DNA of 64,000 bases from Ktedonobacterales bacterium (lineage in GTDB: Bacteria; Chloroflexota; Ktedonobacteria; Ktedonobacterales; Ktedonobacteraceae), in assembly GCA_027451525.1 (NCBI GenBank), contig DAIDJF010000003.1, positions 1 to 64,000 of the forward strand, given 5' to 3'. The notes under the pieces are model-generated. The model had not been told where the DNA came from and did not search any database. It saw only the letters and a list, made by a program, of their open reading frames with translations. Shown one piece after another: positions 1 to 64,000 of the stretch; the stretch's first letter is position 1; each line of letters opens with the position of its first letter. Made by a program: the position numbers and the translations under genes.

Positions 1-57
1 AGACTACATGGACAATACAGAGAATGAGCACACTGTTTGGATGTTCTCACGCTCTGT

Positions 58-618
58 CTATTCGGACGGTGTTTGCTGCAATGAGTGTGGTCGAGAAAGT
101 AGAGGGTGAGCGTTGCCTGAAAAAAGCGTCGTGGGATTCGGGTGCGTCAAACGGCGTACCGTAGAACGAACGGTTTCAAGACGAGAGCGGATAAACAGAG
201 AGCTTGTCCATTCATGCGTTCCATAACAATTTTCTTCGGTCACGCTTTCTACGCGAATCCCGATGTTTTCCAGGTCTTCGAGTAACACAGCAATGAGAAT
301 GGGGTCACGAGCGAGACAATCACAGGCAAGTACAACGACAACAGCAAACAGGTGTTCACGAGCGGCTAGCCGTAAAGCAGTAAGGGCAGGGCGATTACGG
401 CAATCTGTGCCACTGGCGATATCCTGATACAAAGACCGTTCATTCGCTTGATAGCCGTGTGTAACACAAAACTGGCGGCATTGCTCAATCTGTGCCGCTA
501 AACGTCGTGGGTGTTCGCTTGCGAGCGAGGCTTCCGTTGCGCTTCGTGCGTAGATCGCCGCTATAGGGCGATCTTCTTTTGTTGGATTGACTGGTATATG
601 CTGCAAGAATGTGGTCAC
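58..618 (-). CDS. Orphan resolvase N-terminal-domain protein, catalytic residues degenerate
   Basis: The protein (186 aa from the proposed start) resembles the N-terminal catalytic domain of serine recombinases: an IYAR strand motif, an AAQIEQCRQFC helix and a DxxLARD-like motif. It has no recombinase DNA-binding region, HTH or zinc ribbon. The family motif IYARVST reads IYARSAT here, so the residue aligned with the nucleophilic serine is alanine. The DRLxR motif reads DCLAR, losing the first arginine. A GTG start at 618 is preferred because GAGGTG lies just upstream; a TTG at 672 is the alternative, and there is no in-frame ATG. It follows the 66-aa gene and is probably cotranscribed. It may be a non-catalytic DNA-binding or partner protein, or a decaying recombinase. 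Fold assignment is fairly sure, function unknown. Confidence 0.65.
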   Translation of the reverse strand: MTTFLQHIPVNPTKEDRPIAAIYARSATEASLASEHPRRLAAQIEQCRQFCVTHGYQANERSLYQDIASGTDCRNRPALTALRLAAREHLFAVVVVLACDCLARDPILIAVLLEDLENIGIRVESVTEENCYGTHEWTSSLFIRSRLETVRSTVRRLTHPNPTTLFSGNAHPLLSRPHSLQQTPSE

Positions 619-677
619 GTTTTTCACCTCATCTGTTGCATAGGAGTGTTTCCAATCTCGAAAACACTCCAACGATA

Positions 678-878
678 CTAGTACTTGCCTGTGAAAATGA
701 TGGTTGCTTCTTCAGGAGTAAGCAAGCCGTTCTCTAGGTCTTGTGCGAGTTCTGCAATCAAATCAGCGTCTTCATGACAGGGACAAGTAGGGTCGCTACA
801 GAATGAGCCACCTTCAGCGTGAACGAACTCGTCGCCGTCTTCATATTCGATATCAATGGTGATTGATTGATTGAACAT
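678..878 (-). CDS. Small acidic protein with Cys cluster, unknown function
   Basis: This 66-aa protein starts at an ATG preceded by AAAGGA at a good distance. It is strongly acidic and carries a CSDPTCPC cluster followed by His, which could bind a metal. Its C-terminal part (ENGLLTPEEA) looks helical. No family was recognised. It lies directly before the resolvase-domain gene on the same strand and probably shares its transcript. A second frame over the same bases gives a longer ORF but no Shine-Dalgarno sequence or plausible composition. Confidence 0.5.
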   Translation of the reverse strand: MFNQSITIDIEYEDGDEFVHAEGGSFCSDPTCPCHEDADLIAELAQDLENGLLTPEEATIIFTGKY

Positions 879-963
879 TGGCGGATTCCTTTCATATGCT
901 TGACAGCGACAGCCACAGAAGATTCAATATCTGTGAACATGTCGCAATGCTTACACCATTGCG

Positions 964-1125
964 CTACAGAGTTCTAACAAGCCTGATGTGTACTAGACAT
1001 CGGGCTTGTCTATTGTGATATGGCTTATCTAGGACGAAAACAGGACAATAACCTACAATGCAATGAATGACTTGTAGCGCAAAAAGCAGCATAGTTATCA
1101 GTACAATGAAAGTCTTGCCCCTCAT
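964..1125 (-). CDS. Very small membrane protein, hypothetical
   Basis: The proposed ORF encodes 53 aa beginning MRGKTFIVLITMLLFALQ, with one hydrophobic N-terminal segment followed by a basic tail. The start at 1125 is chosen because GGAGGG lies six bases upstream; the longer reading frame to 1167 has no such site. The N-terminus could be a signal peptide or anchor. A minus-strand promoter at 1329-1357 lies upstream. No family recognised; it could be non-coding. Confidence 0.35.
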   Translation of the reverse strand: MRGKTFIVLITMLLFALQVIHCIVGYCPVFVLDKPYHNRQARCLVHIRLVRTL

Positions 1126-1310
1126 GCTTTTCCCTCCTTTCACATCTCTATCATGACCTCTTCTCAAAAAACTTCAGGCGATTTAGTAGGGTACAGGTGA
1201 TTGCTAACACGTTAGTACATTAATTGCATTCCAAAAGTGAATTTGCTATACGCACTTGAGATGCACGTTTGTACGATTTTACTCTCGTATTCTGTATCAC
1301 CTAATCCATT

Positions 1311-1410
1311 TATCTAAATCTAAGTCTAAGTTTACATATCCAAATACAAAATGTCAACCCTGCTCAATAGTCGCTATATCTAAATCTTAGACTAAAAACA
1401 CAAGTCTAGC
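1311..1410. promoter_or_regulatory. Repeated operator-like motifs between divergent genes
   Basis: TATCTAAATC occurs at 1311-1320 and 1377-1386, each followed by related sequence (TAAGTCTAAG and TTAGACTAAA). A further AAGTCTAG lies near 1402. One copy overlaps the -10 of the leftward promoter and the other lies at the -35 position of the rightward one. The adjacent HTH protein is the natural candidate to bind them; this is inference. Confidence 0.45.
1329..1357 (-). promoter_or_regulatory. Sigma70-type promoter for the leftward accessory genes
   Basis: On the minus strand TTGACA (1352-1357) is separated by 17 bases from TAAACT (1329-1334). It would transcribe the genes at 1125, 878 and 618. 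The -10 box overlaps a TCTAAATCTAAG-type repeat, which suggests operator control. Confidence 0.5.
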
Positions 1411-1419
1411 ACGATAGGG

Positions 1420-1425
1420 TATAAT
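1420..1425 (+). promoter_or_regulatory. -10 box of the HTH/GNAT gene
   Basis: A perfect TATAAT lies 34 bases before the ATG at 1459. No good -35 box is seen 17 bases upstream, where repeat motifs lie instead. This would fit a promoter under activator or repressor control. Confidence 0.4.
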
Positions 1426-1458
1426 TAACAAAATAGATACACCCTGGAGGGTTTACAG

Positions 1459-2274
1459 ATGAGTAATGAATACTATAGTGCCGAAGAAGCCATGAAGGTT
1501 TTGAAAAAACCACGCTCAACCTTTTTTAAGGAAGTGGAATTAGGACGTATCCCTTTTGAACTTGAAGAAGGCAGGCAGAGAGGACGCCTATATCCTAAGC
1601 GTGCCATAGATGCACTAGCAAAAAGGCAACAGGTAAAGCACAAAGATAAGGGACCATCACATCTGATTTTTTCCCCTTCTAGCCTGGCTGACTTATGGGC
1701 AGAAGTACAGATAGGAATAAATCTGTATGGCGAGGATGATATTGTACCGTACGATTCTCTGCTAGAATGGCGAGAAAGCAATGATGAGATGTTCATGAGC
1801 GTAAAATCTAAAGGAAGAGTGGTTGCATATTCAAGTCTCATGCCGTTAGAAGAAAACGTTTTGTTACCCCTCCTACATGACCAGATTCGGGAACGAGATA
1901 TACCAGTGAACGCGATCAGGCAATGGACAGATAGCAGATTGTCAGTTTATATTGCCACCGTGACAGTGAAACCAACAGGCAATACAACAAGAGATGAGTA
2001 CTTAGGTCGGTATATCATCAAACATACAATTAAGTGGGCATTGAGCCTACACAGACAATTTGACATCAAAAATTGGTATGGAATAGGAGCAACGAAAAAA
2101 GGGCAACATCTGTTTGAAAGCTTAGGTTTTGATGAGATAGTATCTCTTTATGATGGTGAAAGAAAAGGGTACTTCTTATCTGAGGTGAAAAAGCCTATAA
2201 AGCTTCTAAGCAGATTTCTTGAAAACATGGAAAATGCAGAACATTCTGAAGAGTCAACACGCAAAAGCAAGTAA
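1459..2274 (+). CDS. Excisionase-type HTH protein fused to a GNAT-like domain
   Basis: The 271-aa protein starts at an ATG behind GGAGGG. Residues 5-52 (YYSAEEAMKVLKKPRSTFFK, then a basic wing and YPKRAIDAL) match the MerR/excisionase winged-HTH pattern. Residues about 70-245 look like a GNAT fold: they contain the alpha4-beta7 signature GATKKGQHLFESLGF. The usual acetyl-CoA loop (Q/RxxGxG/A) is not evident. The tail is charged. The gene faces away from the resolvase-domain genes across a region of repeated motifs. It could be a transcriptional regulator sensing a ligand with a dead GNAT domain, or an acetyltransferase targeted to DNA. The domain calls come from motifs only. Confidence 0.6.
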   Translation: MSNEYYSAEEAMKVLKKPRSTFFKEVELGRIPFELEEGRQRGRLYPKRAIDALAKRQQVKHKDKGPSHLIFSPSSLADLWAEVQIGINLYGEDDIVPYDSLLEWRESNDEMFMSVKSKGRVVAYSSLMPLEENVLLPLLHDQIRERDIPVNAIRQWTDSRLSVYIATVTVKPTGNTTRDEYLGRYIIKHTIKWALSLHRQFDIKNWYGIGATKKGQHLFESLGFDEIVSLYDGERKGYFLSEVKKPIKLLSRFLENMENAEHSEESTRKSK

Positions 2275-2380
2275 GTTAGCATGATAAATGCTGCTATATG
2301 CTTATTATGAGAAATAGGACACCTGTTATTGATAGGTTGCTTTTGCCAAATACAGAGTTTTACGAGACTGTATTACAGAA

Positions 2381-2449
2381 TACCCGCTATTGATTGTCAT
2401 GGACATGTTTAGTCGTATAAAGTCTGTTCATGGCAGTCTATAGCGGGTA
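2381..2449. repeat. 24-bp imperfect inverted repeat with a 21-bp loop
   Basis: Arms at 2381-2404 and 2426-2449 are complementary at 20 of 24 positions and end in TACCCGCTAT and ATAGCGGGTA. No run of T follows, so it is not a typical intrinsic terminator. It lies downstream of the HTH/GNAT gene and about 90 bases before the truncated reductase. It could be a small mobile-element end, a protein-binding site or a hairpin that stabilises the 3' end. Confidence 0.6.
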
Positions 2450-2521
2450 AGTGCTTTCCAATCAAACGTAAGAGTCTATAAGTTATCCTCATTACTACCA
2501 GTCCAACGTAAAAGAGGGGTG

Positions 2522-2839
2522 TTATTGTGTACAGCACCGTATGATATGTTTACGGGACAACCCTTTGTCATTTGGCCCATCGCCCATCGGGAAATAGACC
2601 TTTGTCGCCAGCACAAATGAGTCACGCGGGAATGCCTTCAACGCTCGTCCCACAAACTCCTCGGCCCTGCCACGCGCGTAGACGTTGGCGGTATCGAAAA
2701 AGTTGATCCCCTGCTCATAAGCGGCGTGAACGCAACGTGTCGCATTCTCTTCTTCAACCGAGCCACCATAGGTGAGCCAGCTTCCCAGGCTGATTGTGCT
2801 CACACGCATCCCTGCACGGCCCAATCTTCTATATTCCAT
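2522..2839 (-). pseudogene. Aldo/keto reductase, N-terminal fragment
   Basis: Residues 1-100 match the start of potassium-channel-beta-like aldo/keto reductases: MEYRRLGRAGMRVS, the catalytic Asp and Tyr in FFDTANVY (residues 47-54), and the catalytic Lys in LATKVYFP (residue 80). Family members are about 310-330 aa. Here the frame leaves the family sequence at GLSRKHI and stops after RCCTQ at residue 105. The missing two thirds are not found to the left, where unrelated accessory DNA begins. AAAGGAG lies 13 bases before the ATG. The gene is last in the sigma-factor operon. It is read as a remnant cut by insertion or deletion near 2540 and is not expected to make an active enzyme. Confidence 0.8.
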
Positions 2840-2926
2840 TTTGCTTACTTTGCTCCTTTTATGTGTAGTGTATGTAATCTATACGCTACGACATCAAGTA
2901 GCGTGTGTCAAGCAAGCACATGATTG

Positions 2927-3163
2927 TTAGTGGTGTTGACGCGCAGCAGCACCAGAGAACGGGCTACCCAAAAGCGGGGCTACCAGGCAGAAATCGAACA
3001 AGCCTGCCAGCAGTGGCACCAAGCCCACTATTGTTAACACAACGCCCCATGTCACATTCACGCCAGCCAGCCACATGTAGAGGCCATAGCCACTAATTGC
3101 CAGCCCTAAAACCGCGCGCAACGCACGCCCAAAACCGCTTGCCATAAATTCTACAAATTGCAT
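2927..3163 (-). CDS. DUF2892 (YgaP-type) inner membrane protein
   Basis: The 78-aa protein has an N-terminal amphipathic start, two hydrophobic segments (about residues 14-33 and 36-56) and the ending LLAGLFDFCLVAPLLG, which matches the conserved end of DUF2892 membrane domains. In other bacteria this domain occurs alone or fused to rhodanese. The start follows AAAGGAG by seven bases. It lies 19 bases after the anti-sigma gene and probably belongs to the same operon. Its role is unknown; envelope stress is a guess from the sigma-factor neighbour. Confidence 0.65.
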   Translation of the reverse strand: MQFVEFMASGFGRALRAVLGLAISGYGLYMWLAGVNVTWGVVLTIVGLVPLLAGLFDFCLVAPLLGSPFSGAAARQHH

Positions 3164-3182
3164 CGCTTTGCTCCTTTTACGA

Positions 3183-3437
3183 TTATTCCATCTGCTTTTT
3201 TACGCGAATTGCCTCATTCACGTGCTGCATCACACGTTGCACACTTTCCATGTGACGAACAGGCTGCTGCTGTTGTAAATGACGCTGTATTTCAACAAGG
3301 CTCTGATAGAGTGGCGGACACGAGAGGCAATGCAAAAGATGGTACTCAAGCATATGAACGTGCTCCTCATCTAGCTCTCCATTCATATAATCCGAGACCA
3401 TCGCTCGCGCTTCCGCGCAGGCAAGCAGCTTATCCAT
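3183..3437 (-). CDS. Zinc-finger (zf-HC2) anti-sigma factor, small form
   Basis: The 84-aa protein has the anti-sigma zinc motif: an N-terminal acidic helix with Cys, then EYHLLHCLSCPPLYQ, with the HxxxCxxC arrangement at about residues 32-41. It has no transmembrane segment, so it is probably a soluble anti-sigma factor of the ZAS class. It starts six bases after the sigma gene stops, which implies translational coupling and one-to-one control. The expected role is to bind the sigma factor and release it on a signal, perhaps redox through zinc thiols. Confidence 0.75.
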   Translation of the reverse strand: MDKLLACAEARAMVSDYMNGELDEEHVHMLEYHLLHCLSCPPLYQSLVEIQRHLQQQQPVRHMESVQRVMQHVNEAIRVKKQME

Positions 3438-3443
3438 GTGTCC

Positions 3444-4157
3444 TCACGCTCCTTTCTGTGTTTTGGGCAAGCCGTGCTGAGGTGCTACATTTTGCGATCC
3501 CTGCATTGCCTGCTCAGAGTGGGTTGCCTCATCAAGCAGCGTTACCAGTGCCATACGTGCGCGTTGCAAGCGCGATTTTACTGTTGGCAACGGCGCATCC
3601 ATCAGGGTTGCTATTTCACTCAAGGTGAGTCCATCTACTTCGTGCAAAAGTAACGTTGCGCGATAGGTTGCCGGAAGCTGCCCAAGCGCATGTTCAATCA
3701 AGGCGCGATTCTCAAGAGCCAGGACAATCCGCTCCGGGTCTACCGTGTAACGTTCATCGGTCCAGAGTTCCTCAACATACGAAAATTCTACTGTTTGTTC
3801 ACGCACCTGGCGGCGGCGCAATTGGTCACGACAGACATTCAGCGCAATGCGATACAGCCAGGTTGCAAAGCTCGCGGAGCCATGAAATGTTTCGAGATGG
3901 GTATAGGCGCGCAGAAAAACCTCCTGTGTCGCATCCTCGGCCTCTTCACTGCTGCCTAGCAGGCGCAATGCCAGCCCATAGATGCGGCCAGTATGACGTG
4001 TCACTAACACCGCAAACAGTTCGGAGTTGCCAGCCAGAATAGCAGCCGCGAGTGCGCTATCGTCTGGCTCGTCATTTTTTAGAGGCGTACCTTGCATCCC
4101 ATTCATCTCTCTTACGATCTTTCTCTGCTCATCGCCCGGAAGCTCGTAGTATCTCAT
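3444..4157 (-). CDS. ECF-family RNA polymerase sigma factor
   Basis: The 237-aa protein contains sigma region 2 (LFAVLVTRHTGRIYGLALRL, then EEAEDATQEVFLRAYTHLETF and ASFATWLYRIALNVCRDQLRRR). It also contains region 4 (ALGQLPATYRATLLLHEVDGLTLSEIATLM with LPTVKSRLQRAR). Region 3 is absent, as expected for ECF sigmas. About 35 extra residues precede region 2, and a 30-residue polar tail follows region 4. The ATG at 4157 has only a weak ribosome site; an internal ATG (MNGMQG) is possible. It heads the operon with the anti-sigma and DUF2892 genes and is divergent from the GGCT-like membrane protein, a candidate target. Confidence 0.85.
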   Translation of the reverse strand: MRYYELPGDEQRKIVREMNGMQGTPLKNDEPDDSALAAAILAGNSELFAVLVTRHTGRIYGLALRLLGSSEEAEDATQEVFLRAYTHLETFHGSASFATWLYRIALNVCRDQLRRRQVREQTVEFSYVEELWTDERYTVDPERIVLALENRALIEHALGQLPATYRATLLLHEVDGLTLSEIATLMDAPLPTVKSRLQRARMALVTLLDEATHSEQAMQGSQNVAPQHGLPKTQKGA

Positions 4158-4323
4158 CGCTTTTACGTCTTGTTAGACGCACAACATTACCAAAAGGATG
4201 CAGCTAGCGCAATCAAAAAAAGTTGTTGATTTCAGTATCCTGTTAGTAAGAGAGCGTGGCAGTACAATGCTGACCTACGTCTCAAATGGGCATGTAAAGG
4301 GTTGTTTGGAAGGAGTTTTCTTA

Positions 4324-5706
4324 ATGGAACACGAGCAAGAGACGGCACACAAGCCGCAGACTACGGACGGGAAAAGCAGCACACAAGAGGTAGTTCCGGG
4401 GGCAGAAATCGTGCGCGCCAGCACGCCACGTCCGCTCACATTTGCCCCGTCGATGGCAGAAAAATCCGCAAACGGGACAGAAGAACAAGATCCCACAATT
4501 ACAAGTTTTCCACACAGAGCACCATCGGCTCCCCCATTGCCGGAAGATGATGACGTGCTACTCACGGAACGCATCGTGACACAGAGTCCACTACCTGGAC
4601 AAGCCGCGCCATTCCCGCCGGAGCAATCAGAGTTTATCTGGCTTTTTGAGTATGGCCTGGAGATGGATAATACGTTGCTCAATAGCGTGGAACGTCTGGA
4701 TGGTCTTGCACTGCCCTATGGCACAGCACATTTAAAAGGCTATCGCGTCATCTTCGGGGCCATCGAGCTTGGTACAAACCAGATGACCGCAACGCTGGCG
4801 ACGCTCATGCCATCGAGCAAATCAGAGACCGAAACGTGGGGCGTACTCTATCGCATTCCACGCCGTATCACCGAAGCGACAGAAGGCGAAGGCTCTCTCC
4901 TGGATACTGTCCATGGTGCCCTACCGCCGCGCCCACTTTTTCGCGCCGTCATCATCGAGGTACATGATACGCAGCGTCACCGCACGCTCCAGGCCATCAC
5001 CTACATTTTAACAGATATGGCACAAGTAAATTTCTATCCCCTCTCAACGAAACAACGCGCCTATGATAATTTTGTTCAGCGCATCTTACACATCGGGCGC
5101 AAACAACATCTTCCTGAACGCTATCTCAAACAATGGTCGGAGAGCAGGCCAACAATGCGCCAGGGAAACACACCACTCGCGCCAACGCCAACAAACAATG
5201 AACAAGATACAGAGCCGCTACCCGCCATGATGGAACTTGCCCTCTCAGGCCCAGTTCCATCTATTGCGCCTTCTTCAATGCGTCTTAGCTCAACACGCCT
5301 GCTCAGTCGCTGGTTGATGATCTTTGCCTGCTATCTCGCCGTTATCCTCTTAGGCACATTGGTGCTCATTTTACTGCAAAGCATCGGTCTGCTAGATTTG
5401 ACGGGCATGAGCAATAACACAACCTTGAATGTACCAGGGATTGTGCTTGTCTATGGCATGCTTGGGGGATGCATTAGCAGTATCGTCACACTGGGGCGTT
5501 TTCACGCAGTCCAAACCCCTGGTTTTGTACTGATGACCTGGTTTACACGGCCCTACATCGGAGCAGTCCTTGCCCTCTTCGCTTACCTGCTGCTAACCAG
5601 CGGCCTCTTCATCTTCGGCAGCAACGTGCAACAACATCAGGCCCTTTACCTGCTGGCAGGCATACTCGCTGGTCTGTGTGAGGGCTGGCTTTTCTTGCGC
5701 CGCTAG
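4324..5706 (+). CDS. Gamma-glutamylcyclotransferase-like domain fused to a C-terminal membrane domain
   Basis: The start at 4324 is preferred because GGAAGGAG precedes it; the open frame extends upstream without a ribosome site. The 460-aa protein has a disordered Pro/Glu-rich first 100 residues. Residues about 104-275 look like the GGCT/AIG2 fold: a FIWLFEYGLEMDN substrate-loop region, LKGYRVIFG, ATLATLMP, TWGVLYRIP with a following acidic stretch TEATEGEG that could supply the catalytic Glu, and a tail HLPERYLKQW. After a polar linker come about four transmembrane helices (residues about 328-460). Assignment is by pattern and activity is unproven. The protein is presumably membrane-anchored with the GGCT-like domain on the cytoplasmic side. 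It is divergent from the sigma-factor operon. Confidence 0.55.
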   Translation: MEHEQETAHKPQTTDGKSSTQEVVPGAEIVRASTPRPLTFAPSMAEKSANGTEEQDPTITSFPHRAPSAPPLPEDDDVLLTERIVTQSPLPGQAAPFPPEQSEFIWLFEYGLEMDNTLLNSVERLDGLALPYGTAHLKGYRVIFGAIELGTNQMTATLATLMPSSKSETETWGVLYRIPRRITEATEGEGSLLDTVHGALPPRPLFRAVIIEVHDTQRHRTLQAITYILTDMAQVNFYPLSTKQRAYDNFVQRILHIGRKQHLPERYLKQWSESRPTMRQGNTPLAPTPTNNEQDTEPLPAMMELALSGPVPSIAPSSMRLSSTRLLSRWLMIFACYLAVILLGTLVLILLQSIGLLDLTGMSNNTTLNVPGIVLVYGMLGGCISSIVTLGRFHAVQTPGFVLMTWFTRPYIGAVLALFAYLLLTSGLFIFGSNVQQHQALYLLAGILAGLCEGWLFLRR

Positions 5707-5745
5707 CAGTAGCGCACGCATTGCTTCTTCCCAAGAACAGCATTC

Positions 5746-6873
5746 TTAGCGTTTCATAATCAGAACTTTGAAATTTCCCATTCCTGCCATGTCGGTCAGG
5801 GCAGCCACACGGTGGCGCAGGTTGTACCATTGCAGGAGCGCGACCTGGCCCTGATCGCTGGCACGGGCAGTCTCAATAAGCGCAAAGTCGCGCTGGCGGA
5901 TCGCTTCCAGTTCGTTACGAATGCCTAATTGCAGCAACCACTCGCGCTGTGTGACGAACTGGTGCAGACGTAGCCCATACTGGCGGCCAGCGTCGATTAA
6001 CGCGCTAAAGTTGACGTGCGCGGTGATATCTTGCTCACCCGGACGTTGCAGTGGACGCTCGGTCAGTTGGTGCTGAAAATAACAGGCCAGCGTGCCATGC
6101 CGCCGCTCAGAGGTGTAGAGACCACGCGCTTTCTCCCCATAGTCAATCGTGAGCAGGAAACCACTGAGTTTTTTACGCGCACTGGACACGGGCAACAGAC
6201 GTGCCGCCAATTCCATCCAATGCAGAGCGTCGAGGTTGATCTCCGTGCGCCAGCCATTGCTAAAGGTTTGCCAGGGAACCTTATACCTTTCCAGATACAT
6301 CGCAAGTTCGCCGCTACTCGGCTCATCTAACACCTCATGCAAGCGTCCATGATGAATATCCACGTAGACCTCGTAGAGATGCTGGTCACGCACCTCTACC
6401 ACATGGACGGGAAAAGCATCCACCAGTTCGTTCGAGAGCAGAACGTGCGGATGTATCTCTTCCACACTGGTCGCAACCTCGCTAAGCGCGTCCCGCCCCA
6501 TGCGAATATCCGCATTACGATAGCTGAGAACATGGGCAAATGCTGGTTCTTCGCGCTGCGCCCATGCCTGCACGCCCTCTGCGAGATGCCCACGCCCGGC
6601 ACCCTGTTCCAGCACGTGAAACCGTTCAGGTTGACCGAGCAGGTGCCACATCTGCAGCAATTGTCGGCCTACGCAATGCGCGAACAGGTCGGAGACATCG
6701 GTGCTCGTATAGAAATCGCCCTCCCAACCAATGCGCGTCGCGTTCGTTACATAGTAGCCATAGCCGGGTTCATACAGAGCCATGCGCATATAGTCGGCAA
6801 AGCTGATGGGACCCTCACGCTGAATGCGCTCGATAAGCAGCGCGAGCAAGGAAGAAGAGGAAGATGTTGTCAT
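5746..6873 (-). CDS. MidA/NDUFAF7-family SAM-dependent methyltransferase
   Basis: The 375-aa protein matches the DUF185/MidA family: an N-terminal RIQREGPISFADYMRMALYEPGYGYY, then GDFYTSTDVSDLFAHCVGRQL, a SAM-binding strand FHVLEQGAGRGHLAEGV, VLLSNELVDAFPVHVV, and LLTIDYG near residue 240. The mitochondrial homologue NDUFAF7 methylates an arginine of a complex I subunit. Bacterial members are less well known. Length is normal. It is the last gene of an operon, five bases after holA, and no complex I genes are in view. Confidence 0.8.
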   Translation of the reverse strand: MTTSSSSSLLALLIERIQREGPISFADYMRMALYEPGYGYYVTNATRIGWEGDFYTSTDVSDLFAHCVGRQLLQMWHLLGQPERFHVLEQGAGRGHLAEGVQAWAQREEPAFAHVLSYRNADIRMGRDALSEVATSVEEIHPHVLLSNELVDAFPVHVVEVRDQHLYEVYVDIHHGRLHEVLDEPSSGELAMYLERYKVPWQTFSNGWRTEINLDALHWMELAARLLPVSSARKKLSGFLLTIDYGEKARGLYTSERRHGTLACYFQHQLTERPLQRPGEQDITAHVNFSALIDAGRQYGLRLHQFVTQREWLLQLGIRNELEAIRQRDFALIETARASDQGQVALLQWYNLRHRVAALTDMAGMGNFKVLIMKR

Positions 6874-6878
6874 AGAAG

Positions 6879-7928
6879 TTAGACCGTTCCAAAGGTGACA
6901 ACAAGCAGATCAAGGGCCAGTTCCGGCGTCATGCGACTGCGCTTGAGGGCCGCGTCGGTCGCCATCAGCTGGCGATAGGTGCCCTCTAGTTGTGCCGTGC
7001 TGAAATTCCCCACCTGACGCATGGCTTTCTCGACCACAAAGGGCGGCATACCAACCGTCGAGGCAATCTGGGGCGAGCGCATCCCCTTCTGCGCCAGTTC
7101 CTTGACCAGGATGAGCGAACGCACCTGTGAGGTAATCGTACCAATCAGCTTGATCGGCGGCTCACCATCGGAAAGCAGGTCATGCAGAATGTTCAAGGCT
7201 TGTTTGCGATTGCGCTGAGCGAGAGCGTCGGTCAGATCAAAAATGCGCGCCTCTTGCACGTGGGCCGAAAGTTGCCGCACATGCTCTTCTTTGATCGTTC
7301 CGTCAGGACCCACGAAGGTTGCCAACTTATCAAGCTCGTTTGCCAGGAGACGCAGATTACTGCCAATAAAGTTTGCCAGCAACGCCACCGCGTCTGGCGC
7401 AATCTTAACGTGGAGACCTTTGGCCCGCTTTGTAATCCAACTCTCCAGGGCGTTCCCTTTCGGCACGGTACTCTGAATGACCTTGCCGCACTTCTCCGCC
7501 GCCTTGAGCAATGGATTGGCCCCCTCAATCACCTCATCGACCAATAAAATAAGAATGGTAGTCTCTGGCATGGTGACGACATGTTCCGCGAGCGTCTTTT
7601 CAAAAGCCGCGCGTGTTGGTGGCCCACTTTTCGCGCTTTTCTTGCTTTTTTTGCCTTTTGCACCTTTTGTACCACTTTCGGTAGCATCAGAGGCTCCATC
7701 ACCACTGGCGGAGGTTTCGCCACGCTTACGCTTGGGCAGGCCCTCTACCACAACTAGCCGCTGCTCACTGAGAAACGGCATGGTGGTCGTGGTGATTAGC
7801 AGCGTCGTCAGGTCAACGTCGGCCCCACTATACGAGTCCTGGTTATAGCCAAAATCGCCCTGCTGACGCAGTTTTCTTAACTGCTCGCGTGAAGTGAACT
7901 CATCGTCACCATGTAAGAGGTAAAACAT
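6879..7928 (-). CDS. holA: DNA polymerase III delta subunit
   Basis: This 349-aa protein is the clamp-loader delta subunit, which opens the beta clamp. The N-terminal domain starts MFYLLHGDDEFTSREQLRKL, and the middle has WITKRAKGLHVKIAPDAVALL and FIGSNLRLLANELDKL, both typical of the family. A Lys/Ser-rich, low-complexity insertion (about residues 75-105, around GKKSKKSAKSG) sits in domain I where homologues have a short loop. The start codon overlaps the preceding gene's stop by one base (TAATG), so translation is probably coupled. The following midA starts five bases later. Confidence 0.85.
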   Translation of the reverse strand: MFYLLHGDDEFTSREQLRKLRQQGDFGYNQDSYSGADVDLTTLLITTTTMPFLSEQRLVVVEGLPKRKRGETSASGDGASDATESGTKGAKGKKSKKSAKSGPPTRAAFEKTLAEHVVTMPETTILILLVDEVIEGANPLLKAAEKCGKVIQSTVPKGNALESWITKRAKGLHVKIAPDAVALLANFIGSNLRLLANELDKLATFVGPDGTIKEEHVRQLSAHVQEARIFDLTDALAQRNRKQALNILHDLLSDGEPPIKLIGTITSQVRSLILVKELAQKGMRSPQIASTVGMPPFVVEKAMRQVGNFSTAQLEGTYRQLMATDAALKRSRMTPELALDLLVVTFGTV

Positions 7929-8293
7929 TATTCCTCGTGCGCTACACGGCGATAATCGCGGTCGTTGGCACGCGCCACCATCAGATCGGTCAAAATCGCG
8001 CCAGCTAGACCGAGGGCAGCACAGAAGATTACTGAGCCAAAGAAGACAGCCGCGCCGTTCGCATCCGGCAAAGGCGTATCGAAGATCAGCGTGCCGACCC
8101 AGCCAAGAATAATAAAGAAGCCGATAACCGCTCCCACAAACGCGCCAATAACCACAGCCACCCAGTTTTTAACCGAACTGAGCCAGAACGAGAGAAAGAG
8201 CGCGATAGGCAGAGCGAGAATGAGACCGAAAATATCGCCAATAAAGATACCGCTACCGGGATCAAAATTTAACGCGGGTAACAGAGAATTCAT
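7928..8293 (-). CDS. Small multi-pass membrane protein
   Basis: The start at 8293 is set by AGGAGG eight bases upstream; the frame extends further to 8320 without support. The 121-aa product has three to four glycine- and alanine-rich hydrophobic segments (about residues 16-34, 41-62 and 80-103) and a charged C-terminus. It resembles GlsB/YeaQ-type small membrane proteins in style only. It heads the operon with holA and midA, its stop overlapping the holA start. Confidence 0.65.
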   Translation of the reverse strand: MNSLLPALNFDPGSGIFIGDIFGLILALPIALFLSFWLSSVKNWVAVVIGAFVGAVIGFFIILGWVGTLIFDTPLPDANGAAVFFGSVIFCAALGLAGAILTDLMVARANDRDYRRVAHEE

Positions 8294-8461
8294 GAGAAAA
8301 GCCTCCTGAGTTGTAAGCAATAGAGTTCGCTATCATCATTATAAAGCAGTTCTGTGGTCGTGACAACATCTGGCACAAGTGGGTTTCACCTTCGAGCATG
8401 TTCTTCGTTATAATGATTAGAAGCAAGCAATTAAAAATATAAGGGAATACAGGGGTAACAT

Positions 8462-8713
8462 ATGAAAAACGTAGATAAGCCCACATCTTTGCTTATTACA
8501 ACAGGTATCATTCTCATGTCGCTAGTACTTGCTTATATGCTATTAGTTTTACTACTTTTTGGCTACTTTACAGCATTTCATACAAAAATTCCGTTTTCTG
8601 CCTCATTCATATCTTTTATCGCTTCCAGACCTGTTTATTTATCTCTTCTGTATGCGCTAAGCATAGGCATCTGTATTTTGGTTGTCGGACTAAAAAAGAA
8701 GGAATTATTCTAA
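8462..8713 (+). CDS. Small membrane protein, hypothetical
   Basis: The 83-aa ORF follows an AGGGG site and starts MKNVDKPTSLL. It has two strong hydrophobic segments (residues about 10-36 and 55-76) and ends in KKKELF. Base composition is AT-richer than the neighbours. No family was recognised. Confidence 0.5.
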   Translation: MKNVDKPTSLLITTGIILMSLVLAYMLLVLLLFGYFTAFHTKIPFSASFISFIASRPVYLSLLYALSIGICILVVGLKKKELF

Positions 8714-8846
8714 GTGAAACAGCTTGTTAGTAGTCACACACAATACCTTCCATCGTTTCAACGATTTTCTTTTTAGACTGCGTGAACAGTTGCCGCCACG
8801 AGGATAATCTCTTCAAGAAATTTACACTTGCATAAGAGGCAAATCT

Positions 8847-9326
8847 ATGTTGCAAACACTATTGACACTCTCCCCTGTAATTGTTTTATTCATTATCAGC
8901 TTCCTGGGGTTTATCGTAGCCCAACGAACCTATCAATCGCGCAAAGAAAAGCTTGGGGTAGATATGGATGAACGCACTCTGGGACTCATTTGGGGCGGAA
9001 GTTTGGGTATAGCTATTTGTGGTAGTGCATTGTTAGTTGGGTTTACCCAATCTCGTACTATGCTCCTGATGCCACTTCTCTGTGGAATCCTCTTTCTTGT
9101 GGTAGGAGAGTGGACACTGCGCACGTCAGTTATCGCGGGGAAAACATATTTCTTTGCACTGTCCATGACCATCACAGGTATGGCTCTAGCTTTTTTCAAC
9201 TTTGTTCTATTGACCAATATGAGGGAGCCATTTATATTCATCTGTTCAGCAGCAGTATCCCTTAGTTGCTTTATGCATATATTTCTATTTGACTCCTGGA
9301 AACACAAGAGGAAACCAAAACTATAA
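8847..9326 (+). CDS. Hypothetical membrane protein, four to five helices
   Basis: The 159-aa ORF has hydrophobic segments at about residues 5-25, 48-66, 72-90, 102-122 and 128-146, with basic ends (KHKRKPKL). The ribosome site AGAGG is modest. No family was recognised. Like the gene at 8462 it is AT-rich, so the pair may be recent arrivals between holA and ftsH. Confidence 0.5.
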   Translation: MLQTLLTLSPVIVLFIISFLGFIVAQRTYQSRKEKLGVDMDERTLGLIWGGSLGIAICGSALLVGFTQSRTMLLMPLLCGILFLVVGEWTLRTSVIAGKTYFFALSMTITGMALAFFNFVLLTNMREPFIFICSAAVSLSCFMHIFLFDSWKHKRKPKL

Positions 9327-9373
9327 AGTGTTTTTTTGGCAGCTTTTCTTAGCTAAGCCTACATCAGTATAAA

Positions 9374-9424
9374 TAAAAAAGAAGCGGCACGCTGGCATCA
9401 TACCAACGGGCGGCTTCTTTGCTC
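9374..9424 (-). terminator. Intrinsic terminator of ftsH
   Basis: On the minus strand the sequence AAAGAAGCCGCCCG pairs with the GCCGCTTCTTT arm and is followed by TTTTATTT. It lies about 40 bases after the ftsH stop. Confidence 0.7.
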
Positions 9425-9459
9425 TTTACTGCATATCGGGCAATTGGGGAAAGGAGCGG

Positions 9460-11460
9460 CTAAGCAGAGACGGGGCCGCTACCTTTACCCACGGGCACTT
9501 TCGGGAACTGTGTCGAGGCAATAGGCGCACCAGTCTCTTCCATAATCGCGTGTAGTTGCTTGGCGTCGATAGTCTCCTGGCGACGCAGTTCCTGCGCGAT
9601 TCGGTCAAGGGTTGGGCGATAGGTCGAAAGCAGTTCGATGGCCTGGCTATAGCTGGTACGCACGATGCGATCAACCTCTTCATCAATCAGTTCCGCTGTC
9701 TCTTCGCTATAGTTGCTAGGCGCACCCGTGTCGCCACCGCCCGCAAAAGGACTCTGTCGCTCGCTGAACGAAATTGTACCCATGCGCTCGCTCATGCCCC
9801 AGCGGATGACCATCTGGCGCGCAATCGCGGTAACGCGCTGCAAGTCGTTCTCCGCGCCCGTCGTCACGCGATCAAAGACTACCTGCTCCGCGGCACGTCC
9901 ACCAAGGGCAGTCACAATCTGTGTCAGCAGGTACTCTTTCGAGTAGTTGTAGCGATCATCGAGCGGCGTGTACATCGTCACGCCAAGAGCCTGTCCACGC
10001 GGCACAATCGTGACTTTCGTCACTGGGTCTGATCCTTCCAGCAACAGGCCTGTCAGAGCGTGTCCACCCTCGTGATAGGCTGTCACGTTCAGATCGGCGT
10101 CACTGAGGACCAGCGGACGTTCCGCACCCAGCAGGATTTTATCAAGAGCCTCATCAAAAGATTGCTGATTCACGCGGTCGAGATTGCGCCGCGCCGCCAA
10201 TAGAGCAGCCTCATTGACTAGATTCGCTAGGTCTGCACCCACCATGCCTGTTGTCGCACGGGCAACCGCGACAAGGTCCACGTCGGATGAAAGTGGCACG
10301 TTGCGCGAGTGAATCTTAAGAATTGCCAGACGGCCATTCCAGTCAGGGCGGTCTACCGTCACGCGGCGGTCGAAACGACCGGGACGCAGCAGAGCCTGAT
10401 CAAGACCATCAGGGCGGTTGGTCGCGGCAATCACGACAACGGCCTGCCGCGTATCAAAGCCATCCATCTCGACGAGTAACTGGTTCAAGGTCTGCTCGCG
10501 CTCATCGTTGCTGTTAATGCTCGATCCACGCTGGCGACCAACGGCATCAATTTCGTCAATAAAGATGATACTTGGCGAGGCTTTTTTGGCCTGATCGAAG
10601 AGGTCACGCACGCGACTTGCACCGACACCAACCAGAACCTCGACAAACTCGGAACCGCTCATTGAGAAGAAGGGCACGCCCGCTTCGCCTGCAACGGCAC
10701 GCGCCAGTAGCGTCTTACCAGTTCCCGGAGGGCCAACCAACAGCACGCCACGGGGAATCTTGCCACCCAGACGCTGGAACTTCTGCGGCGTCTTGAGGAA
10801 CTCTACCACCTCTTGCAACTCATACTTGGATTCATCAACACCCGCCACATCCGCGAAGGTGGTGCTGGGTCGATCTTCCAAAATCACTTTAGCGCGGCTC
10901 TTGCCAAAGCTAAAGATACCTTGCTGCCCCTGTGAGGCACGCCTGCTGATAAAGAAAAAGAGCGCGATCAAGAATACCCAGGGCAAGACATTAATCAGCA
11001 CGGTAATCCAGAAGCTATTGTCTGGAGGCGGCTGATAGGTAACTAATGCCCCATTATTGACGAGCAGTTGTGGTAAATTAGGATCACCATTGGGCAATTG
11101 GGCCAGCTGATACTGCGTGTACCCACTGACAGGCGTGTTAAATTGTCCTTGAATGCTCGTTTGCCCAATAAATGCCGCACTCTTAATGTTATGCGCGTTA
11201 ATCTGACTATAAAAATCTGTATAGGAGATTGGGTCCTGGCGTGGCGTATTGTTCGTCGCCTGGGTCCCAAAGAAATTATAGTATATATAGACAACGAGCA
11301 TGATGACAACGATAGCCAGCAACCAGCGATTCAAATTAGAAGATGAACGCTTTTGTGGCCCCTGCCCATTGCCATTTGGGCGACCAGCGGGATCGGGACG
11401 CTGCTGCCGCCGATCATTCATATTTTGTAGCCAGTAGAGGGCTGGCTTTCTCTCCATCAT
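9460..11460 (-). CDS. ftsH: ATP-dependent zinc metalloprotease FtsH
   Basis: The 666-aa protein is a membrane-anchored AAA+ protease that degrades misfolded and regulatory proteins. A basic N-terminus is followed by a helix at about 45-63, an extracytoplasmic domain to about 148, and a second helix at 150-171. The AAA module has Walker A GPPGTGKT (243-250), Walker B IIFIDEID (298-305) and [23 protein letters not shown]. The zinc site is HEGGH (463-467) in place of the usual HEAGH, with Asp in GAENDLQR (about 539). The pore loop reads FVEVLVGVG where FtsH normally has FVEMFVGVG, so the substrate-gripping aromatic is Leu. The ATG at 11460 follows AGGAG. It is monocistronic with its own terminator. 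Confidence 0.95.
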
Positions 11461-11550
11461 GAGCTCCTGCTTTCTGGGTATCCAATACGCATCATCCCGA
11501 ACAAATCAAAAGTACGCACATTTGCTGGGGTAGTAGATGGTAACGTTCCT

Positions 11551-11556
11551 ATTATA
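11551..11556 (-). promoter_or_regulatory. Possible -10 box of ftsH
   Basis: A TATAAT on the minus strand lies about 90 bases upstream of the ftsH start. The -35 region at the right distance is poor (GTGCAT), so this is a weak call. Confidence 0.35.
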
Positions 11557-11762
11557 TCTTATGGATGTCTGAAATGCACGTATAGGATAGCCGAGATGCC
11601 CCATTTGACAACAAAGGGTTCATCATCAACATTTCGACCGACCAGTATCCTTTGTGCGCCTCTCTTTAGTGATATTACGTAGAAGGTGTCGGTAGAGTAG
11701 TACTTTTCTGACCTGAATTTTTGTTGCGTAAGGACTAAAGATTTTTGAAAGGACGTAAGCAC

Positions 11763-12194
11763 ATGGAAAATATGATGGCTCCTCCACCTCGTCGTCCGTT
11801 GGGCATCACGATTATTTCCATTTTGCTGATTATCGAGGGTGTTGTTGAACTCATCGGCGCTTTTGCTGCTTTTTCACTAGCGGCTGTTGTGCGTCATCAC
11901 GGCGTGATCGGCTCAGCACTTGGCGTGGCAGGAATCGTGATCGGTGTTATCGCGCTGGCACTTGCCATCGCAACACTCGTGCTAGCCTGGGGTTTGTGGA
12001 CGCTCAAAAGATGGGCTTATTGGGCCACTATTTTTATCCAAGTATTGATCATTGTCGAGCGTATTCTCTCGCTCTTGCGCACACATGCGACGGCAGGCAT
12101 GGTAGTCGCCAGTTTAATTATTCCAGTCATTGTTCTCATCTACCTCTTCGTGGACCGCGCTGTGCGTAATGCCTTTCATCTCAAAGCCACCTGA
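11763..12194 (+). CDS. Four-helix membrane protein
   Basis: ATG 11763 follows AAAGGA; a TTG at 11745 in frame is less likely. The 143-aa protein starts MENMMAPPPRRPLGITIISI. It has four hydrophobic segments (about residues 14-38, 52-80, 86-103 and 111-131) with LAWGLWTLKRWAYWATIFIQV between the second and third. This layout resembles DUF2127-like small membrane proteins, but the match is not firm. It is divergent from ftsH. Confidence 0.6.
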   Translation: MENMMAPPPRRPLGITIISILLIIEGVVELIGAFAAFSLAAVVRHHGVIGSALGVAGIVIGVIALALAIATLVLAWGLWTLKRWAYWATIFIQVLIIVERILSLLRTHATAGMVVASLIIPVIVLIYLFVDRAVRNAFHLKAT

Positions 12195-12331
12195 GATATA
12201 GCGCATTTCATTTCAAGCCATATCTCAAAGTACCATACCCCCCGAAACACATGCGAAGTGACGTTGATTTGTTTCAGCAAGGCAGTTACAGAAACAGTAT
12301 CTGAACGCACTTTTCTAGGGAGGCATGACAC

Positions 12332-13087
12332 ATGTTTTCAGGACGTATCACCGCCAGACACGCGCTCACCTGTGCAGTGCTGTGTATAGCAAGCATACTT
12401 TTTATGACAGGTTGCTCTCTGCCGTGGAAACATACCACGGCGGCGGCAAGCATTAACCCGAACGCACCAAAACCAACCGCGCAACAATTATTGACCAATC
12501 TACAAAAGAACTTTCGCAACGTTAGCTCATTCCATGTCACGATGGCAGAGCAGAATCCTGGCCCGGTTACACCCGACCAGATACAGATTCTCAATGCTGC
12601 AGGCGATGTTGTTATGCCTGATAAAGTGAAGGCACTGGCGACCGTTGTCCTCTCCGGTCAATCTGTACAGGTAAGCCTCATCAGCGTTGGTGATAACCAG
12701 TTTATTACCGACCCCATCACAGGGCAATGGCGCGTCATCAAGGGCGTCCTCGACCCGCGTACCTTGACCAACCCCGACACTGGCATTATCTCACTGGTCA
12801 GCAAACTACAAGGCGTCAGTGCGCCAGTCGCAGATATCGTGAATAATGTCCCTTGTTGGCGCATCACAGGCCAGCTTGACGCCAAATATCTCGCTTTCTT
12901 TACGGGTGGCGGCGTACCCGCTGGCACAATGCTCCAGACCAGCGCATGTGTTGGGCAGGTCGATATGTTGCCCTATCAGGTGAGTGTCACGGGCATAGCC
13001 GCTGTTGGTGATACAGCACAGACAGTGCGCACATTTGATCTTTCTAACTATAACGAAACGATCTCTATCACAGCTCCACAGATATAG
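12332..13087 (+). CDS. LppX/LprG-family lipoprotein
   Basis: The 251-aa protein starts behind GGGAGG. It has a signal peptide and a lipobox (LFMTGCS, lipidated Cys about residue 28), so it is an anchored lipoprotein. The mature part shows the LppX_LprAFG pattern: TAQQLLTNLQKNFRNVSSFHVTM at its start, long beta-rich stretches with DPITGQWRVI, and SACVGQVDMLPYQVSVTG near the end. In mycobacteria this fold has a hydrophobic cavity that carries lipids, and LprG works with the MFS exporter P55. Here too a large MFS transporter follows. Lipid carriage is inferred from family and context. Confidence 0.7.
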   Translation: MFSGRITARHALTCAVLCIASILFMTGCSLPWKHTTAAASINPNAPKPTAQQLLTNLQKNFRNVSSFHVTMAEQNPGPVTPDQIQILNAAGDVVMPDKVKALATVVLSGQSVQVSLISVGDNQFITDPITGQWRVIKGVLDPRTLTNPDTGIISLVSKLQGVSAPVADIVNNVPCWRITGQLDAKYLAFFTGGGVPAGTMLQTSACVGQVDMLPYQVSVTGIAAVGDTAQTVRTFDLSNYNETISITAPQI

Positions 13088-13137
13088 GAGCGTGAGTATG
13101 GTGTTCAAAAAAATAACGTGGTAATAGACAAAGAAGC

Positions 13138-13214
13138 GTGCTTTATCGCGTCAGCCTTCCTCTCCAATCGGCCTCACAGGCGGATATATACACGAGCAGG
13201 ACGCGATAAAGCAC
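13138..13214. repeat. Perfect 15-bp inverted repeat around a 47-bp spacer
   Basis: GTGCTTTATCGCGTC at 13138-13152 is exactly complementary to 13200-13214. It lies between the lipoprotein and the MFS gene. No run of T follows directly, so it is a weak terminator candidate. It could be a hairpin that tunes expression of the exporter relative to the lipoprotein, or a small repeat element. Confidence 0.65.
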
Positions 13215-13271
13215 AGACCTACGCATTGTGTTTTTGTATGTTTTATATTGTTATAAATGAACGGGGGGACG

Positions 13272-15929
13272 ATGTACACCCTAGAAGATGATCAGGAGAC
13301 ATCCTCGCGTTTGCAAAAACGAGATTTCACGATTGCCGAACAGCCGGGGACATTCGGCGATGACTCCGACAGCGTGTCCGAGGATGCCACACAAGTTGTC
13401 TCTCTCCCTGAAGAGCCAACACCTGCCGCCCAGGAAGATGCTGTTTCCGCGCCAGCACATCATACAGGGCGTTTTTCAACCCAGCAGATTACCAGTTCGT
13501 TCAAACGCTTGACGACCCCCACGCCAGGGAAGACCCATAGCGCGGCAGAGCGGCGGATCGCGCTAGCAGCACTCACTGTAGCCTGCATTGGCGTCTTTTT
13601 TACCGCCCTTGACCAGACGGTTGTCGTCACGGCGTTACCGCAAATTATCCTGGACTTACATATTCCAATCACGCAACTCGATCATGCCGCGTGGATTATC
13701 AGTGCCTATCTGCTCGGTTTTATTGTCGTAATGCCGTTGATGGGGCGCGTCTCCGATATCTATGGTCGTCGCCGCATCTTTCTACTCTGTCTAACCATCT
13801 TTGGGGTTGGCTCAATCCTCTGCGGTCTGGCTCCCATCTTTGGGCAAATGCTTGATTTGAGTTTTTTAAGTATATTCAATATTGATACCTCTTCGCCCGG
13901 CCTGATCTTACTGATTGCCGCGCGTCTCTTACAGGCGGTGGGCGGTGGTGCAGTGGTTCCTGTCGCGATGGCAATTGCCAGTGATTTCTATGGTCAGGAG
14001 CGGCGCGGTCTGGCTCTAGGGATCATTGGAGCCGTCACAGAGGCAGGTGGCGTGCTGGGTCCACTCTATGGGGCCGTGATTGTGCAGCATCTCGGCTGGC
14101 AATATATCTTCTATCTCAACGCGCCCATCGTGCTGGCCCTCATGATTGCCGCGTGGTTCCTGGTTCCCAAAGGCAACCATCTGCGTGAGAAAATTGACTG
14201 GCTGGGAACCATCTTGCTCGCACTGGCATTGACCTGCTTGAGTCTGGGTTTGGCGCAGCAAGGAACGTCACTTAGCCCAAGCACAGTATCGGGACACGCT
14301 CCACAGAATAACCCACTGTCGCTTGCACTCGCCGCCATCTTTCTTATCGCCTTTGTGCTGGTCGAACTTAAAATACGCTGGCCCGTTGTCGAAGTCTCGC
14401 TCTTCAAACGCTTGCCATTTAGCGCGGCCGCGCTGGTAAGCCTGCTGGTCGGCTCAGCCCTCATGATCGCGATGGCGGACATTCCAATTTTCGTTGACAC
14501 GGTATTGCAATCCTCGGTCCTGGATAGCGGTCTCGCGCTGTTACGCATGACAGCAATGATTCCGTTAGGTGCGCTGCTTGGCGGCTGGCTGTGTAGCCGC
14601 ATCTCCTGTCGCTTTACGGGTATGCTTGGACTAATCTTTACCGCAACAGGCTTCTTCTTGATGAGCCGCTGGCCTGTGAATTTACAATGGCAGCAACTCA
14701 CAATCAGCACCCTGACAGCAGGCTTTGGCTTTGGCCTTGTCATCGCCCCTATCGGCACGACGGCGATCAATGCCGTGCGTCCGAAACAGGCAGGTATGGG
14801 ATCTGCTGTCGTCACAGCCCTGCGCATGGTCGGCATGATGCTCGGCCTCGCCGCGCTGACCTCGTGGGCATTGGCCTACTTCAAACAACTGGTTTCTACC
14901 TATCCTTCGTTACCGCTGACGGCAACAGCCGCGCAATTCGGACAGTGGTCAAAGGGCTATGCCACGCATATCATCCAGTCCGCGCACACTGTCTATGATT
15001 CTGTTTTCTTCATCTCAATGATCCTCTGCTTGATCGCATTGCTGCCCGCGTTTTTCTTGTGGGGCAACAAAGCACCAGAAGTTGAGCCTGTGATGATTGA
15101 GCCGGAACTACACGAGGCTCTTACAAGCGGTGTTGTCGATATCGCGGACCTGCCTACCGTACCGGTACCCCCCGATGCAATCACACCGCTTGTGGAAGAA
15201 CCGGGCATACCTAAAAAACGCCGTTCCAAACGTCGTCTACTCATTGTCGCGCTGATCGCCCTGATCCTGCTGCTGATCGGCGGCGGGGTGCTGGCAGCTT
15301 TCATCCTTTCACCTGACACAACCACAGATCCTGCGCTCCCCACACCAACGAGCGTTGCGCGTAGCGTTCCTACGAGTGCGCCTCTGGCTACACCTATCGC
15401 AGGTCCACGCATGATCCAACTGGCCCTGGACAAAGGGGCACTGACATCGATCTTTGTCTCGCAGTTGAACCTGCAATCGGGCACCCTGACCGATCTCGCG
15501 GTCACACCAACGCCCAATGATGGCCTGGTTTTGAGTCTCAACCTGCATATTGACGCTAATGGCATCCATCGCGTAATGCCGATTGAAATGGATGGCATCA
15601 TCAGCATTGACAGTCAGCAAAACTTGCACCTCCAGGTCGTACATCTCAAGCGCGACGGACAAGATGCAGGCTCTACGGCTGCGACACAAATGCAAAACGC
15701 ACTAAACCAGTTACTGCAAAGTGCGGTTATGCCAGCCCTACACGGTCAACTCAAAGGCGTAAAACTGATCTCAGCGCATACCAGCTCAACGCTTGCTTGT
15801 GGTAAGGGGGCCGAAATGCTGGTCCTTCTCGTCCAGGCTCCGCCCATTCAAGGAATCGCGGCCCAGCCCACACCCGTACCGTTCTGTATCAATGGCGCGC
15901 AAGACTTGAATAAGCTGCTTTCACAATAA
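13272..15929 (+). CDS. DHA2-type MFS exporter with C-terminal extracytoplasmic domain
   Basis: ATG 13272 follows GGGGGGA closely; an ATG at 13257 has no ribosome site. The 885-aa protein has about 90 disordered residues, then a 14-helix drug:H+ antiporter-2 module: IALAALTVACIGVFFTALDQTVVVTALPQI (helix 1, split here as in EmrB/QacA), GRVSDIYGRRRIFLL (motif A), LLQAVGGGAVVPVAMAIASD and AVTEAGGVLGPLYGAVI (motif C). After a Pro/Glu linker comes an extra helix (about 653-678). A beta-rich domain of about 190 residues follows, related in pattern to the next gene's product. This extra domain is not part of ordinary EmrB proteins. Substrate unknown; lipid or glycolipid export is inferred from the LppX neighbour. 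Confidence 0.8.
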   Translation: MYTLEDDQETSSRLQKRDFTIAEQPGTFGDDSDSVSEDATQVVSLPEEPTPAAQEDAVSAPAHHTGRFSTQQITSSFKRLTTPTPGKTHSAAERRIALAALTVACIGVFFTALDQTVVVTALPQIILDLHIPITQLDHAAWIISAYLLGFIVVMPLMGRVSDIYGRRRIFLLCLTIFGVGSILCGLAPIFGQMLDLSFLSIFNIDTSSPGLILLIAARLLQAVGGGAVVPVAMAIASDFYGQERRGLALGIIGAVTEAGGVLGPLYGAVIVQHLGWQYIFYLNAPIVLALMIAAWFLVPKGNHLREKIDWLGTILLALALTCLSLGLAQQGTSLSPSTVSGHAPQNNPLSLALAAIFLIAFVLVELKIRWPVVEVSLFKRLPFSAAALVSLLVGSALMIAMADIPIFVDTVLQSSVLDSGLALLRMTAMIPLGALLGGWLCSRISCRFTGMLGLIFTATGFFLMSRWPVNLQWQQLTISTLTAGFGFGLVIAPIGTTAINAVRPKQAGMGSAVVTALRMVGMMLGLAALTSWALAYFKQLVSTYPSLPLTATAAQFGQWSKGYATHIIQSAHTVYDSVFFISMILCLIALLPAFFLWGNKAPEVEPVMIEPELHEALTSGVVDIADLPTVPVPPDAITPLVEEPGIPKKRRSKRRLLIVALIALILLLIGGGVLAAFILSPDTTTDPALPTPTSVARSVPTSAPLATPIAGPRMIQLALDKGALTSIFVSQLNLQSGTLTDLAVTPTPNDGLVLSLNLHIDANGIHRVMPIEMDGIISIDSQQNLHLQVVHLKRDGQDAGSTAATQMQNALNQLLQSAVMPALHGQLKGVKLISAHTSSTLACGKGAEMLVLLVQAPPIQGIAAQPTPVPFCINGAQDLNKLLSQ

Positions 15930-15944
15930 ATGAGGAACGTGACA

Positions 15945-17066
15945 ATGAAAAAGAAACGTCTTTTACAATCCGGTCTGGGCGTAGTGTTGGCCTTGCTGCT
16001 CTTCGCCCTCGCGGTCACACCAGCTCGTGCCGCTAACAGGAATATTCACATACACAAGGCTACGAGCGGTACAACATCGATCAATGCAACAATCTATCTG
16101 GCAACGGCGACTTTGCAGCCGATTTTCCAGCAGAATATCGATCAGGCTGTACCAGGAGCAGTCAATAGCACATTGAGCCAGATTTTGAATACGCTGCCCG
16201 CCAGTGATCGCGGTTGGGCAGGACAGATGGCAAGCGCGCTGCTTCAACCATCCGCGCAACTGACGAGTCTATCAGCACAACAGAATGGACTGGCCGCCTC
16301 GCTCAATCTCAGTCTCTACCCTGGTGACCCACAACCAATTAACGCCAGTATGAACGTGACATTTAGCGTGTTGGATAGCACCACCGTGCAGGTCAGCGTC
16401 CAGCCAGCCAGCGGTAGTCCGGCCCTGGTCAGCGGCCCCATTACCACCTTCACAATGCCCATCGGACAACTCAATAGTATCAGTACAACTCCTAGCTGTG
16501 GTAATGCTGCTCTTGCCGCCAACCTGCAATTCCCTATCGCGCTAGGCACGGCAACAGGACAGGTTCAATTTGCGCATTCTATGCAACATCAGGTGACACG
16601 GGGCAAGTTGCAGCCACAAGCAACGGCAGGAGCAACAGACTCGTATATCGAAATTCCCGCGACCTCGCTCGCCTCGCTGGGCAGCAGCATTAGTTCATTG
16701 CCCATCAGCAGCAATATGAGTGCCCAGAACATTCAGATTTCAGTGCAGGGCAGCAACCTGATTATTAACTCGGACATCATGCTCGGCTCGTTCCAACTTG
16801 GTACAGCGACGACCACAGTCACGCCCACAGCAACCAATGGTAGTCTGGCGGTCAACGTGGTCAGTACGACGTTAACCGTCTTCCAGATTTTCACCTTCCC
16901 CTACGATACCTATAATCAGCAGATCCAGCAGACACTCAACACGGAACTAAATGGGGCACTGACGGGGAAGTTCACGGTGACAAAAGCAGCGATTGGCCCC
17001 GATAGCAACCTGCCTTGCGCAGCTAGCGACAGCCTCGTATTGACGGGCACAACCAGCTTGTTCTAA
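15945..17066 (+). CDS. Secreted beta-rich protein of the exporter operon
   Basis: ATG 15945 is chosen because TGAGGA precedes it and the protein then begins with a classic signal peptide (MKKKRLLQSGLGVVLALLLF, cleavage after ARA). An upstream ATG at 15930 directly after the MFS stop is possible. The mature part has about 345 residues and appears to hold two similar halves. Each ends in a pattern QQIQQTLNTELNGALTGK-like followed by a Cys near the C-terminus. The second half resembles the C-terminal domain of the MFS protein (amphipathic strands, then QNALNQLLQ). A DUF2993/LmeA-like lipid-binding fold is a possibility, not shown. Cotranscribed with the exporter, 15 bases apart. Confidence 0.6.
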   Translation: MKKKRLLQSGLGVVLALLLFALAVTPARAANRNIHIHKATSGTTSINATIYLATATLQPIFQQNIDQAVPGAVNSTLSQILNTLPASDRGWAGQMASALLQPSAQLTSLSAQQNGLAASLNLSLYPGDPQPINASMNVTFSVLDSTTVQVSVQPASGSPALVSGPITTFTMPIGQLNSISTTPSCGNAALAANLQFPIALGTATGQVQFAHSMQHQVTRGKLQPQATAGATDSYIEIPATSLASLGSSISSLPISSNMSAQNIQISVQGSNLIINSDIMLGSFQLGTATTTVTPTATNGSLAVNVVSTTLTVFQIFTFPYDTYNQQIQQTLNTELNGALTGKFTVTKAAIGPDSNLPCAASDSLVLTGTTSLF

Positions 17067-17096
17067 ACGTGAACCAATCTCTTTAACCATCTAGCT

Positions 17097-17131
17097 CTTC
17101 ATATTGGCGCAGTCAATGTGCCAATATGAAG
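17097..17131. terminator. Hairpin between convergent genes
   Basis: CTTCATATTGGC (17097-17108) pairs perfectly with GCCAATATGAAG (17120-17131) around an 11-base loop. A T-rich stretch follows about 12 bases later on the plus strand. It probably ends the exporter operon. Confidence 0.55.
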
Positions 17132-17214
17132 ATGGATGACGGAATTTTTTTCTGTCCACACTAGCGACAGAACGCTGCAGTAACCGATGTAGTGCGCGTT
17201 ACATGGAAGCACAA

Positions 17215-18534
17215 TCAATCGGCTCCTACAGGCACTTCGTCTTTGACATTGACCACGGCAGACACAACGGCGCGCGGACGTTTGCGCCAGCGATTCGATA
17301 GCTCTATCCAGGGTAGCTCTACCCATTTATACATCCCATAGGAGAAGGGGATGACGATAAAGAGAGCACATAGCCACAGAAAAATGTAGAGAATGCCGCC
17401 ACGCCAACCTGCCGCGTGTAAGGGGCGCAGATATTCTTTGAAATCCTCCAGCACATAGAGATGCCACATATAAAGACTATAGGAAATATAGCCGATCCAA
17501 CGTAGCGGCAACCACTCAAACGGACGCTTCAGCCTATACTCGCCAAAGAGAAGCGCGATCACACACAGGCCAAAGCCGAACGAGAAGCATAGCTCACCCC
17601 ATTGCGTAAAGGCTTGTGAGATCGGGTTAAGGAAGCGCAGACCTGTGTGAAACCAGTTATTGAAATGCCATAATGCCGTAAAGAAGAGCAGCAGAATACC
17701 ACTGCCCCAGATCCACCAGCTTGCGCGGCGCAGGTATTGACTTAACAGATGATCTTTCGCAGCCTGCCGTGAATAAATATACAGCGCGGCAATCAACATG
17801 CCAACAGCAAAATCTTCAAGAAATTTGCCGTTTGTGCCATAGGTAAAAAAGAGCACCCAGTTCAGTACGGGACGCGATACGAGCACGCTTTGTGTCGGAT
17901 TGTTGGTGAAATAGAGACCCACGTAGCGTGTTCCCACGCCCCATGCCATCATGATAAACAAACAGGCCGTTAGCATAATCACGCGCTGCTTTAACTTTCC
18001 ATGTCTCACCACCCAACTAAAGGCCAGGGCCAACCACGGCAAGAGCAGGTAAAATTGCCACTCAACCGCGAGTGTCCAGAATGGACCATTGAGGTGTTGA
18101 TAGGTCGCGGGTGTCGAATCCATAAACAGCGTGAGAAAAAGTACAAGCTGTTTGAAATGATCGGGCTGCAAATAATCTGGCTCAAAGAGGAGAATCATAA
18201 TAAAAAGAGCGACATAATAGCCGGGCAGGATACGCAAGGCACGCCGTAGATAAAACTGGCGCATTGAAGGCCAGTCCTTACTGAAGAGCAGCGACTTCGC
18301 GTACGGCATGAAGAGCAGAAAACCCGACAACACGAAAAAGAGTGTTACACCAGCCCCTCCTCCAAGCATGAGTGCGCTAGCAAGCGAACCGACTGAGAAG
18401 GTCCAGAGTTTCAAGTCCAGGTGAGCAATCAGATTAAGATGAAATGATATGACGGCCAGACAAGCAACAGCGCGTACCCCGTCCAGTACGGCTATCGAGT
18501 TCTTCTGTGTATCTTGTTTGAATGCTGAAAACAC
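17215..18534 (-). CDS. Acyltransferase family 3 (OafA/YrhL-type) membrane protein
   Basis: The 439-aa protein has the family opening LDGVRAVACLAVISFHLN, with the conserved His at about 32. It continues with GVTLFFVLSGFLLFMPY, YLRRALRILPGYYVALF and WTLAVEWQFYLLLPWLAL. About ten hydrophobic helices follow. These enzymes O-acylate sugars, lipids or antibiotics at the membrane. No SGNH esterase domain is fused. There are no glycan genes beside it, so the acceptor is unknown; the lipid-export operon converges on it. Confidence 0.85.
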   Translation of the reverse strand: MFSAFKQDTQKNSIAVLDGVRAVACLAVISFHLNLIAHLDLKLWTFSVGSLASALMLGGGAGVTLFFVLSGFLLFMPYAKSLLFSKDWPSMRQFYLRRALRILPGYYVALFIMILLFEPDYLQPDHFKQLVLFLTLFMDSTPATYQHLNGPFWTLAVEWQFYLLLPWLALAFSWVVRHGKLKQRVIMLTACLFIMMAWGVGTRYVGLYFTNNPTQSVLVSRPVLNWVLFFTYGTNGKFLEDFAVGMLIAALYIYSRQAAKDHLLSQYLRRASWWIWGSGILLLFFTALWHFNNWFHTGLRFLNPISQAFTQWGELCFSFGFGLCVIALLFGEYRLKRPFEWLPLRWIGYISYSLYMWHLYVLEDFKEYLRPLHAAGWRGGILYIFLWLCALFIVIPFSYGMYKWVELPWIELSNRWRKRPRAVVSAVVNVKDEVPVGAD

Positions 18535-18676
18535 TATCGTTTCTATCCTACATGGTTATAAATATGCATAATGCGTCCTTTATAGCCCAGACAACAGGCA
18601 GATGGGGACATGCATAATACGTATGACGCAGGCAGAATGATACATATCAGCACAGAGTACTACATAATGGGATAAT

Positions 18677-20275
18677 CTAGCGTAAAGGGGCCGTCTTGAC
18701 AGTAGAGATTTCGCGCGCATCAGCAGGTTGTAGTGGTAGCGTAAAAGTGAAACGCGCCCCAGCTCCCGGCACATTCTCGGCCCAAATTTTGCCGCCATGT
18801 GCCTCCACAATAGCCCGTACAATTGCCAGGCCGAGTCCACTGCCGCCAGTTGACGACTGCCGCGCATTATCGGCGCGAAAGAAACGTTCAAAGACGCGCT
18901 CAAGAGCATCGGGCGGAATACCTTCGCCTGTGTCGGTCACGGAGACAAGCAATTCTGGACCACGCGGCATTGCCGCTATCGTGACCATGCCGCCAGCGGG
19001 AGTATGGCGACGCGCATTGGCACACAGATTTGAAAACACACGCGTCAACATATCGGGGTCAACCCAGATGGGGGGCAGATTGAAGGGCACACTATTGTTT
19101 GGCTCAACCTGGGCACGCTCAAATTCGGGTGCCAGCACCGCTAGCACTTCATCAACCAGGGCGGCTAAACGAATCGGCTTGCGCATCGGATGCAGCGCAC
19201 CAGCCTCCATTTTTGCCATCACATGCAGGTCCTTTACCAGACGGCGCAGGCGCAGCGTTTCACGTACAATCACCTCGCCCGTTGCGATATAGTCCTCGCG
19301 GCTCTGATTAACACCATCAACCAGCGATTCGCCCAGACCTGTTATAGCGGTCAGCGGCGTTGCCAGATCGTGCGTAATGCTCATAATCAGTTCGCGTCGC
19401 CATTCTTCCTGTTTTCGCAACTCTTGCACGTCGCGACTGAGTTGAGATGCCATTTCGTTAAATGTATGGGTTAGCTCGCTAATCTCCCCTGGCGCATTCA
19501 GGTTCACATGCACATTATAGTCACCCGATGCGACTACACGCGCCGCTTGTGTCAATTCAGAGAGAGGGCGCGTAATAGTGCGCGAAAAGAGAATAGCGGC
19601 CAAAGCAGCAACCAGGGCGACGATCAGTGAAGCGACCAGCACCGTCTGCCCCACCGCAGAGATGAAGGGCGGCACGGTATTAGTAGCGGCGGTGCGCGGC
19701 ATCATGACCAAAACACCCACAGAGAGACTATTCGCTTGCCCGTTCATAATGGGAACAGCGATAAAGGGGCGCGAAAGAAACGCACGCGCGAGAGGACCCC
19801 CCGTGCCAATTTCGCCAGTGGTGGTGGTATCATCTTGCGCCAGCAAGATCGCGTGTCGCAAGCTATTGATCTGATTATTCTGATAGTTAGGATGTTGCAG
19901 CCCATACGCTAATAAATGCACAAGCGCGTTATACTGTGTATTGCTGTTCGCTAAAGAGGTTTGTCCCGGATAGATAAGCTGGTTGGATTCATTAAAGACA
20001 AGCAGCAGATATTCACTTAATTGCTGATTTTGCAAATGCCCATTTAAGGATAGAGCACGCCGCAGATTGCCATTGCCAAGTTGGGCATAGGTATTGCCAA
20101 TACTTTGCGCCTCTGTCTGTGCAGCTTCGCTGAGACGATTTTGCTGATCTACACCATAGTACGTCGCAATCGCAATGAGAGCAGCCAGCGCAAGCAGTCC
20201 TGTCGCAAGCAATGCAACCAACGTCGAGCCGATAGCTAGACGCCAGCGAATACTCTGCCACCAGCGTGTACGCAT
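18677..20275 (-). CDS. Two-component sensor histidine kinase
   Basis: The start at 20275 follows GAGGAG; the open frame continues upstream into the regulator gene without support. The 533-aa protein has a helix at about 13-40 and an extracytoplasmic sensor of about 165 residues. A second helix lies at about 208-231 and HAMP at 232-285. The HisKA box is SITHDLATPLTAI (His 302), and the HATPase has NLCANARRHTPAGG, VTDTGEGIP and GSGLGLAIVRAIVEAHGG. The sensor is not a known PAS or Cache type by eye. It is 13 bases after the response regulator, so the two form a pair. Confidence 0.9.
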   Translation of the reverse strand: MRTRWWQSIRWRLAIGSTLVALLATGLLALAALIAIATYYGVDQQNRLSEAAQTEAQSIGNTYAQLGNGNLRRALSLNGHLQNQQLSEYLLLVFNESNQLIYPGQTSLANSNTQYNALVHLLAYGLQHPNYQNNQINSLRHAILLAQDDTTTTGEIGTGGPLARAFLSRPFIAVPIMNGQANSLSVGVLVMMPRTAATNTVPPFISAVGQTVLVASLIVALVAALAAILFSRTITRPLSELTQAARVVASGDYNVHVNLNAPGEISELTHTFNEMASQLSRDVQELRKQEEWRRELIMSITHDLATPLTAITGLGESLVDGVNQSREDYIATGEVIVRETLRLRRLVKDLHVMAKMEAGALHPMRKPIRLAALVDEVLAVLAPEFERAQVEPNNSVPFNLPPIWVDPDMLTRVFSNLCANARRHTPAGGMVTIAAMPRGPELLVSVTDTGEGIPPDALERVFERFFRADNARQSSTGGSGLGLAIVRAIVEAHGGKIWAENVPGAGARFTFTLPLQPADAREISTVKTAPLR

Positions 20276-20288
20276 CTCCATCTCCTCT

Positions 20289-21050
20289 CTAAGACGCGCT
20301 TGTCGAGCGTGCTTTGACCTCGAAGCGGTAGCCAACGCGCCAGACCGTCTTGATATAGCGCAGGTCCGAGTCGCCCTCAATTTTCTTGCGGAGCGCACTC
20401 ATATGTACATCTATCGTGTGCCCATCGCCCAGATAGTCATAACCCCATACCTTGTTCATCAATACCTCGCGCGTGAAAACACGGTCCGGCGATTGGGCCA
20501 ACAGGGCCAGCAGATCAAATTCGGTAGGTGTCAGGGCAACCTCCCGGCCATTGACCTCAACGCGCCGGGCAGGTAGATCAATTGTCAAGCCTGGAAAGCG
20601 CAGGAGCGTTGTGCTTTTTGCCTCCGCTTGCCCTTCTTGTACAGATTGGTTACCCGCTGTTTTCTGCACCGCCTCCACGACTTGATTGTTTGTGCGGCGC
20701 AGGATAGCCCGTACACGACTGACCAGTTCACGCGGATTAAATGGCTTACTTAGGTAGTCATCCGCCCCTATGTCTAGTCCCGTAATACGATCATCTTCGG
20801 CGATACGCGCAGTCAGCATCAAAATTGGCGTCTTTGACCACGCGCGAATACGCCGACAGACCTCAAAACCATCTATCGCAGGCAACATTACGTCTAGAAT
20901 TACCAGATCAGGATGCTCGCGCGCATGCAGTGCCAGACCGTCCGCACCATCTTTTGCCACAATAACGGTATAGCCAGCATCTTTAAGATACAGATTGATC
21001 AGATGAATAATGCCGTCTTCATCTTCTATGATTAGAATTTTCTGAGCCAT
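20289..21050 (-). CDS. OmpR/PhoB-type response regulator
   Basis: ATG 21050 follows AGGAG by seven bases. The 253-aa protein has a receiver domain (acidic IIEDED, phospho-acceptor Asp 53 in LVILDVMLP, Thr in LMLTAR, Lys in YLSKPF). An unusually long linker of about 40 residues precedes a winged-helix DNA-binding domain (EVALTPTEFDLLALLAQ, RVFTREVLMNKVWGYDYLGD, HTIDVHMSALRKKIE). It heads the operon with the sensor kinase. Confidence 0.92.
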   Translation of the reverse strand: MAQKILIIEDEDGIIHLINLYLKDAGYTVIVAKDGADGLALHAREHPDLVILDVMLPAIDGFEVCRRIRAWSKTPILMLTARIAEDDRITGLDIGADDYLSKPFNPRELVSRVRAILRRTNNQVVEAVQKTAGNQSVQEGQAEAKSTTLLRFPGLTIDLPARRVEVNGREVALTPTEFDLLALLAQSPDRVFTREVLMNKVWGYDYLGDGHTIDVHMSALRKKIEGDSDLRYIKTVWRVGYRFEVKARSTSAS

Positions 21051-21173
21051 CACGCCGCTCCTCATAATAAAACCGATGGCTCGCATTCGCCATCTACGTC
21101 TGCTGCTATCTCACACAGAATATCTTGCAGAAAATATACCGCATAAGGTCACAACATACCAGAGGGTAGAGGT

Positions 21174-21191
21174 ATCTTGAGTAAATCTTGA
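21174..21191. promoter_or_regulatory. Direct-repeat box, possible response-regulator site
   Basis: ATCTTGA occurs at 21174 and 21185, an 11-bp period typical of OmpR/PhoB-family tandem binding sites. A related TATCTTG is at 21121. The box lies between the divergent regulator and secreted-protein genes. Confidence 0.4.
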
Positions 21192-21325
21192 TGAGTGCAT
21201 GAGCGATACTTCACACCTTCATTCTATACTATAGATGTCACCACAAAGGTGGCAAGCAATCCAACAGGACAAGACCAAATAACAGGTATAACATCTTTAT
21301 AGAGTCTAAAAGGAGCATTTGCAAA

Positions 21326-22012
21326 ATGAATAAAAAGAAATTCTTGATGATCTTTGGTGGAAGTGCATTACTACTCGTGGCAATTCTCTTTGGCGCATTC
21401 TACGCTGGCCCATTGATGGCCTCGGCAAATAGCAAACAAAGCGCGAATAGCGCAACAGCCAGTGCGACCAGCACAACAAATCCTTATTGCACGCAATATC
21501 AGCAGGACCTCGCGCAACGTCTCGGCGTCTCTGTCAGCACGTTGCAGCAGGACAGCCAGTCAGCGCGCATTGACATCGTCAACCAGATGGTCAAGGATGG
21601 GAAGCTGACGCAGAGTCAGGCCAACACGCTCATTCAGCGCATCCAGAGTCATCAAGCCTGCACAGGCAAAGGCAAAGGCAATCACCCTTATGCGCGGTTC
21701 GTGCGCAACCAGTTCGTCAAGAAGTATCGCTCTGACATTCTGGCACAGATCGCGCAGGGCCTCAACCTGAGCAGCAGCCAGTTGACCGCTGATCTGAAAC
21801 AGGGCCAGAGCCTGAGCCAGGTCGCGACCGCCCAGCATGTCTCGGCCAGCCAGTTGACAACCATCGTCACAAACGCCATCACCAATGACCTGAATAAAGC
21901 GGTTAGCGCGGGCGACTTGACGCAGACCCAGGCCACTGCCGCCCAGACGTTCCTACAGAAGCATCCACACTTTGTGACGCGCCTGATTAACCGCCATATG
22001 AAACAGAAATAG
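21326..22012 (+). CDS. Secreted or anchored helical protein, unknown
   Basis: The 228-aa protein starts behind AAAGGAG and has an N-terminal hydrophobic segment (LMIFGGSALLLVAILFGAFY) that could be a signal peptide or anchor. The rest is Gln/Ser-rich and helical. It holds two repeated units of the form LGVSVSTLQQD...MVKDGKLTQSQANTLIQRI and LNLSSSQLTADLKQ...AVSAGDLTQTQATAAQTFL. Such units occur in Gram-positive and Chloroflexota surface proteins of unknown role. It is divergent from the two-component operon and may be its target. Confidence 0.65.
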   Translation: MNKKKFLMIFGGSALLLVAILFGAFYAGPLMASANSKQSANSATASATSTTNPYCTQYQQDLAQRLGVSVSTLQQDSQSARIDIVNQMVKDGKLTQSQANTLIQRIQSHQACTGKGKGNHPYARFVRNQFVKKYRSDILAQIAQGLNLSSSQLTADLKQGQSLSQVATAQHVSASQLTTIVTNAITNDLNKAVSAGDLTQTQATAAQTFLQKHPHFVTRLINRHMKQK

Positions 22013-22039
22013 GCGATGATAGGACATTGACCCAACAGC

Positions 22040-22085
22040 GATGCCAGCATGACGAGAATTGTTCTCGCTATGCTGGCATCATTTT
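22040..22085 (+). terminator. Intrinsic terminator
   Basis: GATGCCAGCAT pairs with ATGCTGGCATC, with an inner CGAGAA/TTCTCG stem, followed by ATTTTC. It lies 28 bases after the secreted-protein stop. Confidence 0.75.
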
Positions 22086-22367
22086 CATAAAATAATCCAA
22101 TCACTCCCTGCATGTAATCGCCATTGCTGGTGCTATCAATCTGCTGCTGATTGACATAGAGCGTAAAGTTGCTCCCATCGGCAACAATCGCAATGGTATT
22201 TGCTTGCTCCATCCCGGTAGTGATGGCGTTGGCTCACTACGCACAACCTTGATGGCAACCTGACGCGCAATGCGCGTATCTTCGGCCAGATACACCTCGC
22301 CCATTCCCCCTTGGCCTATTGGGCGAAGAATACGGTAATGACCGAGTTGCTGCCCTGCAAGTGTCAT
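22085..22367 (-). pseudogene. Ser/Thr protein kinase, internally deleted remnant
   Basis: From 22367 leftward the sequence encodes the start of a PknB-type kinase: [20 protein letters not shown] (glycine loop) and VAIKV (ATP-binding Lys). After about 45 residues the kinase sequence stops. A different frame (from about 22212) then encodes [20 protein letters not shown] and [10 protein letters not shown], the kind of LamG/ConA-like ending seen in large kinases of this group. The whole catalytic loop and transmembrane part are missing, so a deletion with frame change has removed most of a gene. Not functional. Confidence 0.7.
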
Positions 22368-22863
22368 ACAGTTCTATCCTTTTATAGAAATGATAGTGCG
22401 AACAGCCTATATATCTGTAACACAGAAGCAGTATAACACAAGCATTTAACAATGGAAAGTTTGATGGAACAGGCCAAAAAAGCATGCAAGATTATAACAC
22501 ATGCGCAACAACACGCATGCCAACGACGATAGAGGTAAGAGACAGACAACCCGTCACAGTCGCCCGTTCCTTACGTCTATCGTCCCTATCCGTTCATATC
22601 TTATCTACCTATGCATAGCATCACGTACCTGTGTATAGACCATTCACCCGTTCTCATCTAGCCCATATATTTTCATACGCTGGTCCAGCAACACCATTTC
22701 TTGTATTTTATGAGCAACTATGCTACACTTACATACGGACCATAGTAGCTTATTTTTTTGGCTTTAACTTCCGTCGGCGGTGATGGAAGTGGAGATATAT
22801 ACATAATTGAATGATTTATAGCTATGCTACATCATTAGGTGTAGTCAGGAGGTCCTTTTTACC
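22368..22863. other. Intergenic region before ribonuclease J
   Basis: No credible gene is seen in these 496 bases. The leftward part holds the upstream region of the kinase fossil. A possible rightward promoter TTGTAT-N17-TACACT lies at 22701-22729. The leader then contains a short hairpin (ACTTCC/GGAAGT near 22768-22790) and AGGAGG at 22847. Confidence 0.4.
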
Positions 22864-24525
22864 TTGACAACAGAAAAAATTCGGCTTGTCCCTCTGGGAG
22901 GGCTGGGAGAAGTCGGAAAGAATATGATGGTCGTCGAGTACGGCGATGATATTATTGTTATTGACGCGGGTGTGATGTTCCCTGATGAAGAGATGTTTGG
23001 TGTCGATCTGGTTATCCCCGATACTGGCTACCTGGCTGATAAAAAACACCGTATACGCGGTATCCTCATCACTCACGGGCACGAAGACCATGTTGGCGGC
23101 CTTCCTTATATTCTGCCAATGCTCGATTTCCCCCCCATTTATGCGACGCGCCTGACACAAGGGTTGATCAATGTCAAATTGAAAGAGCATCGCATGCTCG
23201 ATAAAGCTACCGTCAATGTAGTTACACCGGGCGATCAGGTGGTATTGGGGGCGTGTATGGCTGAGTTTTTCCGCGTTAACCATAGCATTCCCGACGCTAT
23301 CGGCATTGTGCTCCATACGCCCATCGGCACGGTTGTTCACACGGGTGACTATAAATTCGACTATACGCCTGTGGATGGCAAACCAGCCGACTTTGGCGCA
23401 CTGGCCCGTATCGGCAATGAGGGCGTATTGGTGATGATGGGCGATAGCACGCGCGTTGAGTCAGCGGGCTACACGCCTTCTGAACGCATCATCAACGACT
23501 CGTTCGATAAGATTTTTGCTAACGCTCCTGGGCGTATTATGATTGCGACCTTTGCTTCGCTCATCTCGCGCGTGCAACAGGTCATTGATGCTGCTGTGCG
23601 CTACGAACGCTTTGTGGCTCTTGTTGGGCGCAGCATGATAAATAACGTGCAGATGGCGATTGAACTGGGCTATCTGAATGTGCCCAAAGGTACGCTGATC
23701 CGCGCGGAGGATATCAACAAATTCAACCCAGAGCAGATTGTGATCGTTTGCACGGGTAGCCAGGGCGAACCGACCTCAGCCCTGACGCGCATTGCCAATC
23801 AGGACCATCGCCAGATTCGCATCCAGGCGGGCGATACCGTCATCCTCTCGGCAACGCCCGTACCCGGTAACGAGAAGATGGTCAATCGTACAATCAATAA
23901 CCTGTTCCGTCAGGGAGCAGAGGTCTACTATCAGGCGATTTCTAACGTGCATGTCTCCGGTCACGGAGCGCAGGAAGAACTCAAACTCATGCTCAGCCTG
24001 TTGCGACCGCGCTTCTTCGTGCCAGTACATGGTGAGTACCGCCAGCTTGTCCTCCATGCCAAGCTTGCCTACTCTCTAGGTATCCCCGAAGAGCATATCA
24101 CCGTTATCGAAGACGGCGATATCGTCGAACTGAGCGAGGAGAGCATCAAGGTAGTCGACCATGCCAGCAGCGGCAACGTCTTCGTCGATGGATTGAGCGT
24201 CGGAGATGTAGGACAGATCGTGCTGCGTGACCGCAAGGTGCTTTCGCAAGACGGCATTTTGTTGGCGGTTATGACTGTTGACAAAGAGACAGGCATGCCT
24301 ATCGCGGGTCCCGATATCGTTTCACGCGGTTTCGTCTACATGCGCGATGCGGAAGAACTGCTTAACAGCGCGCGTGATCGTGTGCTGGAGTCGCTGACCA
24401 GTCTCAATGGACACTCTTCTGATTGGTCCTTCGTGAAGGATAAGATCAAGAACACACTCAGCGAATTTCTTTATGAGAAAACGCGCCGCCGTCCGATGGT
24501 GATCCCCGTCGTGATGGAAGTGTAA
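22864..24525 (+). CDS. rnj: Ribonuclease J
   Basis: The 553-aa protein is a metallo-beta-lactamase/beta-CASP nuclease with 5'-3' exonuclease and endonuclease activity in RNA turnover. Seen are LGGLGEVGKNM at the start, the metal motif HGHEDH (residues 71-76), HTGDYKFDYTP, GDSTRVESAGYTPSE, and GSQGEPTSALTRIA. A C-terminal domain ends EKTRRRPMVIPVVMEV. The start is TTG, 11 bases after AGGAGG; no ATG lies near. Length is normal. RNase J takes the place of RNase E in this lineage. Confidence 0.93.
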   Translation: MTTEKIRLVPLGGLGEVGKNMMVVEYGDDIIVIDAGVMFPDEEMFGVDLVIPDTGYLADKKHRIRGILITHGHEDHVGGLPYILPMLDFPPIYATRLTQGLINVKLKEHRMLDKATVNVVTPGDQVVLGACMAEFFRVNHSIPDAIGIVLHTPIGTVVHTGDYKFDYTPVDGKPADFGALARIGNEGVLVMMGDSTRVESAGYTPSERIINDSFDKIFANAPGRIMIATFASLISRVQQVIDAAVRYERFVALVGRSMINNVQMAIELGYLNVPKGTLIRAEDINKFNPEQIVIVCTGSQGEPTSALTRIANQDHRQIRIQAGDTVILSATPVPGNEKMVNRTINNLFRQGAEVYYQAISNVHVSGHGAQEELKLMLSLLRPRFFVPVHGEYRQLVLHAKLAYSLGIPEEHITVIEDGDIVELSEESIKVVDHASSGNVFVDGLSVGDVGQIVLRDRKVLSQDGILLAVMTVDKETGMPIAGPDIVSRGFVYMRDAEELLNSARDRVLESLTSLNGHSSDWSFVKDKIKNTLSEFLYEKTRRRPMVIPVVMEV

Positions 24526-24533
24526 CGCATAGA

Positions 24534-24596
24534 GTAGGGCAAAGAGATGAGGGCGAAACGAGGTATACTCGCTTCGCCCTCATCTCTTTGCCCTAC
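24534..24596. terminator. 24-bp perfect hairpin after rnj
   Basis: Arms 24534-24557 and 24573-24596 are perfectly complementary around a 15-base loop that can itself pair (CGAG/CTCG). There is no T run. The strength suggests a terminator or 3' stabiliser; the length also fits a dispersed palindromic repeat. Confidence 0.6.
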
Positions 24597-24635
24597 CCTA
24601 CACGGAACGTTATCAAGGCACGCACCCGTAAACCA

Positions 24636-24664
24636 TGGACAAAACGTAACCCGAAAGCTATAAT
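24636..24664 (+). promoter_or_regulatory. Promoter of the arginase gene
   Basis: TGGACA (24636-24641), 17 bases, TATAAT (24659-24664). The ATG follows 45 bases after the -10 box, and AGGAAGGAA lies just before it. Confidence 0.6.
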
Positions 24665-24709
24665 ACAGACGAAAAATGGGCTGTTCAACGATGAGCAGGA
24701 AGGAACTTT

Positions 24710-25603
24710 ATGCAAATTCGTGTAATTGGCGCACCAATGGATCTGGGTGCAGATCGACGCGGTGTCGATATCGGCCCCAGTGCCATTCGCTACGCAAATC
24801 TGAGTGACCATTTGCAGCACATCGGGCACACCGTGCGCGACTATGGCAATATCACTATTCCACAACCTGAAAGTTGTCCTGTGGGCAATCCTCACCTTAA
24901 ATATCTAGAGCCTATCGTCCACGCGGCGGAGGAATTGGCGCATCTCGTTACCACCACGTTACAAGCACAAGAATTTCCGCTGATTTTAGGCGGTGATCAT
25001 AGTATCGCTCTCGGCTCAATTAGTGGAGTTGCGCGTGTGCATCCCAATGTAGGCGTGATCTGGGTGGACGCGCACGGCGATTTCAACACCGACGTGACTA
25101 CGCCCTCCGGCAATATTCACGGCATGGTCCTGGCGGCACTGGCAGGGGTCGGTGACACACGGCTGACGCATATTGATGGCAGGGGTTGCAAGCTACGCAA
25201 AGACACAATCGTAATCGTAGGAGCGCGTGATCTTGACATAGGCGAGCAGGCGCTGTTACGTGAGCATGAAATACATGTCTTCACCATGTCCGATATCGAC
25301 CAGATCGGTATTTCCGAAGTCATGCGCCGTGCCATCGCGATTGCGAGTCAGCACGATAATCCTATTCATATGAGCCTGGATATGGATGCCCTGGACCCAC
25401 GCGAGGCTCCCGGTGTCGGGACGCCTGTACGTGGCGGTCTCAGCTATCGCGAGGCGCATCTGGCAATGGAGATGGTCGCCGCTTCACAGCATCTTATCTC
25501 GATGGATGTCGTTGAGGTCAACGCGATTCTTGACCGCGAGAATGCGACCGCGCGCCTCGCCGTCGAACTGATCCTCTCCGCATTAGGTAAGAGAATCTGG
25601 TAA
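24710..25603 (+). CDS. rocF: Arginase
   Basis: The 297-aa protein hydrolyses arginine to ornithine and urea. It has the manganese motifs GGDHS (about 101), DAHGDFNT (about 122-129) and SLDMDALDP (about 222), plus GVGTPVRGGLSYREAH near the C-terminus. The opening IRVIGAPMDLGADRRGVDIGP matches arginase rather than agmatinase. Length is typical. It has its own promoter and follows rnj on the same strand. Confidence 0.9.
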   Translation: MQIRVIGAPMDLGADRRGVDIGPSAIRYANLSDHLQHIGHTVRDYGNITIPQPESCPVGNPHLKYLEPIVHAAEELAHLVTTTLQAQEFPLILGGDHSIALGSISGVARVHPNVGVIWVDAHGDFNTDVTTPSGNIHGMVLAALAGVGDTRLTHIDGRGCKLRKDTIVIVGARDLDIGEQALLREHEIHVFTMSDIDQIGISEVMRRAIAIASQHDNPIHMSLDMDALDPREAPGVGTPVRGGLSYREAHLAMEMVAASQHLISMDVVEVNAILDRENATARLAVELILSALGKRIW

Positions 25604-25700
25604 GCAATTGGCTGTCTACGATTGCGCCCATAAAGGCAGATTGGCTTACCGGCTAGATGCCCCCGTAATGGTAGAATAGAGCAAGTGATAGTATTTCTCA

Positions 25701-25753
25701 GAGAAGGAGGACGCGATAGGTCGTAGTGTAACCACTTATCGCAACACACGATG
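25701..25753 (+). promoter_or_regulatory. Ribosome site with a hairpin in the spacer
   Basis: AGGAGG (25705-25710) lies 40 bases before the only plausible ATG (25751). Between them 25713-25721 can pair with 25734-25742 (nine pairs, one G-U). Folding that hairpin would leave about ten bases between ribosome site and start. An in-frame TAG upstream rules out an earlier start. Confidence 0.45.
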
Positions 25754-26695
25754 AACGTCAATTCAAAAGAACTGTTTATGGATGGCAAGTTTGTTCCGCA
25801 GGAGCAGGGTGTCATCTCTGTGCGCACCCATGCCTTCGCCTATGGCACGGGCTGCTTTGAGGGCATTCGTGGTTATTGGAACGAGGAACAGCAGCAGGTC
25901 TATCTTTTCCGCGCACGCGAACACTACGAACGCCTGCTCAATTCGTGCAAAATTCTGCAAATCGCGCTCCCATATACCGCCGATGAACTGGTTGAGATCA
26001 GCATCGAGCTTGTGCGACGCAATGGGCAGAAGCAGGATGTCTATTTACGGCCTGTCGCGTACAAGTCGCAGATGATCCTCGGCGTCAACCTGCACGGCGT
26101 CTCCGATAGCTTCCTAATCACCTCTGAGCCACAAGGCAACTATGTAGACCTTGGAGGCATGCGTTGCGGCGTCTCTTCCTGGCGACGCATTGATGACAAC
26201 GCCATGCCCGCCCGTGCCAAGATTTGCGGTGCCTATGTCAACTCCGCCTTTGCCAAAAGCGAGGCGATGCAGAACGGCTACGACGAGGCGATCATGCTCA
26301 CCAACGAAGGCCACGTCTCCGAGGGTAGCGCGGAAAACATCTTCCTGCTCATGAACGGCGCGTTCATCACGCCCTCACCTAGCGAGAATATCCTGCTCGG
26401 CATCACGCGCGACACCGTCATGAAACTGGCGCAGCGCGAGATGGGTTATCAGACATACGAGCGGCAGATCGACCGCACAGAACTCTATGTCGCCGACGAG
26501 ATTTTCCTCTGTGGCACTGGTGCGCAGATTGCTCCTGTTGTCGAGGTCGATCATCGCGCTATCGGCACAGGTAAGGTTGGCCCAGTCGGCAAAAAGTTGC
26601 AGGACCTCTACTTTGATGTCGTGCGTGGTCGCCGCGCCGACTATCGCGAGCAGTGGTGTACACCCGTCTACACCAGCGTAGCCCAACACAGCTAA
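25751..26695 (+). CDS. ilvE: Branched-chain amino acid aminotransferase
   Basis: The 314-aa protein is a fold-type IV PLP aminotransferase acting on Leu, Ile and Val. Seen are AFAYGTGCFEGIRGY near residue 30-44, YLRPVAYKS, the PLP Lys in RAKICGAYVNS (about 158), DEAIMLTNEGHVSEGSAENIF, and the phosphate-binding LGITRDTVM. A D-amino-acid or 4-amino-4-deoxychorismate function is less likely given the EGSAENIF and GIRGY motifs. It is followed by a strong hairpin. Confidence 0.88.
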   Translation: MNVNSKELFMDGKFVPQEQGVISVRTHAFAYGTGCFEGIRGYWNEEQQQVYLFRAREHYERLLNSCKILQIALPYTADELVEISIELVRRNGQKQDVYLRPVAYKSQMILGVNLHGVSDSFLITSEPQGNYVDLGGMRCGVSSWRRIDDNAMPARAKICGAYVNSAFAKSEAMQNGYDEAIMLTNEGHVSEGSAENIFLLMNGAFITPSPSENILLGITRDTVMKLAQREMGYQTYERQIDRTELYVADEIFLCGTGAQIAPVVEVDHRAIGTGKVGPVGKKLQDLYFDVVRGRRADYREQWCTPVYTSVAQHS

Positions 26696-26721
26696 GACCA
26701 GCGAGGCATATTCATTGATAG

Positions 26722-26759
26722 GAACAATAACGGCATCCGAGCGGATGCCGTTATTGTTC
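26722..26759 (+). terminator. 17-bp perfect hairpin after ilvE
   Basis: Arms 26722-26738 and 26743-26759 are fully complementary with a four-base loop GAGC. A weak T/C stretch follows. It lies just before the ribosome site of the next gene, so it may attenuate read-through. Confidence 0.65.
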
Positions 26760-26780
26760 TCATGAAAGAGGAAACAGCAT

Positions 26781-27842
26781 ATGGAACTGGCACAGCGTAT
26801 CGAGCAGTATTTACAGGCCGTTCCAAAGGCCGAACTGCATGTCCATCTTGAAGGTGCTATTCACCCAGAGACACTGCTGCTTCTGGCGCAACGCAACAAT
26901 GTGACACTGCCTATCTCCACAGTCGAGGAGGCGCACCAGTGGTTTGCCTATCGCGATTTCCCCCACTTCGTTGAAATTTTTTTTGCGATCTCAAGCTGTC
27001 TGAAAACCGCAGAAGACTATGAGCTGATCGCCTATGAGTTTGGGCGCGAGATGGCACGCCAGCATGTACGCTATGCCGAGATCACCTTCTCCGCCAGCAC
27101 CCATCGCTATTCGCTCAAAGTGCCGCATGACCGCTATTTCTCCGGCTTGAACAAGGGCAGAGCACGGGCAAAAGCTGATTTTGGTGTTGAGATGCGCTGG
27201 GTCTTCGATATCGTGCGCGACATTCCCAAAGAAGACTCGCTCATACGCCGCGCGGATTATACTGTCGAAGTGGCATTAGAGAGCATGCAAGATGGTGTTG
27301 TCGCATTGGGTTTGGGCGGCTATGAGGTTGGACATCCGCCGGAAGTGTTTGCACGCTGGTTTGAAAAAGCACGGGCGTGCGGCTTACATAGCGTGCCGCA
27401 CGCGGGCGAGACGCTCGGTCCAGAGAGCGTGTGGGGCGCGTTGCGCGTGTTGGGAGCAGAGCGTATCGGACATGGAGTGCGTTCTATCGAGGATGCCAGT
27501 CTTGTCACATACCTCGCGCAGCAGCACATCCCGCTAGAAGTTTGCCCCCATAGCAACATCTGTTTGGGCGTCTATCGTAGCCTTGCCGAGCATCCTCTGC
27601 CGCGCCTCTACGCCGATGGCGTTCCGCTCTCGGTCAACTCTGATGACCCTCCGCTTTTCAACACAACGCTCCAGCACAACGTCAACACGCTCTACGAGCC
27701 ATTTCAGTACTCACTTGATACAATAGATGAAATCCTGCTTAACGGTGTGCGCCATAGCTTTATGGCGGCTGAGGAGAAACGTAAGATGGAAGAGGAATTT
27801 CGGACGGAGATGCGGCAGTTGCGTGAGAAATTGGCATTATAA
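26781..27842 (+). CDS. add: Adenosine deaminase-family aminohydrolase
   Basis: The 353-aa protein has the metal and catalytic motifs of the adenosine deaminase family: AELHVHLEGA (residues 17-26), VPHAGETLGPESVW with the zinc His and catalytic Glu, IGHGVRS, LEVCPHSN and VNSDDPPLF. It probably deaminates adenosine to inosine. The aminodeoxyfutalosine and adenine deaminases of the same family cannot be excluded without alignment. GAGG precedes the ATG. Confidence 0.82.
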   Translation: MELAQRIEQYLQAVPKAELHVHLEGAIHPETLLLLAQRNNVTLPISTVEEAHQWFAYRDFPHFVEIFFAISSCLKTAEDYELIAYEFGREMARQHVRYAEITFSASTHRYSLKVPHDRYFSGLNKGRARAKADFGVEMRWVFDIVRDIPKEDSLIRRADYTVEVALESMQDGVVALGLGGYEVGHPPEVFARWFEKARACGLHSVPHAGETLGPESVWGALRVLGAERIGHGVRSIEDASLVTYLAQQHIPLEVCPHSNICLGVYRSLAEHPLPRLYADGVPLSVNSDDPPLFNTTLQHNVNTLYEPFQYSLDTIDEILLNGVRHSFMAAEEKRKMEEEFRTEMRQLREKLAL

Positions 27843-27909
27843 GAGGTGGGGATACTTGGGGATAGAGCGTGATGATCGTCTTTTAAAAAATAATGCGAAC
27901 ATGGTGTAG

Positions 27910-27929
27910 GGGCGTGATTGATCACGCCC
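27910..27929. repeat. Palindromic repeat GGGCGTGAT-N2-ATCACGCCC, copy 1
   Basis: A nine-bp perfect palindrome arm pair with a two-base centre, preceded by TGTAGG. Similar units occur at 27977-28016, 44529-44548 and, less perfectly, 48061-48086. Confidence 0.65.
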
Positions 27930-27976
27930 TGCTCGCGCATCGATCCGCCTGGGGAGCCATGTGAGATGCCATACGA

Positions 27977-28016
27977 ATGGGAACGAGGGCGTGATTGATC
28001 ACGTCCTCGTTCCCAT
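27977..28016. repeat. Palindromic repeat, copy 2, extended to 19-bp arms
   Basis: Arms 27977-27995 and 27998-28016 match at 18 of 19 positions (one G-T wobble). The core contains the same GCGTGAT-TG-ATCACG centre. It lies between the convergent add and rpsI genes and could end both transcripts; GAAATTTT follows on the plus strand. Confidence 0.65.
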
Positions 28017-28118
28017 GAAATTTTAACCACGATCATCGCGCATGTACAATCGCATTACATATACAAAGACGAACATCAGGCCGCTATGTGCAGGAATATT
28101 GCACATACATGCATATGA

Positions 28119-28529
28119 TTAACGCTTTGTATACTGTGGGGCCTTGCGGGCGCGTTTGAGACCTGGCTTTTTGCGCTCCTTCATACGTGGATCGCGGGTC
28201 AGATAACCAGCTTTACGCATGGAGGCTTTGAACTCTGGGTTCATGCGCACAAGGGCACGCGCGAGGGCATGGCGAATCGCGCCAGCCTGCCCACTTGTGC
28301 CGCCACCAACGACGCGCACCGTCATGGTATAGGTGGTGCTGAGATCAAGCACGCGCAGGGGTGCCGAGATCGTCGCCATATGCGAAGCCAGTTTGCCGAA
28401 GTAGAGATCGGCACTCTTACCATTGACGGTGATGCTGCCATCACCGCTGGGGAAGAGGCGAACACGGGCAACTGCCGTCTTGCGCCGTCCCATCCCGTAA
28501 TAATATTCACCTTTGATGGTATCAGCCAA
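28119..28529 (-). CDS. rpsI: 30S ribosomal protein S9
   Basis: The 136-aa protein shows the S9 pattern: YYGMGRRKTAVARVRL, then VVGGGTSGQAGAIRHALARAL and the C-terminal basic tail ending RKAPQYTKR, which reaches the P-site tRNA. Length is normal. It is the last gene of the translation supercluster, 22 bases after rplM. Confidence 0.97.
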   Translation of the reverse strand: MADTIKGEYYYGMGRRKTAVARVRLFPSGDGSITVNGKSADLYFGKLASHMATISAPLRVLDLSTTYTMTVRVVGGGTSGQAGAIRHALARALVRMNPEFKASMRKAGYLTRDPRMKERKKPGLKRARKAPQYTKR

Positions 28530-28551
28530 CGTACGTTCTCCTCTTCTCTAT

Positions 28552-29028
28552 CTACTCTGCGCTCGCCGCAGCGGGCTTCTTGAGCAAAGACTGTGGTCCC
28601 GTCCAGACAATCGGCTTCTGGGCCTGATGGGGATGCTCTGGGCCGGCGTAGACCTTGAGATGGCTCATGACATCCGTACCCAGACGATTATGCATCACCA
28701 TACCGCGCACCGCGTGAATCAGCGCGCGCTCAGGATATCTACCGGAGAGGGTCTGGCGCAGGGAGATGACTTTCATGCCGCCAGGATACTGGCTATGGTG
28801 ATAGTACATCTTCTGATCTAGACGCCTGCCAGTGACAGCAATCTTTTCCGCATTAATGACAACCACAAAATCACCACTTTGCAGGTGTGGTGTAAAGGTG
28901 GGCTTATGTTTGCCCCGTAGAATCTGCGCAATCTGGGAAGCCAGACGGCCCAAAACCTGTCCCTCAGCATCGATGATATACCACTGGGGTTGCAGGTCAC
29001 CGGCCTTCGCGCTATATGTCTTCATCAT
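28552..29028 (-). CDS. rplM: 50S ribosomal protein L13
   Basis: The 158-aa protein contains WYIIDAEGQVLGRLASQIAQIL, HLQSGDFVVVINAEKI and HPHQAQKP, all L13 signatures. A short Ala-rich tail follows. Its ATG overlaps the truA stop by four bases (ATGA), which implies coupled translation. Confidence 0.97.
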   Translation of the reverse strand: MMKTYSAKAGDLQPQWYIIDAEGQVLGRLASQIAQILRGKHKPTFTPHLQSGDFVVVINAEKIAVTGRRLDQKMYYHHSQYPGGMKVISLRQTLSGRYPERALIHAVRGMVMHNRLGTDVMSHLKVYAGPEHPHQAQKPIVWTGPQSLLKKPAAASAE

Positions 29029-29816
29029 TGCACTACTCCAAATTGTTCAGGATATTCAACCCGTACCAGACATAGCCCGTGAGGTGGGGCCGCTGAGCCA
29101 GGGTGCGTCTTCTCCGCACGTTGTACGATGGTTGCGAACTCATCCAGGCTGAGGCGGTGCTGCCCAACCAGAAGCAGAGTTCCAACCATTCTGCGCACCA
29201 TCCCCGTCAGGAAGGCATCCGCAGTAAAGTCACAATAGATAATACCTGTTTGCGTCTCATCGCGTATACAGCGAGCATCAAGCATGGTCCGTACGCAGTG
29301 GTGCGGCCCCGGCTTATTTGGGTTCGTCTCATCAGGACTGCGCCCAAACGCGCCAAAATCCTTGCGCCCAAGTAACAGTTGACAGGCTTCTTGCATACGC
29401 TCTACATCCAACGCTAGTGGGCGATGGTAGCTGTAGCGCGCGTGCAACGGTGATGGTGCGTATTCGTTCCAGATCGTATAGCGATATGAGCGACTGATTG
29501 CGCTAAAACGTGCGTGGAAGCGTTCAGGAGCCTCGCACGTCCAACGTACCGCGATAGACTTGGGCAAGAGTGCGTTGAGGGCACGTTGCCAGACAGTGGA
29601 CGAAAGCAGTGCATCGCTATGAAAGTGAATGACCTGCCCACTGGCATGAACGCCCGCATCGGTGCGCCCTGCCCCATGTACGACGGAGAACACGCCAGAG
29701 ATACGCGCTATTGCCGTCTCTATTGCTCCCTGCACCGTCTCGCCCTGGCTTTCTGCTTGCCGTTGAAAGCCGTGATAGTCGGTACCATCGTACTCTATTC
29801 CACACACAAGGTTCAT
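29025..29816 (-). CDS. truA: tRNA pseudouridine(38-40) synthase TruA
   Basis: The enzyme converts uridines 38-40 of the anticodon stem to pseudouridine. Seen are IEYDGTDYHGFQRQ at the N-terminus, the catalytic Asp in GAGRTDAGVHASGQ, and FLTGMVRRMVGTLLLVG near the C-terminus. ATG 29816 gives 263 aa; a TTG at 29828 would add four residues. It sits between rplQ and rplM, as in many Firmicutes and Chloroflexota. Confidence 0.93.
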   Translation of the reverse strand: MNLVCGIEYDGTDYHGFQRQAESQGETVQGAIETAIARISGVFSVVHGAGRTDAGVHASGQVIHFHSDALLSSTVWQRALNALLPKSIAVRWTCEAPERFHARFSAISRSYRYTIWNEYAPSPLHARYSYHRPLALDVERMQEACQLLLGRKDFGAFGRSPDETNPNKPGPHHCVRTMLDARCIRDETQTGIIYCDFTADAFLTGMVRRMVGTLLLVGQHRLSLDEFATIVQRAEKTHPGSAAPPHGLCLVRVEYPEQFGVVQ

Positions 29817-29877
29817 AGTTCTTCGCAATCAGTTCGCAACGCAATCAGCCAGCTCAGCGAACGCGCTATGTCGGTCC

Positions 29878-30504
29878 CTACACGAGGGCAATCTGCGCCA
29901 TATCAGAGGCATCGCCTCTGCGCTTGCCGAGTTTGGTAATGCGAGTATAGCCGCCAGGGCGTCCAGCGTAACGTGGAGCCAACTCCTCAAACATCTTCTT
30001 GACGACCAGCTCATCAGGTAGCGTGCGCAAGATCAGGCGGCGGGCGCGCAATTCGATGACCATTGCTTCGTATGCGGCCTGCAAGGCTTTTTCGGCCTCT
30101 TCCTCATTGGCGATGATATTCAGCAACTCTTCGCGGCGGGCCTTGAGCTTATCTTCCAGGAATTTACGTCCCTTGTCGGTCAGTGGTGCTTTCAACTGTT
30201 CAGCACGCTCTTCATTGGAAGCAACGGCTGCATCAAGCGTGAAACGTCCACGGCGCGCAAAGGCCAAAATTTGCGCAGCCTTCTCCTGATCGGATACGAT
30301 AGAGGTGAGATATCGCTGAGCGGCGGCGTGGCCCTTGACGGCTACGTCGATCAGCTTCTCTGCCTCGGCGCGAATGGCGCGCGCACGTGCCTCGGTAGTC
30401 TGTATCCGATCATACCGAATGAGGCCAATCATCAGGTTGCGCCGCGCGGAACGGCGTTGTGGCTCAGGCATGTTCATGCGATTACCGGCTATTCGGTGCC
30501 TCAC
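29878..30504 (-). CDS. rplQ: 50S ribosomal protein L17 with internal insertion
   Basis: The start is GTG 30504, seven bases after GGAGG and one base after the rpoA stop; the frame runs on through rpoA, but the L17 N-terminus ([21 protein letters not shown]) begins here. The protein has 208 aa, where L17 is usually 115-130. The ends are normal (…[39 protein letters not shown]). A predicted helical, Glu/Ala/Lys-rich insertion occupies roughly residues 65-150. Translation is probably coupled to rpoA. Confidence 0.92.
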
Positions 30505-30505
30505 T

Positions 30506-31486
30506 TCAGTCCTCCATTTCGTGATCGCCGTCCATATCGGCTCCGACAGTGCTGGTACGCGGATTGGGCAGGAAATTGCGCGCAAGCAGGCGTTCGCGCA
30601 ACTCTTGCAAACTCTTCTCACCGAAGTTACGAACGCCGAGCAAATCTTCTTCATTCATCGTCAGGACCTGACCAACTTTCGTGATATTGCTGCGTTTCAA
30701 GCAGTTATAGGCACGAACCGAAAGATCAAGCTCTTCAATCGGCGTATCATAAATTTTCGGCGGGATAGGAATACTGCTCAGCGGTGCCTTCTCCGGTTCT
30801 GGGAGGGAGGCGCGATAATTCGCGAGCAGAGTAAAATGGCGTACCAGGATATCGGCACTTTGTCGCAACGCCTCATCCGGCGTGATTGTGCCATCTGTCG
30901 TTATATCAAGAACAACTTTATCAAAGTTTGTCATTTGTCCTACACGTGTATGCTCAATCGTGTAGTTGACTTTTTGTACAGGGGTATAGATCGCGTCAAC
31001 GGGGATAACCCCAATCGGCTGATCTTCTTTCGAGTCGGCAGGCACATAGCCACGCCCACTCTCGACCACCAGGTCCATTTCCAGACGTGCATCTTCATTA
31101 TCGAGGGTTGCGATGTGCAACTCAGGATTAACAATCTCTACTGTGCTGGGAGCCATAATATCTGCCGCTGTCACCTCGCGCATACCGGAGACCTCTAAAC
31201 GCATAGAGACGGCATGGTCAGAGAAACAGCGGAGACGCAGTCTTTTGACGTTCAGAACAATGTCCGTCACGTCTTCCGTCACGTTTGGCACGTCCTGAAA
31301 CTCATGTTGTACGCCCTCGATGCGAATAGAGGTTACAGCAGCACCCGGTAGCGATGACAGTAGCACGCGCCGCAAAGCGTTTCCTAGCGTCACCCCATAC
31401 CCGGCCTCTAGCGGCTCTATATCATAACTCGCGTAATTTCCCTGCGTTTTTGTATTCTTAATGCGAGGCAGAGTAATATCTAGCAA
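30506..31486 (-). CDS. rpoA: RNA polymerase alpha subunit
   Basis: The start is taken as TTG 31486 because AGGAG lies seven bases upstream and the protein then begins [11 protein letters not shown]-like, as in relatives. A GTG at 31516 would add ten residues. The 326-aa protein has the assembly domain ([23 protein letters not shown]) and the C-terminal domain ([41 protein letters not shown]). The C-terminal tail is acidic, ending DGDHEMED. Confidence 0.96.
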
Positions 31487-31646
31487 GGTTCTCTCCTGCC
31501 TTTCTTTTGCTACCACAGTCTGTTTCAGGCATGTTGTTTCTCATTCACTTACGATAAGCGTCAAACCAGAGACCAGAAACACGGGTAGTCCGAGAGTTAT
31601 CGACCATCTGAGTCTAGCCAGCGGATAGGCCCAGAAGCCCAGCATC

Positions 31647-32273
31647 TTACCGCTGATACAGCTCGACCACCAACTGCTCATCGAAGGGTAGTTCGAGATC
31701 AGCGCGCGAGGGAATAGTAATCACACGTCCACTCAACTCGTTGGTATCCAGACGGAGCCAGGAAGGGACGCCTTTTTGTGCCAGAAGCAACGTGCGGGTC
31801 TTGAAGTACTCCAGGCCCTTGCTCCGCTCTCGAACAGTAATGACATCGTTGGGCTTGGCAATAAAGGATGGAATATCCGTTTTGCGACCATTGACCGAGA
31901 AATGCCCGTGAGAGACTAACTGGCGAGCCTGAGCGCGTGAGTCGGCGAAACCGAAACGATACACCAGGTTATCCAGACGCATCTCCAGAATTTGCAGCAT
32001 ATTCTCGCTGGTTTTACCCGCGCGCCGTGCAGCAGCATCGAAATGACGGCGGAACTGACGCTCCAGGACGCCATAGGTGCGGCGCACACGCTGCTTCTCA
32101 CGAAGCTGTTTTGCATAGCCGGACTCTTTGCGCGCGCGGCTCGTACCGTGCTGTCCGGGTTTGGTATTGCGGCGTTCAAGCGTGCATTTGGTCATGCACT
32201 TGTCGCCTTTTAGAAAAAGTTTTACCCCTTCACGCCTGCAGAGCTTGCAGACGGGACCGGTATAACGCGCCAT
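31647..32273 (-). CDS. rpsD: 30S ribosomal protein S4, zinc-binding form
   Basis: The 208-aa protein has an N-terminal Cys set ([22 protein letters not shown]) typical of zinc-containing S4, then [22 protein letters not shown] and an S4 RNA-binding domain ([31 protein letters not shown]). It nucleates 16S folding and lines the mRNA entry. In many bacteria S4 represses the alpha operon; no such leader structure was recognised here. Confidence 0.97.
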
Positions 32274-32343
32274 CTAATCTATCCTCCTCACACGCATGGG
32301 GCGTGCGTTAGCGTGTCTATCATAGTGCATGTAGACTGCCAGC

Positions 32344-32751
32344 CTACACGCGACGTCGCTTGGGTGGTCGGCATCCATTATGCGGAATAGGTGTCACATC
32401 GATAATGGAAATGACCGAGAGACCCGATGATTGTAGTGAGCGGATCGCCGCCTCGCGTCCAGAACCGGGTCCCTTCACAAAGACCTCAACCTGACGCATG
32501 CCATGTTCCATCGCTTTGCGAGCTGCCGCCTCTGCCGTCATCTGAGCGGCATAAGGGGTACTTTTGCGCGATCCTTTGAAACCTTGACCACCCGCACTGC
32601 CCCAGGAGATTACATTTCCGTTGGGGTCGGTCAGAGTCACAATTGTATTATTAAACGTGGCCTGAATATGGGCCTGTCCGCGCGGCACCGATTTACGTTC
32701 ACGTCGCCGCACTTTACCTGCTGCTGCCGCTTTCTTCTTATTGTCTGCCAT
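32344..32751 (-). CDS. rpsK: 30S ribosomal protein S11
   Basis: The 135-aa protein has a basic N-terminus, then [42 protein letters not shown], and ends [20 protein letters not shown]-like. S11 supports the platform near the Shine-Dalgarno helix. Normal length. Confidence 0.97.
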
Positions 32752-32828
32752 GCTTACGCTCCCTTACCGGCGTTTATTGTGTTCCACATTTCGCGTTTGC
32801 TGTTGCGCACGTAACCTGTGGAGTCAAT

Positions 32829-33212
32829 TTACTTCTTCGCTACTGCCTTCTTCTTGCCAGCTACCGTCTTCTTAGGGCCACGGCGCGTGCGCGCGTTGGT
32901 GCGTGTGCGCTGACCACGAACGGGCAGGTTACGGCGATGGCGCATCCCACGATAGCAGTTAATTTCAATCAACCGCTTGATATTCATGTCTACTTCGCGA
33001 CGCAGGTCGCCTTCGACTTTATGCTCACGGTCAATTACTTCGCGCAGACGGTTGACCTCTTCTTCAGTCAAATTTTTCACGCGGGTATCAGGGTTAATAC
33101 GTGTTTTCTCTAGAATTTTGCGGCTGGTTGTCAGCCCAATTCCATAGATGTAGCACAGCGAAATCTCCACGCGCTTCTCGCGAGGAATGTCAACGCCGGC
33201 AATTCTAGCCAT
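32829..33212 (-). CDS. rpsM: 30S ribosomal protein S13
   Basis: The 127-aa protein starts [19 protein letters not shown] and has [42 protein letters not shown]-type C-terminus and a Lys/Ala tail. It sits at the head of the 30S subunit and touches the P-site tRNA. Confidence 0.97.
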
Positions 33213-33314
33213 CTTTCCCTCCAGCTGTAGCCTTCTGTTTCATCTATAGTAGCGAAGATAGAGTTAATACTACCCGACAACCATAACAAACAACAGAAAG
33301 CCTCACGTGTTTTA

Positions 33315-33431
33315 TTAGCCTTGCTTCTGTTTGTGCTTTGGATCCTTGCTACAGATAATCATTACGATTCGGTTGCGACGGATCACTCTGCAGTTTTCGC
33401 AGCGTGGTTTTACTGAGGCACGCACTTTCAT
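33315..33431 (-). CDS. rpmJ: 50S ribosomal protein L36
   Basis: This 38-aa gene is too short for most ORF finders. On the minus strand from ATG 33431 it reads [20 protein letters not shown], then [18 protein letters not shown]. It has the zinc ribbon CxxC, then Cys and His. GAGGGAGGG precedes the start by five bases. It lies between infA and rpsM, its classical place. Confidence 0.97.
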
Positions 33432-33647
33432 GACGGCCCTCCCTCATTCTTGATCTTGATTCTTGCAGAATCATAAACGCCCATGTACCGAGAGATGAAG
33501 AGAAAAACGTCTCACACGCCTTCCTTCCCCTCTGCCTGGTTTCCAACGAAAAGATGCTGATTAGAGGAGAAAAGATTCGTATCCCTACCTGCTCTTATCC
33601 AGGTAACTAGGAGTCATCATGGATGCTTTTCTGCCTGCTTCACTTCC

Positions 33648-33866
33648 TCATGCTTTGACACGCCATACAATGCGCCCACGAGCCAGATCATAGGGCGATA
33701 GTACCACTCTCACCTTATCGCCTGGCACAATACGCACAAAATTCATGCGGATACGCCCTGAAAGAGTTGCCAGGACTTGATGTTTCTCGTCGATTTCGAC
33801 CTTAAACATGGCATTAGGGAGGGCTTCCAGCACTTTGCCCTCTACCTCGATTTCATCTTTTGCCAT
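33648..33866 (-). CDS. infA: Translation initiation factor IF-1
   Basis: The 72-aa protein is a single OB fold: [54 protein letters not shown]. It blocks the A site during initiation. AAAGGA precedes the ATG. A 280-base gap before map suggests it may have its own promoter. Confidence 0.97.
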
Positions 33867-34146
33867 AGCATCCTTTCCCTATTGGTGGATTTCTCGTCTT
33901 TCTGTTTTCCTCGGCCCGGTTTCTGCACCGGGTTACATCTTTTTCTCTGAGCTTCTCATCTATTGTGCAAGGATACTGCCATATGGCAGCCACATATAAC
34001 AGTTCCAATTGTTTGATGCGCTCTTCATTCATGCGTAGATACAAGTACAAAAGGGCAGCGGTAGTTACCGCCGCTGCCAACTACGAATTATAGCATACGT
34101 TGTGGCGAAAGTCGAGAGGGAATTTTCTCCCATAGTGACTGTTTGC
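33867..34146. other. Intergenic map-infA region
   Basis: It holds the map terminator at 34054-34078, a 14-bp palindrome CTGCCATATGGCAG (33976-33989) and a hairpin CCCGGT/ACCGGG (33915-33932). A promoter for infA is likely here, but no clear -35/-10 pair is seen. Confidence 0.4.
34054..34078 (-). terminator. Terminator after map
   Basis: GGCAGCGG pairs with CCGCTGCC (34054-34061 with 34071-34078). On the minus strand CCTTTTGT follows. It would end or attenuate transcription before infA. Confidence 0.6.
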
Positions 34147-34896
34147 TCAACGTGTGAGGATATCGGCGTCACCTTCCGTGATTGCAACGGTATGTTCGAA
34201 GTGCGCGGCGGGTGTGCCATCGACCGAGACGACCGTCCATTCATCGGCAAGGACCCGTGTCTCCTTCTTGCCCATAATCACCATTGGCTCAATCGCGATG
34301 ACCATGCCGGGCTTGAGTGTGTAGTTGGGATAGCCTGTCTCTACATAGTTCAAGACCTGAGGGTCTTCATGCATACTGCGCCCCACGCCGTGACCGCCAT
34401 AATGGCGCACCACGGAGAAGCCCGCAGCCTCCACAAACTGTTGCACGGTTCGCCCAATATCTTGTAAACGGTTTCCCGCGCGCGCAGCCGCGATTCCGCG
34501 ATAGAGGGCATCTTCTGTCACCTTCAAAAGGCGTTGCACATCTGGACTGGGGGTTCCCACTGGAACAGTGATCGCCGAGTCAGCATGCCAGCCATTGTAG
34601 TTCAAGGCAAGGTCGATAGAGACGATATCACCTTCTTGTAGCACACGCTTCCCTGGAATACCATGCACGACTTCTTCATTTACAGACGTACAGAGTGATG
34701 CAGGATAACCGTGATAGCCCAAAGCACTTGACTTCGCGCCATGCCGTTTGAGAGCCTCGGCTCCCAGCCGATCAAGCTCAGCCGTTGTGATGCCTGGTTG
34801 CACCGCCTGCCGCAACTCCGCAAGCATCTCGGAGACGATGCGTCCCGCAACCCGCATTTTTTCTCGCTCTTCCTTTGATTTGATAATAGGTGCCAT
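34147..34896 (-). CDS. map: Methionine aminopeptidase type I
   Basis: The 249-aa enzyme removes the initiator Met. Metal ligands are visible: Asp in IDLALNYNGWHADSAIT (two Asp), His in GHGVGRSMHEDP, Glu in IEPM and Glu in FEHTVAITE. The N-terminus has IIKSKEEREKMRVAGRIVSEML. Length is right for type Ia without an N-terminal extension. It follows adk, the usual order. Confidence 0.96.
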   Translation of the reverse strand: MAPIIKSKEEREKMRVAGRIVSEMLAELRQAVQPGITTAELDRLGAEALKRHGAKSSALGYHGYPASLCTSVNEEVVHGIPGKRVLQEGDIVSIDLALNYNGWHADSAITVPVGTPSPDVQRLLKVTEDALYRGIAAARAGNRLQDIGRTVQQFVEAAGFSVVRHYGGHGVGRSMHEDPQVLNYVETGYPNYTLKPGMVIAIEPMVIMGKKETRVLADEWTVVSVDGTPAAHFEHTVAITEGDADILTR

Positions 34897-34949
34897 GATG
34901 CTTCTCTATTTTTCTTTGTTGTTTCTCTACGGCCTACCGGCTCAACTTC

Positions 34950-35612
34950 TCAAGCAGTGGTGTCACGATGCTCTCTGATCTGGCGGACCAGAGCTTCATG
35001 GACCTGCTCGATGCCCTGATTGCCATTGATCTCTTCCAATTTATGCTGAGCCGCATAATAGTCGGTAAGACGCAAGGTTTCATTAAAAAAGATATCTAAA
35101 CGTTTTTGTACAGCCTCGCCCCGATCATCAGAGCGTTGATATAATTCACTTCCATCCAGGTCACAGATGCCCGCGACTTTGGGAGGGCGTGTATTGATAT
35201 TATAAACATGCTGGTTTGCGCGACAGATATACCGTCCAGAGAGTCGCTTGAGGAGTACCTCGCGCGGCACACTCAGGTAGACCGTCACGTCAATCTGGCG
35301 TCCAATATGTACCAGTTCGCTGTCCAGAGCCTCAGCTTGCGCAATTGTGCGCGGAAAGCCATCGAACAGCACTCCTGCTGCACAATCGGGTTGCTCAATC
35401 CGATCCAGGATCATGCGAACCGTGATATTGTCGGGCACAAGGTCGCCACGCTCAATATACGTTTTCGCTTGCATACCCAGGTCGTTCTGTGCATCGATTG
35501 CCTGGCGAAACAGATCCCCACTAGCAATGTGACGGATTCCGAGGGATTGTGCCAGCATCGCTGCCTGCGTTCCCTTGCCAGACCCCTGAGCGCCGATCAG
35601 GATAATATTCAC
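34950..35612 (-). CDS. adk: Adenylate kinase, long LID form
   Basis: The 220-aa enzyme interconverts ATP, ADP and AMP. Seen are IILIGAQGSGKGTQA, ASGDLFR, LFDGFPRTIAQA and a LID domain RYICRANQHVYN…VAGICDLDGSELYQRSDD. Zinc-binding LIDs have CxxC and CxxC/D pairs. Here the first pair lacks its second Cys (CRAN) and the last is CDLD, so zinc binding would be altered. Confidence 0.95.
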   Translation of the reverse strand: MNIILIGAQGSGKGTQAAMLAQSLGIRHIASGDLFRQAIDAQNDLGMQAKTYIERGDLVPDNITVRMILDRIEQPDCAAGVLFDGFPRTIAQAEALDSELVHIGRQIDVTVYLSVPREVLLKRLSGRYICRANQHVYNINTRPPKVAGICDLDGSELYQRSDDRGEAVQKRLDIFFNETLRLTDYYAAQHKLEEINGNQGIEQVHEALVRQIREHRDTTA

Positions 35613-35736
35613 GTTGTTCCTCCGATGGAAGTGGGTGGAAGCGCGTCATTGCGCACGCACGCTTCAGGGCAAATATCTATAACCTTGTCCGCCCAGAATA
35701 AACACGCTCCCAAGACGCTTACGAATAGCGCGAGAC

Positions 35737-35764
35737 GGCCTGGAAGAACAGACCGTTCCAGGCC
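35737..35764 (-). terminator. Hairpin between secY and adk
   Basis: GGCCTGGAA (35737-35745) pairs with TTCCAGGCC (35756-35764). No T run follows on the minus strand, so it may be an attenuator or processing site in the 173-base gap. Confidence 0.4.
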
Positions 35765-35785
35765 ATCTGCCATCGCAGACTTATC

Positions 35786-37123
35786 CTATGACAGGAAGCC
35801 CGAATAGTTGCGCATCACCATTTGCGCTTCTAGCTGCCTGACAGTATCTAGCACGACGCCGACCACAATCAACAGTGCAGCACTGCTGAGCAGCTGGTTT
35901 GCGCCAATACGAGCAACGAAAGGCAAGATTGCCACGATGCCCAGGAAGAGTGCGCCACCGAGCGTGATGCGATTAAGGATACTCTGCAAGTAGCGACTGG
36001 TTGGCTCGCCAGGACGATAACCAGGGATAAACGCGCCTTGTTTCTGCAAAGACTCTGGGATATTCTGCTGTTGCCACATGACATACGCATAGAAGTATGT
36101 AAACGCAACCACAAGCAAGAAGAAGATGGCCCAGTACCACCAGAGATTCGTATTCACTACATAGGTTCCCACCCAGACAGCCGCATTCTTCAGCCACGCT
36201 GTGTTACTCGTTGCCAGATATTGGGCGAGCACAGCGGGGAAAATCAACATCGACTGTGCAAAGATGAGTGGGATCATGCCCGCGCTATTGACCTGCATCG
36301 GAATGTAGGTTGTTTGGGCCGAACCAACAAGCATACCACGTCCGACCATGCGTTTCGTTGGATACTGCACAGGAACACGTCGCTGCCCCTGATAGATATA
36401 CACGATGCCGCCAATAGTCAGTAGACCGATGATGAGGAAGACAGCGATGCTTACGATACCGCTGCCGCCGCCGCCACTAGTTGTACTCGCGGTATACCCT
36501 TGCTGAACTAACTGAGGAAGACGGGCTACAATACCAGCAAAAATGATTAAGGAGATACCGTTACCTATACCATTTTCAGTGATGAGTTCACCAATCCAAA
36601 CCAGAATCATTGTCCCCGTTGTTAGAGCAATAAGAATAGAGAAAGTTCCCAAAGCATATTGTGGATCAACAAGGCTAAAATTCTGGAGCACGCCCTCTTT
36701 CTGGAAAATGGCGCACTGACCCAGTGCTTGCAGAAACGCCAGCGGCACAGCGATGATGCGCGTGATCTGGCTGAAACGCAGCCGTCCAGCCTCACCTTCC
36801 TGGGCCAAATTTTGCAGGGCAGGAATGATAGGCTGTAAGAGCTGCATCACGATGGTAGCAGTGATGTAGGGATAGACTCCCAGCGCGACAATCGAGAACA
36901 GTTGAAGAGAGCCACCAGAGAAAACATCAAGTAAGCCAAGCAACTGCCCAAGATTTTGGTTACTGTTATTGGTAAAGAGCGCACGCAACGCCGCTGTCTC
37001 AGTCGCATTGAGAGGGACAGGGATATGCGCGAGGATGCGGAAAATCAGTAACATCCCCAAAGTAAACAGGATTTTGTTGCGTAGATCAGGAACAGTCCAG
37101 ATACTTCGCAGACGTTCCCACAT
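35786..37123 (-). CDS. secY: Preprotein translocase subunit SecY
   Basis: ATG 37123 follows AAGGAGG; the frame runs upstream without support. The 445-aa protein has ten predicted membrane helices. Family motifs include FTLGMLLIFRILAHIPVP (helix 1), FSGGSLQLFSIVALGVYPYITATI (plug region), ENGIGNGISLIIFAGI, GRRVPVQY-like QGQRRVPVQY, MIPLIFAQSML and FIPGYRPGEPTSRYL. It forms the core of the Sec channel. Confidence 0.97.
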   Translation of the reverse strand: MWERLRSIWTVPDLRNKILFTLGMLLIFRILAHIPVPLNATETAALRALFTNNSNQNLGQLLGLLDVFSGGSLQLFSIVALGVYPYITATIVMQLLQPIIPALQNLAQEGEAGRLRFSQITRIIAVPLAFLQALGQCAIFQKEGVLQNFSLVDPQYALGTFSILIALTTGTMILVWIGELITENGIGNGISLIIFAGIVARLPQLVQQGYTASTTSGGGGSGIVSIAVFLIIGLLTIGGIVYIYQGQRRVPVQYPTKRMVGRGMLVGSAQTTYIPMQVNSAGMIPLIFAQSMLIFPAVLAQYLATSNTAWLKNAAVWVGTYVVNTNLWWYWAIFFLLVVAFTYFYAYVMWQQQNIPESLQKQGAFIPGYRPGEPTSRYLQSILNRITLGGALFLGIVAILPFVARIGANQLLSSAALLIVVGVVLDTVRQLEAQMVMRNYSGFLS

Positions 37124-37226
37124 GGGAGCCTCCTTCAGACAGGCGACAAGCATAGAGCCGTCGTGTACGGAAAATCAACAACATTCATATACTACAGTAT
37201 ACGAACAAGATGCCAGGGTGTTAACC

Positions 37227-37769
37227 CTAGGCATCCTGTTGGGGTGCTGCTGTTGTTGTTGTCGCCTTTTCACCGTCCTTACGCCGCTTGGTCTGCTCGT
37301 AGGTTTTGGTGGGAATGATCTCTATAGTGCCGCCCGCAGCCTCGATTTTAGCGCGTGCGCTTGCCGAGAACTTATGTGCGAACACGGTAAGAGGGTGATC
37401 AATCTCGCCATCACCTAGTACTTTTATCAGACCTTGCGCCTCGGCAGGGGTCATCAACTCCGCCTTTGCGAGGTCTTCGGGGCGAACCTGCGCACCTGCA
37501 TCGAACGTCTCAAGATCAACAACATTGATGATCGTATAGTTATCGCGGAAGGCAGTATTGCTATTGCCGAGACCACGTACGAAAGGCAATCGCTTGGAGA
37601 GGCGTGTCTGACCACCGTTAAATGCGCGATGGACCTTGCCTCCGGTGCGTGCCTTCTGACCCTTGGTACCACGTCCAGCGGTTTTACCACGCCCAGAACC
37701 ATGCCCACGTCCAATACGTCTTTCCGATTGATGTGAGCCGGGAGCGGGTCGTAAATCAGAGAGTTTCAC
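37227..37769 (-). CDS. rplO: 50S ribosomal protein L15
   Basis: The start is GTG 37769, seven bases after GGAGGAG; the protein then begins [20 protein letters not shown] as L15 does. It overlaps the end of rpmD by 14 bases. [20 protein letters not shown] and the [11 protein letters not shown] motif are present. The 180-aa length exceeds the usual 145-150 through a Lys/Thr/Ala/Gln tail. Confidence 0.95.
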
Positions 37770-37950
37770 TGATCGTCTCCTCCACCTGCACCAGATGGTA
37801 TACTTTACGAACCATGCCGCGAATGACGGGCTGGTCGTCATGCTCAACGGTCTGCTGAAGTTTGCGCAACCCCAGCGCGCGGATGGTGGCTTTCTGATCT
37901 TTGGGGAAGCCAATCGCGCTTTTCACCCATTTAATACGCAGTTTTGCCAT
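37756..37950 (-). CDS. rpmD: 50S ribosomal protein L30
   Basis: The 64-aa protein has the L30 pattern [50 protein letters not shown]. It starts nine bases after rpsE. Confidence 0.95.
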
Positions 37951-37959
37951 GTTCTTCTC

Positions 37960-38709
37960 CTATCGACGTCGGTCGCCACGGTCGCCGCCGCCACCGCGTC
38001 GGTCGCCACGATCACCGCCGCCACCACGGTCGCCACGGTCGCCGCCACCGCGTCGGTCACGATCACCGCCACCGCGTCGGTCGCCACGGTCGCCGCCACG
38101 TCGTCCACTGGAACGGCTCTCACGGGCCTCTTCCTCACGGGCCGCACGCGCTGCCGCCGCATGTTCTGCCGCAGTAGCCGCAGCCAGCGCAAGACGCTCT
38201 GCCTGACGTTTGCCAACCAGCTCAACAACAGTCTTGCCACGCCGAACGGCTTCCGCTTCAGGAGAGCGCAATTCGCGCAGAGCATTTACGCATGCTTGAA
38301 CTGTATTGGCTTTGTTCGTGCTACCTAATGTCTTTGTCAGGATATCGCGTACGCCAGCAGCCTCTAGCACTGCACGCACTGCGCCACCCGCGATGACCCC
38401 TGTACCAGGGGCGGCAGGTTTCAGCAATACCTCTGACGCCTCAAAATTCGTCTTGACCATATAAGGAATGGTTGTTCCCGACAAGGGAACCTGAATCAGG
38501 TGTTTCTTGGCATCCTCAACACCCTTGCGGATTGCCTCAGTGTATTCGCTCGCCTTGCCGAAGCCGAAGCCGACATAGCCGTTGCGATCACCAACTACCA
38601 CAAGAGCGCGAATGCTGAATCGACGACCGCCTTTGACCACTTTCGAGACACGGCTCACCTCAACGACAGTCTCTTCCAGATTCAGTTTTGACGCATCTAT
38701 TCTTGCCAT
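37960..38709 (-). CDS. rpsE: 30S ribosomal protein S5 with Arg/Gly/Asp-rich tail
   Basis: ATG 38709 follows AAGGAG. Residues 1-175 are normal S5: [60 protein letters not shown]5 is usually 160-170 aa; here it has 249. The extra part is an Ala-rich helix (about 176-195) followed by residues 201-249 made almost only of Arg, Gly and Asp (repeats of GGDRGDRR and GGGDRDRR). The tail resembles RNA-binding RGG boxes and would lie near the mRNA entry channel. Confidence 0.96.
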
Positions 38710-38799
38710 AATGCTCCTTCGTCCTCTGCATATACGTGTGAGCCGTTCAAGACGTAGCTCAGCACGTATACGCATGTCGGATCGCTTATCGACTTGCGG

Positions 38800-39417
38800 T
38801 TAAAACTTCAGACCGCCTTCACGCGCCCCTTCAGCAAGGGCGGCGATACGTCCATGATAGGCATAGCCACCACGATCAAACACGACGCTGTCCACACCTT
38901 TTTCCTGTGCGCGTTGAGCGACGAGTTTGCCGACTTCACGAGCCATTGCGACTTTGCGGTTATTGGCGATGGCGGCAAGGGCCTCGAGAGGGGTCTTGCG
39001 CTCGCCTTTCTGCGCGCTTGGCAGCACTGTCTTGCTCTGCGTGCCGGGCTTGCCTTTTGTTGCCTGGGAGCCACCTTTAGAAGGCTGCGCGGCACCCTTG
39101 GCGGGTTTCTCAGCCTTCGCGCCTTTGCCTCTGGCGGGAGCGACTTCAGCAGCAACCTCGACTCGCTCTTCCACCACGGCCGACTTCTCTTGTTGAACAG
39201 AAGCGGTGGTAGCAGGCTTAAAGTCTTTCAGGCTCTCATCCAGCGAGGATGCCGCGACCAATGTCTGTCCAGTCGTATCATCGATAATCTGCGCATAGAT
39301 ATGATGACCGCTGCGGAAGACATTCAGTCGGGGGCGCGCCGATGAGCCTACCAGGCGGTTGCGCATGCGCATATGGCGTTTGAGACGCGCCTGATTGGAA
39401 TTAAATTTTCTGCTCAT
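38800..39417 (-). CDS. rplR: 50S ribosomal protein L18 with large central insertion
   Basis: The 205-aa protein begins and ends as normal L18 ([77 protein letters not shown]). About 85 residues rich in Ala, Lys, Gly, Ser and Gln are inserted after about residue 65 (around [20 protein letters not shown]). L18 is usually near 120 aa and binds 5S rRNA. Confidence 0.93.
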
Positions 39418-39430
39418 AGCTCAACCTGCT

Positions 39431-40006
39431 TTATTTCTTCTTACCGCCGACTTTACCAGCTTTACCAGCTTTACGACGGATAGCCTCGCCCGCGTAGCGA
39501 ATGCCCTTGCCTTTATACGGCTCAGGTTTACGGATACGGCGGATTTGCGCGGCGATTTCACCTACCATTTGTTTGTCAATTCCGCTGACACTGATCTTCG
39601 TCGCTTTTGTTGCGGGGTCTACACCTTCAACATTGAGCGTGATGCCATCAGGAGCCTGCACTTCAACAGGATGGGAGTAGCCAACAACGATCACCAGATT
39701 ACTGCCCACCTTTGCGGCGCGGTAGCCGACGCCATGGATTTCCAGTTGCTTGGTGTAACCATTTGTCACGCCCACCACCATATTATTAATGAGCGTGCGA
39801 TAAAGTCCGTGCTTTGCCTTATGCTCCTTACTTTCCGAAGGGCGTGCGACGGCAATCGAACCATTTTCAAGCGTGAGGCTAAGGGCGGGATCAACCTGAC
39901 AAGAAAGTTGCCCCTTTGGTCCCTTGACCGTCACGAGATTGTCTTCGGTCCAACTCACCTGCACCTTTGGCGGCACGACAATAGGAGCGCGTCCAATACG
40001 AGACAT
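39431..40006 (-). CDS. rplF: 50S ribosomal protein L6
   Basis: ATG 40006 follows AGGAGG. The 191-aa protein has [60 protein letters not shown] and the C-terminal [13 protein letters not shown] signature, then a Lys/Gly tail. Confidence 0.97.
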
Positions 40007-40020
40007 TCGATACCTCCTAG

Positions 40021-40416
40021 CTACCAAACGTAGCAGATGACCTCGCCACCAAGGCCTTCGCGATAGGCATGGCTGCCCGTCATCAAACCCTTTGGTGTCG
40101 AGACAATGGTGATACCCAGGCCGCCACGCACACGTGGAATAGATACCCGCTTGGAATAGACGCGCAAGCCTGGTTTGCTCACGCGCTTCAAGTTGGTCAA
40201 CACTGGCTTTTTGTCAACATAGCGCAGTGTGAGGCGCAACGTCCCCTGGGGATTATCTTTCAGGATTTCGATATCCTTGATATAGCCTTCTTCTTTGAGT
40301 ACACGGGCGATAGCCAGCTTCATTTTCGAGGCTGGGATCAACACGCGCGTGTGCCGTGCTGTAACCGCATTGCGAATGCGCGTAAGCATATCCGCAATCG
40401 GATCAGTCATATTCAT
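40021..40416 (-). CDS. rpsH: 30S ribosomal protein S8
   Basis: ATG 40416 follows GGAGG by seven bases; the second Met two codons on is an alternative. The 131-aa protein has [37 protein letters not shown] and the ending [33 protein letters not shown]. Normal length. Confidence 0.97.
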
Positions 40417-40543
40417 GGAATGTCCTCCATCAACACGAAAGCGCAAAAATGCAGGTCTTGAAACGCACCTCAGCGTGTGCGTTGTTCTGGTAAGCGTTCA
40501 ACGCAGCATCTTTGTTCATTCGCCCATTTCTTTTCGCGTCTGT

Positions 40544-40729
40544 TTACCAGCTCGACTTTGTTACGCCAGGCAATTCACCACGCAGCGCACGTTCGCGGAA
40601 GCAGATGCGACACAAGCCAAACTTGCGGATATAAGCTCGCGGTCGCCCACAGATATTGCAGCGGTTATGATGCCGGACCTTAAACGTGGGCTTGCGCTGC
40701 GATTTTACAATCATGGAGATTTTTGCCAT
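40544..40729 (-). CDS. rpsN: 30S ribosomal protein S14 type Z
   Basis: The 61-aa protein is the short zinc form: [28 protein letters not shown] supplies the four Cys in two CxxC pairs (written here across two stretches). It ends [13 protein letters not shown]. It is separated from rpsH by 127 bases, where nothing else is seen. Confidence 0.97.
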
Positions 40730-40743
40730 TACGCCCTCCAGCG

Positions 40744-41286
40744 TTACTTCTTAAAGGGCATGCCCATTAATCTGAGCAATCTTCGCCCCTCTTCATCAGT
40801 TCGAGCCGTTGTGACGACACTCACTTCCATGCCGCGCACCTTATCGACTTTATCATAGTCAATTTCGGGAAAGACCAGCTGCTCGCGCAACCCCAGGGTA
40901 TAGTTGCCACGTCCATCAAAGGCTTCCGGGGAAATGCCCTGGAAGTCACGCAGACGTGGAAGTGCAACATTGATGAGCTTATCAAGAAAATGGTACATGC
41001 GATCACCGCGCAATGTCACCATGCAGCCAATCTGCATGTTTTCGCGCAGTTTGAATGCCGCAACCGAGCGTTTAGCACGAGTGATAACCGGGCGTTGGCC
41101 TGTTATCGTCGCCAGATCGGCAACTGCCGCATCCATCGCTTTCGGGTTCTGGATGACCTCACCCATTCCGATATTGATTACAACCTTCTCAATGTGTGGG
41201 ACCTGCATCGGGTTTCCGTAGTTGAACTCCTGTTGCAGGGCTGGCACAATCTCTTGAAGGTATTTCGCTTTCAAGCGTGATGCCAT
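40744..41286 (-). CDS. rplE: 50S ribosomal protein L5
   Basis: ATG 41286 follows AAGGAG by seven bases. The 180-aa protein has [59 protein letters not shown] and [17 protein letters not shown]. It binds 5S rRNA and touches the P-site tRNA. Confidence 0.97.
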
Positions 41287-41290
41287 TTCA

Positions 41291-41677
41291 CTACTCCTTC
41301 GCCCGATCAGCAATGACCTTCTGGCATTTCTTGCACACGCGCACGACGCGCACCTTCTTATCCTCGCCCATTGGACGACGATCATGGGCAATGCGGGTTG
41401 GCTCGCCACACTCAGAGCATTTCAACATCACGTTGGACACGTGGATCGGCATCGCCTTTTCGATGATGCCGCCCTGACGTGTCTGCCCTTGTGGACGAAT
41501 ATGTTTCTTTACGACATTCAGGCCTTCAACAATTACTTTGTTGACCTGTGGCAAAGCCCGCGAAACCGTTCCTTCTTTTCCTCTGTCCTTGCCTGTGATA
41601 ATAAGAACGGTGTCACCCTTCTTAATATTCATTTTGGCAAGGTGAAGAGGCTTCTTCTCTTGTTGTTTCGTTGCCAT
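41291..41677 (-). CDS. rplX: 50S ribosomal protein L24, with zinc-type C-terminus
   Basis: ATG 41677 follows TGAGGA; a TTG at 41689 is possible. The KOW domain begins [21 protein letters not shown] after a 19-residue Lys-rich extension. [15 protein letters not shown] and [17 protein letters not shown] follow. The end has [12 protein letters not shown] and CKKCQ, a four-Cys set that could bind zinc. Length 128 aa. Confidence 0.95.
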
Positions 41678-41698
41678 CTTTTTCCTCAAACGCTCTAC

Positions 41699-42067
41699 TT
41701 AGAGCACTTCCGGCGCAAGCGAGACAATTTTCATAAAATTGCGCTCACGCAACTCGCGGGCGACAGGGCCAAAGATACGTGTGCCACGCGGATTGTTACC
41801 AGCCGCGATAATCACCGCCGCGTTCTCGTCAAAGCGAATGTGCGAACCATCGGGACGGACGTATTCTTTTGCAACACGCACGACCACCGCGTTCACTACC
41901 TCGCCCTTCTTGACTTGCCCATTAGGGGCCGCTTGCTTGACGGATGCCTTGATGATATCGCCAACCTCCGCGTAACGTTTCGCGGAGCGGCTCATCACAC
42001 GAATGCACATAATCTCTTTAGCACCAGTGTTGTCAGCGACTTTCAGGCGTGTCTGTGGTTGAATCAT
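41699..42067 (-). CDS. rplN: 50S ribosomal protein L14
   Basis: The 122-aa protein starts [20 protein letters not shown] and has [32 protein letters not shown] and [20 protein letters not shown]. Normal length. It sits 11 bases after rpsQ. Confidence 0.98.
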
Positions 42068-42078
42068 GATGCCTCTCC

Positions 42079-42456
42079 TTATTCTGCCTCAGAGTCGAGG
42101 TTGGGATCAGCCTCGGCTAGAACTTGTTCAACCGGCACGATACCACTGCCACGCTTGATAATCTCGATCAATTGCCAACGTTTCGTTTTACTCACCGGGC
42201 GACTCTCTTCGATGCGCACAAGATCGCCAATCTGACATTTATTGTTCTCATCATGCGCATGGAAATGCTTCGTCTGTTTATATGATCGTTTGTACAAACG
42301 GTGCTTCTTCAAAGATTCAACAGCGACGACGATCGTTTTTTGCATTTTATTGCTGACCACCACGCCCACTTTTTGGACACGGCGGCTCTTGACGACGGTC
42401 GCGCCTGTTGAAGCGGTAGAAGTGGAAGACGCGCCCTGCATAGCATTTTGTGTCAT
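42079..42456 (-). CDS. rpsQ: 30S ribosomal protein S17, extended
   Basis: The core [23 protein letters not shown], then [31 protein letters not shown], is S17. The 125-aa length exceeds the usual 85-95: there is a Ser/Thr-rich N-terminal extension of about 25 residues and an acidic C-terminal tail. The ATG overlaps the rpmC stop by four bases. Confidence 0.95.
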
Positions 42457-42662
42457 TCTTCATTCTCCAACTGTGTGAGACGATGCAGAACCCGCGCAAT
42501 ATCCTTGCGCGTTCTGGCAAAAATGCGGCTATCTTTCACTTCACCGCGCTGCAGTTGCAAGCGAAGGTTAAACAGGTCGAGGCGCAATTTGCGTAGCTCT
42601 TTCTGAGCTTCCATCTCGGTCAACTCGGCGATCTGTTTTCTGCGCTCATTAAGCTTCGGCAC
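42453..42662 (-). CDS. rpmC: 50S ribosomal protein L29
   Basis: The start is GTG 42662, six bases after GGGGAGG, inside the end of rplP (14-base overlap). The 69-aa protein has [39 protein letters not shown] and [16 protein letters not shown]29 lies near the exit tunnel. Confidence 0.94.
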
Positions 42663-43080
42663 TTTCGGCCTCCCCTCGTTTGATGAAGCGCGTCTGCACA
42701 GGCAGTTTATGACCAGCCAGACGAACAGCTTCCTTCGCAATTTCTTCGCTTACGCCACCAATTTCAAAAATGATACGACCGGGTTTCACAACGACAACCC
42801 AGTGATCGACAGCACCTTTACCACTACCCATACGGGTCTCGGCAGGTTTGGCGGTGATAGGTTTGTCAGGGAAAACGCGGATCCATACCTTGCCACCACG
42901 CTTCATGAAGCGGGTAAGCGCGATACGGGCAGCTTCGATCTGACGAGCCTCCATCCAGCAAGGCTCCATTGCCTGCAACCCAAACTCACCAAAGGCGAGC
43001 GTGTTGCCGCGTGTTGCCTCACCTCTCATGCGCCCACGATGCTGTCGGCGATACTTTGTACGTGACGGTGCCAGTAACAT
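42649..43080 (-). CDS. rplP: 50S ribosomal protein L16
   Basis: The 143-aa protein starts [20 protein letters not shown] and has [59 protein letters not shown]. Normal length. It contacts the A- and P-site tRNA region. Confidence 0.98.
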
Positions 43081-43109
43081 TGGCTTGCTTCTCCTCTATT
43101 CGCTTGCGG

Positions 43110-44144
43110 CTATTCAGCCTGCGGTGGCGTTCCAGCATCCGAAGACGGAGCAGCTGGTGGTGTAGGTGGTGTTGACTGGCTAGGGGCCTGTTCTGCACGC
43201 GGTGGCCGCTCGCCTTGGGGGCGTGGACCGCGCTCGCCTTGTGGCCTCTCACCTTGTGGACGCGGTGGTCTCTCGCCTTGGGGGCGTGGACCACGGTCTC
43301 CACCCTGTGGACGCGGACCGCGCTCGCCTTGTGGGCGTGGGCCGCGCTCGCCACGATCACCTCTCTCACCTCGGTCGCTACGCTCGCCACGATCTCCGCG
43401 ATTAAAACGCTCGCCTTGAGGACGTGGACCGCGATCACGACGATCTCCGCCGTCGCGTGGGGCAAACGATGGCTGAGCTACAGCCTCCGCATGCTCACCT
43501 GGCTCACGGCGTTTGCTCGGTAGAATATCACCGCGATAAATCCAGACTTTGATACCAATAACGCCAAAGGTTGTGCGTGCTTCCGCCAGACCATAATCAA
43601 TATCGGCGCGGAGCGTTTGCAGAGGCACTTTGCCTTCAACTTCTTTCTCGGTACGAGCAATTTCTGCTCCACCAAGACGCCCGCCACAAATGACTTTGAT
43701 ACCCTTCGCGTTAGCGCGCATCGACTTCTGAACAGCCTGTTTCATTGCGCGTCGGAATGATACACGTTTCTCTAACTGTTCCGCAATACTGCGGGCAACC
43801 AGATAGGCATCCAACTCAGGTTGGCGAATCTCGCTGATCTCCAGGCGTACACGCTTGCGCGTCTGTGCCTCAAGAGTTGCCTTCAGTCGCTCAACTTTCT
43901 CACCGCTCTTGCCAATTACGATACCGGGCTTGGCGGTGTGAATCTTTATGAGCACCTGGTTGGCGGCAGCACGCTCAATCTCAATATGAGAGACGGCGGC
44001 ATTCGCCAATTCTTTGTTGATCGTTTCGCGAATTTTGCGATCTTCGCTGTATATATCCTTGTATTCACGCTCGGCATACCAGCGTGATTGCCATCCCTTT
44101 ACGACGCCGAGCCTGAAGCCAATGGGATTCACTTTATGTCCCAA
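43110..44144 (-). CDS. rpsC: 30S ribosomal protein S3 with long RG/PQG-repeat tail
   Basis: Residues 1-212 are normal S3: [23 protein letters not shown] (start), KH motif [19 protein letters not shown], and [17 protein letters not shown]3 is usually 210-235 aa; here 344. Residues about 215-315 are low-complexity with repeated RGPRPQGER and RGDRGE units, and the last 30 residues are Pro/Ser/Thr-rich. S3 forms the mRNA entry helicase site with S4 and S5, and S5 in this genome has a similar tail. Confidence 0.96.
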
Positions 44145-44160
44145 AAGTGTTCTCCTTCAT

Positions 44161-44511
44161 CTAATGCCTTTTGTCGGCGGGATCATCCGAGACAATCACC
44201 GTAACATGGCAAAAACGACGCTGGATCGTAGCCACTCGACCATGCGAGCGTGGTTTGACACGCTTAATCCGAAACGAGTCATCCGCCACGATATTGAGAA
44301 TATAGAGCTTATCTGGATCGAGATTATAGTTATTCTCCGCATTTGCCGCCGCCGACGCCACCACATCACTGACAGGTCGCGCACCTGCGTTGGGCAAGAA
44401 CTGAAGAATAGCCAGAGCCTCATTTACCCGAAGCCCTTTCACCGCGTTCGTTACCAGACGCATTTTGCGCGGCGGAATGCCAATATTCTTTGCAATAGCC
44501 CTGACTTGCAT
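44161..44511 (-). CDS. rplV: 50S ribosomal protein L22
   Basis: The 116-aa protein has VRAIAKNIGIPPRKMRLV, LAILQFLPNAGARPVSDVVASAAANAENN and the tail IKRVKPRSHGRVATIQRRFCHVTVIV. Its loop lines the exit tunnel. ATG 44511 follows GAGG. Confidence 0.97.
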   Translation of the reverse strand: MQVRAIAKNIGIPPRKMRLVTNAVKGLRVNEALAILQFLPNAGARPVSDVVASAAANAENNYNLDPDKLYILNIVADDSFRIKRVKPRSHGRVATIQRRFCHVTVIVSDDPADKRH

Positions 44512-44528
44512 CTCATACCTCTATAGGT

Positions 44529-44548
44529 GGGCGTGATACATCACGCCC
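44529..44548. repeat. Palindromic repeat GGGCGTGAT-N2-ATCACGCCC, copy 3
   Basis: It has the same nine-bp arms as the copy at 27910, in the 73-base gap between rpsS and rplV. On the minus strand it is preceded by TGTAGG, like copy 1. Confidence 0.65.
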
Positions 44549-44584
44549 CTACAATCTTCAACCTCTGTTTATGCAGATCCGATA

Positions 44585-44872
44585 TTAGCGAACAGAGGTG
44601 GTTTTTTCATTCTTGCCGCCCGCGTGACCACGAAAATGACGGGTGGGGGCAAACTCGCCCAGTTTATGACCTACCATGTTTTCGGTGATATAGATAGGCA
44701 CATGTGTTTTTCCATTGTGGACACCGATGGTCATTCCCACCATTTCGGGAAAGATCATTGACGCCCGTGACCAGGTTTTGATCAGGCGGCGATCACCGCT
44801 ACGCCGCATGCCAAGCACTTTTTTTCTGAGTGACTCGTGAATATATGGCCCTTTTTTTCTTGAGCGCGACAT
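44585..44872 (-). CDS. rpsS: 30S ribosomal protein S19
   Basis: The 95-aa protein starts [20 protein letters not shown] and has [44 protein letters not shown]. Normal length, three bases after rplB. Confidence 0.98.
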
Positions 44873-44875
44873 GGC

Positions 44876-45709
44876 TTACTTCCTCCCTGCATTGCGACGG
44901 CGGACAATGAAGCGGTCCGTTCTCTTGTTCCTGCGCGTCTTGAAGCCCATTGCAGGCTTGCCCCAAGGGGTCTGTGGTTGTCCACCAATAGGCGCGCGTC
45001 CCTCACCACCACCATGTGGATGGTCGCGTGGGTTCATGACAGATCCGCGTACGGTTGGGCGGCGTCCCATGTGGCGTGAGCGGCCAGCTTTGCCGATGCT
45101 CACGTTTTCATGTTCCAGATTGCCCACCTGTCCAACGGTCGCCATACAGAGAATATGCACATTGCGCTGCTCGCCCGAAGGCAAACGCAGAAGCGCGTAG
45201 TCGCCCTCTTTTGCCATCAACTGCGCTCCGACCCCTGCGCCGCGCGCGAGTTGACCACCGCGTCCACGCTCAAGCTCCACATTGTGGACGGTTGTACCAA
45301 CGGGAATATTTTTCAGAGGCAGAGCATTACCTGGTTTAATATCCGCATCTGGTCCCGACATCACCGTATCGCCGACTTTAAGGCCGAGCGGTGCAATAAT
45401 GTAGCGTTTCTCACCATCGCGATAATGGAGCAGAGCAATACGTGCCGTGCGATTTGGATCATATTCGATAGAGGCAACGCGCGCGGGTACGCCCGGCTTG
45501 TTGCGCTTGAAATCGATAATTCGATAGGCACGCTTTGCGCCACCGCCACGATGGCGGGTCGTAATTTTCCCCTGATTGTTACGTCCGGCATGTTTCTCTA
45601 ACTTGACGGTTAGAGATTTCTCTGGTCGAGTCTTTGTGATCTCCTCGAATGTCGGAACCGACATGCCACGACGCCCAGGAGACGTTGGTCGATACTGTCT
45701 AATTGGCAT
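44876..45709 (-). CDS. rplB: 50S ribosomal protein L2
   Basis: The 277-aa protein has [53 protein letters not shown] and [28 protein letters not shown], which holds the His near the peptidyl-transferase centre. Normal length. Confidence 0.98.
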
Positions 45710-45724
45710 CTCTCAATCCCTCTG

Positions 45725-46024
45725 CTACGCCTTCAAAGCGTCGATTGTCTGGCCTTCACGCAAAGTAACAATAGCTTTTTTCCACTCACGGGCCTCTGTT
45801 CTCTGCGGCATACGTCCTCTGCGTCGCATCATTTTTACCTTGCCGGGCATGCGCATAATGTTGACTGAGACAACCTGCACATTAAAAAGCTGCTCGACTG
45901 CGCGGCGTACATCGATTTTATTGGCTTCTAAGGCCACTCGAAACGTATACTGATTGTGCTTTTCCTGAAGTCGGACACTTCGTTCCGTCACAATTCCCCG
46001 GCGTAGTATCTCTGTGATCTCCAC
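45725..46024 (-). CDS. rplW: 50S ribosomal protein L23
   Basis: The 99-aa protein has IVTERSVRLQEKHNQYTFRVALEANKIDVRRAVEQLFNV (in shorter pieces), then VNIMRMPGKVKMMRRR and WKKAIVTLREGQTID. It is a docking site at the tunnel exit for trigger factor and SRP. Normal length. Confidence 0.96.
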   Translation of the reverse strand: MEITEILRRGIVTERSVRLQEKHNQYTFRVALEANKIDVRRAVEQLFNVQVVSVNIMRMPGKVKMMRRRGRMPQRTEAREWKKAIVTLREGQTIDALKA

Positions 46025-46041
46025 AGTTTTCTCCTTTTGCC

Positions 46042-46755
46042 CTATGCTTCGCTGCTTTCAGCAGGCTGCTCACTGGCACTCGACTCCGTGTCCAGTTTGC
46101 GGCTCGCCTCTTCCGCGCTCATACCTTCGCCAAAGACCATCTCAATCCAACGCACGGTCTTGACAGGCATAATCACATAATCATGCTTGAGCAATTCAAC
46201 GACGTTGATCGAGGCGACATGTTGGACCTTCGCGCTAGGAATATTACGTGCAGATAGCACGACGTTCTCATCACGCGCCGGTAACATCATCAGGACTCGC
46301 TTCCCATTCGCGCTAGGCAAATTGCTCAAGATGGTTTGCATCTCTTTGGTGCGCGGGGTTTCCAACGCCAATTCATTGATAACGACCAGGCTCTGGTTTG
46401 CAACTTTATCGGAAAGGGCGGAGCGAATTGCCAGCCGCCGCATCTTCTTTGGCACATCATGATGGTAGGGGTGCGGTCGCGGTCCCCAAACTACGCCACC
46501 ATGACGGAACTGTGGTGCGCGCGTGCTACCTTGGCGTGCGCGTCCGGTTCCTTTTTGCTTATAAGGCTTTTTATTACCGCCCGATACTTCGCTGCGCGTC
46601 TTGGTTGAAGCATTTCCCTGACGGCGATTCACCAGTTGTGCGGTGACAACTTGATGAAGAACCGGCACATTAGGAGTGATGCCAAACACCAGATCGCTCA
46701 GTTCGAGCTCTTCTACGGCTTCTCCAGCCATGTTATAAACTGTCGTCGAGGGCAT
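46042..46755 (-). CDS. rplD: 50S ribosomal protein L4
   Basis: The 237-aa protein has TKTRSEVSGGNKKPYKQKGTGRARQGSTRAPQFRHGGVVWGP (extended loop toward the tunnel), then PKKMRRLAIRSALSDKV. A Ser/Glu/Ala-rich tail of about 25 residues ends the protein. In Escherichia coli L4 represses the S10 operon; no leader homologue was recognised. Confidence 0.96.
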   Translation of the reverse strand: MPSTTVYNMAGEAVEELELSDLVFGITPNVPVLHQVVTAQLVNRRQGNASTKTRSEVSGGNKKPYKQKGTGRARQGSTRAPQFRHGGVVWGPRPHPYHHDVPKKMRRLAIRSALSDKVANQSLVVINELALETPRTKEMQTILSNLPSANGKRVLMMLPARDENVVLSARNIPSAKVQHVASINVVELLKHDYVIMPVKTVRWIEMVFGEGMSAEEASRKLDTESSASEQPAESSEA

Positions 46756-46760
46756 CTTGC

Positions 46761-47576
46761 TTACCTCATCACATGCTTTTTAATCATAAGCAAGCTACCA
46801 TTGGCCCCTGGGACCGATCCTTTGACAACCAACAGGTTGCGCTCCGGGTCAGACTGGATCACTTGCAACTTCTTCACTGTCACGCGCGCGTTACCCATAT
46901 GACCAGCCATACGAGTTCCTTTTAGCACACGACCAGGGGTCGTGCCTGCGCCAATAGAACCAGGGGCACGCAAACGGTCCGATTGACCATGCGTTTTAGG
47001 ACCGCCACGAAAGCCGTGGCGTTTTACTACGCCCTGGAAGCCTTTACCTTTCGAGGTCCCCACGATGTCCACCGACTCGCCAGAGGTAAAAATGCTGGTA
47101 TCAATTTTTGCCCCTAGTTCGAGTTTGTCTGGCGTAACGCCGTTCTGTAATTCCACCTCGCGCAGCACTTTGAAAGGCCCAAGAGAAGGTCCGGGACGAC
47201 GCTGGCGGTTCGCCTGTACTTTCAGCAGTTTTTGAATCTGCTTATCCGGCTTTCCAGCATCGTTTGTGCCCTCCGTGCTTGCCTCGCTCTCACCAGCTTT
47301 TTCGCGCTGGCTCTGCTGATAGGTCTGAAGGCGTTTACGCTGTCCCTTGAGCAGAGGCAGATTATGCCCCAGATGGCCTAGCTCTGGACGGGTAGTATGT
47401 TTCAACATCTTCTCTTCAAAGCCAATCTGGACTGCTTCATACCCATCATGCGTCTTGGTTTTGATCTGTGTTACTATGCAGGGGCCAGCCTCAATGACAG
47501 TAACGGGAATAACGGTTCCGTTCGGTCCGAACACCTGGGTCATGCCGACCTTCCTGCCCAACAATGCACTCAGCAT
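46761..47576 (-). CDS. rplC: 50S ribosomal protein L3 with insertion
   Basis: The 271-aa protein begins [29 protein letters not shown] and has [29 protein letters not shown] and [16 protein letters not shown]3 is usually about 205-215 aa. About 60 charged residues (around [20 protein letters not shown]) are inserted in the first half. The start is five bases before the rplD gene begins downstream. Confidence 0.95.
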
Positions 47577-47660
47577 ATTGTCTCCTCATTATCCATCAAT
47601 TGCTGTATGATGTTCTTTCCTGCGTGCGTGCTTGTGGCGCGCGACGCTGGTCTCCACACC

Positions 47661-47978
47661 CTACAGTTTGATTTCGATGTCTACACCTGCGGGCAGATTC
47701 AAGCGGGTCAGGGCTTCAACCGTTTTGTTTGTCGGCTCAATAATGTCGATCAAACGCTTGTGTGTACGAATCTCGAACTGCTCACGCGCATCTTTATCAA
47801 TAAAGGGTGAGCGCATAACCGTATATTTGTCGATTTCAGTAGGCAAAGGAATCGGCCCTGAAACTCTTGCTCCGGTCTGTTGTGCAGTATCTACGATCTG
47901 CATTGCAGACTGATCGAGAATGCGGTGGTCATATGCCTTGAGTCGAATACGAATGCGCTGTTTGGTTCCTGTCGCCAT
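47661..47978 (-). CDS. rpsJ: 30S ribosomal protein S10
   Basis: The 105-aa protein has [65 protein letters not shown]. It is also NusE in transcription antitermination. CAGGAG precedes the ATG. It heads the S10 gene string after tuf. Confidence 0.98.
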
Positions 47979-48060
47979 TTCTTTCTCCTGAAACAGAAGT
48001 CGTTCTTACCATTCATTCGCGGACGCGAGTGACCGCATCCCTGCGAAAGAAACAAGAATA

Positions 48061-48086
48061 GGGGCGCGATTGCGATATCACGCCCC
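48061..48086. repeat. Palindromic repeat, divergent copy 4
   Basis: GGGGCGCGAT and ATCACGCCCC form nearly complementary arms around six bases, just after the tuf stop. It is less exact than copies 1-3 and may act as an attenuator between tuf and rpsJ. Confidence 0.45.
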
Positions 48087-48094
48087 CAGGCTTC

Positions 48095-49300
48095 CTATGC
48101 CTCGACCTTCGTGCAGATGCCTGCGCCAACGGTACGTCCACCTTCGCGGATCGCGAATTTCACGCCTTCTTCCATTGCCACCGGCTGAATCAGTTCCACC
48201 GTCATCTCAATGTTGTCACCAGGAATCACCATCTCGACTCCTTCCGGCAACTTGATCGCTCCCGTCACGTCTGTCGTCCGCACATAGAACTGCGGGCGAT
48301 AGCCGTTGAAGAACGGCGTGTGGCGACCACCCTCTTCTTTCGAGAGCACATACACCTGCGCCTTGAACTTCTTGTGCGGCTTGATCGAACCCGGCTTGGC
48401 TAGCACCTGTCCACGCTCGATATCCGTGCGCTCTACCCCACGCAGCAGACAGCCGACATTGTCGCCCGCCATCCCCTGGTCCAACGTCTTCTGGAACATC
48501 TCTACGCCTGTCACCACCACGCTGCGCACATCTTCACGCATGCCCACGATTTCAACGTTGTCACCCACTTTGACCAGTCCGCGCTCGATACGGCCGGTTG
48601 CCACCGTGCCACGGCCTTTGATGCCGAACACGTCTTCGACGGGCATCAAGAACGGCTTGTCGGTCGCACGTGGGGGGGTGGGGATGTAGCTATCGACGGC
48701 ATCCATCAACGTCCAGATGCACTGCGCCGCCGGGTCGTTGCGCGAGAGGTCGCCTTTACTCTCCAGGGCTTTGAGGGCCGAGCCACGAATGACGGGCACA
48801 TCATCGCCTGGGAATTGATACTTGGAGAGCAGTTCGCGCACTTCCAGCTCGACCAGTTCCAGCAACTCTTCGTCTTCCATCATGTCTACTTTATTGAGGA
48901 AGACCACCATCGCCGGCACTTCCACCTGTCGGGCCAGCAGCACGTGTTCGCGTGTCTGTGGCATCGGGCCATCAGGAGCACTGACCACGAGAATCGCGCC
49001 GTCCATCTGGGCGGCTCCGGTAATCATGTTCTTAATATAGTCGGCATGACCGGGGCAGTCTACGTGGGCGTAGTGGCGATGCTCCGTCTCGTACTCCAGG
49101 TGCGCGATAGCAATCGTGATACCACGCTCGCGCTCTTCGGGGGCCTTGTCAATCTGGTCGAATGCGGTATACTTCGCCAGTTGGGCAGCCGCCAACACTT
49201 TGGTGATCGCGGCAGTCAATGTGGTCTTGCCGTGGTCAATGTGTCCAATTGTCCCCACGTTCACATGGGGTTTTGTTCGCTCAAACTTCTTTTTTGCCAT
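48095..49300 (-). CDS. tuf: Elongation factor Tu
   Basis: The 401-aa GTPase delivers aminoacyl-tRNA. It has [15 protein letters not shown] (P loop), [28 protein letters not shown] (G3), [16 protein letters not shown] (G4) and domains 2-3 with [13 protein letters not shown] and [20 protein letters not shown]. The effector region reads [16 protein letters not shown]. It follows two tRNA genes and precedes rpsJ. Confidence 0.98.
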
Positions 49301-49536
49301 GTCCTCTGCTCAGGCTCCTTTTTACATGCGATCAGATGGCAACAGGTATAAACATGCAGCAGCCGTCCCCTGATAGCCAGATCGTCTCCATGGGTAACGT
49401 TTTAGATAAAATCAAGGGAAAGTGACGATCTTTATTTCAGAAGACGGCAGCAAAAAGCTTTTACGTCCTACGCGGTTTCTTTCCTAAATGAGGAAATGTG
49501 CCGTGCGACACACGATCATTCATAAGAAACCACGGG
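49301..49536. other. Leader between tRNA-Thr and tuf
   Basis: No gene is seen here. The stretch carries AAGGAG and AGAGGA sites before tuf and is probably processed from the tRNA-tuf transcript. Confidence 0.4.
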
Positions 49537-49608
49537 AGCCCGTGATGGGAATCGAACCCATGACCCCAGTCTTACCAAGACTGTGCGCTACCGCTGCGCC
49601 ACACGGGC
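49537..49608 (-). tRNA. tRNA-Thr (anticodon GGT)
   Basis: The minus strand folds as a 72-base tRNA: acceptor GCCCGTG/CACGGGC, D arm GCGC…GCGC, anticodon stem CAGTC/GACTG around loop TTGGTAA, and T arm ATGGG-TTCGATT-CCCAT. The 3' CCA is not encoded. Confidence 0.95.
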
Positions 49609-49637
49609 CAACCAGACCATACAATGATGTTTGCAGG

Positions 49638-49718
49638 TGGGCAGTGGAGGATTCGAACCTCCGAAGCTTTCGCAACTGATTTACAGTCAGTCCCATTTGA
49701 CCGCTTTGGTAACTGCCC
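49638..49718 (-). tRNA. tRNA-Tyr (anticodon GTA)
   Basis: The minus strand folds as a class II tRNA of about 81 bases: acceptor GGGCAGT/ACTGCCC, anticodon stem ACTGA/TCAGT around loop CTGTAAA, a long variable arm (GCGAAAGC) and T arm GGAGG-TTCGAAT-CCTCC. The 3' CCA is not fully encoded. Confidence 0.95.
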
Positions 49719-49762
49719 CGGTTGAGGAACACACCAGTTCTCACTGAGTGATCGTCTGCATC

Positions 49763-49791
49763 ATTATAGCCGACCATTTGCGCCTTGTCAA
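49763..49791 (-). promoter_or_regulatory. Consensus promoter of the tRNA-tuf-ribosomal string
   Basis: On the minus strand TTGACA (49786-49791), exactly 17 bases, TATAAT (49763-49768). Both boxes are perfect consensus. tRNA-Tyr begins about 45 bases downstream. Confidence 0.85.
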
Positions 49792-49931
49792 CACCTTTTT
49801 TAGGCAAAAGAAATGCTATTTAGCATGTTGCCGTTCCTCTTGCCAACATCGCTCCATACTGAAAAGTTTTCCCCTCGATCTGCTCACTATTGCTGACTTT
49901 GACACCAGACGAAAAAAAGGGGGAAAAAGCA

Positions 49932-49960
49932 TTGCTTCTCACACAATTTGCTGGTATAAT
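49932..49960 (+). promoter_or_regulatory. Promoter of the toxin-antitoxin pair
   Basis: TTGCTT (49932-49937), 17 bases, TATAAT (49955-49960). The transcription start would fall inside the adjacent palindrome. Confidence 0.6.
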
Positions 49961-49975
49961 CTCCAACGTTGGAGA
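49960..49975. promoter_or_regulatory. 16-bp perfect palindrome, probable operator
   Basis: TCTCCAACGTTGGAGA directly follows the -10 box and covers the likely start site. This is the expected place for autorepression by the antitoxin. Confidence 0.6.
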
Positions 49976-50058
49976 AATAACGGACCCCGAACAAATGCGG
50001 TTTTGCCGCTACCTGCGACAATTTTGCAATTTGGACTTGGAATAAAGAGGTAGCTACT

Positions 50059-50286
50059 ATGGCGACGAATTGTGACTTCAGCCGTTCATCCTTGATCGCA
50101 GAGCAGTATCAGCGCGAGATGGAAATCATTGCGCTTGCTCTTCAAGAAGAGAGCCTGGAAGAACGCGAGGAGCGTCTCAACCTCGTTGCGTGTGCATGGT
50201 CTTTGACCGCTGCGTGCTTTCATAGAACGCAAGTTGAGGCTAGTGACACGCCCGTTTATGTACCGGTGGCCTTTGCGCGTCAGTAG
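50059..50286 (+). CDS. Probable antitoxin of a MazEF-like module
   Basis: The 75-aa protein starts behind GAGGT. It is acidic and mostly helical (EEREERLNLVACAWSLTAA), with no recognised antitoxin DNA-binding fold. It lies 24 bases before a PemK/MazF-like gene, and a palindromic operator precedes it; the call depends on this context. Confidence 0.5.
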   Translation: MATNCDFSRSSLIAEQYQREMEIIALALQEESLEEREERLNLVACAWSLTAACFHRTQVEASDTPVYVPVAFARQ

Positions 50287-50310
50287 TGAAAAGGTAGATA
50301 TGTAAAAAAT

Positions 50311-50742
50311 ATGCCTCACCCACCAGAACTTGCACCGGATGCTCTGACCTATCAAACACCAGTGCAGTGTGGCATGGTGTATTGGGTAAACTTTGGTTAT
50401 CAATCTTTACCGCCGGGGATTGAAGAGAAGCGCATCCTTGATTGGCATCCGGCCCTTGTCGTCTCTTCTGAACCATTCTGTCGGCATGCTGGTGCGGTCA
50501 ACGTTGTTGCTCTCACCTCGTACCGGGGGAAACTTCGTCCATATCATCATCTACTGCTTAAGCGAGACTACCCATTACTTGACACAGATAGTCTGGTCAA
50601 GACCGAGCTACTCTATCCCGTTCTGCGCACGCTACTCGCCGATCAATATGCTGTCTGTAAACTCAACGACGATGACTTGCGCAACGTGATGAGTAAAATA
50701 GCAAACAGTCTTGCCATCGGCCTATTTTATTCATTACACTAA
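50311..50742 (+). CDS. PemK/MazF-like toxin
   Basis: The 143-aa protein has the MazF beta-barrel pattern: GMVYWVNFGYQ near the start, HPALVVSSEPFCRHAGAVNVVALTS with the usual strand spacing, then DSLVKTELLYPVLRTLL and a C-terminal DLRNVMSKIANSLAIGL. MazF toxins cut mRNA at short motifs. The ribosome site is weak, as expected for a toxin translated less than its antitoxin. Confidence 0.68.
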   Translation: MPHPPELAPDALTYQTPVQCGMVYWVNFGYQSLPPGIEEKRILDWHPALVVSSEPFCRHAGAVNVVALTSYRGKLRPYHHLLLKRDYPLLDTDSLVKTELLYPVLRTLLADQYAVCKLNDDDLRNVMSKIANSLAIGLFYSLH

Positions 50743-50766
50743 TGCGGAGCGTGGGGGAGTGGTGTT

Positions 50767-52152
50767 ATGACTATTGATCACAATCAGCTACGTCTATTGC
50801 CTTCTGTTGACGAGCTACTACAACTACCTGCTACGCAAACCCTGGTTGCACAATTTTCACGTAAGCTAGTTTTACAAACTATTCGCGCAAGTCTGGCAGA
50901 CGCACGTGCCGCTATTCGCGCTGGCGCGACCTGTCCAGCCCTTGAAGCTCTCCTTACGGATATAGAGGAACGCCTCACGCAGCAGCAACAGCCATCACTG
51001 CGCCCCCTTATCAACGCCACGGGGGTCATCATCAATACCAATCTCGGTCGTGCCCCACTCAGCCAAACGGCATTGCAGGCTGTGCAACAGGTCGCCAGTG
51101 GCTATGCTAATCTTGAGTATGAGTTGGAACAAGGGGAACGCGGCTCACGCCACACCCATGTCCGCCATCTGCTGCAAGAGTTGACAGGCGCGGAGGCCGC
51201 CCTTGTCACGAACAATAATGCAGCGGCTGTCTTGCTCAGTTTGAGTACCCTGGCACAGGGACGTGAGGTGATTATTTCGCGTGGACAACTGGTAGAAATT
51301 GGCGGCGGCTTTCGTGTTCCTGATGTCATGCGCCAGGGCGGTTGCCAGCTTATCGAGGTAGGCACAACCAATCGCACACGTATCCGCGACTATGAAGCGG
51401 CATTAAGTGCACGCACCGCCCTGTTATTGACCGTTCACCCCAGCAATTTTCTCATTACAGGTTTTACAGAGTCCACCCCCATCAGCGAACTCGCCCAATT
51501 AGCGCATAAGCACGGCCTGCTCGTTATGGACGATCTGGGTAGCGGATGCCTGTTGAATAGCGAACACTATGGTTTAGGACATGAACCAACGCCCCAGGAG
51601 AGCCTGCTCGCAGGTGCTGATGTCGTATGTTTCTCTGGTGATAAATTACTTGGTGGTCCTCAGGCAGGTCTGATTGTGGGTAAGGCGGAGGTAATTGCGC
51701 GTATCGCGAAACACCCACTGATGCGCGCCATGCGGATTGACAAAATGACGCTGGCTGCTTTAGAGGCTACGTTGCGACACTATCAGCGTGACGAGGCAAC
51801 CACGCATATCCCCGTCTGGCGCATGATCTCGGCACGTCCAGAGCGGTTAGCCAGTCGCGCCCACGCCTGGGTGACGCGATTACAAGAGAATGGTGTTGTG
51901 GCACATACGCAGCGTGGCGAGTCAACCGTAGGCGGCGGCTCACTCCCAGGAGAAACGTTGCCCACGACATTACTCGCGCTTGACGCCTCTCGCCTCTCTC
52001 TGCCACTGACCGAACTGAGCAAACGCCTGCGTTCACGCTCCATCCCAATTATTACACGTATCTCCCGCGACTCCCTGCTGCTCGATCCGCGCACCGTGTT
52101 TGAGGAACAAGATGAAGAGGTGCTACGCGCCCTACGGGAGGTGTGCCTGTAA
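50767..52152 (+). CDS. selA: L-seryl-tRNA(Sec) selenium transferase
   Basis: The 461-aa PLP enzyme converts Ser-tRNA(Sec) to Sec-tRNA(Sec). It has LPSVDELLQLP at the start, LINATGVIINTNLGRAPLS, GERGSRHTHVRHLLQELTGAEAALVTNNNAAAVLL, LVMDDLGSGCL, and the PLP Lys in CFSGDKLLGGPQAG. The C-terminal part includes STVGGGSLPGETLPTT. GGGGGAG precedes the ATG. Its usual partner selB is not next to it; a broken restriction gene follows. Confidence 0.9.
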   Translation: MTIDHNQLRLLPSVDELLQLPATQTLVAQFSRKLVLQTIRASLADARAAIRAGATCPALEALLTDIEERLTQQQQPSLRPLINATGVIINTNLGRAPLSQTALQAVQQVASGYANLEYELEQGERGSRHTHVRHLLQELTGAEAALVTNNNAAAVLLSLSTLAQGREVIISRGQLVEIGGGFRVPDVMRQGGCQLIEVGTTNRTRIRDYEAALSARTALLLTVHPSNFLITGFTESTPISELAQLAHKHGLLVMDDLGSGCLLNSEHYGLGHEPTPQESLLAGADVVCFSGDKLLGGPQAGLIVGKAEVIARIAKHPLMRAMRIDKMTLAALEATLRHYQRDEATTHIPVWRMISARPERLASRAHAWVTRLQENGVVAHTQRGESTVGGGSLPGETLPTTLLALDASRLSLPLTELSKRLRSRSIPIITRISRDSLLLDPRTVFEEQDEEVLRALREVCL

Positions 52153-52153
52153 C

Positions 52154-52635
52154 ATGCTCGAATTGACTCTCCCTCAGACGAAAGCATCTGCGCAACACTT
52201 TGTTACGCTCTTGAGTTCCCAATCAATCCCACTTCTTGCCCTTTTCGCGATGCCAGCCAAAAAGTCTATGGTCTGGGCTACAACCTGCTTGTTTTTGTCT
52301 ACGAAAAAATAGATCAACACGATCTGCGTGCTGCACAGCTCATATTCCATCATGCTATATTTTTGGCACGAGAGCAAACTGGTGATTTTCAAACCACTTT
52401 TGGTCTTCAGGAGATTTTGCGTCGTCAAGGCAATAAGGATGATATCATCGCATTCCTAGAAGAACGAAATCTTCCTCTAGATGAAATCGGACGAGAAATA
52501 TTAGCAGCAAGAATTTTGCAAACCCCACCCACAATCGGCTATTTAACGGTTTCCAATGCTTTACAGTGGCGGCTTCAATACGGGAGAGCTATTAGTGTAG
52601 CAAGTAAGATTTCTGGGGTGGAGGAACTGCTATGA
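52154..52635 (+). pseudogene. Restriction endonuclease-like remnant without a start
   Basis: In one frame from just after the selA stop to 52635 the sequence reads like real protein (ICATLCYALEFPINPTSCPF, KVYGLGYNLLVFVYEKIDQH, AREQTGDFQTTFGLQEIL). That frame has no ATG, GTG or TTG start near its beginning. An ATG at 52154 opens another frame that stops at 52312. So either a frameshift or loss of the N-terminus has occurred. It overlaps the methyltransferase gene by four bases, which suggests the cognate nuclease. Family not identified. Confidence 0.45.
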
Positions 52636-53409
52636 AAAACGAATTTGGCGATTTTCAAACACCACCTGCCCTTGTTCAGGAAATTCTTGCATATCTAGCA
52701 ACGCTTAATAAGCAATGGACACGGGTCATAGAGCCTACATGCGGAATAGGTAACTTTATTGATGGCTTACTGCATAGCACGTTCACACCTCAGACTATAC
52801 ATGGTATTGAGCTACAACCGCATTATGCCGCCCAAGCAGAACAATACACAGGTGATACAGCAAATACACGTGTCATAATTAGATGTGCTAGCATTTTCGA
52901 CATTCACTTAAAAAAAGATTTATGCTGGCAAGATCAGGGACCATTATTAGTCATCGGGAATCCTCCCTGGGTAACAAATGCTGAACAGGGATCAATTAAC
53001 GGAAATAATCTCCCGAAAAAAGCCAATATCAAAGGGTTACGCGGACTAGAAGCCCTGACAGGAAGTGCTAATTTTGATATAGCAGAGTATATATGGCTCA
53101 AGATTATACAAGAACTGGCACACGAAAAACCAACTATCGCATTACTATGTAAAACCTCTGTAGCACGTAATATTCTTGAACACGCAGCAAAAGCTTCATT
53201 ACCAATTACATCTGCAACCATCAGAAAATTTTCTGCAAAAAAGTGGTTTCATGCCTCAGTTGATGCGTGCCTTTTTCATATCGAAATTGGCCCAGGTAGC
53301 CCTTGTTATCAGGCTACCGTCTATGCAGATTTACACACAACCCAGCCAGACAGCATCATTGGTGTACTAAAAGGACAGCTAGTTGTCAACACTTCTCATT
53401 CCAGTGTTC
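52632..53409 (+). pseudogene. Truncated N6-adenine DNA methyltransferase
   Basis: GGAGG precedes the ATG. Residues 1-258 have N-terminal FGDFQTPPALVQEIL, SAM motif VIEPTCGIGNFIDGLL, HGIELQPHYAAQAEQY and the catalytic VIGNPPWV (NPPW, motif IV), so it is an adenine-N6 methylase of a restriction-modification system. From about 53405 the frame runs antisense into rsgA until 53609, which is not methylase sequence. The target-recognition end is therefore missing, and the enzyme is probably inactive. Confidence 0.75.
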
Positions 53410-54455
53410 TAGCGTTCTTCTCCATTGTAGATACGCACGTAGCTACGGTAACGCCCCTCGTCAATTGCGCCAGCGGCCACGGCATCGAGAATAGCACACT
53501 CGTCTTCGTCCAGATGGATACAATCCACATAGCCACACTGGCCCAAGAAAGGACGAAACTCGACAAAACAGCTTGCCAGTTCCTCTTGCGGAATGTTCCA
53601 GGCTGTTAATGCACGAATGCCTGCTGAGTCTGCCAGCCAGCCACCGCCAGAAAGCGGATAGAGACGTGAGCCAGTCGTCGTGTGACGCCCCTTGCCCGTT
53701 ACATCGCTAATCAAGCCCGTCTTCACAGCCATATCAGGCTCAATCGCATTGACCAGTGAGGACTTTCCCACGCCAGATGGACCAGTGAAGAGCGTCGTAT
53801 GCTCGTTGAGCAGATCACGTAACTGCTCAACGCCTTGCCCGTTCGCGGTACTCGTTTGCACAACAGTATAGCCGAGCCGCTGATAGAGCGCGATAGCCTC
53901 GTCGACAGCGGGATCATGGGGAAGGTCGGCCTTGTTCAAACAGATCAGAGGATGTAATTCGGCTGCCTCACAAATGGTGAGATAGCGATCGAGCAGGCCA
54001 AAATGCGGTTCCGGTTGCGCCATTGCAAAGACGAGAGCAACCTGATCAAGGTTTGCCAGCATGGTTTGCTGGATCGATTTCTTTTCTGTTGACCCCGTAT
54101 CTTTGCGCGAAAGCTCGCTCTGACGCGGTAAAATCTCCTCAATCAGTCCAATACCATCGGAGAGACGACGCACTTTCACGTAATCACCAACGGAAAGGCG
54201 TGTAGGAAGTGGGGTTTCGCCAGTATCACGTTTGTCGATGCGCTCCATACGTTGCGCGTAGGATGAGTCGGTGAGCATCTTATCACGTCGGATGCGTACC
54301 TTGCCAATAGATTTCGCGGATTGCGCGTGCGCGAAAGCTTTTTTGAGTTTGCCGCGTAAGGTGCTACGTAGAATACCCGTGTCGGTATGCACATCATAAA
54401 TACCGTGTGCGCCACCTAGCACCACTCCAGTAAGCGTGTCTGGATCATTTGCCAA
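53409..54455 (-). CDS. rsgA: Ribosome small-subunit GTPase RsgA
   Basis: The start is TTG 54455, seven bases after GGAGGGG, which gives 348 aa and the normal RsgA start (TLTGVVLGGAHGIYDVHTDTG). An ATG at 54485 lacks a ribosome site. RsgA checks 30S maturation. The circularly permuted GTPase has NKADLP (G4) before GPSGVGKSSLVN (P loop), TGKGRHTTT and DSAGIRAL. The zinc site is CGYVDCIHLDEDEC (C-x4-C-x-H-x5-C). Confidence 0.92.
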   Translation of the reverse strand: MANDPDTLTGVVLGGAHGIYDVHTDTGILRSTLRGKLKKAFAHAQSAKSIGKVRIRRDKMLTDSSYAQRMERIDKRDTGETPLPTRLSVGDYVKVRRLSDGIGLIEEILPRQSELSRKDTGSTEKKSIQQTMLANLDQVALVFAMAQPEPHFGLLDRYLTICEAAELHPLICLNKADLPHDPAVDEAIALYQRLGYTVVQTSTANGQGVEQLRDLLNEHTTLFTGPSGVGKSSLVNAIEPDMAVKTGLISDVTGKGRHTTTGSRLYPLSGGGWLADSAGIRALTAWNIPQEELASCFVEFRPFLGQCGYVDCIHLDEDECAILDAVAAGAIDEGRYRSYVRIYNGEER

Positions 54456-54905
54456 AGTTTTGTCCCCTCCAGGAAGTAAAAACATGGTAGAAAGCGTCTT
54501 ATTCCATCGCAGTTCATCGAATAACAATACATCTACCGCGTCGAGGGAACAGGGGCGAACACTGCTAGCGATTACCAGAGTCGCACAGCGCGAGAGGAAT
54601 AGTGTGGACCTGGCTGGACAGTATTTGCATGTTACCCACGCATCGGGTAGACAAGGTGCATACAAGCACAAGTGGTAGTTTCACCTGCTTTTTCATCATA
54701 CTGCACCTCCTTAACTGGCCTTGCCAGAATTTATGCTGCTCTTCTTAGTGAGCAATGCTATCGATAGGATACAAGAAGCGGCAGGGGTTTGTCAAGGGAA
54801 ATATTTTCGCGCTCAAAGGTCTGCTCTTCACAAACAATCATACCTTATTCCCTCGATTTACCTGCCACCTTAGCTTTATCATCCATACCGTCAACTAACG
54901 GTTTT
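54456..54905. other. Long leader or intergenic region upstream of rsgA
   Basis: About 450 bases without a credible gene; an in-frame upstream extension of rsgA is open but has unlike composition. A minus-strand promoter at 54766-54795 would give a leader of about 300 bases. Confidence 0.4.
54766..54795 (-). promoter_or_regulatory. Promoter upstream of rsgA
   Basis: TTGACA (54790-54795), 18 bases, TATCCT (54766-54771) on the minus strand. Confidence 0.5.
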
Positions 54906-55712
54906 TCACATCTGTTTACGCCCCACGACGATCTGGCGCGTGCCTCGACCCAACGGCTTCCAATCGTAGCCCCCGTAGATCGCTTCAATTGCAAAGCCGG
55001 TCGAGAGAAAGAGCAATTGCAGTTCACGCGGGAAAAAGACATGCATATCTAGCTTGGTCAGATACCGCTCGTGTTCGCCACTGTCAAAAAATTTCTCGTG
55101 CGTCCAGGTGATATGCTGCACCTGCTCGATCTGATCATAGCGACGACTGGTGTAGAGCAGCATGGTAAAACCGTCCTCTGGTGACTCAATTTCGTCTTCT
55201 AGATAGACATTGGAGGGACGGTTAAGCGCATTACTGAGATAGTCAATGTCAGGTAGGAACGTATCTACAACAAAACGCCCACCAGGCGCAAGGTGTGCAT
55301 ATGTTGTTTGAAACGTCTCTAGTTGCTGCTCAATCTCATAGAGATGACAGACAGAATTAAAAGGTAACAGTACCAGATCAAAAGAGCCTTTATTCGCCAG
55401 TTGATAACTACTCATATCGCCCTCGTGAAGGATAACACGCTGCGCGAGAGCCTCTGGCTGCTGCTCTAATTTTCGTCGATACGCACCGAGCATCTCCGCT
55501 GAGATATCCAACCCTTCAAGCGTGAAATTGCCAGCGAGGTGCAAAAGTTCAAGACCGATGCGCCCGCTACCACACGCCAGTTCCAGCACGTGCTGGGGGG
55601 TATAGCGCGTGACTAGTTCGAGCCAGAAAGGGATATCCAGTTGTGACTGACTCTGATACTCCAGGTCATAATCGCTGGTTCGCTCATAATATTCGCCCAT
55701 TGCATAAGGCAT
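54906..55712 (-). CDS. Class I SAM-dependent methyltransferase
   Basis: The 268-aa protein has a Rossmann methyltransferase fold: VLELACGSGRIGLELLHLA (motif I), LEGLDISAEMLGAYRRKLE (motif II), EGDMSSYQLANKGSFDLVLLPFNSVCHL and LAPGGRFVVDTF. The opening YYERTSDYDLEYQSQSQLDIPFWLEL is common in small-molecule methyltransferases of unknown substrate. ATG 55712 or 55700 could be the start. Confidence 0.8.
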   Translation of the reverse strand: MPYAMGEYYERTSDYDLEYQSQSQLDIPFWLELVTRYTPQHVLELACGSGRIGLELLHLAGNFTLEGLDISAEMLGAYRRKLEQQPEALAQRVILHEGDMSSYQLANKGSFDLVLLPFNSVCHLYEIEQQLETFQTTYAHLAPGGRFVVDTFLPDIDYLSNALNRPSNVYLEDEIESPEDGFTMLLYTSRRYDQIEQVQHITWTHEKFFDSGEHERYLTKLDMHVFFPRELQLLFLSTGFAIEAIYGGYDWKPLGRGTRQIVVGRKQM

Positions 55713-55831
55713 GATAGATAAGACCTCGTATTGCCAAGACTAGTAACTATACTACGCTAAAAGCTGAACAATGTTTCGCCACAAGAGTAACACAGTGGAT
55801 GAGATCAGGCAAGAGAGCAGTTTCACATCAT

Positions 55832-55871
55832 AAAAATACCTGCACATCATGAATGATATGCAGGTATTTTT
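55832..55871. terminator. Bidirectional terminator of the sugar ABC operon
   Basis: AAAAATACCTGCA (55832-55844) pairs with TGCAGGTATTTTT (55859-55871), giving a stem with an A run on one side and a T run on the other. It ends the leftward permease gene. Confidence 0.85.
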
Positions 55872-55884
55872 GCGGCAAGCACAT

Positions 55885-56778
55885 TTAGCCTTTGACGGCA
55901 CCAGCCGTGAGACCAGACACGATACGGCGTTGCAAGATCAACACCACGATAACAAGCGGAACCATGACCACGACACCAGCGGCGGCAATCTCACCCCAGG
56001 GAATGGTATGCTCGCCATTGAAGTTGGCAATTGCGACAGTGACCGGTTGCGCGTTTGAGTCGCTCGTCAAGGTCAAGCCAAAGAGGAAGTCGTTCCACAC
56101 GGCAATGAACGAGAGGATCGCGACCGTAAAGACGCCCGGGGCGGTCAGGGGAATAATAACCTCCCACAATGCGCGCAGACGCGAGGCACCGTCCACACGC
56201 GCCGCCTCTTCCAGGTCTGGCGGCAGATCACGGAAGAACGATGTCAGGAACCAGACGGTAAGCGGAAGCGTTAAGACAAGGTCAGGGATAATCAGCGCGA
56301 GATAGGTATTATAGATGTAGATTGGGCCAGTGAATGCCACGAAAAGCGGACCAACCATCGCGATAAAGGGAAACATCTGCACTGAGAGGATGATACCCAA
56401 CACGACCGATTTGCCCGTGAACTTGATACGCGCGATGGCATATGCAGCCAGAGAGCCGAAGATCAGCGCGAGCACTGTTGTGCAGGCCGCGATAATCGTA
56501 CTGTTAATCAGACCATGAATAAAGGTCGGCGTCTGGGTCAGGTCGGTGACGTAGTTTTGCAGCGTGATGCTATGCGGCACCAGCGTCGGTGGCGAGAAGT
56601 TGAGCTCCAGACCACTTTTCACCGAGGTTGCCAGCGTCCAATACAGTGGGCCAAGCGAAAGTATGACAATCACGGCTACAGCGATATAGCGACCCAACTG
56701 TCCCCAGCTAAAACCACCTTGTGGTCGCTCCGCCACGCCCACCTTTGTGCGCGGTAATGCGCGTTCCTGTACTGCCAT
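55885..56778 (-). CDS. Sugar ABC transporter permease, MalG type
   Basis: The 297-aa protein has six predicted helices and the EAA-loop pattern DLEEAARVDGASRLRALWEVIIPLTAPGV, which binds the ATPase. It opens with GRYIAVAVIVILSLGPLYW and ends with LQRRIVSGLTAGAVKG, typical of the second (MalG/LacG) permease. It lies 33 bases after the MalF-type gene. Confidence 0.92.
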   Translation of the reverse strand: MAVQERALPRTKVGVAERPQGGFSWGQLGRYIAVAVIVILSLGPLYWTLATSVKSGLELNFSPPTLVPHSITLQNYVTDLTQTPTFIHGLINSTIIAACTTVLALIFGSLAAYAIARIKFTGKSVVLGIILSVQMFPFIAMVGPLFVAFTGPIYIYNTYLALIIPDLVLTLPLTVWFLTSFFRDLPPDLEEAARVDGASRLRALWEVIIPLTAPGVFTVAILSFIAVWNDFLFGLTLTSDSNAQPVTVAIANFNGEHTIPWGEIAAAGVVVMVPLVIVVLILQRRIVSGLTAGAVKG

Positions 56779-56811
56779 AGTAATGAGGCTCCTTTTCTGA
56801 ATAAATGACCG

Positions 56812-57738
56812 CTATCGCTGCGATATACGCATGAAGATCAGGTAGGCAATGCTAATAATGCCGCAGAAAACAAAGAGCACCACTGCAGCCGCGACTCCTG
56901 TCGGGAAATCTGAGGCGGTACCAGTGAACATGTAGAAGTAAGAATAGGATGAGATGGTTTCGACCTGTCTACCAGCCAGAATGTACATCAGGTCGAAGAC
57001 GCGGATCGCATCGAGGGTTCGGAAGAGCAATGCGATAACCATCGGGCCTGAGAGCATGGGAAGCGTAATCGTCCAGAACTGTTGCCAGCGCGTGCTGCCA
57101 TCAACACTTGCCGCCTCATAAAGTTCATTGGGGATAACTTGCAGACCTGCAAGAATGAGGAGGGCCATAAACGGGGTCGTCTTCCAGACATCCGTAATCA
57201 CGGCAGCGATAACAATCCCCGAAGAGCTTTGCAAAAGAGAGGCACCTACGGGGAGAATGTGCAGCCCCTGCAAGGCATAAGTGATAATACCTGTTTGCGA
57301 ATTGTACATCAGATCCCAGATCTGCGCCGAAACCAGCGTTGGGAACGCCCAGGGAACAAGAATAGAGGCACGCACCAGACCACGCCCGGGAAACGTACCA
57401 TTAATCAAAAGCGCGATCCCAAAACCGAAAAGAAACTCCAGCACCACACTGGCGATGCTAAAAATGAAGGTTGTGCCGATAGAACCTGTGAACTCGCCAC
57501 TGGCAAAGATTCTGGCATAGTTGCTCAAACCAACGAAGGTTGAGCCACCTGCCACAAGTGGGTTACTCAAGAAGCTCAAATAGACAGAGTCAATGAGAGG
57601 ATAAACCGCGATAATCAAAATCAGTAGGAGTGTGGGCAAAACAAGGACGTAGGGGAGAAAGCCACTTTGCAGACCCAGGCGGTCTCCCAGACTAGTCGTT
57701 GTACCTTGTTTGCGTACATTCAGTGCCGGTGTCGCCAT
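56812..57738 (-). CDS. Sugar ABC transporter permease, MalF type
   Basis: ATG 57738 follows AAGGG; the frame extends to 57927 without support. The 308-aa protein has LPYVLVLPTLLLILIIAVYPLIDSVYLSF at the first helix, FVGLSNYARIF, and the EAA loop ELYEAASVDGSTRWQQFWTITLPML. It pairs with the MalG-type permease. No ATP-binding gene is in the operon, so a shared MsmX/UgpC-type ATPase elsewhere is expected. Confidence 0.9.
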   Translation of the reverse strand: MATPALNVRKQGTTTSLGDRLGLQSGFLPYVLVLPTLLLILIIAVYPLIDSVYLSFLSNPLVAGGSTFVGLSNYARIFASGEFTGSIGTTFIFSIASVVLEFLFGFGIALLINGTFPGRGLVRASILVPWAFPTLVSAQIWDLMYNSQTGIITYALQGLHILPVGASLLQSSSGIVIAAVITDVWKTTPFMALLILAGLQVIPNELYEAASVDGSTRWQQFWTITLPMLSGPMVIALLFRTLDAIRVFDLMYILAGRQVETISSYSYFYMFTGTASDFPTGVAAAVVLFVFCGIISIAYLIFMRISQR

Positions 57739-57937
57739 AACGCTTATCCCTTTACTATACAGAGCCATTACGCATACCTCATAGATACGCAAATGCATTG
57801 TATCACGACTCCACACATCTTTTGTAGACGAAATATCGCTACATAGAGACGCTGATGCGTAACAAACACATATACGCCCAGGATATGCGCAGGATGCAGT
57901 ACCTCCTGTCGTAACAGGAAACAACAATGTTGAAGTG

Positions 57938-57971
57938 CGTGGTACTCAGGAATGGTCATTCCTGAGTACCA
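57938..57971 (-). terminator. Intercistronic hairpin after the binding-protein gene
   Basis: Arms 57938-57953 and 57956-57971 are perfectly complementary (GTGGTACTCAGGAATG). It sits 23 bases after the binding-protein stop and before the permeases. There is no T run. Confidence 0.7.
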
Positions 57972-57993
57972 CAAGGGTGCAAGCTATAGTGTA

Positions 57994-59340
57994 CTACTTG
58001 GAGACAATTGCTTGCAAGTCTGACTGGAGTGCGCTCAAGGCGGCGGAAACCGTGGTTGATTTGGTTAGAGCATCGTGAATGCGCTGCTGAATGGCATTTG
58101 AGATGTCGGGATAGAATGGTGAAACAGGGCGTGGTAGAGCTTGTTTCACGATATCCGGCACCTTCGCGAAGAATGGCACTTTCGCCAGCACAGTTGGGTC
58201 AGTATAGATACTCTCTAACGTGGACAACGTAGAAGCACCAGTAGCCAAAGCTGTCTGGGCCGAGGAGCCAAGCATGTAGTGAACGAATGTCCATGCAGCA
58301 TCCGGCACCTTCGAGTAGGCATTGATACCAAGCTGCCAGCCACCGATGTTGGAGTGACCAGTAGTATTGCTACCACCGTAGAGCATCGGGTGCACATCAA
58401 ACTTGCCAACGATCTTCGAAGAGGACGGGTCCTGTCCCAACGAATAGGCATACGGCCAGTTACGCATGAAGGCTGAGTCGCCGTTCTGCCAGGAGGTACG
58501 CGCATCCTCTTCCTTGAAGGTGGTTACAGCGGCGGGAGAGATTGTGCCCACCCAACTCACCATCTCGGTCAAAGCTTGCTGCGCTTCCGCGCTGTTGACG
58601 GTCACGTTCTTCGGGTTGTTGGGATCCAGGACGTTGCCGCCGTAGCCATACAACACCTCGACGAAGTCACAGACGAGACCCTCGTACTGCGCTCCCTGCC
58701 ACAAATAGCCATACTTGACCTTGGAAGGCGAAACCGACTTGGACATTGTGACCAGTTCATTCCAGCTGTTGGGCGGTGTCGGAACGAGATCAGTGCGATA
58801 ATAGATCAACCCAACATCGGTACGTAACGGAGCAGCCCAGAGTTGTCCATTGTAGGTACAGCCCTGAATAGGACCAGGAAGGTAGTTGGCACGCTCACTG
58901 GTCGGCCACTGCGTTGTTGAGATAGGAGCAGTCCAACCGTTCGCGCCAAACTCAGGCGGCCAGATGATGTCCATCGACATTACATCATAGCTGTTACTGC
59001 GGGCGCGTAACATGGTGGTGAAAATAGTTAATAACTGACCCGTATCAGTTGGACCATTGGTGTAGGTAACGTGAACACCATTATTCTGCTTGTTGAACGC
59101 ATCTACCAGTGATTGGTACGTCCCAGAAGCATCATGCTCACTCTGCCAAGTAACATTCGTTGTAGAGCCGTTGCCCCCTGTAGTGTTGCTTGTGCCACCA
59201 CATGCCTCAAGAAGCGAGACAGCTGCGGTGCTACTCAAGCCAATTGCTACAGCACGTTCAAGGAAGGTTCGGCGCGTCATACGTCCAGAACGAATTTTGC
59301 CAATAATTTCGTCCATGACTTCGCGCTGTTCAGGAACCAT
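57994..59340 (-). CDS. Sugar ABC transporter substrate-binding lipoprotein
   Basis: The 448-aa protein has a twin-arginine type signal (MTRRTFLERAVAIGLSS) ending in lipobox LLEACGG, so it is a Tat-exported lipoprotein. The mature part has the family-1 binding-protein pattern: QSLVDAFNKQNNGVHVTYTN, DVMSMDIIWPPEFGANGW, WAAPLRTDVGLIYYRTDLV, GDSAFMRNWPYAYSL and GGWQLGINAYSK. AAAGGAG precedes the ATG. Substrate class is probably a maltose- or trehalose-like sugar; not shown. Confidence 0.9.
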   Translation of the reverse strand: MVPEQREVMDEIIGKIRSGRMTRRTFLERAVAIGLSSTAAVSLLEACGGTSNTTGGNGSTTNVTWQSEHDASGTYQSLVDAFNKQNNGVHVTYTNGPTDTGQLLTIFTTMLRARSNSYDVMSMDIIWPPEFGANGWTAPISTTQWPTSERANYLPGPIQGCTYNGQLWAAPLRTDVGLIYYRTDLVPTPPNSWNELVTMSKSVSPSKVKYGYLWQGAQYEGLVCDFVEVLYGYGGNVLDPNNPKNVTVNSAEAQQALTEMVSWVGTISPAAVTTFKEEDARTSWQNGDSAFMRNWPYAYSLGQDPSSSKIVGKFDVHPMLYGGSNTTGHSNIGGWQLGINAYSKVPDAAWTFVHYMLGSSAQTALATGASTLSTLESIYTDPTVLAKVPFFAKVPDIVKQALPRPVSPFYPDISNAIQQRIHDALTKSTTVSAALSALQSDLQAIVSK

Positions 59341-59569
59341 GTGAAGTTCTCCTTTGGACCACTTGCTAGCGAATAGTAATCAAATGCACTATATACAAGC
59401 ATCATTGCTTCTATGCCTATCGGGCATTCTTCTTCCTTGCCTCAAAAAATCCTCTCCCATCTGCTCCTTTCTGCATATTATAGCTGCATTCTCTTAGGAA
59501 CCTTGTTTGTTCCTGACTATGATTACGTCGCAACTATCGTTTTTCTCTCAACGGTTTCCATTTCAACAA

Positions 59570-59598
59570 ATTATAATGCACCTTTGTTTGCTTTGGAA
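59570..59598 (-). promoter_or_regulatory. Promoter of the sugar ABC operon
   Basis: On the minus strand TTCCAA (59593-59598), 17 bases, TATAAT (59570-59575). The leader to the ATG is about 220 bases. Confidence 0.55.
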
Positions 59599-59607
59599 AC
59601 GTTTCCA
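59594..59607. promoter_or_regulatory. LacI-family operator
   Basis: TGGAAACGTTTCCA is a perfect 14-bp palindrome with the central CG of LacI/GalR/CcpA-type operators. It overlaps the -35 box. A half-site GTTTCCA lies at 59554-59560, about 47 bp away centre to centre. No LacI-type regulator gene is in the window. Confidence 0.75.
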
Positions 59608-59823
59608 TACTTTGTTATAACAATACCATAAAGTCTCTACATTGTAAATAGTTTGCATAGCCAATTTCTGCTTCCTTCAAATTGAGAGCAGAAAAATATG
59701 TGGAAAGCGTTGCGCACAGGATAGCGTAATCTACATTGACACAAACTCAAGACGGGCATACAATTTAGGACACATGGGTATACAATAATTTCAGAAGTTT
59801 GCACAGGCACGATAGAGAGAGAT

Positions 59824-61443
59824 ATGTTCATGGATACACAGGGCAGAGGTAACGAGCAAGAACCAGAGGCACAAAAACCACTTACGCCTGCGGAGAGACG
59901 TGATCGCCAAATAGTAGAGATGACGAGCGTCCAGTTGCCAACACAAGCGAGTGGGGGTGAACGCCTTCTTCCCTATCTCTCTATCCTGATCGAAACATGT
60001 TGGATTGCCGTTCTGCTCACGGGCATCGCAATGTTGCAATTCTCGCCTAGCCATACGCCTTTGCTCCCACTCTGGTCACCATTTGTCATTATGGCAGGAG
60101 CATACTGGTTTACGACACAACTTGAACAACGCGATTTAAAGAGAGAAAGCAATTCACCGAAAATTGGTGCATCCTGGCTATATGCGCTGCTTGTCGTTGC
60201 CATTCTGATACTCATCTGGGCCAGTGTGTATGCATCGTCAGCCTTCGTGCTTGACCCGCGCTGGCTAGGAGCGATGTTTAACGATCTGCTGCTACTTAAT
60301 GGCAATGCTATTTATGTAGCTTTCGTCTGTATGATGACCCTCTTTTTCTGCTGGCGGGGTATCCGTCTGGCACGGCGCGTGATTGAGCCAGCCCATATCT
60401 TTCGCTCACTCTCTATCGGCGCGGGTATTACGCTTGCGGTCATCTTCTTCTTGAGTGTTGGGCATGTAAATCCGGCGCAGGTCTCTGTTCTGCTCTTTAT
60501 CATCCCACTCTTTGTTGCCACTGGTCTGATCGCCCATGCGCTTGCGCGGGCGGCCTTTCTACGCCGGGCGCATCCAGTAGGGCTACAAGGAAATGTGACG
60601 GCACAGGAACGCGCCTTGTTCAACATTACACTCATTATCGGCCTGGCGTTTATCGTCCTTACACTACTCTTGGGCACGTTTGCCAGTCCAGACACGCTCA
60701 GCGCATTACAAAAGGCGCTCGCGCCATTGGGATATGCGTATGACTGGTTAGTTGGCGTATTTGCGCAGGTTGTCACATTCCTGCTCACACCGCTTTTTTG
60801 GCTCTTTACGCAGTTACATTTGCAGACACGCCTTCCCCAAATTCCTCTGGCGAAAGGTGTTACCAAGCCAATACAAAGACCGCTCTCCAAAACTCCGCCT
60901 GCGGTCGTTGCCGCGATACCGCTTATCAAGGTTATCTTGCCTTTGCTAATAGGGGCAGTGATTATCGCGTTGATCGTTGTGGCGTTGCGCCGTCGCCGTG
61001 TGCGTTTGATCCATCGAGACGAGGACGTACACGAAAGTCTCTGGTCCTGGTCGCTCTTCTGGACCCAGATCAAGGCTCTTCTTCGGGGTCTCTGGCTACG
61101 TTTCTTCCCGCGCCGCGCAAACACTTCTGCTACCGCGCAGATGAGCGTGCTCACTGGTGAGCCAGGCACGCGCACGATTCGCGAGATCTATCGCGCCTTA
61201 CTTAGCTGGGCATCCGCGCATGGTTATCCTCGCAAACGCAATGAAACGCCTTACGAATTTCAGAACCGCCTGGAAACACAAATGCCTTTCATTGAGGATG
61301 AATTAGATGCCGTAACAGCCGCTTATACCCGTGTACGCTATGGCGAAACCGTCCCCGATGAGAGCGAGATATACCAGATTCGTACAAGCTGGCAGGCATT
61401 GCAGCAAAAACAGCGCGACCTCAGCAAAAGTGACAGCAGATAA
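59824..61443 (+). CDS. Membrane protein with C-terminal DUF4129 domain
   Basis: The 539-aa protein has about seven to eight hydrophobic helices between residues 55 and 390, a helix at about 362-386, then a cytoplasmic or external domain. Residues about 440-535 match DUF4129 (TIREIYRALLSWASAHGYPR, ETPYEFQNRLE, AVTAAYTRVRYGE). In other bacteria DUF4129 is linked to transglutaminase-like membrane proteins; the transglutaminase core is absent here. The start ATG at 59824 or 59830 has a weak GAGAG site. Confidence 0.65.
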   Translation: MFMDTQGRGNEQEPEAQKPLTPAERRDRQIVEMTSVQLPTQASGGERLLPYLSILIETCWIAVLLTGIAMLQFSPSHTPLLPLWSPFVIMAGAYWFTTQLEQRDLKRESNSPKIGASWLYALLVVAILILIWASVYASSAFVLDPRWLGAMFNDLLLLNGNAIYVAFVCMMTLFFCWRGIRLARRVIEPAHIFRSLSIGAGITLAVIFFLSVGHVNPAQVSVLLFIIPLFVATGLIAHALARAAFLRRAHPVGLQGNVTAQERALFNITLIIGLAFIVLTLLLGTFASPDTLSALQKALAPLGYAYDWLVGVFAQVVTFLLTPLFWLFTQLHLQTRLPQIPLAKGVTKPIQRPLSKTPPAVVAAIPLIKVILPLLIGAVIIALIVVALRRRRVRLIHRDEDVHESLWSWSLFWTQIKALLRGLWLRFFPRRANTSATAQMSVLTGEPGTRTIREIYRALLSWASAHGYPRKRNETPYEFQNRLETQMPFIEDELDAVTAAYTRVRYGETVPDESEIYQIRTSWQALQQKQRDLSKSDSR

Positions 61444-61453
61444 TACGCGGGGA

Positions 61454-61483
61454 TTGACACAAGGTCCCCTAGGGGACTATCAT
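61454..61483 (+). promoter_or_regulatory. Promoter of the riboflavin operon with internal palindrome
   Basis: TTGACA (61454-61459), 18 bases, TATCAT (61478-61483). The spacer contains a perfect 14-bp palindrome GTCCCCTAGGGGAC (61464-61477). Confidence 0.6.
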
Positions 61484-61511
61484 TATTCATACAAGTGAAT
61501 AATCATTTGTT

Positions 61512-61660
61512 TGTCTTCGGGGTAGGGTGAAGCATAGCAGCGCGGAAATATCAAGCGTAATATGCTAATTCCCAATCGGCGGTACAGCCCGCGAGCCTCT
61601 TACGGGGCATGATCTGGGGAAGTTCCAGAGCCGACGGTATAGTCCGGATGGGAGAAGACA
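61512..61660 (+). ncRNA. FMN riboswitch (RFN element)
   Basis: The conserved parts are in order: TCGGGGTAGGGTGAA, CAATCGGCGGTA, AGCCCGCGAGCC, CTGGGGAAGTTCCAG, AGCCGACGGTATAGTCCGGATGG (in pieces) and GGAGAAGA. The closing stem TGTCTTC (61512-61518) pairs with GAAGACA (61654-61660). It senses FMN and shuts off riboflavin synthesis genes. A hairpin CTCTAAGC/GCTTAGAG (61674-61681 with 61695-61702) followed by a T-rich stretch may be the expression platform. Confidence 0.95.
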
Positions 61661-61858
61661 AGCATATCGGCTTCTCTAAGCAACGCTATGCATGGCTTAG
61701 AGTCTCTTTGCTCACGGCTACAAACTGCATGTGTTCATGCTAGTCTGCTTTGCATTGAGCAAAGGAACTCCGCGCCTTCTCTTCCCCTACACATTACCCC
61801 GTTTGTCAGTCTATCACCAGAGATGTCATCACACATCACACACGGGGTATTACGCAAG

Positions 61859-62968
61859 ATGAATGATCGTGAAGCTATGCAGGTCGCTCTCACCTGTGCA
61901 TTACGTGTTGAAGGACGCACCAGCCCACGCCCTCCTGTTGGGGCCGCATTGGTACGCGCAGGAGCATTGATCGCCACAGGAGCGACCGCTCCGCCTTATG
62001 GTCCCCACGCAGAGATACAAGCTCTTCAGACAGCCGGAAGAGCGGCAGAGGGTGCGACACTCTACGTGACCTTAGAACCTTGCTGCGTGCATATTCATAC
62101 CCCTCCTTGCACCACCGCCATCATCAGTGCTGGAATACACCGTGTTGTTGTTGGCAGCCAAGACCCTAACCCTTGTGTCTGTGGTAAAGGCATTGCGCTA
62201 TTGCGCGCTGCTGGCATTATAGTGGAACTCTTCGACGAACTTCCATTAATACGTGAACTCATTGCGCCTTTTGCGACATATATCACACGCAATCGGCCTT
62301 TTGTTACCGCAAAATGGGCGATGACGCTTGATGGCAAAATCGCAACCTGCACAGGCGACGCACGCTGGATCAGTGGTCCACCGTCCCAACAGTGGACCCA
62401 TAACCTGCGCGACCGGGTTGATGCCATCCTGGTCGGAGCGGGTACAGCGCGCCGCGATAATCCACAATTGACAGTGCGCCTGACGCCCTCCATACCCCGT
62501 ACAGTGCGTTTACGCGGACCAATGCGTGTCGTGCTGGCAACACAAGGCCAGTTACCAGCCAACCTCTCGCTCCTACAACCGGACGAATATACATCGACCT
62601 GTGTTATTGTTGGGGAGACATGTCCATCGTCGCAACAGGAATGGCTTAGTGCGCATGGTGTAGACGTGATTGCTGTTGGGCTTGATGACGCGGGACACGT
62701 CGATCTGAGCGAAGCATTGCAGGCCCTGGCCCAGCGTGGACTAATGCATGTACTACTTGAAGGCGGTATGCAACTTTTAGGCGAGGCGTTTGCGCACCAC
62801 TTCATCGACCATGTTGCGGTCTTTATTGCCCCTAAGCTCATTGGCGGACACGCAGCCCCAACGCCTCTTGGCGGCCGTGGCATCGCACAGATGGCTAACG
62901 CACTCAGCCTGCAGACGGTACAGATACAACAGATTGGCAACGATCTGCTTATAGAAGGAGAGTTATAG
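61859..62968 (+). CDS. ribD: Bifunctional riboflavin deaminase-reductase
   Basis: The start at 61859 gives MNDREAMQVALTCAL, the normal RibD opening; the frame is open from 61688, within the riboswitch platform, and an ATG at 61823 is possible. The deaminase part has RTSPRPPVGAALVRAG, zinc motif PHAEIQAL and LEPCCVHIHTPPCTTAII. The reductase part has FVTAKWAMTLDGKIA, DARWISGPPSQQW, DAILVGAGTARRDNPQLTVR and VLLEGGMQLLGEAF. It makes the pyrimidine intermediate of riboflavin. Confidence 0.93.
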   Translation: MNDREAMQVALTCALRVEGRTSPRPPVGAALVRAGALIATGATAPPYGPHAEIQALQTAGRAAEGATLYVTLEPCCVHIHTPPCTTAIISAGIHRVVVGSQDPNPCVCGKGIALLRAAGIIVELFDELPLIRELIAPFATYITRNRPFVTAKWAMTLDGKIATCTGDARWISGPPSQQWTHNLRDRVDAILVGAGTARRDNPQLTVRLTPSIPRTVRLRGPMRVVLATQGQLPANLSLLQPDEYTSTCVIVGETCPSSQQEWLSAHGVDVIAVGLDDAGHVDLSEALQALAQRGLMHVLLEGGMQLLGEAFAHHFIDHVAVFIAPKLIGGHAAPTPLGGRGIAQMANALSLQTVQIQQIGNDLLIEGEL

Positions 62969-62970
62969 TC

Positions 62971-64000
62971 ATGCAAGGAACATCTATCAGCATTGCAGAA
63001 GCGGTACGCCATGTGCGCTCCGGGCAAATGATCGCGATAAGCGATGACGAGGGGCGCGAAAATGAAGCAGATCTCTGTATAGCGGCGCAGCATGTAACAG
63101 CAGCGACAGTCAATTATATGGTTCATCAGGCCTGCGGGCTGCTCTGCGTTGCTCTGGCGGGAACGCGCGTGGACGCCTTGCGCTTGCCTCTGATGGAGCG
63201 TAGCGGCGAACCATTGCAAGGAACCGCCTTCATTGCGTCTGTTGATGCCTGCCACGGCACAACCTCTGGCATCTCTGCCGCTGATCGCGCCACCACCATA
63301 CACGCGCTCATTGATCCTACAACCCGCCCGCATGACCTTGTGCGACCCGGCCACATCTTCCCATTACGCGCACGCGCAGGTGGCACGTTAGAGCGGCGTG
63401 GTCATACTGAAGCAGCCGTAGATCTGATGTATCTCGCTGGATTAGAGCCAGGTGCGGTCATCTGTGAAATCCTCGACGAGCAGGGGAACGCGGCGCGTGG
63501 ACCTGTTCTACATGAATTGCTGCAACGCTGGCAAATTCCGCTAGTCACTGTTGACGACATTGCGCGCTATCGCCAGGAACAGGCCGTGACGTTAATTGCG
63601 GAGACACGCTTACCAACAAAAAAGGCGACATTTCGCCTGCTGCATTATCGCGACCTCGCCCACTGGCAGGACTATATTGCCTTGCTTCTAGGTGATCTGC
63701 ATGAGGGGGAACAGCCTCCACTCGTGCGCCTGCATTCGGCCTGTATGACAGGTGATATCTTTGGCTCACAACGTTGCGACTGTCAAGCCCAGATGCATGA
63801 GGCTCTCGCACGTATTGCAGATGAAGGACGGGGTATCCTGCTCTACCTACCACAAGAAGGGCGCGGCATCGGCCTTGCCGCCAAACTGCAAGCCTACATG
63901 CTACAGGAACATGGCCTCAACACTATCGAGGCCAATACGCATCTAGGCTATCCCGTTGATGCCCGTTCCTACGCCACCGCCCTCGCGGTTATGCACGCCC
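62971..64000 (+). CDS. ribBA: RibBA: DHBP synthase / GTP cyclohydrolase II, 3' end outside the window
   Basis: ATG 62971 follows AAGGAG and lies two bases after ribD. The first domain (about 1-200) has SDDEGRENEADL, ACHGTTSGISAADR-type metal motif, GHIFPLRA and GHTEAAVDL. The second has VRLHSACMTGDIFGSQRCDC (zinc Cys set) and YLPQEGRGIGL. The frame runs off the right edge. ribE (riboflavin synthase), usually between ribD and ribBA, is absent at that place. Confidence 0.95.
   Translation, partial: MQGTSISIAEAVRHVRSGQMIAISDDEGRENEADLCIAAQHVTAATVNYMVHQACGLLCVALAGTRVDALRLPLMERSGEPLQGTAFIASVDACHGTTSGISAADRATTIHALIDPTTRPHDLVRPGHIFPLRARAGGTLERRGHTEAAVDLMYLAGLEPGAVICEILDEQGNAARGPVLHELLQRWQIPLVTVDDIARYRQEQAVTLIAETRLPTKKATFRLLHYRDLAHWQDYIALLLGDLHEGEQPPLVRLHSACMTGDIFGSQRCDCQAQMHEALARIADEGRGILLYLPQEGRGIGLAAKLQAYMLQEHGLNTIEANTHLGYPVDARSYATALAVMHA

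Follow-up and report, generated by a model that had tools for sequence, protein, structure and literature searches.

In Mycobacterium the LprG-P55 system seals the mycolate outer membrane, and Chloroflexota lack such a membrane; what, then, might an operon of this type, enlarged by further extracytoplasmic domains, be doing in a soil Chloroflexota bacterium of the family Ktedonobacteraceae? The operon lies at positions 12332-17066 of the window, by which we mean the whole 64,000-nucleotide stretch of DNA analyzed, and comprises three genes on the plus strand, with all reading frames open (Table 1). The gene set recognized in the initial annotation, namely an LppX/LprG lipoprotein, a DHA2 transporter and a secreted protein, is indeed present. 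Gene 3 begins at the base directly after the stop codon of gene 2, and given that this arrangement is present in 16 other genomes, it is neither a chance occurrence nor a frameshift artefact. The spacer between genes 1 and 2 is 169 nt long and contains an inverted repeat (folding z -2.1), which was not seen on reading the spacer sequence of a sister genome and was rejected as a conserved hairpin. A gene for a four-helix membrane protein upstream (11745-12194) was likewise rejected as a part of the system, having no homologue at the loci of relatives. Elsewhere, the window contains an FMN riboswitch (61509-61663; RF00050, 96 bits).

Table 1. Coordinates of the operon and its features in the window
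Feature	Position	Strand	Basis
Gene 1, LprG-type lipoprotein, 251 aa	12332..13087	+	PF07161; lipobox MTGC, Cys at aa 28
15-nt perfect inverted repeat (GTGCTTTATCGCGTC), 47-nt loop, in lprG-transporter spacer	13138..13214	.	
Gene 2, Rv1410/P55-type MFS transporter with predicted extracytoplasmic TULIP-like domain, 890 aa	13257..15929	+	
14-helix DHA2 core with Rv1410-length TM11-TM12 loop	13557..15074	+	8pnl alignment, hydropathy
Glu262, ion-lock E157 of MHAS2168 (E147 of Rv1410)	14040..14042	+	alignment; PMC10576003
Arg523, ion-lock R426 of MHAS2168 (R417 of Rv1410)	14823..14825	+	alignment; PMC10576003
15th transmembrane helix, aa 661-679, after basic cluster KKRRSKRR	15237..15293	+	hydropathy
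C-terminal TULIP-like domain (predicted), aa 720-890	15414..15926	+	AF2, Foldseek
Gene 3, secreted two-domain protein, 378 aa	15930..17066	+	signal peptide, CETP/BPI-like model
First beta-rich domain of secreted protein, aa 46-206	16065..16547	+	AF2 model
Second beta-rich domain of secreted protein, aa 234-378	16629..17063	+	AF2 model

Profile searches with the product of gene 1 recovered the LppX_LprAFG family (PF07161), with the match spanning positions 2-190 of 192 (E 1.3e-14; 54.9 bits against a cut-off of 24). Its lipobox cysteine (C28) is invariant across 19 sequences from Chloroflexota relatives, and a profile of these relatives retrieves LprG (3mh9, E 4.8e-20) as the best match, followed by LprF (1.6e-16) and LppX (2e-6). 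At the level of sequence, gene 1 is accordingly assigned to the LppX/LprG family of lipoproteins, with LprG as its closest member. Gene 2 codes for an MFS transporter of the DHA2/EmrB type, whose profile matches include the EmrB, LfrA and QacA models, and its hydropathy profile displays about 95 N-terminal cytoplasmic residues followed by 14 core helices (aa 101-601). The best solved relative is 8pnl, the Rv1410 homologue of M. hassiacum (E 1e-64). Transporters of the Rv1410 type are distinguished by an ion lock between a glutamate of TM5 and an arginine of TM11, which is absent in 46 other MFS transporters, by a TM1 Asp-TM4 Arg pair, and by TM11 and TM12 helices that reach into the periplasm (PMC10576003). 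Examination of the alignment reveals both lock residues in the window transporter, along with Asp119 in TM1 and Arg223 in TM4, while its TM11-TM12 segment differs from that of 8pnl by a single 4-residue gap (48 versus 52 residues between equivalent positions). The window transporter, and nearly all of 34 transporters from Chloroflexota, retain the ion lock, the TM1 aspartate, the TM4 arginine and the motif A aspartate; both lock residues occur in every Ktedonobacterales sequence aligned, and the sole exception among the 34 is a distant sequence from another class (G057), in which threonine replaces the glutamate. Together with LprG being the best match of the lipoprotein, these observations identify gene 2 as an Rv1410 (P55)-type transporter and bear out the LprG-P55 relationship first proposed for the locus, which is a specific one.

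Gene 2 extends well beyond this core. Given that a 15th helix follows a basic cluster, the last ~200 residues should, going by hydropathy, lie outside, in agreement with the extra helix and outside C-terminal domain originally claimed for this 14-helix transporter. A linker of about 40 residues (aa 680-719) joins the helix to the terminal domain. Gene 3 in turn encodes a protein with a Sec signal peptide ending in A-R-A-A and neither lipobox nor anchor. Searches with the fused domain and the secreted protein yielded no match to any Pfam family and no sequence match in the PDB; LmeA, which had been named as a fold to compare with the beta-rich domains, found no backing either, as no Pfam match to DUF2993 was obtained up to E 10 for 17 and 16 members of the two families. 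We then turned to AlphaFold2 models built on the family alignments, which are shallow (16-17 rows). With the model of the fused domain (pLDDT 76), the top 11 Foldseek matches in the PDB were all BPIFA1/SPLUNC1 (best 6baq, E 8.7e-4; the remainder up to 7e-3), with low TM-scores of 0.24-0.27, and below these came YceB, LBP and BPI. The model of the secreted protein (pLDDT 75) best matched the two-domain CETP structure 2obd (E 6.6e-5, probability 1.00, 515 columns), with a low TM-score of 0.36; the second match was 8bgm (OrfX3, E 2.2e-3), and those below it were noise.

BPIFA1/SPLUNC1, YceB, LBP, BPI, CETP and OrfX3 are all members of the TULIP superfamily. YceB and P47/OrfX2 represent bacterial TULIPs, and TULIPs have also been noted in monoderms (PMC6791001). 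In light of these matches, a TULIP fold is probable for both the fused and the secreted domains, a grade that reflects the low TM-scores (about 0.24-0.36), and the carrier fold proposed earlier for them is moderately supported by the models. The further suggestion that the secreted protein carries a domain similar to the fused one holds at the level of structure, both models being TULIP-like and the same order of elements (helix-4 strands-helix-strands) recurring in the fused domain and in the second half of the gene 3 product; it does not hold for sequence, as hhalign comparison of the three beta-rich domains showed no similarity (probability about 0.2%). Strand alternation, considered as a proxy for a cavity, was dropped, since alternation or amphipathicity was clear in one of the three beta-rich domains. 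Divergent homologues of gene 3 were also recovered: one genome (G002; L041, 8275-9239) carries a tandem of two short homologues of its second half, both leaderless, beside an enoyl-CoA hydratase-like gene, and another (G014; L040, 117-557) has one, in both cases away from any transporter. In G009 (L039) the secreted-protein gene is kept after cysS, and the transporter is gone save for a 27-aa remnant of the fused domain.

Lipoproteins of the PF07161 family were detected in 153 of 400 Chloroflexota genomes. In most inspected loci with a continuing contig, an Rv1410-like transporter gene directly follows lprG, and such pairs were seen in Ktedonobacterales and in two genomes of other classes; the plain lprG-transporter pair is widespread across the phylum. 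Within the sets searched, both the fused domain and its secreted partner were recovered solely from Ktedonobacteraceae, with the domain being present in Ktedonobacter racemifer, K. robiniae, Dictyobacter aurantiacus, D. kobayashii, D. vulcani and several MAGs. The fused form posited by the initial annotation as a Chloroflexota version thus exists, but it is confined, as searched, to one family, the plain pair being the common form in the phylum. The fused transporters constitute a single clade (UFboot 100) within Ktedonobacteraceae, adjoining unfused transporters of the same family (support 93), a topology which indicates that the fusion arose once. Some genomes (G003, G010, G024) possess both types. 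In two loci (L034 of G026 and L035 of G003) the fused transporter is broken into two or three frames, reflecting either sequencing error or decay.

In unfused lprG-transporter pairs of Ktedonobacteraceae, the transporter is followed by a gene for a membrane-anchored protein with a weak match to the toastrack domain DUF4097 (L072, L073, L075-L079, L085, L093, L095, L097 and L099). In several of these loci its start codon overlaps the transporter stop codon, and several also contain an FHA-ABC transporter after it. This DUF4097-like protein is a different extracytoplasmic partner for the same type of pump, which implies that outside partners change. Cluster C3, the third gene of unfused operons, was considered as the source of the fused domain and rejected, as its proteins have a toastrack-like beta region and not a TULIP.

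In every one of the 17 genomes encoding both, the fused transporter and the secreted protein are direct neighbors, a pairing that spans about ten genera and two different genomic sites. LprG lies directly upstream of this pair in four of the 17 (G000, G001, G003 and G010). In four more (G005, G008, G011 and G019) the fused transporter runs into a contig end; in three of these (G005, G008 and G019) a closely related type of LprG adjoins a fragment of a transporter where another contig ends, as would be expected if LprG were upstream there as well. The remaining nine, from four genomes of the genus Ktedonobacter, four of Dictyobacter and one g12 genome, have no LprG upstream, and most of these pairs sit after tatD-cysS. 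LprG is thus gone from the operon in Ktedonobacter, Dictyobacter and g12, and the expectation that the three genes are kept together stands for the transporter and the secreted protein but fails for LprG. As almost all unfused outgroups have LprG, its absence is most simply explained as a loss that occurred once or twice, the internal branching of the fused clade being weak (support 69). A complete absence of LprG-like proteins from Ktedonobacter was entertained and rejected: a sensitive LprG profile recovered remote homologues of about 315 aa elsewhere in most of the genomes with LprG-less operons (E 1e-8 to 1e-15). The genes examined for these (G010, G017 and G004) have no transporter beside them, and the same remote LppX/LprG-like family in L096, L100, L101 and other loci, from genera whose operon has lost LprG, has no MFS neighbor in the loci examined.

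We regard it as likely that the operon encodes a proton-driven lipid exporter of the Rv1410 (P55) type, to whose LprG shuttle TULIP carrier domains have been added; across the family, the best reading is that such carriers were added to, and in places replace, LprG. We infer lipid binding, the direction of transport, the order of hand-over and the identity of the cargo. In mycobacteria, Rv1410 pulls TAG from the membrane core and hands it over via TM11/TM12 to LprG (Remm et al., PMC10576003). In the mechanism proposed here, the cavity of the window transporter would take up a largely apolar lipid from the cytoplasmic membrane, and the lipid would be lifted through formation of the Glu262-Arg523 ion lock and presented outside by the extended TM11/TM12. 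LprG, the TULIP domain tethered by TM15, or both might then take it at the exit, and the soluble double-TULIP protein could ferry it across the thick wall, with the cell surface, the filament sheath or the spore coat as the end point. Such a relay, from the pump through LprG and/or the tethered TULIP domain to the soluble TULIP and the surface, is the most economical reading of the operon. As to the cargo, TAG, named in the initial annotation, is not favored because no WS/DGAT gene (PF03007) was found in 31 genomes, in a search whose positive control gave no signal. A gene for an acyltransferase-3 protein (17215-18534, minus strand; PF01757, E 1.4e-28) is convergent with the operon, and homologues neighbor the secreted-protein gene in four loci (the window, L023, L027 and L030), which is at most a hint at an acylated surface glycan or glycolipid.

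Among the alternatives, the one that fares best accepts a true Rv1410-type lipid exporter and regards the fused and secreted domains as structural or wall-binding beta domains, serving in pump positioning or as chaperones, instead of carriers. It would accommodate the low TM-scores, the clear strand amphipathicity of just one domain in three, and the other extracytoplasmic partner of the unfused transporters in the same family. However, lipid-transfer TULIPs rank first in Foldseek for both models, and it is precisely in operons with the fused and secreted domains that LprG can be missing, so we consider this account unlikely.

Next in rank, and improbable in our estimate, is a DHA2 drug or metabolite efflux pump, its outside domains serving to capture or steer a small amphipathic compound such as an antibiotic, siderophore or signal. 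DHA2 is mainly a drug-efflux subfamily, from which EmrB, LfrA and QacA models match gene 2; the original description of P55 itself was that of a drug pump (PMC8829022, PMC4055363), and the window genome encodes many DHA2 pumps. Yet gene 2 matches 8pnl far better than EfpA (E 1.7e-26, the next-best solved match, about 38 orders of magnitude behind), QacA (6.5e-20) or EmrB, and it conserves the lipid-type ion lock, neither residue of which aligns in EfpA. The glutamate is missing from all five full-length alignable DHA2 paralogues of the window genome; as several of these carry an arginine at the second position and none the glutamate, it is the Glu/Arg pair that discriminates. A lipid also better fits the pairing with LprG and TULIP-like domains. 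That the secreted protein is merely a chance downstream neighbor, unrelated to transport, might be argued from its retention beside the 27-aa remnant in G009 and from the short leaderless homologues away from any transporter in G002 and G014, but adjacency in 17 of 17 genomes with both, over about ten genera and two genomic sites, makes this very improbable.

The exporter favored here resembles the mycobacterial LprG-Rv1410 operon in placing an LppX/LprG-family lipoprotein beside a 14-helix DHA2 transporter, and Rv1410 itself in its conserved ion-lock pair, TM1 aspartate, TM4 arginine and TM11-TM12 extension. It differs in the 15th helix and predicted TULIP-like outside domain of the transporter, a shorter TM9-TM10 segment, a third gene for a secreted two-domain protein, the lack of a mycolate outer membrane, and the loss of LprG from the operon in several genera. 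What links it to TULIP lipid-transfer proteins is the fold predicted for its fused domain and for its secreted protein, the latter modeled with the two-domain layout of the blood lipid-transfer proteins CETP and BPI; unlike the known TULIPs (CETP, BPI, LBP, BPIFA1/SPLUNC1, YceB, DUF2140, DUF2993/LmeA and DUF4403), these domains match no Pfam TULIP family by sequence, and one of them forms part of an MFS transporter. LppX-MmpL7 and other mycobacterial LppX-carrier exporters also pair a lipid pump of the inner membrane with a carrier of the LppX fold, whereas here the pump is of the MFS and not the RND type, and a second carrier fold has been added. The drug pumps QacA, EfpA and EmrB belong to the same 14-helix subfamily, and QacA also has a TM11-TM12 element, but their sequence match is much weaker and EfpA lacks the lock. 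Searches of the open-access literature yielded neither an account of LprG/P55 from Chloroflexota nor one of an MFS-TULIP fusion. The transporter and LprG families are known, and what is new is the predicted MFS-TULIP fusion, the CETP-like secreted partner and the loss of LprG from the operon.

The route taken beyond LprG by lipids that Rv1410 extracts is an open question in mycobacteria (PMC10576003). Here, probable downstream carriers have been added to the same pump, one of them tethered at its exit, and the genera without an operon LprG are natural variants for asking what LprG does; cultured hosts for such tests exist in Ktedonobacter racemifer and Dictyobacter. There is about an even chance that Ktedonobacteraceae have exchanged the LprG shuttle for carriers of the TULIP type, one built into the pump and the other secreted as a CETP-like double TULIP. 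If so, the family would possess a proton-driven MFS-TULIP machine for lipid export, operating in bacteria that have a wall but no mycolates, and the window would represent a preserved intermediate state with both types of carrier. More generally, these observations point to lipid export as a widespread and largely unexamined function in Chloroflexota, a phylum whose envelopes are poorly understood.
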